Shown one piece after another: positions 1 to 35,251 of a stretch of DNA of 35,251 bases. The notes below the pieces were generated by a model, which saw only the letters and a list, made by a program, of their open reading frames with translations, did no database searches and was not told the DNA's origin. How positions within the stretch are numbered: the stretch's first letter is position 1; every line of letters begins with the position of its first letter. The stretch is from a virus. The stretch covers positions 1 to 35,251 of IMG/VR virus record IMGVR_UViG_3300035670_000743, one strand, 5' to 3'. Position numbers and translations under genes: made by a program.

Positions 1-93
1 ATTGTATCAGCAGATTTTAACTCTGCAACATCTCTTATTATTTACAACTCAGCAGGGACCGCATTAAAAACAATCTATAGTCCGGGATCATAA
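1..93 (+). CDS. C-terminal end of an unidentified protein (partial, 5' cut)
   Basis: The first frame is open from base 1 and ends at TAA (91-93), giving the last 30 residues, ending SAGTALKTIYSPGS. The start lies upstream of the window. The tail is short-sidechain and beta-like, as in many phage virion proteins, and it directly precedes the neck genes, so a structural role is likely but cannot be shown from 30 residues. The stop codon lies inside the late promoter motif of the next gene. Confidence 0.6.
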   Translation: MVSADFNSATSLIIYNSAGTALKTIYSPGS

Positions 94-96
94 ATA
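89..96 (+). promoter_or_regulatory. Late promoter (CATAAATA) for the neck-to-terminase genes
   Basis: CATAAATA differs by one base from the T4 late -10 element TATAAATA. It lies 21 bases upstream of the gene 13 start and overlaps the stop codon of the preceding gene. A late sigma factor (gp55) is encoded in this window, so this motif class is expected. Confidence 0.6.
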
Positions 97-116
97 GTAT
101 AAAATAGGAATAGAAT

Positions 117-872
117 ATGGCGAATCCATCATCAAGACAAGGTCTTATTGATTACTGTTTAAGAAGACTCGGCGCACCAGTAATTGAAATTAACGTTGAT
201 ATAGATCAACTTGAAGATCGTATTGACGAAGCATTACAATACTGGCAAGAGTATCATTCCGATGCCACCTATAGAACCTACGTTTCGCATCTTGTTGGTG
301 ATAGCGATGTTTCAAGAGAATATATCGAAGTAAGTCCTGATACTATCTCAGTCACCAGACTGTTCAGTATCTCATCTGCTTTTAACGGTACATTCAACTT
401 CTTTGATATTAAATATCAGATGATGTTAAATGACATTGCCGACCTACAGAACTTTGCTGGTGATCTTGCCTATTACGACCAACTGAATCAATATCTTTCA
501 CTCCTTGATATGACGCTGAATGGATATCCCCAGACGACTTATTCTAGACATATGAATCGTCTTTATATCCACGGAGACTTTAAGGACGAAGACATTCAGG
601 CTGGTCAGTATATCATCTATGAAGCTTATAAGCCCGTATCTCCAACAGCTCATACAAAAGTCTGGAATGATATGTGGCTAAAAGAATATGCTACTGCATT
701 AATTAAACAACAGTGGGGTTCAAACCTGATTAAGTTTGAAGGTATGCAACTTCCTGGTGGTGTTACTCTCAACGGTAGACAGATCTATGATGACGCTACA
801 GCAGAGATTGAAAGACTAAGAGAAAAGATTCGTCTAGACTTTGAAATGCCTGCAGACTTCTTCATAGGATAA
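117..872 (+). CDS. 13: Neck protein gp13 (head completion)
   Basis: The 251-residue product resembles the T4 gp13 family, which forms part of the neck ring joining the filled head to the tail. The N-terminus (ANPSSRQGLIDYCLRRLGAP, then VIEINVDIDQLEDRIDEAL) is the family hallmark, followed by the YWQEYHSDAT segment and a C-terminal IYDDATAEIERLREKIRLDF helix. It is shorter than T4 gp13 (about 309 residues), as in cyanophage-type relatives. The start is set by AGGAA at 106-110. It is followed after three bases by gene 14, its partner in the neck, in the conserved order 13-14-15. Confidence 0.9.
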   Translation: MANPSSRQGLIDYCLRRLGAPVIEINVDIDQLEDRIDEALQYWQEYHSDATYRTYVSHLVGDSDVSREYIEVSPDTISVTRLFSISSAFNGTFNFFDIKYQMMLNDIADLQNFAGDLAYYDQLNQYLSLLDMTLNGYPQTTYSRHMNRLYIHGDFKDEDIQAGQYIIYEAYKPVSPTAHTKVWNDMWLKEYATALIKQQWGSNLIKFEGMQLPGGVTLNGRQIYDDATAEIERLREKIRLDFEMPADFFIG

Positions 873-875
873 ATT

Positions 876-1793
876 ATGGCAACGAATCACTACTTTAGCC
901 AAAAAGTAAAATCCGAACAGAATCTATATGAAGATATCATCATAGAGTCACTCAAGATCTATGGGCAAGACGTTTATTACCTCCCCCGTGATTTAGTAAA
1001 CGAAGATAAGATTCTCGGCGAAGACGTTTCTTCTCGATTCAACTCTTCCTATAAGGTTGAAATGTATATCGAGAACACTGAAGGATTCGACGGGGAAGGT
1101 GACCTGTTTACTAAGTTTGGGGTAGAGATTCGTGACCAAGCAACCTTTATAGTTTCTCGTAAGAGATGGAACCAAACGGTTTCTAGATACGATAACGAAA
1201 TAAATTCCGCGCGCCCGAGGGAAGGTGATGTAATATATCTTCCGCTGTCTAATTCTATGTTCCAGATTATGGCAGTAGAGCACGAACAACCGTTCTACCA
1301 GATTAGTAATCTTCCCACATATAAACTCCGTTGTGAACTCTTCGAATACTCAGACGAAGATTTGGATACAGGCATTGAAGCGATTGATGATATCGAAAAG
1401 AGATATGCGTATGAATATCGCTTAACCCTAGACAGTGCTTCGTTCGGATTTATCGTCGGCGAAACTGTAAATCAAACTCTTGCTTCTGGCGTTATTGTAT
1501 CCGGTGAAGTTTCTTACTTCTCAGATTCCGATAATGTCCTACGTCTAATCCATGTAGGGGCAGACGATGGGAAGTATCACACCTTCGTAACCGGTAGACA
1601 AGTTATTGGCACCACAGACCAAGACTCAGATAATAGCATTACTTTACCGAATTATTCTATATCAACTGTTACCGCAGTTACGGAAATAAATCAACTCTCC
1701 GAAAACGAAAAGAATCTATCCTTCGATACCACAGAGACAGACCTAGGATTCTTGGACTTTACAGAAAGTAATCCATTTGGAGACCCACAGTAA
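876..1793 (+). CDS. 14: Neck protein gp14 (head completion)
   Basis: The 305-residue product matches the gp14 family. The N-terminus reads MATNHYFSQKVKSEQNLYED, followed by an IYGQDVYYLPRDLVNEDKILGED segment that is strongly conserved in T4-like neck proteins. With gp13 it completes the head and offers the docking surface for the tail. It is longer than T4 gp14 (about 256 residues), the extra length lying in a beta-rich C-terminal half. The stop shares its last base with the gene 15 start (TAATG at 1791-1795), so translation is probably coupled. Confidence 0.9.
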   Translation: MATNHYFSQKVKSEQNLYEDIIIESLKIYGQDVYYLPRDLVNEDKILGEDVSSRFNSSYKVEMYIENTEGFDGEGDLFTKFGVEIRDQATFIVSRKRWNQTVSRYDNEINSARPREGDVIYLPLSNSMFQIMAVEHEQPFYQISNLPTYKLRCELFEYSDEDLDTGIEAIDDIEKRYAYEYRLTLDSASFGFIVGETVNQTLASGVIVSGEVSYFSDSDNVLRLIHVGADDGKYHTFVTGRQVIGTTDQDSDNSITLPNYSISTVTAVTEINQLSENEKNLSFDTTETDLGFLDFTESNPFGDPQ

Positions 1794-2581
1794 TGTTAGG
1801 TAGTCATTTTTATCACGAAAGAATCCGAAAGAGTGTAGCTATGTTTGGTTCACTCTTCAATAACATATATGTTATTCGTAAAGACTCTACCAATAAGATA
1901 ATCAGTCAACTCCGCGTTCCTTTAACATATGCACCAAGCACAAGCTTCTTAGATCGTATTCGGGAAAATCCAGATCTGGATCAAGATACAAAGGTAGCCA
2001 TTAAACTTCCCAGAATGTCTTTCGAGATTGTATCATTCCAATATGATGCTCAAAGACAATTGCAGAAAATTAACAATCTGAATAAGGGTAGTGGTAATAC
2101 AAGAAATAAGATCTATACCTTTACCCCTTATACAATCGGTTTTCAGTTAAACATCTATACTAAAACCCAGGACGATGCTTTACAAATAGTAGAGCAAATC
2201 CTACCTTATTTTAGTCCACAGTATTCTTTAACGATCCGCCCATTTGCCGATTATAATGATATCAAAGAAGATGTTCCTATTGTATTAAATGGTGTTAGTT
2301 ATTCTGACGCATACGAAGGTGCATTAGATCAAAGGAGAATTATTCAGTATACTCTAGACTTTACGATGAGTGCTAACTTCTATGGTCCGATTACAGAGAC
2401 TGCTATCATTCGTGAAGTTATCACGGACATATATACTAGCACGGGGATTGACTCTGATGGAGCCTTTGCTTACTATAGTCCATCAACAAGAGTCGTGGTT
2501 GAGCCAAATCCTCTTAATGCTTCTCCGGATAGTGACTATGGATTTACTACAACAATATACAGTTATGAAGACAGTGCATGA
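1793..2581 (+). CDS. 15: Tail completion / sheath stabiliser gp15
   Basis: The 262-residue product is close in length to T4 gp15 (272). The early LGSHFYHERIRKSVAMFGSL and the following NNIYV segment are typical of the family, which forms a ring on the finished tail and connects it to the neck. The VPLTYAPSTSFLDRI segment (about residues 42-56) fits the family too. It starts on the last base of the gene 14 stop and its own stop overlaps the gene 16 start, placing it in a tightly coupled neck-terminase operon. Confidence 0.9.
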   Translation: MLGSHFYHERIRKSVAMFGSLFNNIYVIRKDSTNKIISQLRVPLTYAPSTSFLDRIRENPDLDQDTKVAIKLPRMSFEIVSFQYDAQRQLQKINNLNKGSGNTRNKIYTFTPYTIGFQLNIYTKTQDDALQIVEQILPYFSPQYSLTIRPFADYNDIKEDVPIVLNGVSYSDAYEGALDQRRIIQYTLDFTMSANFYGPITETAIIREVITDIYTSTGIDSDGAFAYYSPSTRVVVEPNPLNASPDSDYGFTTTIYSYEDSA

Positions 2582-2946
2582 GTGATTCAGATAAATTTAA
2601 AAATGACTACGATTATTCCAGGGAAACCCTATACGATCTAATTCAAAAGGGTAGAAACGCTCTTGAGGATATGATCGAGGTCGCTCGCGAGAGCGAGCAC
2701 CCACGGGCGTTCGAAGTTCTATCTGGACTGATTAAGAATGTTGCAGACGTGAACGATAAGCTTATGGATCTGAATAAGAAACATAAGGACATTAACTCGA
2801 AAGAGAAACCGCAGCTTCCCGGTAATACTACAAATAATCTATTTGTTGGTTCTACTACAGAATTACAAAGAATGCTGCAAGATAGCATGAAACCGAAGCC
2901 AGATAATGTGATTGATATTACACCGAGATTGAACGATAAAGAATGA
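2578..2946 (+). CDS. 16: Small terminase subunit gp16
   Basis: The 122-residue, largely helical product corresponds to T4 gp16, which recognises concatemeric DNA and stimulates the packaging ATPase gp17. The DYDYSRETLYDLIQKGRNAL and ARESEHPRAFEVLSGLIKN regions are characteristic, followed by a charged coiled-coil stretch (DVNDKLMDLNKKHKDI). It is shorter than T4 gp16 (164). The start overlaps the gene 15 stop, and the stop overlaps the gene 17 ATG. A GC-rich palindrome lies inside the gene at 2683-2698. Confidence 0.88.
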   Translation: MSDSDKFKNDYDYSRETLYDLIQKGRNALEDMIEVARESEHPRAFEVLSGLIKNVADVNDKLMDLNKKHKDINSKEKPQLPGNTTNNLFVGSTTELQRMLQDSMKPKPDNVIDITPRLNDKE

Positions 2947-4547
2947 GTTCGGACTTTTATTTAGGCAATCCTAACGTCAAACGTGATGGCGTTATACAGG
3001 GTTGGTCAGAAGAAACTATCCAAGAATACATGAAATGTATGCAAGATCCGGCATATTTTGCTCGGACCTATTGTAAGATTATTTCTCTTGATAAAGGTCT
3101 AGTGAACTTTAAACTCTATCCTTATCAGGAAAAGATGTTTAATCACTTTAACTCGAATCGTTTCTCTATCGTTCTTGCCTGCCGTCAGTCGGGTAAATCT
3201 ATTTCATCCGTTGCTTATCTTCTTTGGTATGCGGTATTCCACTCGGAAAAGACGATTGTCGTTCTTGCAAACAAAGGTGCTACGGCAAGAGAAATGCTTG
3301 CTCGTATTACTCTTATGCTTGAGAACTTGCCATTCTTCTTACAGCCGGGTACAAAAGCATTAAATAAAGGTTCTATTGAGTTCAGCAATAATTCTAGAAT
3401 TATTGCTGCAGCAACTTCAGGAAGCTCTATCCGTGGTATGGCTGTTTCATTGCTTTACCTTGACGAATTTGCATTCGTTGAAAGAGCTGCGGAATTCTAT
3501 ACCTCAACCTATCCTGTTATCTCTTCAGGTAAAGAGACAAAGGTTATTATTACCTCTACCGCAAATGGTATCGGTAATATGTTCTATACTATTTGGCAAG
3601 GTGCTATTCAGAAGACTAACCAGTTTGCACCATTCAGAGTTGATTGGTGGGACGTTCCTGGACGTGACGAGAAATGGAAATTAGAAACCATTTCAAACAC
3701 TTCTCAGTTACAGTTTGACCAAGAATTTGGCAACACATTCTTCGGTACGGGGGATACGTTAATTGGTGCTGAAGCTCTCATGAAGATGAAAGCAATTGAC
3801 CCTATTGAGATTCTCGAAGGTGGTAATATGTTCATCTATGAGAAGACGAAAGAGAATCACGAGTATATTATCTGCGTAGACGTAAGTAAGGGAAGAGGAC
3901 AGGACTATTCTACTTTTAATGTGATCGATGTAACATCTAAACCTTTTAAACAGGTTGCAGTTTATCGATGTAATTCTATCTCTCCAATACTCTTCCCTGA
4001 TATTATTTATAAGTACGCAACTTCTTATAATAAAGCCTATGTTATCGTAGAATCAAACGATCAGGGGGTATTAGTAACTCGTGGCCTTTATCATGAATTA
4101 GAATATGAAAATATGCACATATCATCTGCGCTTAAGTCTGATGGAATTGGTATTGAAATGAGTCGGAAAGTAAAGAGACTTGGATGCTCTGGCATTAAAG
4201 ATATTATTGAAAATGATAAGTTAACTATTAACGATACAAATACCATTATTGAATGCTCAACCTTTGTTGCAAAAGGTCAATCCTATGAAGCGAGTGAGGG
4301 TAACCACGATGATTTAATGATGAATCTTGTTATGTTCGGTTACTTTGCTACGACAGAGATGTTCAAGGATATGACTGACATCAATCTAAAAGAGATGATG
4401 TTTAAGGATAGAATGAAACAGATTGAGCAGGATATTGTTCCATTCGGATTTATTGATGATGGCACAGATGCTATTTCTGAATGGGAACAGAAAGAAAGAG
4501 ATCGTGATAATCCATGGGCTGTGGAATGGGGTACGACTCATTTCTAA
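2943..4547 (+). CDS. 17: Large terminase subunit gp17 (packaging ATPase-nuclease)
   Basis: The 534-residue protein has the two-domain layout of the T4 packaging motor. The ATPase domain carries a Walker A-like CRQSGKS (80-86) and Walker B LYLDEF with D174-E175. The RNase H-like nuclease domain shows acidic residues at VDVSKGRGQDYS (about 311-325), VESND (about 369) and EGNHDD (about 455), as needed for a two-metal nuclease. It docks on the portal and cuts the DNA after a headful. It is shorter than T4 gp17 (610) but all catalytic segments are present. Confidence 0.95.
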   Translation: MSSDFYLGNPNVKRDGVIQGWSEETIQEYMKCMQDPAYFARTYCKIISLDKGLVNFKLYPYQEKMFNHFNSNRFSIVLACRQSGKSISSVAYLLWYAVFHSEKTIVVLANKGATAREMLARITLMLENLPFFLQPGTKALNKGSIEFSNNSRIIAAATSGSSIRGMAVSLLYLDEFAFVERAAEFYTSTYPVISSGKETKVIITSTANGIGNMFYTIWQGAIQKTNQFAPFRVDWWDVPGRDEKWKLETISNTSQLQFDQEFGNTFFGTGDTLIGAEALMKMKAIDPIEILEGGNMFIYEKTKENHEYIICVDVSKGRGQDYSTFNVIDVTSKPFKQVAVYRCNSISPILFPDIIYKYATSYNKAYVIVESNDQGVLVTRGLYHELEYENMHISSALKSDGIGIEMSRKVKRLGCSGIKDIIENDKLTINDTNTIIECSTFVAKGQSYEASEGNHDDLMMNLVMFGYFATTEMFKDMTDINLKEMMFKDRMKQIEQDIVPFGFIDDGTDAISEWEQKERDRDNPWAVEWGTTHF

Positions 4548-4559
4548 AATATTATTTCT

Positions 4560-4567
4560 CATAAATA
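4560..4567 (+). promoter_or_regulatory. Late promoter (CATAAATA) for gene 18
   Basis: CATAAATA in the 80-base gap between genes 17 and 18, about 60 bases before the gene 18 start. It is the same variant found before gene 13. It would let the abundant sheath and tube proteins be made independently of terminase. Confidence 0.6.
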
Positions 4568-4627
4568 GAAGTAATGAATATAACCGTATTATGATTAACA
4601 TATAATTCAACTCAAAGGGAAAGAGTC

Positions 4628-6367
4628 ATGGCAGTATCAGAATCTCCGGCGATTACCGTAAAAGAGATTGACCTTACTGGTGTAGTTCCTAACGTAGGTT
4701 CAACAACCGGCGCTTTTGTTGGTAACTTTAATTGGGGGCCAGTCGATTCCCCAACTTTAGTATCAGACGAAGCGGGTCTAGTTTCAGTTTTCGGAAGCCC
4801 ATCTAAAGACAATTCAATCGACTTCCACTCAGCTGCATATTTCTTAAGATATGCAAATTCGCTCTACGTAGTTAGAGAAGCAACAGAAGGTAGCGGCGAA
4901 AGCCTTAACGGATGTGATGCTAGGGCTAGTACAACCCCTCGCGTTAAGAATAGATTATCTTTCGATTTCCAGATTGATGCTCTAGATTCCGCAGAACACA
5001 CCTTCATTGCAAAATATCCTGGAGCATTAGGCAACTCCTTAAAGGTTGCTTGGCTTTCAGCAGTAGATAGTGCAGATGACACAACATTCTCAAGCTGGAC
5101 TTACGCAAGCAGCTTTGATGGTGCACCTATTACTTCCGAGTATGCTTCTTCTCGCGGCGCTTCAAATGACGAAGTCCACGTAGTAGTTGTTGATGAAGAC
5201 GGTGCTTTTACTGGAACCAGAGGAACTGTTCTAGAAACCTTTGCATTCCTTTCTACGGCATCTGATGCAAAATCAGCTGATGGTACATCAAACTATATTA
5301 TCGATGTAATCAACAACAGATCAAACTACGTTTGGATGGCAGGATTTGGTGATCTTGCTGACTCAGACTGGAGCGCAAATGTTGGTACTGTTGCAACAAA
5401 CGCAAAAGATTATCAGTTAGGAACTCCGGCTGCTAAAACATTATCACTTGCGGGTGGTACAAATTCTTCAGCGTTGACTGCTTCACAATATGCAACTGGT
5501 TTTGATAGATTTGAAGACGTTGATAACATCCAGGTTGATTTCCTTATCGCGCCTGGAATGAATTCAAGAGTAGATCAAACTACTGTTGTAAATGATCTTG
5601 TAGCAATCGCTCAAGGAACCCGTAAAGACTGTGTCGTAGTTGCTTCACCTGCTCGTTCAGATGTTGTTACTTCTGAAACCCCTAACACTGATGTGATTAC
5701 AACAGCTAAAACTTTCACATACTCTTCATATCTCTTTTTGGATAATAACTATCTCAAAGTATATGATAAGTATAATGATCAGTATATCCAGATCCCGGCG
5801 GCTTCTTCTACAGCTGGTATCATGGCAGCTTCTGATAACGACACGGCTGCTTGGTTCTCACCAGCAGGACAAAGACGTGGCGTTTATCTCGGCGTAACCA
5901 GTCTGATCTATACCCCAAATAAAACTGAAAGAGATCTTCTTTACAGAAATGGTGTAAACCCGGTTGCAAATATTCCTGGACAGGGAATTCTTCTATATGG
6001 CGATAAGACCCATATGGCAAGACCTTCAGCGTTCGACCGTATTAACGTTCGTCGTCTGTTCCTTGTTATCGAAAGAGCAATTGCTATTGCAGCCCGTAAT
6101 GTTATGTTCGAATTCAACGACGAGTTCACTCGTGCCGAGTTCGTAAACGTTGTAGAACCATTCCTAAGAGAAATCAAGGGAAGACGTGGTATTACTGACT
6201 TCCGTGTTGTTGCAGATGAAACCAATAACACACCAGCAGTAATTGATAGAAACGAATTCGTATGTTCGATCTTCATCAAGCCAGCCCGTTCAATTAACTT
6301 CGTCACACTTAACTTCGTGGCAGTTAGAACCGGCGTGAACTTCGATGAAGTCGTAGGTACGGTATAA
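4628..6367 (+). CDS. 18: Tail sheath protein gp18
   Basis: The 579-residue product is the contractile sheath subunit; T4 gp18 has 659. The N-terminus (ITVKEIDLTGVVPNVGSTTG, then AFVGNFNWGPV) is the classic sheath signature, and the C-terminal part (VRRLFLVIERAIAIAARNVM, then an FEFND segment and a conserved RTGVNFDEVVGTV end) forms the interlocking domain that links subunits and contacts the tube. A ribosome-binding site (GGGAAAGAG) precedes the ATG. Its partner tube gene follows after about 20 bases. Confidence 0.95.
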   Translation: MAVSESPAITVKEIDLTGVVPNVGSTTGAFVGNFNWGPVDSPTLVSDEAGLVSVFGSPSKDNSIDFHSAAYFLRYANSLYVVREATEGSGESLNGCDARASTTPRVKNRLSFDFQIDALDSAEHTFIAKYPGALGNSLKVAWLSAVDSADDTTFSSWTYASSFDGAPITSEYASSRGASNDEVHVVVVDEDGAFTGTRGTVLETFAFLSTASDAKSADGTSNYIIDVINNRSNYVWMAGFGDLADSDWSANVGTVATNAKDYQLGTPAAKTLSLAGGTNSSALTASQYATGFDRFEDVDNIQVDFLIAPGMNSRVDQTTVVNDLVAIAQGTRKDCVVVASPARSDVVTSETPNTDVITTAKTFTYSSYLFLDNNYLKVYDKYNDQYIQIPAASSTAGIMAASDNDTAAWFSPAGQRRGVYLGVTSLIYTPNKTERDLLYRNGVNPVANIPGQGILLYGDKTHMARPSAFDRINVRRLFLVIERAIAIAARNVMFEFNDEFTRAEFVNVVEPFLREIKGRRGITDFRVVADETNNTPAVIDRNEFVCSIFIKPARSINFVTLNFVAVRTGVNFDEVVGTV

Positions 6368-6387
6368 TAGAGCGCAGGAGATAAAAA

Positions 6388-6912
6388 ATGGTTCTCGCAG
6401 TAGACGATTTTAAAGCCAAACTAAGAGGCGGTGGCGCTAGACCGAATCTGTTCAAAGCCACAATCAACTTCCCAGCCTATGCACGTGGAAATGTAGAAGT
6501 TACATCTTTCCTCTGCGAAGCTGCACAGCTACCAGGTTCAGTGATGGGTATCATCACTGTTCCATTCCGTGGTAGACAGTTAAAGATCGCTGGTGATCGT
6601 ACGTTTGACGTCTGGACACCAACCATCATCAACGACACTGACTTCGGTGTACGTAATGCTATGGAACGCTGGATGAACGGTATCAATGCACACTCTGCAA
6701 ATACCGGTCTAACCAATCCAGTAGAATATCAGGCAGACCTACTAGTTGAACAGCTAGATAGAGATGAAACCGTTCTAAAGTCTTATGTCTTTAGAGGTTG
6801 CTTCCCAACTAACATTTCACCTATTGATCTTGCTTATGGAACAAACGATGATATCGAGAGATTCACCGTTGAATTCCAAGTTCAATATTGGGAATCAAAT
6901 ACCACTTCCTAA
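6388..6912 (+). CDS. 19: Tail tube protein gp19
   Basis: The 174-residue product is close to T4 gp19 (163). It has the tube-fold features: RPNLFKATINFPAY near the N-terminus, a PGSVMGIITVPFRGRQLKI segment, FDVWTPTIINDTDFGVRNAM before the central helix, and a C-terminal strand ERFTVEFQVQYWE. It polymerises into the inner tube through which DNA passes. AGGAG precedes the ATG at 6388. It is co-transcribed with the sheath gene and followed by a strong hairpin. Confidence 0.93.
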   Translation: MVLAVDDFKAKLRGGGARPNLFKATINFPAYARGNVEVTSFLCEAAQLPGSVMGIITVPFRGRQLKIAGDRTFDVWTPTIINDTDFGVRNAMERWMNGINAHSANTGLTNPVEYQADLLVEQLDRDETVLKSYVFRGCFPTNISPIDLAYGTNDDIERFTVEFQVQYWESNTTS

Positions 6913-6932
6913 TAAGTGAATATATAAGATTA

Positions 6933-6954
6933 AGCTGGGCGGAAACGCCCAGCT
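6933..6954 (+). other. Perfect 9-bp stem-loop with GAAA tetraloop between genes 19 and 20
   Basis: AGCTGGGCG (6933-6941), loop GAAA (6942-6945), CGCCCAGCT (6946-6954). No T-run follows on either strand, so it is not a standard intrinsic terminator. The GNRA loop and GC-rich stem suggest a stable RNA hairpin that could protect the 3' end of the sheath-tube message, mark a processing site or weaken read-through into gene 20. Confidence 0.75.
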
Positions 6955-6975
6955 ACTTAAACGATAGGATGTAAA

Positions 6976-8556
6976 ATGGCCGACAATAGCTTAAAACTTT
7001 TTGGATTTGAAATTCGTAGATCGAAATCCCAAGAAGCCGAAGAACGAAATCTAAAATCTATTGTTCCAAAAGTGGACGACGACGGTGCCGGATATGTGAC
7101 TGCATCCGGTTCTCATTTTGGTCAGTATATCGATATTGATGGGGATAAGTCAAAGGATAACTCTACTCTTATCCAAAAATATCGGGGTGTTTCTATGCAC
7201 CCTGAGGTTGATGCTGCTATCGAAGATATTACCAACGAGGCTGTTTCTGGCGGTGATGAGATTGCAGTAAAATTAAACCTGGATAATGTTGAATTATCTA
7301 AATCAATCAAAACTAAAATCCAAGAAGAATTCGATGATATTCTTTATATGCTGAAGTTTGGCGACTTAGGTCACGACATCTTCAGATCATGGTATGTTGA
7401 TGGAAGAAAGGTATATCATCTTGTAGTTGACGAGAAGAATCCTAAGAAAGGCATTCTTGATATTCGTCCAATTGACTCTGCTAAGATCAGAAAAGTAAAA
7501 GAAATTATCCGTAAGAAAGATCCGATTACTGGTGCCAGCATTGTTGAAGGACAAACTGAGTACTACATCTATCAAGAAAAACCAGGTGAACAGAATAGTG
7601 GGGTTAAATTAACAAAAGATTCTGTTGTATATGTTACTTCCGGTCTACTAGACGCTTCACAGAAGCATGTAGTTTCATATCTCCATAAAGCTCTTAAGCC
7701 TATTAACCAGCTAAGAATGATGGAAGACTCTTTGGTCATCTATCGTCTTGCGCGTGCTCCCGAGCGTCGTATCTTCTATATTGACGTAGGCAACCTTCCA
7801 AAGGGTAAAGCTGAAGAGTATATGAAAGGTATTATGACTCGCTATCGTAATAAGCTAGTCTATGATGCTGGTACGGGGGAAATCAAAGACGATCGCAAGC
7901 ATATGTCTATGCTTGAAGATTTCTGGCTACCACGTCGTGAAGGTGGTAGAGGTACTGAAATTTCTACTCTTCCTGGCGGTGAAAACCTAGGACAGATCGA
8001 TGATATCGTCTACTTCCAGAAAAGACTATATAGATCACTAAACGTTCCTATTAACAGACTTGAACAAGAAGCACAATTCTCGCTCGGAAGATCTACTGAG
8101 ATTTCTAGGGATGAACTAAAGTTCCAGAAGTTTATTGATAGACTTCGTCGTAGATTCTCTATGTTGTTTAGAGAGATGCTTAAGCGTCAACTTATACTTA
8201 AGAATCTTATTACTGAAGAAGATTGGGAAGATATTTCGAATGATATTACCTTCGAATTTGTAAGGGATAATCACTTTACAGAGCTCAAAGAAGCTGAATT
8301 ACTTAGAGAGAAACTACAAACCCTAGACCAAGTGCAGCAGTATGTCGGTGAATACTTCTCGAAAGAGTGGGTAATGAAGAACATTTTAAGATTTGATGAT
8401 GATCAGATCAAACAAATGACTAAACAGGTAGAAGCTGAAGAACCGGCACAAGACGAAATCAATCAGGCCAACGCCGAACAAGAAAAAGCTGCAGCACAAC
8501 AGCAAAAGCCTGAACCTAAAACATCACATACTATCAATTTGAAAGTAGCTAAATAA
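6976..8556 (+). CDS. 20: Portal protein gp20
   Basis: The 526-residue protein (T4 gp20 has 524) forms the dodecameric portal ring at the unique head vertex. Family signatures include SMHPEVDAAIEDITNEAV (about residues 74-91), RIFYIDVGNLPKGKAEEYMK and the DFWLPRREGGRGTEISTLPG loop, followed by the YRSLNVPINRLEQEAQF helix region. The C-terminus is a Gln/Glu/Lys-rich tail. AGGATG lies just upstream of the ATG. It heads the prohead operon 20-67-68-21-22-23. Confidence 0.95.
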   Translation: MADNSLKLFGFEIRRSKSQEAEERNLKSIVPKVDDDGAGYVTASGSHFGQYIDIDGDKSKDNSTLIQKYRGVSMHPEVDAAIEDITNEAVSGGDEIAVKLNLDNVELSKSIKTKIQEEFDDILYMLKFGDLGHDIFRSWYVDGRKVYHLVVDEKNPKKGILDIRPIDSAKIRKVKEIIRKKDPITGASIVEGQTEYYIYQEKPGEQNSGVKLTKDSVVYVTSGLLDASQKHVVSYLHKALKPINQLRMMEDSLVIYRLARAPERRIFYIDVGNLPKGKAEEYMKGIMTRYRNKLVYDAGTGEIKDDRKHMSMLEDFWLPRREGGRGTEISTLPGGENLGQIDDIVYFQKRLYRSLNVPINRLEQEAQFSLGRSTEISRDELKFQKFIDRLRRRFSMLFREMLKRQLILKNLITEEDWEDISNDITFEFVRDNHFTELKEAELLREKLQTLDQVQQYVGEYFSKEWVMKNILRFDDDQIKQMTKQVEAEEPAQDEINQANAEQEKAAAQQQKPEPKTSHTINLKVAK

Positions 8557-8565
8557 GGAGTTATT

Positions 8566-8832
8566 ATGGCAGAAGAATTTGAAGTGGCGGAAGAAAATCC
8601 AATTTCAAAGATGATTGATTATATTAGTCATTCTGAATATACAAAAGCAAACCAAGTTTTTAATGAACTTCTAGGCCAGAGAGTTTCGGATGCTCTTGAC
8701 CAGGAAAAGATCGCAGTTGCTCAAGCAATCTATTCGGATGAAGAATCTGAAGACGAAGATGAGTTTACCGACGAAGAACTAGAAGATGCTTTAGAAGAAG
8801 TCGAAGACGACGAATTTGAAGAAGATGAATAA
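8566..8832 (+). CDS. 67: Prohead core protein gp67
   Basis: The 88-residue, very acidic product occupies the T4 gene 67 position and has the same plan: an N-terminal helical part (YTKANQVFNELLGQ, then QEKIAVAQAIY) followed by a Glu/Asp-rich tail (EESEDEDEFTDEELEDALEE). T4 gp67 is an 80-residue internal core component that is degraded by the prohead protease during maturation. GGAG precedes the ATG. The match of both length and layout makes this call firm despite its small size. Confidence 0.85.
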   Translation: MAEEFEVAEENPISKMIDYISHSEYTKANQVFNELLGQRVSDALDQEKIAVAQAIYSDEESEDEDEFTDEELEDALEEVEDDEFEEDE

Positions 8833-8852
8833 AAATTAAAAAAGTTAATTTA

Positions 8853-8860
8853 TATAAATA
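8853..8860 (+). promoter_or_regulatory. Late promoter (TATAAATA) inside the prohead operon
   Basis: A perfect match to the T4 late element, in an AT-rich gap between gene 67 and the gene 68-like gene. It would boost expression of protease, scaffold and major capsid genes downstream, since genes 22 and 23 lack an obvious late motif of their own. Confidence 0.7.
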
Positions 8861-8888
8861 AATCTGAATTTATTAATAAGTGTATCGT

Positions 8889-9107
8889 ATGAAGACTTTT
8901 GCGCAGATCAGAGAAGCTAAAAAGGATATGCCTGCAGGACAGCATGTCTATGATGCTAAGATGTATAAGCACGATATCATGGTACATAAAGAAAAGAATA
9001 AGTTTGTAGCTTATATTGATTCAGAGAAGTTAGATTCGTTTAATTCTCTTGAAGATGCCAAGAAAGCTGCAGCTCAGTTTATAAAAATGGCCGGGAATAA
9101 TAAATGA
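8889..9107 (+). CDS. Small prohead core-like protein (gene 68 position)
   Basis: The 72-residue basic product (MKTFAQIREAKK...) sits where T4 has gene 68, between 67 and 21. I saw no clear sequence match to T4 gp68, which is about twice as long. The N-terminal segment IRE-A (residues 7-10) fits the (L/I)-x-E cleavage rule of the T4 prohead protease, consistent with a processed core protein. A GTG at 8880 would add three residues, but neither start has a clear Shine-Dalgarno; the ATG is preferred because many phage core peptides begin MKTF. The end overlaps the gene 21 start. Confidence 0.6.
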   Translation: MKTFAQIREAKKDMPAGQHVYDAKMYKHDIMVHKEKNKFVAYIDSEKLDSFNSLEDAKKAAAQFIKMAGNNK

Positions 9108-9760
9108 AACTTATTACAGAATATACCGAGAATGATGTTCAGTGCATCGTCGAGAAGAAAGAAAACGGAGAAAAGAACTTCGTTATCGAAGGTATTTTCG
9201 CACAGGCCGAAGGTAAGAATAGAAACGGACGTATCTATCCTAGAACAGTAATGGAAAATGCTGTGAATAGATATGTTGATTCGCAAGTTAAAACTGGAAG
9301 AGCAGTTGGGGAATTAAACCATCCAGATGGTCCAACTGTTAATCTAGATAAGGTATCCCATCTCATTACCGATCTTCGTATGGAAGGTAATAATGTGATG
9401 GGTAAAGCACGCATTCTGAATACTCCAATGGGTAAAATAGTTCAAGGTTTACTAGAGGGTGGTGTTCAACTGGGTGTTTCAACTCGTGGTATGGGAAGTC
9501 TCGAACAGAGAAATGGTGTTATGTATGTCAAAGACGATTTCATGTTGAATACCGTCGACATCGTCCAAGATCCATCCGCACCTCAAGCTTTCGTCAATGG
9601 AATTATGGAAGGTGTAGAATGGGTATGGAATAATGGTATTATCGAAGCTCGAGAAATTGAAAGAATTGAGACTGAAATTAGAAAAACTCCGAGAAAAGAC
9701 CTCTATGAGGCACAGACCCGTGAGTTCAAGAATTTCCTCTCGTTACTGAAAACCAAATAG
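9104..9760 (+). CDS. 21: Prohead maturation protease gp21
   Basis: The 218-residue product (T4 gp21: 212) is a herpesvirus-protease-like serine protease that cleaves scaffold, core and capsid proteins after assembly. The catalytic His is in ELNHPDGP (about H73) and the Ser in LGVSTRGMGS (about S126), in the order and spacing expected. The GKNRNGRIYPRTVMENAV segment is a strong family marker. The gene starts inside the 3' end of the preceding small gene (ATGA overlap) and is followed by the scaffold gene, its main substrate. Confidence 0.94.
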   Translation: MKLITEYTENDVQCIVEKKENGEKNFVIEGIFAQAEGKNRNGRIYPRTVMENAVNRYVDSQVKTGRAVGELNHPDGPTVNLDKVSHLITDLRMEGNNVMGKARILNTPMGKIVQGLLEGGVQLGVSTRGMGSLEQRNGVMYVKDDFMLNTVDIVQDPSAPQAFVNGIMEGVEWVWNNGIIEAREIERIETEIRKTPRKDLYEAQTREFKNFLSLLKTK

Positions 9761-9769
9761 GAGAGTCAC

Positions 9770-10708
9770 ATGACTGATCAAATTAAAGGACAGGATGTTG
9801 AGCTCGATGATGACGAGAATGTTGTTGAAGCTCACGATCCTAAAACTGCCGAAGAACAGTCTGTTGCTTCTGTAAAAAGCGCTGAAGGCGCAGGTAAAAC
9901 TGCAACCAAGCGCAAGGGTGATAAAAGCAATTCCGATGCAATGGCTAAAGGAAAAGCTGGCGACCCAGAGAAGCACACCGAAGACTATGACTTCTCAGAT
10001 GATTTAGATGCTCTAATCTCTGAAGAAGCTACACTGTCAGAGGCGTTCAAAGGTAAAGCCGCAATTATCTTCGAAGCAGCGATCAAATCAAAGCTAAGCG
10101 AAGAAGTTGCACGTCTCGAAGAAAATTATGCAACCCAACTTCAGGAAGAAGTCGATTCATTCAAGGCCGATATGGTTGAGAAGGTAGACGGATACCTGAA
10201 CTACGTAGTTGAAAATTGGATGAAAGAAAACGAAGTTGCGATCCACAACGGTCTTCGTGCCGAAATCGCAGAAGAGTTTATGGATAAGCTACAGGCACTC
10301 TTCGTTGAGTCCTACATCGCTGTTCCAGATTCCAAAGTAGACCTAGTTGACGATCTGGCCGAACAGAAAGAAGCTCTTGAAGCTACTCTGAACGAACAGA
10401 CCGAAGCAATGATCGCAATGAAAGAAGAGCTAGAAGGTTATAAGCGTTACGAAGTTATCCGTGAAGCAGCTCGTGGTCTTGCAGAAACCGAAGTTGAAAA
10501 GCTTGTTAAGCTTTCAGAAGATCTTGATTTCGAAAGCGAAGAAATCTTTGCTGACAAAGTTAAGACTATCAAAGAAGCTTACTTCAAAAAGCCAGCTAAA
10601 ACTTCAAAATCAATTGTAGAATCAGCCGAAGAAACCGAATCAGAAGAAGTTGAAATCTCTGGTCCGATGGCTGCCTACGTCACCGCTCTAAGAAAATCAA
10701 ATAAGTAA
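9770..10708 (+). CDS. 22: Prohead scaffold (core) protein gp22
   Basis: The 312-residue product has the composition of the T4 major scaffold protein (269): a disordered acidic N-terminus followed by long Glu/Lys-rich coiled-coil helices (for example EALEATLNEQTEAMIAMKEE) and short (L/I)-x-E sites suitable for gp21. It is needed to shape the prohead and is degraded and removed before packaging. GGAG precedes the ATG. Position between 21 and 23 is diagnostic. Confidence 0.88.
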   Translation: MTDQIKGQDVELDDDENVVEAHDPKTAEEQSVASVKSAEGAGKTATKRKGDKSNSDAMAKGKAGDPEKHTEDYDFSDDLDALISEEATLSEAFKGKAAIIFEAAIKSKLSEEVARLEENYATQLQEEVDSFKADMVEKVDGYLNYVVENWMKENEVAIHNGLRAEIAEEFMDKLQALFVESYIAVPDSKVDLVDDLAEQKEALEATLNEQTEAMIAMKEELEGYKRYEVIREAARGLAETEVEKLVKLSEDLDFESEEIFADKVKTIKEAYFKKPAKTSKSIVESAEETESEEVEISGPMAAYVTALRKSNK

Positions 10709-10725
10709 TTTAGGAGAATCAGAAG

Positions 10726-12081
10726 ATGGAATCTTATGATCGTTTAGTAGAAAAATGGGCACCAGTGCTCAACGAAGGACACAGCATTAAGGACGCTCAC
10801 CGTCGTGCAGTTACCGCTGTTGTTCTTGAAAACCAGGAAAAGGCATTCGCAGAGCAAGCTGCTCAGCAGAATTACCTTAATGAAGCTGCTCCAGTAAACA
10901 ACACTTCAGTTGCTGCTAACTGGAACCCAGTTCTTATCTCACTCGTACGTCGTGCAATGCCTAACATGATGGCTTATGACGTTGCTGGTGTTCAGCCAAT
11001 GACCGGTCCAACCGGCCTTATCTTCGCTATGAAGTCACGCTACAGAACCACCAAAGCTGGTGTATCAGCTGGCGACGAAGCTCTCTTCAACGAAGCAGCT
11101 GTTGGCTTCTCAGGCGACTCTTCAACCACCGGTAACGGTTCAACTGGTCCTTCAGGTCTCTTCGGTATTTCCGACGACTCAGGTTCAAACCCAACCCGTA
11201 CCACTGACTCATCTATTGATGACGCTCGTGGAACCGGTCCTTATGCAGGCGACGCATACACCACTTCAGAAGCAGAAGCTCTTGGCGACGGTGTTGGCGA
11301 AGGCTTCGCAGAGATGGGCTTCACCATCGAAAAAGCAACCGTTACTGCAAAGTCACGCGCGCTCAAGGCAGAATACACTCTAGAACTTGCACAGGATCTT
11401 AAGGCTATCCACGGTCTTGATGCAGAGACAGAGCTTGCTAACATTCTGTCAACCGAAATCCTTGCAGAAATCAACCGTGAAGTTATCCGCACTATCAACA
11501 GCCAGGCTAAGACCGGTGCGCTTACTGCAAACGTTGGTATCAAGGGTATCTTCAACCTTGCAACCGATGCTGACGGCCGTTGGTCAGTTGAAAAGATCAA
11601 GGGTCTTATCCTTCAGCTCGAAAGAGAAGCAAACGTAATTGCAAAAGAAACCCGTCGTGGCAAAGGTAACTTCGCTATCGTTTCTTCAGACGTTGCTTCA
11701 GCTCTTGCAGCTTCAGGCATGCTTGACTACGCACCAGCTATGTCAACCGCTCTGAACGTAGACGATACCGGCAACACCTTCGCTGGTGTTCTTAACGGCC
11801 GTATGCGCATCTACATCGACCCATACGCAGTTGCAGACTACATCAACGTAGGCTATAAGGGTACCAACCCATACGACGCCGGTGTATTCTACTGCCCATA
11901 CGTTCCACTAACCATGGTACGTGCGGTCGCGGAAGAGTCATTCCAGCCTAAGATCGGCTTCAAGACCCGCTACGGTATGGCTTCAAACCCATTCGTTGGC
12001 TCAGCTCCAGCTGACGGTCTTGCAACCGCTAAGACCAACCAGTACTATCGCATCTTCAGAGTTGACAATATCCTCGCCTAA
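10726..12081 (+). CDS. 23: Major capsid protein gp23
   Basis: The 451-residue protein has the HK97 fold expected of gp23 (T4: 521). A predicted maturation site occurs at NYLNE-AAPVN, between E53 and A54, matching the (L/I)-x-E rule used on T4 gp23. Family segments include ISLVRRAMPNMMAYDVAGVQ and PMTGPTGLIFAMKSRY near the N-terminus, and EESFQPKIGFKTRYGMASNP near the C-terminus. Codon use is noticeably more GC-rich and uniform than in neighbouring genes (TTC, AAC, ACC, CGT), as expected for the most abundant product. The transcript ends at the terminator at 12126-12149. Confidence 0.96.
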   Translation: MESYDRLVEKWAPVLNEGHSIKDAHRRAVTAVVLENQEKAFAEQAAQQNYLNEAAPVNNTSVAANWNPVLISLVRRAMPNMMAYDVAGVQPMTGPTGLIFAMKSRYRTTKAGVSAGDEALFNEAAVGFSGDSSTTGNGSTGPSGLFGISDDSGSNPTRTTDSSIDDARGTGPYAGDAYTTSEAEALGDGVGEGFAEMGFTIEKATVTAKSRALKAEYTLELAQDLKAIHGLDAETELANILSTEILAEINREVIRTINSQAKTGALTANVGIKGIFNLATDADGRWSVEKIKGLILQLEREANVIAKETRRGKGNFAIVSSDVASALAASGMLDYAPAMSTALNVDDTGNTFAGVLNGRMRIYIDPYAVADYINVGYKGTNPYDAGVFYCPYVPLTMVRAVAEESFQPKIGFKTRYGMASNPFVGSAPADGLATAKTNQYYRIFRVDNILA

Positions 12082-12088
12082 TCTGTAT

Positions 12089-12116
12089 AAAAAAAGGGAG
12101 AGGAAAAACCTCTCCC
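12089..12116 (-). terminator. Intrinsic terminator of the minus-strand small-gene operon
   Basis: Read on the minus strand: GGGAGAGG, loop TTTTT, CCTCTCCC, then seven T (12095-12089). This is a standard rho-independent terminator for transcription leftward from the 12151-12858 genes. On the plus strand the same hairpin lacks a T-run. Confidence 0.85.
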
Positions 12117-12125
12117 ACCTCAACT

Positions 12126-12149
12126 GGGCAGCTTCGGCTGCCCTTTTTT
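12126..12149 (+). terminator. Intrinsic terminator after gene 23
   Basis: GGGCAGC (12126-12132), loop TTCG, GCTGCCC (12137-12143), then six T (12144-12149). The UUCG tetraloop and GC-rich stem make this a strong terminator for the capsid operon. Confidence 0.92.
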
Positions 12150-12150
12150 A

Positions 12151-12384
12151 TTATCTCGGCCTCCGCTGCTTGCTGTCTTTCCAATCCACTGTCCCGATCT
12201 GCACGATGCCGGGGAAGTCGTCGATGCGGCGGGACTTGGATAATGACGTTACATACCAGTTGACTGACCCCAAAACAGGGTCCGGGTTGAAACAATTCAC
12301 TGTTCCGTCGTCATCCCGCGCCACCCACTCAACCCAATCAGGCAGCTTCTCCCATGCGATCACGTCTTTAGTCATGTCGATCAT
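12151..12384 (-). CDS. Small protein of unknown function, last gene of a minus-strand operon
   Basis: A 77-residue product starting MIDMTKDVIAWEKLPDWVEW and ending in a basic KDSKQRRPR tail. It is Trp- and Asp-rich with no recognisable motif or membrane segment. The ATG at 12384 is chosen over an upstream ATG at 12405 because GGAGG lies about eight bases before it and because its A is shared with the stop of the upstream gene (TAATG). It is the last of four coupled genes and ends just before the terminators. Confidence 0.65.
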   Translation of the reverse strand: MIDMTKDVIAWEKLPDWVEWVARDDDGTVNCFNPDPVLGSVNWYVTSLSKSRRIDDFPGIVQIGTVDWKDSKQRRPR

Positions 12385-12566
12385 TATTGAAACTCCTCCG
12401 TGCAATCACAGTCTGCGACATACTCACCCCAGATCTGGTCATAACTGATGTCCATGCGAGCTTGCCATTGGCCAATCTGTTCAGGGTAAAGTCTTACCCA
12501 AACCATTAAACTAAAGATGTAAACAACCAATACAAAAATAGCAAAGTCTTTCATGTTGCTGATCAT
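12384..12566 (-). CDS. Small single-pass membrane protein
   Basis: A 60-residue product with one hydrophobic segment at about residues 6-25 (FAIFVLVVYIFSLMVWVRL), a polar C-terminal part and a CDC pair near the end. The layout fits an inner-membrane protein with a short soluble tail. Its ATG overlaps the stop of the 29-residue gene upstream (ATGA), and its stop overlaps the next start (TAATG). Function unknown; phage lysis, spanin or superinfection roles are possible but nothing in the sequence decides. Confidence 0.65.
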   Translation of the reverse strand: MISNMKDFAIFVLVVYIFSLMVWVRLYPEQIGQWQARMDISYDQIWGEYVADCDCTEEFQ

Positions 12567-12652
12567 TTTGATTCTCCAAGGATCAAGTCTTCGATTACAC
12601 CATATACAACCAACACTACAAGAAAGACGACGGGGATGATTGCTGCGGTCAT
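12563..12652 (-). CDS. 29-residue hydrophobic membrane microprotein
   Basis: MTAAIIPVVFLVVLVVYGVI followed by EDLILGESK: a single membrane helix at about residues 4-20 with an acidic tail. Its ATG shares a base with the stop of the upstream gene (TAATG at 12654-12650) and its own stop overlaps the next ATG, so it sits exactly in the gap between two genes. This double coupling is the main support for its reality, because the length alone would not be convincing. Confidence 0.6.
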   Translation of the reverse strand: MTAAIIPVVFLVVLVVYGVIEDLILGESK

Positions 12653-12858
12653 TAGAAGTCGCTCCAGTTCATTTGCATGCCAACGTTGCACTCTGCGTTA
12701 CGCTTAGCCGATTCGAAATCCACGAAAGGACCAGCGGAGGTGAAGTTGTCGAGCAGACGACCTTCGGGGGTGAGGACCATGTAACCTTTAAACGTCTTGT
12801 GGATCATAACGGGCTTGATCGAGTTGGTAGATTCGTTATGTTCGTTGAAGAGCATCAT
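12652..12858 (-). CDS. Small protein of unknown function, first gene of a minus-strand operon
   Basis: A 68-residue soluble product (MMLFNEHNESTNSIKPVMIH...). The FKGYMVLTPEGRLLDNFTSA and FVDFESAKRNAE segments look like a small modification-free beta-alpha domain, but I do not recognise a family. AGGAA lies about eight bases before the first of two ATG codons. A TTTACA-N17-TATATC promoter lies 28-60 bases upstream, so this gene leads the four-gene operon. Confidence 0.62.
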   Translation of the reverse strand: MMLFNEHNESTNSIKPVMIHKTFKGYMVLTPEGRLLDNFTSAGPFVDFESAKRNAECNVGMQMNWSDF

Positions 12859-12885
12859 CTTGTGGTTCCTTCTGTTGATATAGTA

Positions 12886-12919
12886 GATATAAGGCCTTTC
12901 GATTTAAATGTAAACCCCC
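12886..12919 (-). promoter_or_regulatory. Promoter of the minus-strand small-gene operon
   Basis: On the minus strand: GGGGG, TTTACA (12914-12909), 17 bases, TATATC (12891-12886). The same GGG-TTTACA layout occurs before uvsY, the MazG-like gene and the gene at 33988. Confidence 0.65.
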
Positions 12920-12947
12920 TTTGTTGATTTTTTCCAAACTTTTTTCA

Positions 12948-12955
12948 TATAAATA
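12948..12955 (+). promoter_or_regulatory. Late promoter (TATAAATA) for gene 3
   Basis: A perfect late element 25 bases before the ATG at 12980, directed away from the divergent early-type promoter at 12886-12919. It gives the tail gene its own late expression after the strong terminator behind gene 23. Confidence 0.75.
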
Positions 12956-12979
12956 CAGGTAAGCAACAGAGGATTAGTT

Positions 12980-13492
12980 ATGGCTACTACAGAATCCACA
13001 TTAGAATCTACTAACTTCCTTCAGCCGAATGGCTTCAAGGTTGTGGTGATAAGAAAAAGATTTAAGAACTTAGAATTCTTTGCTCAAACCGTTATACACC
13101 CTGATGTGTCCGTCGGATCTACTACAATTCCATTCCGTGGTGCAGATGCACATGTACCCGGTGACAAGCTGGAGTATGGCACCCTGACGATCGAAGCTAT
13201 TATAGATGAGAACATGAACATCTATAAGGAGATGCATACTTGGCTGGAAAAGACAGTAACTGAAAACTACAAGACTGCAGATAAGGTCAAAGCAAATGAC
13301 CAGGATGTTAGTACATACGATATAAGACTAATGGTTCTAAGCAGCAAGAATAACACCACAAATACTATTCAGTATAAGAGTGCATTTCCGATCAACATTG
13401 GATCTATCAACTTCCAGTCGACTGCCGGTGATGTGCAGTACGTCACATTCCCTATTACCTTCCAGTACACCGGGTTTACAATTACAGATTAA
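12980..13492 (+). CDS. 3: Tail tube terminator / completion protein gp3
   Basis: The 170-residue product has a tail-tube-like fold pattern and fits T4 gp3 (176), which caps the tube and fixes its length. Matching segments are NGFKVVVIRKR near the start, EYGTLTIEAIIDENMNIYKE before the central helix (IYKEMHTWLEK), IRLMVLSSKNNTTNTIQYKS and the C-terminal VTFPITFQYTGF strand. Cyanophage-type relatives also carry gene 3 near uvsY. A divergent second copy of the gp19 tube protein is the alternative, since both share the fold. The promoter of uvsY overlaps its last codons. Confidence 0.75.
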   Translation: MATTESTLESTNFLQPNGFKVVVIRKRFKNLEFFAQTVIHPDVSVGSTTIPFRGADAHVPGDKLEYGTLTIEAIIDENMNIYKEMHTWLEKTVTENYKTADKVKANDQDVSTYDIRLMVLSSKNNTTNTIQYKSAFPINIGSINFQSTAGDVQYVTFPITFQYTGFTITD

Positions 13493-13503
13493 TTTGATAG
13501 AAT
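13475..13503 (+). promoter_or_regulatory. Early/middle-type promoter of uvsY
   Basis: GGG then TTTACA (13475-13480), 17 bases, TAGAAT (13498-13503). The -35 lies in the last codons of gene 3. A short inverted repeat TGCTCT-AA-AGAGCA follows at 13503-13516. Confidence 0.68.
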
Positions 13504-13528
13504 GCTCTAAAGAGCAATGGAGTATAGT

Positions 13529-13975
13529 ATGAATAAAACCTTGGAAAAAATTTTAGAAATGTGGGAGAAGGATTCTAAAATCACTGGATCCTTAGACGAA
13601 GCTTCCCGACAAAGTCCTATGTTGCACGCTAAGTATCTCCCACTCTTGGCGGAAGCAAAACTAACACTTAAGCGATTCGAAGCCGAGCAGAAGATTCTGC
13701 TGAAAGATAAATGGCTTTATTACAACGGTAAGATGACAAAAGAACAGATCGAATCCCGGGGTTGGGTATTCGATCCGTTCGAAGGTTTGCGAGTGTTGAA
13801 AGGCGAAATGGATTACTATTATGATGCTGATCTAGATATCCAGAAATCCGAAGAAAGAATCCACGAATGGAAGATCATCGTAGAGACCTTAACGGAAATC
13901 ATAGATAATATTAAATGGCGCCACCAGACAATCAAGAATATGATTTCATGGAAACAGTTTGAAGCTGGGGTTTAA
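13529..13975 (+). CDS. uvsY: Recombination mediator UvsY
   Basis: The 148-residue product fits T4 UvsY (137), which loads the UvsX recombinase onto gp32-covered single-stranded DNA. Characteristic parts are the helical N-terminus, YYNGKMTKEQIESRGW in the middle (T4 has YYSGRGDG at this point) and the C-terminus IKNMISWKQFEAGV, close to the T4 ending DMRAFEAGK. The ATG at 13529 is preferred over one at 13517 because GGAG (13519-13522) is spaced six bases before it. The gene ends tail-to-tail with the minus-strand cassette, overlapping by four bases. Confidence 0.88.
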   Translation: MNKTLEKILEMWEKDSKITGSLDEASRQSPMLHAKYLPLLAEAKLTLKRFEAEQKILLKDKWLYYNGKMTKEQIESRGWVFDPFEGLRVLKGEMDYYYDADLDIQKSEERIHEWKIIVETLTEIIDNIKWRHQTIKNMISWKQFEAGV

Positions 13976-14313
13976 ATATCCGTTGCTTCTTTTACGATAA
14001 GCTCTCTTGGATGTGACGGAAATATATTTCTACACATATTTCTGAACTCATCAAACAACTCTTCGCTTTCGAATATTAAAGTTCTCCTTAAGATCTGAGA
14101 TTCTTGATCCCATTCCAATTGTACATTATCAGTGCTATTAATAAGACTTTCCCTATTATTGTGCCAGACTGGCCACCCATTTTTATCCAGGAAATCGATA
14201 GTCTCTTCCCTAGTCCAGTTATCTAAAATCAACACTCTTTCCGCATCTTCCTGACTACTTAAATATATTGCAGGATTATGGGTTTTTAGTTCTTCTACTA
14301 TTTTGAATGGCAT
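13972..14313 (-). CDS. 113-residue protein of unknown function beside the amidinotransferase
   Basis: The product (MPFKIVEELKTHNPAIYLSS...) is acidic and mixed alpha/beta, with no motif I recognise. AAGGA lies about eight bases before the ATG and a CATAAATA late-type motif (14340-14333) overlaps the end of the preceding amidinotransferase gene. Base composition is more AT-rich than in flanking uvsY and uvsW. It is probably part of the same cargo cassette; whether it works with the enzyme cannot be told. Confidence 0.6.
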   Translation of the reverse strand: MPFKIVEELKTHNPAIYLSSQEDAERVLILDNWTREETIDFLDKNGWPVWHNNRESLINSTDNVQLEWDQESQILRRTLIFESEELFDEFRNMCRNIFPSHPRELIVKEATDI

Positions 14314-14331
14314 TTAAACAATCCTTTTCTT

Positions 14332-15231
14332 TTATTTATGTCGAATTGTATCTAGAGTAGTACAGTGAGGTCCACCTAAAAGATATCTTGCATATGGAAT
14401 ATTAACAGGTTCTACAGTTATACCCATATTTCTAAGTTTATCAATAAAAATTGTTTGGGTAGAATCTACTGCTAAAACCCCGGGTTGAATAACTAAAACA
14501 TTCATTCCAACCCATTTAGATGCTATATTTAATTCATGTTTATAGTCTATAATATCTTCCTCGGTTACCCAGATTTTATCCCATTTCTTTAAAAATTCCG
14601 GTAGGTGATCTTCTGAACAACGTCCAGCATTTAATAAAACTTTGCCTTCTTCAATAGGTATAATCGTGGAATCTAAGTGTGATCCTGAATAAAGATTTTG
14701 TAAAATATGAACTCTGTATTCACTTCCTAGTGTATCTTGTAACCATCTGCCTCCGCCTATAGTACCTGTATGACTCACAAGATATAAAATATCCTGATTA
14801 CATCTAATAATATTAGCAGCATCGAAAATAATATCTTTATCATCTAAAGGGGCATAAATAAAATTACTATCTTCTGGAAATAAAGGTTTTATATAATCCC
14901 ATTCTTTCCTTCTATATTCAAATAACGTAGGAGTAAAAATTACTTTATCCCCAATTACTGCGATTGCATCTCTCGTAGAATATGCACCGAACCCATTTAT
15001 GGTTGAATAATCTTGGTACTTCGGTCTTAATACTTCCACACCATAGGATTGCATCATATTAGAATATTCTTCTAAACCTTGCTCCGTTTCTTCTAATACA
15101 TAACTTGGAACGGGTTCCCCAGAAGGTAATAACTCCCATTTTGCACCTACTGCTACCGGCCAATACATACCTTTAGCAGTACCAAGGATAACTTGTTTTA
15201 AATTATCCCATTCATTCGCACTATAAACCAT
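14332..15231 (-). CDS. Glycine amidinotransferase-like enzyme
   Basis: The 299-residue product belongs to the guanidino-group-modifying (pentein) family. The whole catalytic set is visible: Asp in FDAAN (D137), His in SGSHLDS (H185) and the nucleophilic Cys in LLGGPHCTTLDTIR (C290), plus the conserved STRDA (about 86-90). The GGPHC-T-LD ending is typical of amidinotransferases (GATM, StrB1) rather than arginine deiminases. It would move the amidino group of arginine to an unknown amine. The AT-rich gene lies on the minus strand between uvsY and uvsW, which are normally neighbours, and has its own late-like promoter, so it looks acquired. AGGAG precedes the start. Confidence 0.85.
   Translation of the reverse strand: MVYSANEWDNLKQVILGTAKGMYWPVAVGAKWELLPSGEPVPSYVLEETEQGLEEYSNMMQSYGVEVLRPKYQDYSTINGFGAYSTRDAIAVIGDKVIFTPTLFEYRRKEWDYIKPLFPEDSNFIYAPLDDKDIIFDAANIIRCNQDILYLVSHTGTIGGGRWLQDTLGSEYRVHILQNLYSGSHLDSTIIPIEEGKVLLNAGRCSEDHLPEFLKKWDKIWVTEEDIIDYKHELNIASKWVGMNVLVIQPGVLAVDSTQTIFIDKLRNMGITVEPVNIPYARYLLGGPHCTTLDTIRHK
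14333..14340 (-). promoter_or_regulatory. Late-type promoter (CATAAATA) for the 113-residue gene
   Basis: On the minus strand, CATAAATA lies about 20 bases before the ATG at 14313, overlapping the stop region of the amidinotransferase gene. It is the same variant as before genes 13 and 18. Confidence 0.45.
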
Positions 15232-15251
15232 TTATTTTCTCCTATGTTAAT

Positions 15252-15259
15252 CATTTATA
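15252..15259 (-). promoter_or_regulatory. Late-type promoter (TATAAATG) for the amidinotransferase gene
   Basis: On the minus strand, TATAAATG lies about 21 bases before the ATG at 15231, with AGGAG in between. It differs from the late consensus only in the last base. Confidence 0.45.
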
Positions 15260-15268
15260 TATAATTCT

Positions 15269-16771
15269 ATGGACACATTAAAAGTAAAAAATAAAAATCA
15301 CTCTGTTATGCACATTGGATGTGACTTTGGAATCGCAAACGAACTGAGCGAATTCTTTTCGTTTTTCGTGCCCGGCTACAAGTTTATGCCTTTGTATAAG
15401 AATCGTGTTTGGGATGGAAAGATTCGTCTTTTTAATATCAACACGATGGAACTTCCCGTGGGTCTATTTCCATTCTTAAAAGAATTTGCTAAGCCTAGAA
15501 ACTATAAGATTGAAGTAGAACATAATAACTTCTATGGAAGACCGGATGCATATAATGATATTAACCCCGAAGAGATAAAGGAGTTTATCGATGGGCTTGA
15601 ATTGCAATCCAGAGGTAAACCAATCGACATCAGAGATTACCAGTTCGATGCAGTATGCGAAGGACTTCATAGAAAAAGGGCGGTACTCATCTCCCCTACA
15701 GGATCTGGGAAATCACTTATTATCTATACCTTGGTCCAAAGATACCTTTGTAGTCTACGGCAGAAAGACAGGAAAGTCCTTATTATTGTACCAACAACTT
15801 CGTTGGTCGAACAGATGTACAACGACTTCGCCGATTACGGTATGCCGGTCGAAGACGTCGCCCACAGAATTTATTCTGGACGAGATAAAGACACAGAAAA
15901 AGATATCATCATTTCAACTTGGCAGTCGATCTATAAGTTACCGCCAAAGTGGTTTGAACAATTTGGTGCTGTCGTTGGTGACGAATGTCACGGGTTCAAA
16001 TCTAAGTCTTTGACTACAATTATGGATAAGTGTAAAGAGGCTGAATATCGTTGGGGTACGACCGGTACACTCGACGGTTCGCAGACTCATGAGCTTGTTC
16101 TTCAAGGACTTTTTGGAAAGATATATAATGTAACAACGACGAAAAAACTTCAGGATGAAGACACTCTTTCTAAGTTAAAGATTACTATCTTACTCTTAAA
16201 GCATCCTGAAGAAGTTCGTAAAAACTGGGGAAAGCAAGATTACCAATCCGAATTGGACTACATTGTTCGAAATGATTCTCGTAATAAGCTTATTACTAAT
16301 CTTGCTCTCGACTTAAACGGAAATACTCTTGTGCTGTTTAACTTTGTTGACAAACATGGTAAACCCCTATATGATATGATCAGGGATAAAGCACATGAGA
16401 ATAGAAAAGTTTTCTTTGTATCTGGAGATACTGATACAAGTGATCGCGAAGCAATCCGTAAGATCGTAGAGACACAGAAAAATGCGATTATTGTTGCGTC
16501 ACTTGGTACTTTCTCTACTGGTATTAACATCCGCAATCTCCACAACATTATCTTTGCCTCCCCGAGTAAATCCCAGATTAGGGTATTACAATCAATCGGA
16601 AGAGGACTAAGAAAGTCAGACGATGGATCTATAGCAAGCCTATACGATATCGCTGATGATCTTCACTGGAAAGGCCGAAAGAACTATACACTAGAACACT
16701 CATTAGAAAGGGTTAAGATGTATGTTAAGCAAGAGTTCGAGTACAAGATTTACGAGGTTGATTTAAAATGA
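15269..16771 (+). CDS. uvsW: RNA-DNA and DNA helicase UvsW
   Basis: The 500-residue product matches T4 UvsW (about 503), a superfamily 2 helicase that unwinds branched DNA and R-loops and shifts replication from origin to recombination mode. It has the N-terminal domain ending in WDGKIRLFN, Walker A SPTGSGKS (about 141-148), a DECH box (D238-H241), motif III GTTGTLDG and motif VI SIGRGLRKSDDG. No clear Shine-Dalgarno precedes the ATG, but the N-terminus aligns with T4 UvsW, so the start is accepted. Its stop overlaps the next start (ATGA). Confidence 0.94.
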   Translation: MDTLKVKNKNHSVMHIGCDFGIANELSEFFSFFVPGYKFMPLYKNRVWDGKIRLFNINTMELPVGLFPFLKEFAKPRNYKIEVEHNNFYGRPDAYNDINPEEIKEFIDGLELQSRGKPIDIRDYQFDAVCEGLHRKRAVLISPTGSGKSLIIYTLVQRYLCSLRQKDRKVLIIVPTTSLVEQMYNDFADYGMPVEDVAHRIYSGRDKDTEKDIIISTWQSIYKLPPKWFEQFGAVVGDECHGFKSKSLTTIMDKCKEAEYRWGTTGTLDGSQTHELVLQGLFGKIYNVTTTKKLQDEDTLSKLKITILLLKHPEEVRKNWGKQDYQSELDYIVRNDSRNKLITNLALDLNGNTLVLFNFVDKHGKPLYDMIRDKAHENRKVFFVSGDTDTSDREAIRKIVETQKNAIIVASLGTFSTGINIRNLHNIIFASPSKSQIRVLQSIGRGLRKSDDGSIASLYDIADDLHWKGRKNYTLEHSLERVKMYVKQEFEYKIYEVDLK

Positions 16772-17157
16772 CAGCACAAGTAAAACAGATAAAGCTTATC
16801 GGTGGAGAAGAAGTCATTTGCGATCTTGTGGGCATTGAACTAGATGAATATGAATCCGAGGTTATGATCGTTCGTGCTGCCTACAGTCTAATATCACATG
16901 TGGACTTCGAGAACGGTCTCAGATACTACACCTTCCGTCCATTCATGATGCATATCAATGATCCATCCCACATTCTCTTGGTAAATTCTGGTGCAGTCAT
17001 TTGTATAACAAATCCCTCTGACATGGTGATGAAAGAGTATATTAAGCAAGTGGAACAGTATCGTAAGGAAGAGCGTGAAGCCGATCCATTAGATAAAATC
17101 ATGGAAGAATACGAAGAAGACGAAAAAGTTGTGAAGTTTAACCCGAAGTTGCACTAA
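16768..17157 (+). CDS. Conserved T4-like small protein, possibly Sm-like
   Basis: A 129-residue product. The N-terminal part, KQIKLIGGEEVICDLVGIEL followed by a hydrophobic strand, has the look of an Sm/LSm-type beta barrel seen in small proteins of cyanophage-type T4 relatives; the C-terminal third is a charged helix rich in Glu and Lys. The barrel assignment is a pattern impression, not a verified match. It starts within the uvsW stop (ATGA) and so is translationally coupled to it. An antisense promoter candidate lies just downstream. Confidence 0.7.
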   Translation: MTAQVKQIKLIGGEEVICDLVGIELDEYESEVMIVRAAYSLISHVDFENGLRYYTFRPFMMHINDPSHILLVNSGAVICITNPSDMVMKEYIKQVEQYRKEEREADPLDKIMEEYEEDEKVVKFNPKLH

Positions 17158-17187
17158 TTATTCTATCCTCCTCAAAAGCACTCTTAT

Positions 17188-17215
17188 ATTATACCGTGTT
17201 TTTTGAAAATGTAAA
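17188..17215 (-). promoter_or_regulatory. Candidate antisense promoter facing the end of the uvsW operon
   Basis: On the minus strand: TTTACA (17215-17210), 16 bases, TATAAT (17193-17188), preceded by GGGGA. Both boxes are near-consensus. It is back-to-back with the gene 55 promoter and points into the 3' end of the 16768-17157 gene, where no ordinary gene exists on that strand. Confidence 0.5.
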
Positions 17216-17238
17216 TCCCCTAAATTAAAAATATTTTA

Positions 17239-17267
17239 TTTACAAACCCTTGATTCTGATTTATAAT
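17239..17267 (+). promoter_or_regulatory. Promoter of gene 55
   Basis: TTTACA (17239-17244), 17 bases, TATAAT (17262-17267), followed by GGAGTATATT before the ATG at 17293. This is one of the best sigma-70-like promoters in the window. Confidence 0.75.
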
Positions 17268-17292
17268 CAGTAAGATATGCTAGGAGTATATT

Positions 17293-17892
17293 ATGAAACC
17301 AAAAGACAAACCACACTATGTAAATAATAAAGACTTCAGCGAAGCAGTTGTCGAATATATTAAAACAGTAAAAGAAGCAGAAGCTTCTGGCAAAGAAATC
17401 CCTAAAGTTACTAACTATATCGCAGTATCTTTCCTAAAGATCGCCGAAGGATTATCTCACAAGGTAAACTTTATTAGATATACCTACCGTGATGAGATGG
17501 TAATGGACGCAGTAGAAAACTGCTTGAAAGCCATTCACAATTATGACATCGAAGCAGCTACCCGATCTGGTGTGCCAAACGCATTTGCATACTTTACCCA
17601 GATCTGCTGGTATGCTTTCCTTCGTAGGATTGCTAAAGAGAAGAAGCAGCAGGATATCAAGATCAAGTTTATCTCTCAGAGTCCATTCGATGAATTCGCT
17701 CTCGCGAACGCGGACGAAGAATCAATTGCAGCAGCACATGCTTTTGTTGATCAACTGAAGGGCAAGATCGATCAGCTGAAAGAAAAAGACACTTACTTTG
17801 ATTCTCTCGTGAAGGAGGAGAAGAAGAAGGAACGAAAGAAGCGCGAAGTTGTATCTTCGAGTGATTCAGATCTGGGGGAAATCTTCGGATGA
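17293..17892 (+). CDS. 55: Late-transcription sigma factor gp55
   Basis: The 199-residue product fits T4 gp55 (185), a minimal sigma-70-family factor that directs host RNA polymerase to TATAAATA promoters together with gp33 and the sliding clamp gp45. The N-terminal PKDKPHYVNNKDFSEAVVEY, the DAVENCLKAIHNYD helix (sigma region 2.2-like) and NAFAYFTQICWYAFLRRIAKE (about residues 95-115, region 2.3-2.4-like) are typical. Gp33 is not in this window. The gene has its own promoter and a GGAG ribosome-binding site, and its end overlaps the epimerase start. Confidence 0.93.
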   Translation: MKPKDKPHYVNNKDFSEAVVEYIKTVKEAEASGKEIPKVTNYIAVSFLKIAEGLSHKVNFIRYTYRDEMVMDAVENCLKAIHNYDIEAATRSGVPNAFAYFTQICWYAFLRRIAKEKKQQDIKIKFISQSPFDEFALANADEESIAAAHAFVDQLKGKIDQLKEKDTYFDSLVKEEKKKERKKREVVSSSDSDLGEIFG

Positions 17893-18608
17893 AAACCGTT
17901 CTACTAACCGGTGCCGAGGGCATGATCGGCTCCTATTTAAAAGAATATCTGATTGAAAATGATTATGCAGTAACCTCATTCGAAGGTAACGCTTGTATAC
18001 AAAAAGAATGGAACAAGTACGATAAACACGACTACGTAATCCATCTAGCAGCTTTTGCTGGTGTCAGGGAATCAGTTAATAATCCAGAGCTTTTCTACGA
18101 TAACAACGTAGGAGCTATGGAGTGTGCAGTTAATTTCGTACAGGGTACTAAGACTAAGTTCCTTTATGCATCTTCCTCAAATGCAAAAGAATGGTGGACG
18201 AATCCATATGCAACTACAAAGAAGATGAATGAGATACAAGCTCAAGCACTAAAAAGCTCTGTTGGTATGCGGTTCCACACCGTATGGCCAGGTCGTGATG
18301 ATATGCTGTATAAGATGCTTGAGCAAGGTCGAGTTAAGTATATCAATGCAGAACATTACCGTGACTTCATTCATGTGGATGATCTTTGCTCTGCGATATT
18401 TACAATCATGAACAACTATCGTAAGATTGATCCTGTAGTGGATATCGGCACGGGATGGGCAATACCTGTTCTATCTCTTGCTCAGAAGTTTGGATTCGAA
18501 GGCGAGATTCGATATGATCCTACTCCGAATGAGCGGAAAGTAACGATTGCCGATGTTGAATACCTAAAGAAACTTGGTTGGAAACCCTATAGGAATATTT
18601 TAGAATGA
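17889..18608 (+). CDS. NAD-dependent nucleotide-sugar epimerase/dehydratase
   Basis: The 239-residue product is an extended short-chain dehydrogenase with the nucleotide-binding TGAEGMIGSYL (G8, G11, G14) and a catalytic-type Y107-x3-K111 in NPYATTKK. YRDFIHVDDLCSAIF is the usual substrate-domain marker. It is shorter than full epimerases (about 300-330), as in cyanophage-type relatives that carry it between genes 55 and 47. It may supply a modified sugar, but the sugar cannot be told. It overlaps both neighbours by four bases. Confidence 0.85.
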   Translation: MKTVLLTGAEGMIGSYLKEYLIENDYAVTSFEGNACIQKEWNKYDKHDYVIHLAAFAGVRESVNNPELFYDNNVGAMECAVNFVQGTKTKFLYASSSNAKEWWTNPYATTKKMNEIQAQALKSSVGMRFHTVWPGRDDMLYKMLEQGRVKYINAEHYRDFIHVDDLCSAIFTIMNNYRKIDPVVDIGTGWAIPVLSLAQKFGFEGEIRYDPTPNERKVTIADVEYLKKLGWKPYRNILE

Positions 18609-19666
18609 AGGTAGCAATCTTAAATGATACTCACGTTGGCGTTCGCAATTCTTCTGACATTTTTGCAGATAATGCTGATCATTTTTATAGCGATATCTTT
18701 TTCCCGTATCTACGCGATAACGGTATCAAACGTATCATCCATCTTGGTGATGTTTTTGATAATCGTAAATTCATTAATTTTAAGTCACTTCATCGTTACC
18801 GGAAGTCTTTTCTTGCAAAACTGCGAGAGTACGGAATGCACATGGACGTCATTCCTGGAAACCATGATACCTTTTATAAAAACACCAACGAGCTTAACTC
18901 CCTAAAGGAACTCCTCGGCCACTATATGGGTGAAGTAACTATCCATATGGAACCAAACGTTTTGGACTTGGATGGATTTAAGTTGGCTTTGCTACCATGG
19001 ATCTGTCAAGAAAACTATGACCGTTCTATGGAATTCATTAATACCTGTAAAGCAGACTGGCTTGGCGGACACTTGGAACTGATTGGATTCGACGTTCTCC
19101 GTGGTGTTGTATCACACGGAGGACTAAATCATAGTATCTTTTCCCGATTTGAAAAGGTTCTATCTGGTCACTTCCACGTAGGTTCTCAGAGAGATAACAT
19201 CCACTATCTCGGTACACAGTTTGAATTCTTCTGGTCCGATGCTGGTGATGAGAAAGGTTTCCATGTTCTAGACACGGAGACGAGAGAACTAACTAAGATT
19301 GTAAACCCGCATACCCTTTTCGAACGTATCGTATACGACGACTCGAAGGTAGATTACTCGATCTATGACACCTCCAAACTAGACCAAAAATTTGTAAAGA
19401 TTGTAGTGGTAAACAAGTCCGATCTGTTTACATTTGATCGCTTTATTGATAGAATACAATCACAGAAGATCCACGACTTGAAGATCGCCGAGAACTTTAA
19501 TGAGTTCATGGGCGAGAATGTGGAAGATGAAGCCGTATCCGTAGAGGATACGACTGAACTTCTTGATAGCTATGTGGATGCTGTTGAAACGGATCTAGAT
19601 AAAGATCGATTGAAATTAAATATGCGCGGGCTTTTGGCCGAGGCGCAAGCATTGGAGATTGCATGA
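18605..19666 (+). CDS. 47: Recombination nuclease subunit gp47 (SbcD/Mre11-like)
   Basis: The 353-residue product (T4 gp47: 339) is the phosphoesterase subunit of the gp46/47 complex that resects DNA ends for recombination-dependent replication. Metal-binding motifs are all present: DTHVG (8-12), GDVFDNR (48-54), GNHD (85-88), VSHGG and GHFHVG (188-193). The C-terminal region binds gp46. It overlaps the gp46 start by four bases, ensuring balanced synthesis. A promoter-like element lies inside the gene at 19427-19455. Confidence 0.95.
   Translation: MKVAILNDTHVGVRNSSDIFADNADHFYSDIFFPYLRDNGIKRIIHLGDVFDNRKFINFKSLHRYRKSFLAKLREYGMHMDVIPGNHDTFYKNTNELNSLKELLGHYMGEVTIHMEPNVLDLDGFKLALLPWICQENYDRSMEFINTCKADWLGGHLELIGFDVLRGVVSHGGLNHSIFSRFEKVLSGHFHVGSQRDNIHYLGTQFEFFWSDAGDEKGFHVLDTETRELTKIVNPHTLFERIVYDDSKVDYSIYDTSKLDQKFVKIVVVNKSDLFTFDRFIDRIQSQKIHDLKIAENFNEFMGENVEDEAVSVEDTTELLDSYVDAVETDLDKDRLKLNMRGLLAEAQALEIA
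19427..19455 (+). promoter_or_regulatory. Candidate internal promoter in gene 47 for gene 46
   Basis: TTTACA (19427-19432), 17 bases, TAGAAT (19450-19455), the same boxes and spacing as the uvsY promoter. It lies about 210 bases before gene 46, inside coding sequence, so it could be coincidence. Confidence 0.35.
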
Positions 19667-21399
19667 TTTTCTTCCGAAAACTTCGATGGAAAAACTTTAT
19701 GTCAACCGGTGATAACTTCACCGAGATTGACCTGACAGCATATAAATCGACACTGATTGTTGGACATAATGGCGCAGGCAAATCCACTATGCTTGATGCC
19801 ATGTCTTTTGCATTGTTTGGTAAGCCACATAGAAACATCAATAAGCCACAGTTGGTTAATTCCATTAACAATAAGAACTGTCTTGTTGAGATTGAATTTG
19901 CTGTCGGTAAATCTGAATTCAAGATTGTACGCGGTCTTAAGCCTCAGATCTTTGAGATTTGGAAGAATGGTTCTATGATTAACCAGGATTCGAAAGCTCT
20001 CGAATATCAGAGAGTGCTCGAACAGAATATCCTGAAGCTAACTCATAAGTCTTTCCATCAGATCGTTGTTCTCGGTAGCTCTTCCTTTATTCCGTTCATG
20101 CAGCTTAGCGCACAACATCGAAGAGAAGTTATCGAGGATCTGCTGGATATTAACGTCTTTTCTAAGATGAACGTTCTCATCAAGGAAAAGAATGCTATCT
20201 TGAAAGAAAAGCTAAAGGACATTGGCTATCAACTTGATCTGAAAAAGAACCAGATTGAATCTCAGAAGAAATATATCCGTGATATTACGGCTATCAATCA
20301 GGAAGAGATTAACTCTAAAAAGAATCAGATCGAAGGTGCACAGAAAGAGATTGAAGATCTTTTTGCAGAGAATGCACAACTTTCTTCTTATATTGAGAAA
20401 GAGAATGAGAAAGTAAGCGAAGCACTGAATAGCGCACACGACCGTAAGCAAACTCTATTGCAGTTTAGAGCAACGTTCACCACCCAGGTAAAGAATGTGG
20501 TAAGTGATGCTAAATTCTACGAAGTGAATTCACATTGCCCCACCTGTACACAAAGCATTGCTGAAGAAGTCCGAACCACTAAATTGAATGCAGCAAAATC
20601 GAGAGCGCGAGAACTACAAAGCGCTATTCGTAAGGCTGATGAAGAAGGTGCTATCGTAACAGAGACTATTGATAAGTTCACTGCTGCAGCAGAAATCATT
20701 CGAGAAAAGCAGACTACTATTCATACGAATAGTCAGACAATTAAAAGACTGCAAGGAACTATTCAGACCCTGAATGATGATATCGCACGTCTGGGCTCGC
20801 GTACGGGCGACCTCGCGCGGGCGAACGCGGAACTATCTGAAATGGTTGCTGATAAAGATCGCTTCATGGAAGATCGTTTGAAACTGAATGAAGAACTCTC
20901 ATACAATTCTGTTATGGCAGAGATGCTAAAAGATACAGGTATTAAGACGAAAGTCATTAAGCAGTATATTCCTATCATCAACAACCTAGTGAATAAATAT
21001 CTGCAAATCCTAGATTTCTTCGTACACTTTAATCTGGATGAGAGCTTCCAAGAGACTATTAAGTCCAGACACCGTGATGCTTTTACCTATGACAGTTTCT
21101 CTGAAGGCGAAAAGCAACGTATCGACCTAGCGCTTCTGTTTACATGGCGCATGATTGCTAAGATGAAGAACTCTGTTGCTACTAACCTGTTGGTATTGGA
21201 CGAGACCTTTGACTCTTCACTCGATCATGACGGTGTTGAGAACCTTATGAAGATCTTGTATTCACTCGATGATGATACCAATGTGTTTGTCATTAGCCAC
21301 AAGGGCGAAATCCTCGATGGTAAATTCAAGAACAAGATCGAATTCTTCAAGGATAAAAACTTCTCGAAGATGAAAGATTGGGGTGTACAAGCGGCGTAA
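19663..21399 (+). CDS. 46: Recombination nuclease subunit gp46 (SbcC/Rad50-like)
   Basis: The 578-residue product (T4 gp46: 560) is the SMC-like ATPase partner of gp47. Walker A NGAGKS (36-41), zinc-hook CPTC (C292-C295) between two coiled-coil arms, the signature FSEGEKQRIDLALLF and Walker B LLVLDE (D513-E514) are all intact. A short very GC-rich patch lies in the second coiled-coil arm (20794-20830), unlike the rest of the gene. The gene ends just before the gene 45 promoter, whose -35 box lies in its final codons. Confidence 0.95.
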   Translation: MIFFRKLRWKNFMSTGDNFTEIDLTAYKSTLIVGHNGAGKSTMLDAMSFALFGKPHRNINKPQLVNSINNKNCLVEIEFAVGKSEFKIVRGLKPQIFEIWKNGSMINQDSKALEYQRVLEQNILKLTHKSFHQIVVLGSSSFIPFMQLSAQHRREVIEDLLDINVFSKMNVLIKEKNAILKEKLKDIGYQLDLKKNQIESQKKYIRDITAINQEEINSKKNQIEGAQKEIEDLFAENAQLSSYIEKENEKVSEALNSAHDRKQTLLQFRATFTTQVKNVVSDAKFYEVNSHCPTCTQSIAEEVRTTKLNAAKSRARELQSAIRKADEEGAIVTETIDKFTAAAEIIREKQTTIHTNSQTIKRLQGTIQTLNDDIARLGSRTGDLARANAELSEMVADKDRFMEDRLKLNEELSYNSVMAEMLKDTGIKTKVIKQYIPIINNLVNKYLQILDFFVHFNLDESFQETIKSRHRDAFTYDSFSEGEKQRIDLALLFTWRMIAKMKNSVATNLLVLDETFDSSLDHDGVENLMKILYSLDDDTNVFVISHKGEILDGKFKNKIEFFKDKNFSKMKDWGVQAA

Positions 21400-21412
21400 T
21401 CTGTCGTATAAT
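21384..21412 (+). promoter_or_regulatory. Promoter of gene 45
   Basis: GGGG then TGTACA (21384-21389), 17 bases, TATAAT (21407-21412). It overlaps the last codons of gene 46 and allows the clamp to be expressed apart from the nuclease. Confidence 0.68.
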
Positions 21413-21422
21413 TGAGTATATT

Positions 21423-21452
21423 ATGAAAGGGATAACCTATGAAACTTACTGA
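21423..21452 (+). other. Nine-residue upstream reading frame overlapping the gene 45 start
   Basis: ATG AAA GGG ATA ACC TAT GAA ACT TAC TGA encodes MKGITYETY. It begins after GAGTATATT, the same sequence that forms the initiation site of gene 55 and the MazG-like gene, and ends 13 bases inside gene 45 in another frame. It could tune clamp translation. Confidence 0.4.
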
Positions 21453-22128
21453 CTATACTACCCAAGTACTTAAAAACTTCTCTGGCATCAATAGCAACAT
21501 CGTATTCCGAACCGGGAACGAAGTTGCTACTATCTCCGAAGCTCGTAACATCTTGTCTACTGCATCTGTGGATGTATCTTTCCCCTCAGAGTTTGGCATC
21601 TATGACCTGAATGAATTCCTCGGTGTTCTATCTCTTGTAGACGAACCGCAGATTAAGTTCGAGGAAAAGTTTGCTGTCATCTCTGATTCGGTTGGACGGT
21701 CAAAGATTAAATACTTCTTTACCGAAACCGAGATGCTTACCTCCCCGACTGACACGATGCTTACAAAAGCATCTGCTATGAATGACTTCGAGGTAACTTT
21801 TACCCTTGATCAGGATACTATGAATAAGATCAAGCGTGCTACATCTGCGCTTGGACATACATCTGTATCCATTACTCCTTCAAACGGTGCAATTGCACTT
21901 ACCGTATTTGATCCAGAGAATACTACGTCAAACACTTTTACCATCGAATTGGCTGGTAAATACGAAAGCGAAAACTTTAACTTCATTCTGAATATTCAGA
22001 ATCTAAAGATCTTGCCTGGTGATTACAATGTTGGCCTATCGTCTAAACTCATGTCTAAGTTTACCCATACCGAAAAGAAAGTAAACTATTGGATTGCTCT
22101 TGAAAAAACCTCGACTTATGGAGAATAA
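21439..22128 (+). CDS. 45: Sliding clamp gp45
   Basis: The 229-residue product (T4 gp45: 228) is the trimeric processivity clamp that tethers DNA polymerase and also activates late transcription. The N-terminus KLTDYTTQVLKNFSGINSN, the IYDLNEFLGVLSLVDEPQIK region and the TFTIELAGKYESENFNFILN segment are family markers. A weak AAGGG ribosome-binding site precedes the ATG. The order 45, small gene, 44 matches cyanophage-type T4 relatives. Confidence 0.95.
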   Translation: MKLTDYTTQVLKNFSGINSNIVFRTGNEVATISEARNILSTASVDVSFPSEFGIYDLNEFLGVLSLVDEPQIKFEEKFAVISDSVGRSKIKYFFTETEMLTSPTDTMLTKASAMNDFEVTFTLDQDTMNKIKRATSALGHTSVSITPSNGAIALTVFDPENTTSNTFTIELAGKYESENFNFILNIQNLKILPGDYNVGLSSKLMSKFTHTEKKVNYWIALEKTSTYGE

Positions 22129-22129
22129 A

Positions 22130-22315
22130 ATGAATAAACAAATTACCGATATTTCTGCACGTATCTCTCGCAGCACCATTGCTGTTATTGATACTGTTGT
22201 GCAGCGCGGCGGATTCCGCGGCGAAGAATTGACCACCATTGGTCAACTTCGCGATCAATGTGTACAGATGATTGCCCTTTGCGAATCTGCCCAGCTTGAG
22301 GAATCAGATAAGTAA
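22130..22315 (+). CDS. Conserved small protein between clamp and clamp-loader genes
   Basis: A 61-residue product (MNKQITDISARISRSTIAVI..., then QRGGFRGEELTTIGQLRDQC). A small gene with an RGGFRGEE-like motif at this place is familiar from cyanophage-type T4 phages, but I know no function. The ATG at 22130 is chosen because GGAG (22120-22123) sits six bases upstream, overlapping the end of gene 45. A longer frame from 22094 would overlap gene 45 without a ribosome-binding site. Confidence 0.72.
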   Translation: MNKQITDISARISRSTIAVIDTVVQRGGFRGEELTTIGQLRDQCVQMIALCESAQLEESDK

Positions 22316-22344
22316 TTTACATCTACTCCTGACTATCATATAAT
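22316..22344 (+). promoter_or_regulatory. Promoter of gene 44
   Basis: TTTACA (22316-22321), 17 bases, TATAAT (22339-22344), just after the stop of the 61-residue gene and 27 bases before the gene 44 ATG at 22371. GGAG lies in the leader. Confidence 0.75.
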
Positions 22345-22370
22345 GCACTACATCTTGAATTGGAGTACAC

Positions 22371-23309
22371 ATGTCGAAAGACTTTCTGTGGGTCGAAAAG
22401 TATCGCCCTAAAAAACTGAATGAGACTTTGTTGCCTTCTGCCGTAGCAAAGTCTCTTCAACAGATGCTCAATACCGGTGAATTGCAGAACATGCTGTTCA
22501 CCGGCACAGCAGGCATCGGTAAGACCACAGCTGCAAGAGCTTTGTGCGAAGAGCTTGGTCTTGATTATATTATCATTAACGGTTCTGAAGAAGGTAACAT
22601 CGATACCCTTCGCGGTAAGATTAAGCAGTTTGCTTCTACCGTATCTCTTAGTGGTGGATATAAAGTCATCATCCTAGACGAAGCTGACTATCTGAATCCG
22701 CAGTCTACCCAACCGGCACTTCGTGGTTTCATCGAACAGTTTTCCGATAACTGTCGCTTTATCTTGACCTGTAACTTTAAGAATCGTATCATTGAGCCGC
22801 TCCACTCTCGTTGTGCGGTATACGATTTCAATGTGCCGAAAGATGAACTGCCTAAGATTGCTGAACTGTTCCTTTCTCGATTGAAGTTTATTCTTCAGAA
22901 AGAGAATGTAAAAGGTGATCCTAAGCAACTTGTCGATGTTATCATGCGCTATGTTCCCGATTGGCGTCGTGTGATTAACGAAACCCAGCGCAACTGTATC
23001 GATGGCGAATTCAATCTCCTTACTTCGTCAACTGGTTCAGATGATCAGTTCAATAAACTCTTCGATGCACTAAAGTCGAAAGACTTTAAGTCTATGCGTA
23101 GTTGGGTCGTTAATCATATGGATCTGGATACGTCTGCTATTATTCGTGGGGTTTACGATCGAATGATGGATAAAGTTCAGCCACCTTCTATCCCACAACT
23201 TGTCCTAATCCTTGCTGACTATCAGTACAAAGCTGCGTTCGTAGCAGATCATGAACTGAATCTAGTAGCTTGTATGACCGAGATTATGACAGAGGTACAG
23301 ATTAAATGA
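22371..23309 (+). CDS. 44: Clamp-loader ATPase subunit gp44
   Basis: The 312-residue product (T4 gp44: 319) is an AAA+ ATPase that, with gp62, opens and loads the clamp. WVEKYRPKKL begins the protein, Walker A is GTAGIGKTT (45-53), Walker B is DEAD (103-106) and the arginine-finger SRC motif is at 146-148. The end overlaps the exonuclease gene by four bases. In T4 gene 62 follows directly; here two other genes intervene. Confidence 0.95.
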   Translation: MSKDFLWVEKYRPKKLNETLLPSAVAKSLQQMLNTGELQNMLFTGTAGIGKTTAARALCEELGLDYIIINGSEEGNIDTLRGKIKQFASTVSLSGGYKVIILDEADYLNPQSTQPALRGFIEQFSDNCRFILTCNFKNRIIEPLHSRCAVYDFNVPKDELPKIAELFLSRLKFILQKENVKGDPKQLVDVIMRYVPDWRRVINETQRNCIDGEFNLLTSSTGSDDQFNKLFDALKSKDFKSMRSWVVNHMDLDTSAIIRGVYDRMMDKVQPPSIPQLVLILADYQYKAAFVADHELNLVACMTEIMTEVQIK

Positions 23310-23935
23310 AAGGATTCCAAGGTTTGGATATTTGTACAATATATGACTTCGAGACTCTGTCGCAGAACCCTGTCGATGGTGTAGTAATTTCTTTTGCAAT
23401 GTTAAACTATGACCCGATGCGGTTTACTAAAGATCCTTACACTTATCAGGAGTTATTGGATAAGTGCAATTATATTAAGTTTGATGTTGCGGATCAGGTC
23501 AAGTCTTACAACCGCAAGATTGAAAAAGACACTGTCGAATGGTGGTCACGTCAGAGTAAAGAAGCACAGAAGAAGATCGCACCTCGCCCGGATGATAGAT
23601 CCATTGCTGAACTGTATAACTTTTTTGTAGTGAACAAATGTACCAACCTCCAGAAGGTATATACTAGGCGCAATACATTTGACCCAGTGTTTATGACTTC
23701 ACTTATGAAAGCAACGGGTAATCCAGAGCCTTATGATTGGTGGTTGGTAAGAGATACGATTAGCTACCTTGAAGGCATGGCACATGGGTTCGAGCTTGAT
23801 ACTAGTTTTATCCCTGATGGTCTTGCCGAACACTTTGTGAAGCACGATCCTTGCCATGATATTGCTATGGATGTAATGCGTATGCAAGCAATCGTTCAGG
23901 CTTTAGGCCCACTACCGGAGGGAGTATATGCTTAA
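23306..23935 (+). CDS. DexA-like 3'-5' exonuclease
   Basis: The 209-residue product has the DEDDh exonuclease layout: YDFETL (D14, E16), NTFDPVFM in the middle and HDPCHDIAMDVMRM near the C-terminus. This matches T4 DexA (exonuclease A, 227) and related RNase T-like enzymes. In T4 dexA is far from gene 44, but cyanophage-type relatives carry such a gene in the replication cluster. It may trim DNA ends during replication or break down host DNA or RNA. It overlaps gene 44 and the glutaredoxin gene. Confidence 0.8.
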   Translation: MKGFQGLDICTIYDFETLSQNPVDGVVISFAMLNYDPMRFTKDPYTYQELLDKCNYIKFDVADQVKSYNRKIEKDTVEWWSRQSKEAQKKIAPRPDDRSIAELYNFFVVNKCTNLQKVYTRRNTFDPVFMTSLMKATGNPEPYDWWLVRDTISYLEGMAHGFELDTSFIPDGLAEHFVKHDPCHDIAMDVMRMQAIVQALGPLPEGVYA

Positions 23936-24200
23936 AATTTATACAAAGGATAAGTGCTTCTATTGTAAGAATTTGAAGAAGCGACTTGATGAATGGGGAT
24001 TTCAGTATACAGAAGTCAACATTGAACATGATACAGAAGCATTCGAATACTTCCAGAAAATGGGGTATAAAACAGTCCCTCAGTTGTATTATAATATGGA
24101 GAATATCCAGCGTGGTGAATCTACCGCTCTTACGAAAGATATTATCAACGAACGCATCGAGCGTATTGAATGGCCGAATATTGATAGTGGAATAGAATGA
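23928..24200 (+). CDS. Glutaredoxin
   Basis: The 90-residue product has the redox-active CFYC (C10, C13), the cis-proline TVPQ (49-52) and the usual thioredoxin-fold spacing. Phage glutaredoxins normally supply electrons to ribonucleotide reductase (T4 NrdC is the analogue). No reductase gene is visible in this window. GGAGG precedes the ATG at a short distance. It overlaps the exonuclease gene by eight bases and gene 62 by four, so it belongs to the replication operon. Confidence 0.9.
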   Translation: MLKIYTKDKCFYCKNLKKRLDEWGFQYTEVNIEHDTEAFEYFQKMGYKTVPQLYYNMENIQRGESTALTKDIINERIERIEWPNIDSGIE

Positions 24201-24577
24201 ATCCTTTTGAATATGTGAACGCTATCAGTGATACAAAGAAAGATCTAATGGTCGACGATATCACTGAAAAGTCTTATAATGCTTTTACTATCAATCGATC
24301 ATTGAGTTACTTCAATGACACCGTATTAGCCGCAAACGAGATGAATCGTTTGCACCACCTCGATAAGAAACTACAATTTCATTTTCTCATAAATATTGTC
24401 AGGAAGCGCAAACGCTTCTCGAAATGGGATAAACCTGAATTGGTAAATGATGTTGAGGTGGTAAAAGAATACTATGGCTACAGTAATGAAAAAGCCCGCC
24501 AAGTACTACCACTGTTGACATCCGACCAAATATTGAATTTGAGAGAGAAGGTACAAAAAGGTGGTAGAAGAAAATAA
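24197..24577 (+). CDS. 62: Clamp-loader small subunit gp62
   Basis: The 126-residue product is the compact cyanophage-type form of gp62 (T4: 187). The N-terminus MNPFEYVNAISDTKKDLM, the YNAFTINRSLSYFNDTVLAA helix, MNRLHHLDKKLQFHFLINIV and KRKRFSKW are strong family markers. It links gp44 subunits in the loader. A CATAAATA late-like motif occurs inside the gene at about 24388. The 3' end overlaps the regA start. Confidence 0.85.
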   Translation: MNPFEYVNAISDTKKDLMVDDITEKSYNAFTINRSLSYFNDTVLAANEMNRLHHLDKKLQFHFLINIVRKRKRFSKWDKPELVNDVEVVKEYYGYSNEKARQVLPLLTSDQILNLREKVQKGGRRK

Positions 24578-24971
24578 TAACGTCCATTGGACACCACAGG
24601 ACATGCTAGAAGTTATCCTGGATGAACCAGATGATTTTCTAAAGGTGCGCGAGACGCTAACTCGTATTGGGGTAGCTTCTAGAAAAGATAAAAAACTATT
24701 TCAATCTTGCCATATACTACATAAGCAGGGAAGATATTTTATCGTTCATTTCAAGGAGCTATTCCTTCTTGACGGCAAGAAATCCAATCTAGAGATGAAT
24801 GATGTACAGCGTAGAAACACGATCGCTACGTTGCTTAGTGATTGGGGATTAATCAAACTTGCAGCAGGTGGTAATTTAGATTGCGCACCTCTAAGACAAA
24901 TTAAGATTATCCCATTCAAAGAAAAAGACGAATGGGAGCTTTGTCCGAAGTATAATATTGGAAATAAGTAA
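24561..24971 (+). CDS. regA: Translational repressor RegA
   Basis: The 136-residue product (T4 RegA: 122) binds early mRNAs near their start codons and blocks ribosome entry. ASRKDKKLFQSCHILHKQGR and YFIVHFKELFLLDGK are the core RNA-binding segments, and RRNTIATLLSDWGLIKL is a further marker. It starts with GTG, 17 bases inside gene 62, after AAAAAGG. Its stop overlaps the methyltransferase ATG (TAATG), and a near-copy of its last 12 bases occurs at 25520-25531. Confidence 0.9.
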   Translation: MVEENNNVHWTPQDMLEVILDEPDDFLKVRETLTRIGVASRKDKKLFQSCHILHKQGRYFIVHFKELFLLDGKKSNLEMNDVQRRNTIATLLSDWGLIKLAAGGNLDCAPLRQIKIIPFKEKDEWELCPKYNIGNK

Positions 24972-25495
24972 TGATTGAAAAAATATATGAACCTCTAGAT
25001 TCAGATAAAAGTTATTGGCAAAATAAAAACAATTCTGAAGAATGGGGTTCATATTATTATAAAAATTTAACTCTGTATCTCGAAAAAATAAAAGATACTT
25101 TACCCCCAGGTGCCCTATATGAATACGGATGTGGGGACGGACAAATGGTTATTTTCTTAAAAAAACTTTTTCCCGAAAGAAAGGTAGTTGGGGTTGATAT
25201 TCCCAATTACAATAAAATAAAAGAAATAAAAGAAATAGATGTAAGAAATATAGCTCTTTATGAGGAATTTCAGGAACCAATTGCATTAGCTATCAATGAT
25301 ATGTCGGGTTGGGATCTAACCCCCATCTCTAAGCAAAGCGCATATTGTCATGCTATGTTTAATTTAACCTCCGGTGGCTATTATATAGAATCTAGAAGAC
25401 ATCGATATACGCCAAATTTCATCTATAATTCAGAGAAATTAAAGGAATTAGAAATGATAGCACCAGGTCTAATAGTTTTTAAGAAGTTATCTTAA
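24971..25495 (+). CDS. Class I SAM-dependent methyltransferase-like protein
   Basis: The 174-residue product shows motif I as YEYGCGDGQ (about 50-58) and an acidic motif II at VVGVDIPN, so it should bind S-adenosylmethionine. No DNA-methylase catalytic motif (DPPY or PC) is seen, so the substrate is probably a small molecule or protein. The gene is visibly more AT-rich than regA and gene 62 (many AAA, ATA and TTA codons), and starts on the regA stop. It resembles in composition the cassettes at 13972-15231 and 26935-28983. Confidence 0.72.
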   Translation: MIEKIYEPLDSDKSYWQNKNNSEEWGSYYYKNLTLYLEKIKDTLPPGALYEYGCGDGQMVIFLKKLFPERKVVGVDIPNYNKIKEIKEIDVRNIALYEEFQEPIALAINDMSGWDLTPISKQSAYCHAMFNLTSGGYYIESRRHRYTPNFIYNSEKLKELEMIAPGLIVFKKLS

Positions 25496-25536
25496 TAAAT
25501 GAAATCAGGTATTACGTATGGTAATAAGTAAATGGG

Positions 25537-25544
25537 TATAAATA
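25537..25544 (+). promoter_or_regulatory. Late promoter (TATAAATA) for hsp20
   Basis: A perfect late element 63 bases before the chosen hsp20 start. It rules against a start codon at 25532, because the transcript would begin downstream of it. Confidence 0.72.
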
Positions 25545-25606
25545 CAGCTGGCGATGCGGAAGTAACCGGTCGCATTAAACATCTTGCTTGTAAAGAGGAG
25601 AAAACA

Positions 25607-26080
25607 ATGACAGGCGTACAGCAACTATTTCCCCGTGGCTCATTTATCGGTTTCGATCATCTATTGAATGAGCTTGATCATGTAGCAAAGCATGCTAACG
25701 ATCATTATCCCCCACACAACATTATCAAAACCGGCGAGACAGATTATCTGATCGAACTTGCTGTAGCGGGATTCTCAAGGGAGGAACTTTCAATCGAGGT
25801 CAAAGACCGTACATTGACAGTTACGGGCGATCACGTAAGCAGAGGTAGAGAGTTTATTCATCGTGGAATTTCTACGAAGAAGTTTAAACGCACCTTTAGG
25901 CTGTCTGAACACGTACACGTAATCGGAGCAGATCTTAAGGATGGCATTCTGTCAGTTGAACTGAAGTATGTAATCCCAGAAGAATTGCGTCCTCGTAAAA
26001 TCGAAATCGGTCATCACGAGGAAACAAATGACACACATAGCACTAGTAATAAGCAACTACTTACAGAGTCCGATCAGTGA
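25607..26080 (+). CDS. Small heat-shock protein (Hsp20 family)
   Basis: The 157-residue product carries an alpha-crystallin domain: AVAGFSREELSIEVKDRTLT, the loop with REFIHRGIS, FKRTFRL and ADLKDGILSVEL, then the C-terminal K-I-E-I anchor. Such chaperones are a marker of cyanophage-type T4 phages. The ATG at 25607 follows GAGGAG and is inside the transcript from the TATAAATA at 25537-25544; an in-frame ATG at 25532 would add 25 residues but lies upstream of that promoter. It overlaps the next gene by 53 bases in another frame. Confidence 0.9.
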   Translation: MTGVQQLFPRGSFIGFDHLLNELDHVAKHANDHYPPHNIIKTGETDYLIELAVAGFSREELSIEVKDRTLTVTGDHVSRGREFIHRGISTKKFKRTFRLSEHVHVIGADLKDGILSVELKYVIPEELRPRKIEIGHHEETNDTHSTSNKQLLTESDQ

Positions 26081-26264
26081 AGTACTGAACGCTATCTTTA
26101 AACTCTATTCAACCGCGCGCAGCAACTATGCTAAGCACCAGATGTACAGAAGCACCCTAAAAGAACTTGGCAGACTTACTGACTACCAGCTTCATGATAT
26201 GGGTCTTAGCCGTTACGATCTACATGCTATAGCAAGACAAACTGCTTATGGACGTACAAAATAA
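26028..26264 (+). CDS. DUF1127-type small protein
   Basis: A 78-residue basic product whose LKELGRLTDYQLHDMGLSRYDL (about 44-65) is the DUF1127 (YjiS-like) pattern common in alphaproteobacteria. Some host members bind RNA and influence phosphate and carbon metabolism; no function is known in phages. GAGG (26018-26021) lies six bases before the ATG, so the 53-base overlap with hsp20 is likely real. The N-terminal 35 residues are unlike host members. It suggests a gene taken from an alphaproteobacterial host. Confidence 0.75.
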   Translation: MTHIALVISNYLQSPISEVLNAIFKLYSTARSNYAKHQMYRSTLKELGRLTDYQLHDMGLSRYDLHAIARQTAYGRTK

Positions 26265-26270
26265 CACACA

Positions 26271-26291
26271 GCAGGGGCATAGTGCCCCTGC
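26271..26291 (+). other. Perfect 9-bp stem-loop between small genes
   Basis: GCAGGGGCA (26271-26279), loop TAG, TGCCCCTGC (26283-26291). No T-run follows, so it is not a standard terminator. Like the hairpin at 6933-6954 it has a perfect nine-pair GC-rich stem and sits just before a ribosome-binding site (AGGAG at about 26302). Confidence 0.7.
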
Positions 26292-26313
26292 GACATCACA
26301 CAGGAGAACTACT

Positions 26314-26538
26314 ATGAATAAGAACCCTTTCGAAATCCGCGCCGATATTCTCGAACTTGCAAAAGACTACATGGACAAGCAAACTGCTTTGAACGTGCAG
26401 TATTGGGAAAAAGCGATGGCAATTGGCAAAGCTACTATTGAAGATGCAAAAGCTGCTAATGCCTATACCCCTTATAGTATGGATGAGCTTATGAAGAAGG
26501 CTCAGGAAATGTATTCTTTCGTTTCAAAAAAGGATTAA
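26314..26538 (+). CDS. Small conserved phasin-like protein
   Basis: A 74-residue helical product (MNKNPFEIRADILELAKDYM, then DKQTALNVQYWEKAM). The pattern NPFEIRADILELAKDYMDKQ with a later KAQEMYSFV resembles small conserved proteins of cyanophage-type T4 phages; the long amphipathic helix also recalls phasins. Function unknown. The ATG at 26314 follows AGGAG at a good distance; an in-frame ATG at 26248 would read through the hairpin and lacks a ribosome-binding site. Confidence 0.72.
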   Translation: MNKNPFEIRADILELAKDYMDKQTALNVQYWEKAMAIGKATIEDAKAANAYTPYSMDELMKKAQEMYSFVSKKD

Positions 26539-26542
26539 GCAT

Positions 26543-26605
26543 ATGCTAGATCCTGATCACACATATCTTCGCTCTTTAGCAGAGAAGAAGAAAGGCGGCA
26601 AATAA
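26543..26605 (+). CDS. 20-residue microprotein
   Basis: MLDPDHTYLRSLAEKKKGGK. AAAGGA lies about ten bases upstream. The stop shares a base with the next ATG (TAATG at 26603-26607). The coupled arrangement in a gap between genes supports translation, but the size makes this uncertain. Confidence 0.4.
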   Translation: MLDPDHTYLRSLAEKKKGGK

Positions 26606-26658
26606 TGTGGCCTTATACCGACGAAGAATTAGATTTTATAAACGGTAAAAAGAAGTAA
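26605..26658 (+). CDS. 17-residue microprotein
   Basis: MWPYTDEELDFINGKKK, starting on the last base of the previous stop with AAAGGCGG as a ribosome-binding site. The W-P-Y-T-x-E-E-L-x-F-I pattern resembles tiny proteins I recall from cyanophage-type T4 phages, which is the main reason to list it. Confidence 0.45.
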   Translation: MWPYTDEELDFINGKKK

Positions 26659-26668
26659 CGAATAAAAC

Positions 26669-26676
26669 AATAAATA
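26669..26676 (+). promoter_or_regulatory. Late-like promoter (AATAAATA) for the 26706 gene
   Basis: AATAAATA differs from TATAAATA in the first base. A start about six bases downstream (near 26682) would fall just after the 5' arm of the hairpin at 26672-26702. Confidence 0.45.
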
Positions 26677-26705
26677 CCTCTGTGCTCAGCATGGAGGTAT
26701 TTTTT
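26672..26705 (+). terminator. Hairpin with T-run whose 3' arm contains the next ribosome-binding site
   Basis: AAATACCTC (26672-26680) pairs with GAGGTATTT (26694-26702); the loop can form a small inner TGC/GCA pairing, and six T end at 26705. For transcripts from upstream it acts as a terminator and hides GGAGG (26693-26697). The next ATG is at 26706. Confidence 0.75.
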
Positions 26706-26948
26706 ATGTCGGATAAAAAAGAAACTGATAATCTAAATCTAAGCGAATTCGATTATATCATGGCTGCAATTGCTGACTATTGTATGACTCAGAATATAGA
26801 CAAAGAGATGTTCTGGAATATAATTAATCATGTTGATGATGGATATGAATTTATGACGGCCATGGAAGCTCAGTGTCACCTGATGGATGTAGTTGAAGAC
26901 CATAATATGATGCGAAGATACCACGGAGATAAAAGTGAGCCATTTTAA
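26706..26948 (+). CDS. Small acidic protein of unknown function
   Basis: An 80-residue product (MSDKKETDNLNLSEFDYIMA...), acidic and helical, Met-rich (YEFMTAMEAQCHLMDVVEDH). I do not recognise a family. The ATG at 26706 is chosen because GGAGG ends nine bases before it; an in-frame ATG at 26682 would start in the hairpin loop. Its stop lies 14 bases inside the hydroxylase gene. Late expression is likely from the nested promoter/hairpin. Confidence 0.65.
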   Translation: MSDKKETDNLNLSEFDYIMAAIADYCMTQNIDKEMFWNIINHVDDGYEFMTAMEAQCHLMDVVEDHNMMRRYHGDKSEPF

Positions 26949-27510
26949 GGAAGTATTAGATCTACCTGCATTTCCGGGACTGCTAGATCATTTAACCCCA
27001 GTAATGATAGAATGTCTGAATACTTACGGACAGATCGGTTTAAACACTGTTAAGGGATTTGAACATGATTATACTATGGCGAACGGTAGTCTTGTAAAGG
27101 ATTGGGGTAATTTAAAAATTACCACGAATGAAGCCGTTACAAAATATGAAATACCTAATAAAACCGAAAGATTACATGAGCGGGATTTTACCGTCTTATG
27201 CGATATATTTAAGGGTACGGTTTTCGAAGAAATCTATAATATCTTAGATGAGAAATACATTTTGGGTAGGATTAGGTTATTTAAATCTGAGCCTAAAACT
27301 TGTTTAACGTGGCATATCGACGAAGGGCTGCCGAGACTTCATTATCCCATAAAAACCCAAGATGGGTGTTTCATGGTTATTGATAATGAAGTAAAACATC
27401 TCGGACAGGATAAATGGTGGATGGCAGACACCTCTAAGCCACACACTGCATTTAATGCAAGTCGGGAAAGTAGAATTCACTTAGTGGCAGTAATAAGGGA
27501 TATAAAATAA
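26935..27510 (+). CDS. Aspartyl/asparaginyl beta-hydroxylase-like 2-oxoglutarate oxygenase
   Basis: The 191-residue product shows the non-haem iron triad in order: WHIDEG (H127, D129), SKPHTAFN (H170), and a 2-oxoglutarate-binding Arg in SRIHL (R180). The PRLHYPIKT segment between them is typical of the Asp/Asn hydroxylase (PF05118-like) branch. It starts with GTG after GGAG, 14 bases inside the previous gene. It opens an AT-rich three-gene cassette. Substrate unknown: protein side chains and free amino acids are both known in the wider family. Confidence 0.8.
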   Translation: MSHFKEVLDLPAFPGLLDHLTPVMIECLNTYGQIGLNTVKGFEHDYTMANGSLVKDWGNLKITTNEAVTKYEIPNKTERLHERDFTVLCDIFKGTVFEEIYNILDEKYILGRIRLFKSEPKTCLTWHIDEGLPRLHYPIKTQDGCFMVIDNEVKHLGQDKWWMADTSKPHTAFNASRESRIHLVAVIRDIK

Positions 27511-27515
27511 AGTTA

Positions 27516-28346
27516 ATGGATAAGCCTCCTATTATAATTAGTCCTCCGAGGACTAGAAGTACTATACTATATGACATCATGGAGCCCTATGCTTTAAAGA
27601 AATTCGGCCTTTTGCCTTTAAAAAATCATAGTGAACTTTTTTTATTTCAAAGTAAAAATAACGTATATGAAGATCTGAAAACGGGTGATAAAAACTCAGC
27701 TCAATTATACCCTATCGCATCAGAAACATCCCTTGATATTCATTTTATACACCCTCCGGTTTATTCTAGTATCGAAGAAGCTAATCTTAGTAAATTAAAA
27801 TTATTAGAATCAGAAAAAAGTAAGGGCAAGAACTATTGGATAAAAACTACCTTAGAAGTGGTTTATAACCCTAAGGAAATATCAGACTTTTTTTCTGATC
27901 GTAGATTTGTTTTGACCGATAGAAAAGATATATCTGAGTTTCTATTGAGCACGATATTTGCTCTAAAGACTAGAATTTTTCATGCTAGAGAAAATAATAT
28001 AGATCTGTATAAAGATCTGATTTCCACAGGTGTGATGGTGGATGAAAAAGATTTAGGAAGAATGGACTGGGTTTTTAACCTTTTGTTAGAATTTAAAAAT
28101 TTAAGAAAATATATATCTGATCGATATGATTATATAAATGTCTTTTATGAAGATACTAATACTAAAGAAAAACTTTTTAATAAGATAAATGATATTTTTT
28201 GCACTGATGACTGGAGAAGTTATTATAAGCCTCTAGATTTCCACCCAATAAAAATTGAAAAAGATTATAAGGAAATTATTATTAATTATAACGAGATAAG
28301 AGATTATCTCGTGAGAAAATCGGAAGAATATTATAATGATCCTTGA
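27516..28346 (+). CDS. Sulfotransferase-like protein
   Basis: The 276-residue product begins IIISPPRTRSTIL, close to the 5'-phosphosulfate-binding loop of PAPS-dependent sulfotransferases (P11-R12-T13-R14-S15-T16), and later has FVLTDRKDISEFLLS with Arg136 and Ser140 in the place of the 3'-phosphate-binding motif. Overall identity to known families cannot be judged by eye, so the fold call is moderate. It is AT-rich, lacks a strong ribosome-binding site and follows the hydroxylase after five bases; its end overlaps the PP-loop gene by 11 bases. Confidence 0.7.
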   Translation: MDKPPIIISPPRTRSTILYDIMEPYALKKFGLLPLKNHSELFLFQSKNNVYEDLKTGDKNSAQLYPIASETSLDIHFIHPPVYSSIEEANLSKLKLLESEKSKGKNYWIKTTLEVVYNPKEISDFFSDRRFVLTDRKDISEFLLSTIFALKTRIFHARENNIDLYKDLISTGVMVDEKDLGRMDWVFNLLLEFKNLRKYISDRYDYINVFYEDTNTKEKLFNKINDIFCTDDWRSYYKPLDFHPIKIEKDYKEIIINYNEIRDYLVRKSEEYYNDP

Positions 28347-28983
28347 ATTTAATGATATAAAAGTAGATTTCTTTGAGACCTTTCCCAGAGAAGTGAAAAA
28401 TATAGCATTGAATCTTTCTGGCGGGGCGGATTCTGCTTTAATATTATTCCTATTAGTGGAAATGATAAAAGAAAGGAATCAATCTGATGTTAGAATTTAT
28501 CCGTTCCATGGGGTAGAGTCTGAGTTTAGTGCTGATATTTGTGCTAAAATAATTCAGCATATAAATGAAATTACCAATACTAAATTTATAGAGCCCCTAT
28601 ACCTTTATGATTACCCCAAACCATTAACTGTTACCAAAACAGAAGCTCTAAAACTTGCGTTAGAAGATTTTAGAAATACTAATAACACCTTTTATACTAT
28701 AAGGGGTATTAGTCAGGGGATGGATGATTTAGAAAGGCCCGAACTTCCTGGCGATATAGTCGGAAGAAATCTAATCGACCTTTCTTTAAAATATCCCCAT
28801 ACTCTACCATGGGCCACCGTGAATAAAAAATTCATAGCAGATCAATATAAAAAATTCAATTTACAACATCTTTCTACTATTACAAACAGTTGTATAGCTA
28901 GTGCAACGTCCCCGTGTCGAAAGTGTTGGTGGTGCAAAGAAAGATATTGGGCTTTTGGATCATATGATGGGGGTATACAATAG
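28336..28983 (+). CDS. PP-loop ATPase, QueC-like
   Basis: The 215-residue product has an ATP-pyrophosphatase PP-loop SGGADSA (28-34) and a C-terminal zinc-type cluster C186-x7-C194-x2-C197-x2-C200 followed by an ERYWAFG segment, the ending seen in QueC (7-cyano-7-deazaguanine synthase). The QueC mid-protein GYPDC motif is not visible, so the substrate may differ; PAPS-reductase-like and asparagine-synthase-like PP-loops are alternatives. No other queuosine gene is in the window. The -35 box of the gene 43 promoter lies in its last codons. Confidence 0.75.
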   Translation: MILEFNDIKVDFFETFPREVKNIALNLSGGADSALILFLLVEMIKERNQSDVRIYPFHGVESEFSADICAKIIQHINEITNTKFIEPLYLYDYPKPLTVTKTEALKLALEDFRNTNNTFYTIRGISQGMDDLERPELPGDIVGRNLIDLSLKYPHTLPWATVNKKFIADQYKKFNLQHLSTITNSCIASATSPCRKCWWCKERYWAFGSYDGGIQ

Positions 28984-29002
28984 ACCTAGACTGTGATAGA
29001 AT
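28974..29002 (+). promoter_or_regulatory. Promoter of gene 43
   Basis: GGG then TATACA (28974-28979), 17 bases, TAGAAT (28997-29002), with TGA just before the -10 as an extended element. GGAGG lies in the leader before the ATG at 29024. Confidence 0.62.
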
Positions 29003-29023
29003 AGATTTAATTATGGAGGTCCT

Positions 29024-31525
29024 ATGTCTTTTTACACCAACGTCGGCCGGTACGGCAACCAAATCCTTTATCGGGGTTATACCGATAACGGTACACCTAT
29101 CACACAGAAATACAAGTTCTCGCCTACCCTCTTTGTTCCCAACAATACGGGCAAAGATACAGGTTGGTCCACTATGGAAGGTCAGTCTGTTGCACCTATA
29201 GAATTCGACACCATGGGCGAAGCACGTGACTTCATGCTTCAGTATGAAGACGTAGTCGGATTTAAGTTCTGGGGTAATACGAACTACATCCACCAGTTCA
29301 TCACCCATAAGTTTCCGGGTGATATCAAATTCGATAAGTCGTTCGTCAACGTGGCAAATATCGATATCGAAGTTCACTCTGATGCGGGTTTCCCTACACC
29401 AGAAGAAGCACTGCATCCAATCACCGCTATTACTCTTAAGACTAGCCGTAGCAATGTCTACCACGTCTGGGGATTGAAGGATTGGGATATTACCAAATCC
29501 GAGCATAAGAATCTGCTCATCCAGTATCATAAATGTGAATCCGAGGTAGAACTACTCGTAAAGTTTCTAACGTTCTGGAAGAACGACTATCCGGATGCTA
29601 TCACTGGATGGAACATGCGATTCTTCGATATGCCTTACATCATCAATCGCATTACCCGACTTGGTGATGAGAAAGCTGCTAAGTCGTTGTCACCGTGGGG
29701 TATGATCGAGAAGAAATCAGTCCAGTTTAAGAATAAGAACATGGACATGTATGACATCGTCGGCATCGCCCAGTTGGACTACTATGATCTATTCCAGAAG
29801 TTCGGCTATAGTTACGGTGCACAGGAATCCTATAAGCTAGACCACATTGCCTATGTGGTTCTGGGCGAACGTAAACTATCCTACGAAGAATACGGTAACC
29901 TCCGTAATCTGTACAATGAAAACCATCAGCTCTATATTGACTATAACATCAAAGACGTCGAGCTCGTGGAACGCATTGACCAAAAGATGGATCTGATTAC
30001 GCTTTGCCTTACGATTGCCTATAAGGCAGGCGTAAACTATTCTGACGCATTTGGTACTACCTCCATCTGGGATTCGATTGTGTATCGTGAGCTGAATGCG
30101 AAAAAGATTGCTATCCCACACCGTAAGCGATCGGAAAAGATCGACGTAAAGTTCGCGGGCGGGTACGTGAAGGAAGTTATTCCTGCCATGTATAAATGGG
30201 TGGTTAGCTTCGACCTTAACTCTCTGTATCCTAACATCATTGCTCAATGGAACATGTCTCCCGAGACTCTGTTGAAAGATCCTGGTGATATGCTTCGGTC
30301 TGGAGTAGAATATTATCTCGACAATAAGCCTACTCGTAACGATGTAGCTGTGGCGGCAAATGGTTCGATGTATAAGAAAGATTTCCAGGGCGTCATGCCT
30401 AAGATCATTGTGGACTACTACGCTGATCGTAAGGCTACTAAGAAAAAGATGCTTGCGGCGCAATCCGCTTATCAGAAGACACCGACTCCGGAGATTGAAC
30501 GAGAGATTAACCAACTGAACAACCGTCAGATGGCGATTAAGATTCTACTCAACAGCCTCTTCGGTGCGTTGGGCAATCAGTACTATCGCTACTTCGATCT
30601 GCGCATTGCGGAAGGCATTACCTTAACCGGTCAGTTTGTTATTAAATGGTGTGAACGCACGGTTAATGCTGAACTCAACAAGATCCTCGGTACGAACGAA
30701 GATTATGTTATCGCTATTGATACTGACTCTGTATATGTAAACTTTGCTAAGTTCGTCGAAAAGTTTAATCCCAAGGATCCGGTTGCGTTCCTGGCTGATG
30801 TATGTGAAAAGCACTTTAATCCGATGTTCGAACGTAGCATGGATGAACTGTTCCAACATATGTCTGCATTCGAACCGCGTATGGTTATGGAGCGCGAGGT
30901 CATTGCTGACCGTGGTATCTGGCAGGCAAAGAAGCGTTATATCCTCAATGTGCATAACTCCGAAGGTGTACAATACGCTGAACCGAAGATGAAGATTATG
31001 GGCATTGAAGCCATTAAGTCTTCGACTCCGGAGGTTGTGCGGGATAAGTTTAAGAAAGCATTTAAGCTTATGATCGCTGGTGATGAGAAAGGTACGCAGC
31101 GCTTTATCCAGAACTTTAAGACTGAGTTCCGTAATCTGCGTCCTGAGGATGCATCGTTCCCGCGCGGTGTTACTGAGATTAATAAGTGGAAAGATAAGCG
31201 TGACATCTATACGAAAGGCTGCCCGATCCACGTCCGGGCTGCACTGTTGTACAATCATTATCTAACGGATAAAGACCTTACAAATAAATACGAAACGATC
31301 AAGGAAGGCGAAAAGATTAAGTTTGCCTATCTGAAACTGCCGAATCCCATCAAAGAGAACGTGATTGCCTATCCGGATTACCTGCCGCCGGAGCTCAATC
31401 TCCACAAGTATATCGACTATGATAAGCAATTCGAAAAGACTTTCCTTGAGCCACTCGAACCTATTCTGCAAGCGATCGGCTGGCATTCAGAAGAGCGAGT
31501 GACTCTCGAGGATATTTTCGGTTGA
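29024..31525 (+). CDS. 43: DNA polymerase gp43 (family B)
   Basis: The 833-residue product is shorter than T4 gp43 (898) but complete. The proofreading exonuclease has IDIEVHS (D114, E116), [12 protein letters not shown] and [13 protein letters not shown]. The polymerase domain has DLNSLYPN (D397, SLYPN 400-404), [20 protein letters not shown] and DTDS (566-569). It replicates the genome with clamp gp45 and loader gp44/62. GGAGG precedes the ATG. The C-terminal tail should bind the clamp. Confidence 0.97.
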
Positions 31526-31529
31526 TGGG

Positions 31530-31558
31530 TTTACAGATCAATGCAAATAAAGTATGAT
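31530..31558 (+). promoter_or_regulatory. Promoter of the MazG-like gene
   Basis: GGG then TTTACA (31530-31535), 17 bases, TATGAT (31553-31558). The leader ends GGAGTATATT before the ATG at 31584, the same initiation sequence as gene 55. Confidence 0.68.
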
Positions 31559-31583
31559 ATGAATATCAATGAAGGAGTATATT

Positions 31584-31994
31584 ATGTCTGATTGGGCAAA
31601 TGATATCTACATGATGCATGCCAAGTTCGGTGTGCATAAGTGGTTCGAAGACAACAAGCACAACAAAGATCTTATGGACAAATACCTAGAGTTCCGTCTG
31701 TCTATGTGTAAAGAAGAACTCGATGAAACGATTGCCGCATATGCGGCAAAAGATCCTGAAGAAATCGTAGATGGTCTTATCGATCTGTGCGTATTCGCCA
31801 TCGGTACGCTCGACGTCTTCGGTGTGGATGCGAATGAAGCTTGGGATAGAGTCTATCAGGCAAACATGGCTAAGTCTCCTGGTGTAAAGCCCGGACGTCC
31901 GAACCCGTTTGGTTTGCCGGATCTAATCAAGCCCGAAGGTTGGGAAGCACCGAATCACGAAGGTAATCATGGATCTTTCTCTAACGCTTTTTAA
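31584..31994 (+). CDS. MazG-like nucleotide pyrophosphohydrolase
   Basis: The 136-residue helical product has the all-alpha NTP pyrophosphatase motifs: KEELDE in the second helix and EEIVDGLIDLCVFAIG in the third, supplying the acidic metal ligands. The family splits NTPs or dNTPs, or related nucleotides such as dCTP; phage members tune nucleotide pools. GGAG precedes the ATG at 31584; an ATG at 31569 in frame lies upstream of that site and is rejected. The end overlaps the next gene by 26 bases. Confidence 0.78.
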   Translation: MSDWANDIYMMHAKFGVHKWFEDNKHNKDLMDKYLEFRLSMCKEELDETIAAYAAKDPEEIVDGLIDLCVFAIGTLDVFGVDANEAWDRVYQANMAKSPGVKPGRPNPFGLPDLIKPEGWEAPNHEGNHGSFSNAF

Positions 31995-32901
31995 GAACCA
32001 ATACGACAATAAAACCCATAGACGTATGGATTTCTCTAGCTTTGACGAGTTAGAGAAACTACTCTATGGTTTGGCTAAGCAACCTAAGAAAGGTAAAAAA
32101 GATGCAGAACTTATTTCTCCGGCTGTTTATCAAGATGGGACTACACGAGCCAACAAGAATGTATTGGGCTGGGCAGGTTGGTGTGCTGTTGATGTTGATG
32201 ACATTAGCCTTGATGGAAGCGTAAATGATTATGTTAATTCAAGGACTTCTGATTGGCGCTATATTTGTTACTCTACTGCAAGCTCGCGGCGTGATAAACC
32301 AAAGTTCCGTTTGGTCTTCGCGCTTGACCGACATGTGGGTGTGGATGAAATCAAACACTTCTGGTTCGCCCTCCAATCTCACCTGGACGACGCAGGAGAT
32401 AAACAATGTAAAGACCTCAGCAGAATGTATTACATCCCTGCAACGTATGATGAAGCTTTTAATTTTATATTTAGTGGTGGTAACCGGTCACTCTGTGTAT
32501 CTGACTTACTTGCTAAGTATCCCTACGTAGATAGGGTTAAGAGTGGTAACACGTTTCTCGATCGACTATCTCCTGAGCTAGCCGAGCAGGTCGTTAATCA
32601 CCGTAAGTCCATGATGCAGAACACCGGCATCTTCTGGAATAGCTATCACGATTGTCCGTTCTGGCCGAAGAAGCTAGCAGCGGAATATATCTCTATTACA
32701 TCAACCGGTTGGTATCATAAGATGTATCAGATGATGGTAGCTATCGCAGCACGTGCGATCGAAAAAGAATATCCTATTACATCTGACCAGATCGCAGATC
32801 TATGTAAGCAGTTCGATCAAGAACATGGTAATTGGTATGAGAACCGTCCGCTTCGTGTTGAGGCAGATCGCGCGCTCGAGTACGCGTACAGGAACATATA
32901 A
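31969..32901 (+). CDS. Primase-polymerase-like protein (AEP type)
   Basis: The 310-residue product has an acidic cluster AVDVDD (D75, D77, D78) and a later YSTASSRRDKPKFRLVFAL segment, the layout of archaeo-eukaryotic-type primases of plasmids and phages. In many of these the second motif ends in Ser-His; here the corresponding residues appear to be Ser105-Ser106, so a key His may be missing. The C-terminal half is helical, as in primase C-terminal domains. A gp61-type primase is not in this window. The fold call is a pattern judgement. Confidence 0.5.
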   Translation: MDLSLTLFKNQYDNKTHRRMDFSSFDELEKLLYGLAKQPKKGKKDAELISPAVYQDGTTRANKNVLGWAGWCAVDVDDISLDGSVNDYVNSRTSDWRYICYSTASSRRDKPKFRLVFALDRHVGVDEIKHFWFALQSHLDDAGDKQCKDLSRMYYIPATYDEAFNFIFSGGNRSLCVSDLLAKYPYVDRVKSGNTFLDRLSPELAEQVVNHRKSMMQNTGIFWNSYHDCPFWPKKLAAEYISITSTGWYHKMYQMMVAIAARAIEKEYPITSDQIADLCKQFDQEHGNWYENRPLRVEADRALEYAYRNI

Positions 32902-33020
32902 TGAGATTTAATTTTAGACTTGGTTGGTTTCGTATCGAGATTTTACCAGCATTTAAAATCGTATTCGATGTAAGAAGAACTTTAAATAAAAGAAAACCTA
33001 GAAAACCTAGAAGAAAATAA
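32901..33020 (+). CDS. 39-residue basic protein
   Basis: The product reads MRFNFRLGWFRIEILPAFKI, then a very basic C-terminus (RRTLNKRKPRKPRRK). The ATG shares the last base of the preceding stop (TAATG), so it is coupled to the primase-like gene. A nucleic-acid-binding or membrane-associated peptide is possible. No family recognised. Confidence 0.5.
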   Translation: MRFNFRLGWFRIEILPAFKIVFDVRRTLNKRKPRKPRRK

Positions 33021-33022
33021 AG

Positions 33023-33051
33023 TTTACGACTAATAGGAAGAATGATATTAT
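33023..33051 (+). promoter_or_regulatory. Weak promoter candidate before the metallophosphoesterase
   Basis: TTTACG (33023-33028), 17 bases, TATTAT (33046-33051). The -10 overlaps the ATG of the 33050 gene, so it could serve only the following gene (33262), or be coincidence. Confidence 0.3.
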
Positions 33052-33265
33052 GGCATACGCTACGATTGAAGTAAATCTAAGAGAATTCGACGACGATGAC
33101 TTGATCGACGAAATTGAAGATCGCGGGTATCGAGTTGTTGAAGATGATGAGTATGTTCCTGGCGATTTGATTCCAGAAGAGGTTCAATATATCCTGGATA
33201 CGTTTGCAAACCACACCCCGGGTTCGATGGGTTACCACATTTATGAGAAATTGAGGAAAAGATGA
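33050..33265 (+). CDS. Small acidic protein of unknown function
   Basis: A 71-residue product with an acidic N-terminal half (REFDDDDLIDEIEDRGYRVV) and a helical end (YHIYEKLRKR). AGGAAG lies eight bases before the ATG. The F-D-D-D-D-L-I-D-E-I-E-x-R-G-Y pattern resembles short acidic proteins seen in many phages, but no function is known to me. It overlaps the metallophosphoesterase gene by four bases. Confidence 0.65.
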   Translation: MAYATIEVNLREFDDDDLIDEIEDRGYRVVEDDEYVPGDLIPEEVQYILDTFANHTPGSMGYHIYEKLRKR

Positions 33266-33912
33266 CACTTACACGACTAATTGGCGATATCCACGGCCAG
33301 ATCAGCGAATACATGGTTTACGGTATCGATAAGTTTGAAGGCCCGACGATCCAGATCGGTGACTTTGGTATTGGCTTCGGACAGTCTGATTACTGGCATG
33401 AGCGTATCAATCTACACATGGCTGATAGGCATCACCGCTTTATCCGCGGCAACCACGACAATCCTGCTAAGTGTAAAGAGATGGTTGGCTGGATCAAGGA
33501 CGGAACCGTAGAGAACGATGTAATGTTCATCGGCGGTGCTTGGAGTATTGATAATCCTGATGCACCTCCTGGTTGGTATAAGCGTACTAAGGATATTGAC
33601 TGGTGGGAAGACGAAGAGTGCTCGGATGAACAGTTCGATATATTCCTAGATACGTATCTGTCCGTTAAGCCTCGTATCATGATCACCCATGACTGCCCGC
33701 ATAACATTGCTGGTCATATGTTTTGGGATACAGGACTTCTGAAAGGTCCTCGGTATAGCACCCGAACCGGTGATTTCCTGCAGAAGCTGTTTGAGCTGCA
33801 TCAGCCAGAAAGCTGGTACTTCGGTCACTGGCACTACACGATGCAGTATAAGCACGGTAACACCAATTTTCATTGTCTAGGCATCTACGATTATGTGGAC
33901 GTAGAATTGTAA
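33262..33912 (+). CDS. Calcineurin-like metallophosphoesterase
   Basis: The 216-residue product has the full metal-binding set: GDIHG (8-12), GDFG (33-36), GNHD (63-66), THDCPH and GHWH (188-191). This arrangement is that of small phosphatases such as the lambda-type Ser/Thr phosphatase and diadenosine-tetraphosphate hydrolase families. The target may be phosphoproteins or signalling nucleotides; the sequence does not decide. It is followed by a 75-base gap with a strong early-type promoter. Confidence 0.88.
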   Translation: MTLTRLIGDIHGQISEYMVYGIDKFEGPTIQIGDFGIGFGQSDYWHERINLHMADRHHRFIRGNHDNPAKCKEMVGWIKDGTVENDVMFIGGAWSIDNPDAPPGWYKRTKDIDWWEDEECSDEQFDIFLDTYLSVKPRIMITHDCPHNIAGHMFWDTGLLKGPRYSTRTGDFLQKLFELHQPESWYFGHWHYTMQYKHGNTNFHCLGIYDYVDVEL

Positions 33913-33930
33913 AAAAATGAAAATAGGGGG

Positions 33931-33959
33931 TTTACATTCGGGTCGTCTTGTTGTATAAA
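33931..33959 (+). promoter_or_regulatory. Promoter of the small-gene operon at 33988
   Basis: GGGGG then TTTACA (33931-33936), 17 bases, TATAAA (33954-33959), followed by AAAGGA before the ATG at 33988. The GGGGGTTTACAT block is identical to that of the minus-strand promoter at 12886-12919. Confidence 0.72.
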
Positions 33960-33987
33960 GAGTATAACAAGAACGAAAGGAACCGAC

Positions 33988-34182
33988 ATGACCATCAATC
34001 ACGAAGGTACTTGGCAAGACAAAGATGACTTTATAGCCTACAAAAAGGGTGAAGAAATCAGCTTTGATCGGAATTTTGTGGATGGAGGGTTTCGTATCGC
34101 TATCGACGGCTATCAGGTAGAGACTTTTCATATGAACGCCGAGCAGTTTGCAGCGTTCAAGCAGTGGATCATGGAGAACTGA
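33988..34182 (+). CDS. Small protein of unknown function
   Basis: A 64-residue product (MTINHEGTWQDKDDFIAYKK...) of mixed beta and helix, ending with FAAFKQWIMEN. No family recognised. AAAGGAA precedes the ATG, and it is the first gene after a strong promoter. Its stop is one base before the next start, so the two are coupled. Confidence 0.62.
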   Translation: MTINHEGTWQDKDDFIAYKKGEEISFDRNFVDGGFRIAIDGYQVETFHMNAEQFAAFKQWIMEN

Positions 34183-34183
34183 G

Positions 34184-34351
34184 ATGAAGCTCAATTCCAA
34201 ACTTGAAAACGATCTGTTCGAACTCGCTCTGCAACTTGGTGTTGCTACTAAGAACAGTGACATCTGCCTTCGTGCTATCCGTAAGATTCAAGAACTCGAG
34301 GGTGATATTGTAGACCTTACTGAAAGAGCTCACCCAAGGAGTAATTACTGA
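34184..34351 (+). CDS. Small helical protein of unknown function
   Basis: A 55-residue product (MKLNSKLENDLFELALQLGV...) predicted to be mostly helical (KNSDICLRAIRKIQELEGDI). GGAG lies about eight bases before the ATG. A longer in-frame start at 34148 would overlap the preceding gene and lacks a ribosome-binding site. The stop overlaps the next ATG. Confidence 0.55.
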   Translation: MKLNSKLENDLFELALQLGVATKNSDICLRAIRKIQELEGDIVDLTERAHPRSNY

Positions 34352-34593
34352 TGTATAGTATTATTGGACATACTCCTGTCACTGTAGAACAGGTCAAGAC
34401 ATGGCGTTTTGCAGGAACGGATCAAGAAGTTCCTTTGATGGTCGCAAGACATAACGCACAAGTATCAAATCTGCTTAACGAACTGAACGATATTCGTCAT
34501 ACTCGTGTGGTAGATATTGATGATGTGAACAATAAGATTAATAAGCTCATCGAGATACTCATTCGTGGAGTCAATTTCAAGGATGATTGGTGA
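34351..34593 (+). CDS. Small coiled-coil protein of unknown function
   Basis: An 80-residue product. The second half (VSNLLNELNDIRHTRVVDID, then DVNNKINKLIEILIR) looks like two helices able to form a coiled coil. The ATG shares a base with the preceding stop (TGATG). Its end overlaps the DUF2493 gene by 11 bases. No family recognised. Confidence 0.6.
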   Translation: MYSIIGHTPVTVEQVKTWRFAGTDQEVPLMVARHNAQVSNLLNELNDIRHTRVVDIDDVNNKINKLIEILIRGVNFKDDW

Positions 34594-34957
34594 TGAGTTC
34601 AGAATCCTCGTCTGTGGCGGAAGAGATTATTCAGACTCCGTTCGACTTGGAAGAGTACTTGATGCAGTACTTGAAGGAGTCCGGAAATCTGGAAAAGTTC
34701 CGGTCATCATTCATGGAAACGCACGAGGGGCAGATCTTCTTGCAGATCAATACGCAAGAGAGAGATCGCTTAAGGTTCTATCATTTCCTGCAGACTGGAC
34801 AACTTATGGAAGATCCGCAGGACCCATCCGCAACAAATTAATGTTTACATCTGGTCAACCACATGTTATAATAGCATTTGAAGGTGGTAAAGGAACTGCT
34901 GATATGATTCGACAAGGAAAGACTGCTGGTGTTCCAGTCTATGAGGTGAAGGAATGA
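34583..34957 (+). CDS. DUF2493 (SLOG-type) nucleotide-binding protein
   Basis: A 124-residue product with the DUF2493 pattern: FRILVCGGRDYSD near the start, IIHGNARGADLLADQYARER in the middle, PADWTTYGRSAGPIRNKLM, and IIAFEGGKGTADMIRQ. The family belongs to the SLOG superfamily, whose members bind nucleotides or related ligands. AAGG precedes the ATG at 34583; a GTG at 34565 is possible. A promoter-like element lies inside the gene. Confidence 0.82.
   Translation: MIGDEFRILVCGGRDYSDSVRLGRVLDAVLEGVRKSGKVPVIIHGNARGADLLADQYARERSLKVLSFPADWTTYGRSAGPIRNKLMFTSGQPHVIIAFEGGKGTADMIRQGKTAGVPVYEVKE
34844..34872 (+). promoter_or_regulatory. Candidate internal promoter in the DUF2493 gene
   Basis: TTTACA (34844-34849), 17 bases, TATAAT (34867-34872), with TGT before the -10 as an extended element. 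Both boxes are close to consensus. It would serve the genes from 34954 on. Confidence 0.5.
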
Positions 34958-35118
34958 AACGTCTATTTGGGTTTCTTTTAAGCGGTTGTTTTCATAAATG
35001 GAAGATCATCGATAAACGTAGAGTTGATTATGAATCTGACTTTTCAAAAGGGTCATGCGATCGCTACGTTCTCCAATGTGAACACTGTGGAAATATTAAA
35101 GTAAAGGATACTAAATGA
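34954..35118 (+). CDS. Small protein with a zinc-ribbon-like Cys pair
   Basis: A 54-residue product: MKRLFGFLLSGCFHKWKIID, then a region ending SCDRYVLQCEHCGNIKVKDT. The CEHC pair with upstream Cys and His residues (C12, H14, C35) could bind zinc. AAGGA precedes the ATG, which overlaps the DUF2493 stop. The CxH-KW and YVLQCEHCG pattern recalls small phage proteins, but no function is known to me. Confidence 0.6.
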   Translation: MKRLFGFLLSGCFHKWKIIDKRRVDYESDFSKGSCDRYVLQCEHCGNIKVKDTK

Positions 35119-35251
35119 GAAACTATTTCCCCGATAACTGGATCGTCATTAAATTCAAAGGTGATGATCCTCACTATCGTGTTCTTGCTGGTTGGTCTGG
35201 GGGATATGCTCAAGGCGACTCCTGGCGAATGAACAGCGGTATCGTTCGAGT
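35115..35251 (+). CDS. Protein of unknown function (partial, 3' cut by window edge)
   Basis: The first 45 residues, MRNYFPDNWIVIKFKGDDPH, then a YRVLAGWSGGYAQGDSWRMN segment. The LAGWSGG-x4-GDSWRMNSGI pattern recalls a small conserved protein of cyanophage-type phages. The ATG overlaps the preceding stop (ATGA). The rest lies beyond the window. Confidence 0.6.
   Translation, partial: MRNYFPDNWIVIKFKGDDPHYRVLAGWSGGYAQGDSWRMNSGIVR

Follow-up and report, generated by a model that had tools for sequence, protein, structure and literature searches.

A predicted oxygenase, a sulfotransferase-like protein and a QueC-fold enzyme encoded ahead of the polymerase gene of a T4-like phage

Locus organisation and variable slots

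The window analysed here, i.e. the whole 35,251-base virus record (IMG/VR IMGVR_UViG_3300035670_000743), carries T4-like structural and replication genes and comes from a T4-like phage of marine type. At the DNA level nothing among 50,697 phage records matched it. Three genes, referred to as OG, ST and PP, lie between a short conserved ORF and the gene for the phage DNA polymerase (PolB):

24971..25495, + strand: MT, methyltransferase-like, in the slot between RegA and HSP20; associated with the trio, not adjacent to it
26682..26948, + strand: conserved phage ORF of 88 aa, 5′ boundary of the variable slot
26935..27510, + strand: OG, Asp_Arg_Hydrox 2-oxoglutarate (2OG)/Fe(II) oxygenase, Cpz10-like; 191 aa, GTG start
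27516..28346, + strand: ST, divergent sulfotransferase-like protein (motifs and profile comparison); 276 aa
28336..28983, + strand: PP, predicted N-type ATP-pyrophosphatase of the QueC/Cap9 fold; 215 aa
28974..29002, + strand: promoter-like element of the polymerase gene, conserved in relatives
29024..31525, + strand: T4-like DNA polymerase (PolB), 3′ boundary of the variable slot

The preliminary description of this DNA placed three overlapping or nearly touching reading frames here, and these are present: the start of OG overlaps the end of the 88-aa ORF by 14 nt, 5 nt separate OG from ST, and the ST and PP frames overlap by 11 nt. All three are AT-rich, as it also noted (G+C content 37% for OG, 29% for ST and 35% for PP, compared with 45% for the polymerase gene and 40% for the whole window), and the trio is probably a recently assembled AT-rich cassette in a variable slot of a T4-like phage.

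Comparison with related loci (L numbers) revealed two variable slots between conserved genes, one from RegA to HSP20 and the other from the 88-aa ORF, which relatives have whether or not they carry the trio, to PolB. The second holds OG, ST or PP. The first holds MT in the window and JmjC_2 genes in L005 (1939-2541), L047 (3758-4330), L050 (3390-3920) and L053 (2041-2559), this alternation between MT-like and JmjC_2 (ribosomal-oxygenase type) genes being seen chiefly in PP-bearing lineages; in L007, MT is directly before RegA. Matches of MT to Pfam methyltransferases are weak and below cut-off, and its relatives were found only in loci with PP or OG. Beside the HSP20 gene of the window, a 78-aa ORF (26028-26264) is DUF1127-like by eye, a possible hint at an alphaproteobacterial host.

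Both slots also accommodate many unrelated genes in relatives, including a nitroreductase gene in L196, PD-(D/E)XK and JmjC genes in L047 and a Zeta-toxin-like gene in L200. OG or PP stands alone in the slot of L173, L123 and L002 (PP without OG in the last), and the G+C content of ST is unlike that of its neighbours. These features are consistent with the main rival to a joint function of the trio, namely that the pre-polymerase slot captured three enzymes independently, each with its own substrate. This explanation is possible, though we hold it only tentatively; the overlapping reading frames, which suggest translational coupling, argue against it, as do aspects of gene linkage described below.

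A promoter-like element (TATACA-17-TAGAAT with TG) is found upstream of PolB, in keeping with the earlier statement that the trio immediately precedes the promoter of the polymerase gene. The sequence of this element is shared by the window and L002, L003, L005, L007, L014, L023, L123, L173 and L196, whichever gene precedes PolB and with or without the trio. Such matches are common in shuffled sequence, so its weight rests on conservation and not on the match itself. The −35 box overlaps the 3′-terminal codons of whichever gene comes last in the slot, PP or OG, and the C-terminal DGG(I/V/L)Q of PP, conserved in polymerase-slot phages and absent from PP copies in radical-SAM arrays, may therefore reflect a constraint from the promoter DNA rather than the protein. 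L003 and L005 keep DGGIK though PP now sits elsewhere, a remnant that suggests relocation of PP.

Predicted activities of the three proteins

OG scores well above the Pfam cut-off for Asp_Arg_Hydrox (43.6 bits; cut-off 22.6), has the iron triad H127-x-D129...H170 and also keeps R134, H136 and R180. A profile of 10 phage OG sequences matches the caprazamycin beta-hydroxylase Cpz10 (PDB 7V4F/7V4M; E 3.5e-17 with 7v4f) over the C-terminal half. The Cpz10 centre comprises a His115/Asp117/His160 iron triad plus Arg170, His123 and His172 (PMC9814697), which correspond to OG H127, D129, H170, R180, H136 and H182, respectively. As all of these iron- and 2OG-associated residues are invariant in the 10 aligned sequences, OG is very likely an active 2OG oxygenase, strongly bearing out its original assignment to the Asp/Asn-hydroxylase type. 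L-proline cis-4-hydroxylase (4P7W) belongs to the same family, and the best solved relatives of OG act on amino-acid-type substrates, an aminoacyl-nucleoside in the case of Cpz10. However, OG aligns with Cpz10 and 4P7W only in its C-terminal half (profile positions 81-183) and its N-terminal part differs from theirs, so their substrates are not transferable to OG. Among named phages, OG matches a protein of Pelagibacter phage Mosig (E 1e-19), where the neighbouring genes are unrelated, and more weakly one of Limnohabitans phage DC33.

PP is barely above the Pfam QueC cut-off (22.6 bits; cut-off 22), although the same model matches all 14 of 14 PP relatives at E 0.01 or better. PP has an SGGxDS loop, K164, a C186...C194-C197-C200 cluster and a CWWCKERYWAF signature. 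The AlphaFold model from a 44-sequence alignment has a mean pLDDT of 92.7, and Foldseek returns Cap9 (type IV CBASS) first (E 1.3e-5). With VIA-align, Cap9 gives Z 14.3 (rmsd 2.8, 159 residues aligned), two QueC structures Z 14.3 and 13.4, and LarE Z 12.8, TilS-type and LarE structures scoring nearly as high as Cap9; Cap9 is also the best match of the 44-row alignment among PDB profiles. The ATP-pyrophosphatase fold with a QueC-like Cys cluster proposed from the first reading of the DNA is therefore strongly supported, but that reading missed how far PP departs from true QueC. SGGxDS is present in 44/44 relatives and the C-terminal Cys cluster in 43/44, with a first spacing of 7 in close relatives (C-x7-CxxCxxC) rather than the canonical 8 (Cx8CxxCxxC). 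Canonical QueC (7-cyano-7-deazaguanine synthase) is set apart from Cap9, QatC and others by YxQxHxxE, VPxRN, YPDC and Tyr189 (PMC13329287), and each of the three motifs is found in 0/44 PP relatives. Aligned with E. coli QueC, PP keeps the ATP loop, the conserved Lys and the Cys cluster, while the essential Tyr189 is replaced by Ile. Because the signature motifs and this Tyr are missing and the core motifs are retained, PP is predicted to preserve the ATP- and metal-binding core without the deazaguanine pocket.

A role as a phage QueC in 7-deazaguanine (preQ0-type) modification of DNA or tRNA, for which the Pfam matches and the known carriage of QueC by phages (BFVD matches) could be cited, is thus strongly disfavoured and highly improbable. 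No QueD or QueE gene was recognised in the neighbourhoods of the gene pairs, and canonical QueC/preQ0 function was rejected for PP.

In the Cap9 reaction an N-terminal glycine is coupled to a nucleobase acid, and a similar reaction has been proposed for QatC (PMC13279940, PMC13329287). By analogy, PP could link a small carboxylic acid, made or decorated by OG (and ST), to a protein of the phage or its host at the N-terminal end, so as to alter host takeover or counter host defence. PP shares the QueC fold, the SGGxDS loop, the conserved Lys and a four-Cys zinc-type cluster with both Cap9 and QatC, and Cap9, like PP a minimal-size version of that fold, is its best structural and profile match. 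Against such conjugation, the YxDC nucleobase-contact motif of Cap9 is absent from 44/44 relatives and its Y/FxQ(x)5E motif is present in just 1/44, the PP neighbours are OG, ST and PolB with no CD-NTase or QatB partner recognised among them, and the fold by itself fixes no acceptor, given the TilS-type and LarE scores. In comparison with QatC (~400 aa, with N- and C-terminal extensions), PP is a core of 215 aa and no QatA, B or D gene was recognised beside it; PADLOC reported a weak QueC match and nothing else. We regard Cap9/QatC-like conjugation as improbable. None of the gene clusters described in PMC13329287 equals the PP set.

At least 499 PP relatives were found in IMG/VR, while among 84,980 genomes of bacteria and archaea the same alignment identified three, one of them (L188) scoring just 18 bits with the PP profile; as the search patterns are biased towards the CWWCKER signature, more distant members in cells may have escaped detection. 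Two versions of PP gave no protein match among named phages at E 0.01. On these sequence comparisons PP appears to represent a virus-centred subfamily of the QueC fold, for which these searches revealed hardly any non-viral members. Tandem, often overlapping PP genes are seen in L056, L065, L066, L067, L071 and L106, possibly reflecting a heterodimer or two successive ligations.

ST, described beforehand as a PAPS-type sulfotransferase-like protein, has the motifs of Sulfotransfer_3/Sulfotransfer_1 enzymes in the expected order: a 5′-PSB-like SPPRTRSTIL, a 3′-PB-like R136...S145, and YED at 211-213. Unlike those families, it has PRTRST instead of the usual PRSGTT and falls below every Pfam cut-off. 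No convincing match was found by sequence in Pfam, PHROGs, NCBIfam or PDB, nor any protein match among named phages at E 0.01. Scanning viral contigs with ST alone yielded nothing, relatives emerging only via OG loci: two close ones (38% identity), each overlapping the OG gene that directly follows it. The family profile matched a 207-aa phage protein (E 9.6e-7, local ORF set), and iteration added a protein of L138 with weak Sulfotransfer_3 and Sulfotransfer_1 matches (19.5 bits with the Pfam sulfotransferase model, below the cut-off of 27); a further family scan gave no additional relatives. R12, K110, R136, S145 and Y211-E212-D213 are invariant across the seven members. When the seven-row alignment was compared with 25 bacterial sulfotransferase ORFs, hhalign gave a score of 42.9 (probability 72%) over a region covering R136/S145 and YED, compared with at most 14.6 for 100 column-shuffled controls, 13 for OG and 12 for PP; the three-row family alone was near noise (22.2; shuffled maximum 20.6). 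Searching PDB with the ST profile gave chance matches only, and the AlphaFold model from a three-row alignment has a pLDDT of 35.5. None of 49 related phage records contained a Sulfotransfer_3 match above cut-off, and by BLAST the sulfotransferase-like gene that follows PolB in L014 is not similar to ST. Motifs and profile comparison thus favour, with moderate confidence, identification of ST as a divergent sulfotransferase.

Gene linkage in related phages

The order OG-ST-PP was found in this record only, contrary to the co-occurrence in that order proposed at the outset, and the exact trio was rejected as a conserved operon. Pairs of its members do recur. OG is immediately followed by PP in L007, L014 (and its near-copies), L018 and L023, and PP by OG in L114 and L125. 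The closest relatives (L003, L005, L006 and L022) have OG before PolB and PP ~640 bp behind it. ST overlaps OG in L031 and L142, with the order (ST-OG) opposite to that of the window. In the record containing L142 (G022), all three families occur within ~7 kb in the order PP...ST-OG (PP 9146-9886, ST 14754-15668, OG 15652-16245), among radical-SAM, SDR-like and twitch-domain genes. Both of the other phages with ST-OG pairs have them embedded in radical-SAM arrays, and one of the two also has PP nearby; in many further phages OG directly follows a radical-SAM or SDR-like gene. This recurrence of OG-PP and ST-OG adjacency outside the pre-polymerase slot and in other orders argues against independent capture at a hotspot. 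Together, the pairwise links and the G022 set make the proposed short shared pathway plausible, although the exact order is not that of a conserved system and ST is seldom present, as an optional component of the gene set.

The arrays L270 (in G022) and L271 (in G009) are long, with radical-SAM and N-terminal twitch-domain radical-SAM genes (NF033640 over cut-off, 421 and 405 bits, respectively). They also contain oxygenase, sulfotransferase-like, SDR-like and B12-radical-SAM genes and in this look like a biosynthetic gene cluster within a phage. The radical-SAM gene directly upstream of ST-OG (L270, 13676-14827) has weak similarity to viperin (PADLOC pVip, E 3.3e-12; NCBIfam below cut-off). 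No radical-SAM genes were recognised in the 35-kb record studied here. Elsewhere in the window, on the minus strand (14332-15231; 299 aa, G+C content 34%), is a gene with weak, below-cut-off similarity to arginine deiminase/amidinotransferase, relatives of which recur in PP/OG/radical-SAM clusters (L106, L136, L100, L084, L186 and L029).

OG and PP also occur separately. PP is present in 27/50 OG-bearing records (missing from 23, many of which are fragments) compared with 6/50 records selected by polymerase, but this enrichment is confounded because record lengths differ; among records ≥20 kb, PP is found in 23/40 and 4/12, respectively (p 0.19), and the lack of significance in this length-matched comparison favours independent capture. 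Within the 50 polymerase-selected records, three have both genes, four OG only, three PP only and 40 neither (p 0.029). Six OG-PP pairs lie within 700 bp, compared with 1.7 expected under random placement (p 0.005), or five compared with 1.4 after removal of near-copies (p 0.01); at 4 kb there is no excess.

A comparison free of record length used 43 anchored loci in which the entire RegA-PolB interval is visible. MT is present in 8/16 PP-positive and 0/27 PP-negative loci, an OG or JmjC_2 oxygenase gene in 11/16 and 4/27, and any of MT, OG or JmjC_2 in 14/16 and 4/27, and in two of the four PP-negative exceptions (L005 and L006) PP is directly behind PolB. This association is strong and also argues against independent capture, though it lacks phylogenetic correction and is not independent of phylogeny: PP-positive loci, which mostly come from different searches than PP-negative ones, cluster on the polymerase tree, where six changes suffice to account for PP. 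Only five independent contrasts are available, none of which opposes the association and none of which can reach significance.

A candidate tailoring cassette

Since their families recur side by side in uncultured phages, the three enzymes probably make one modification jointly. On whether the trio is an accessory tailoring cassette acting on a single pathway intermediate, we consider the evidence evenly balanced. Catalysis, step order, substrate, product and benefit to the phage are all inferred here. OG, judging from its family, would hydroxylate an sp3 carbon of an amino-acid-like substrate. PP, judging from its fold, would, like QueC and Cap9, activate a carboxylate as an acyl-adenylate and hand the acyl group to an amine, using a substrate pocket different from that for 7-deazaguanine. 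ST would be a PAPS-type enzyme sulfating a hydroxyl, in this lineage probably the one made by OG; sulfation would be an optional step and the cassette mobile. An aminoacyl or peptidyl group seems a likelier shared intermediate than a DNA base. The broader proposal that T4-like phages of marine type have peptide- or protein-tailoring chemistry of their own, with the trio of the window hydroxylating, acylating or amidating, and sulfating one target, is speculative and on present evidence unlikely.

Nishimura 2017 (PMC5332604) lists 12 radical-SAM genes of a T4-like environmental phage genome as Fe-S proteins, and relatives of OG, PP and ST sit in radical-SAM/twitch arrays of this kind; the accessible part of that source does not describe linkage of oxygenase, QueC-like and sulfotransferase genes. 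Linkage of this QueC-like subfamily with 2OG oxygenases, a sulfotransferase and radical-SAM genes was likewise not described in the literature searched, which included few subscription papers, nor was an assay for phage-side QueC-fold chemistry found there. Each fold was already known; what appears new, against the literature searched, is the virus-centred QueC-like subfamily and its gene associations.

Protein modification by QueC-fold enzymes was recently demonstrated in immunity against phages. The existence of a large, essentially viral branch of this fold that apparently lacks a pocket for deazaguanine, and whose genes accompany those of oxygenases and radical-SAM arrays, suggests that phages have such chemistry as well. 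If the broader tailoring proposal is correct, the combination of a QueC-fold ligase with 2OG oxygenases, sulfotransferases and radical-SAM arrays would represent a modification pathway undescribed in viruses or cells. The trio of the window is a compact version that is directly expressible and testable.
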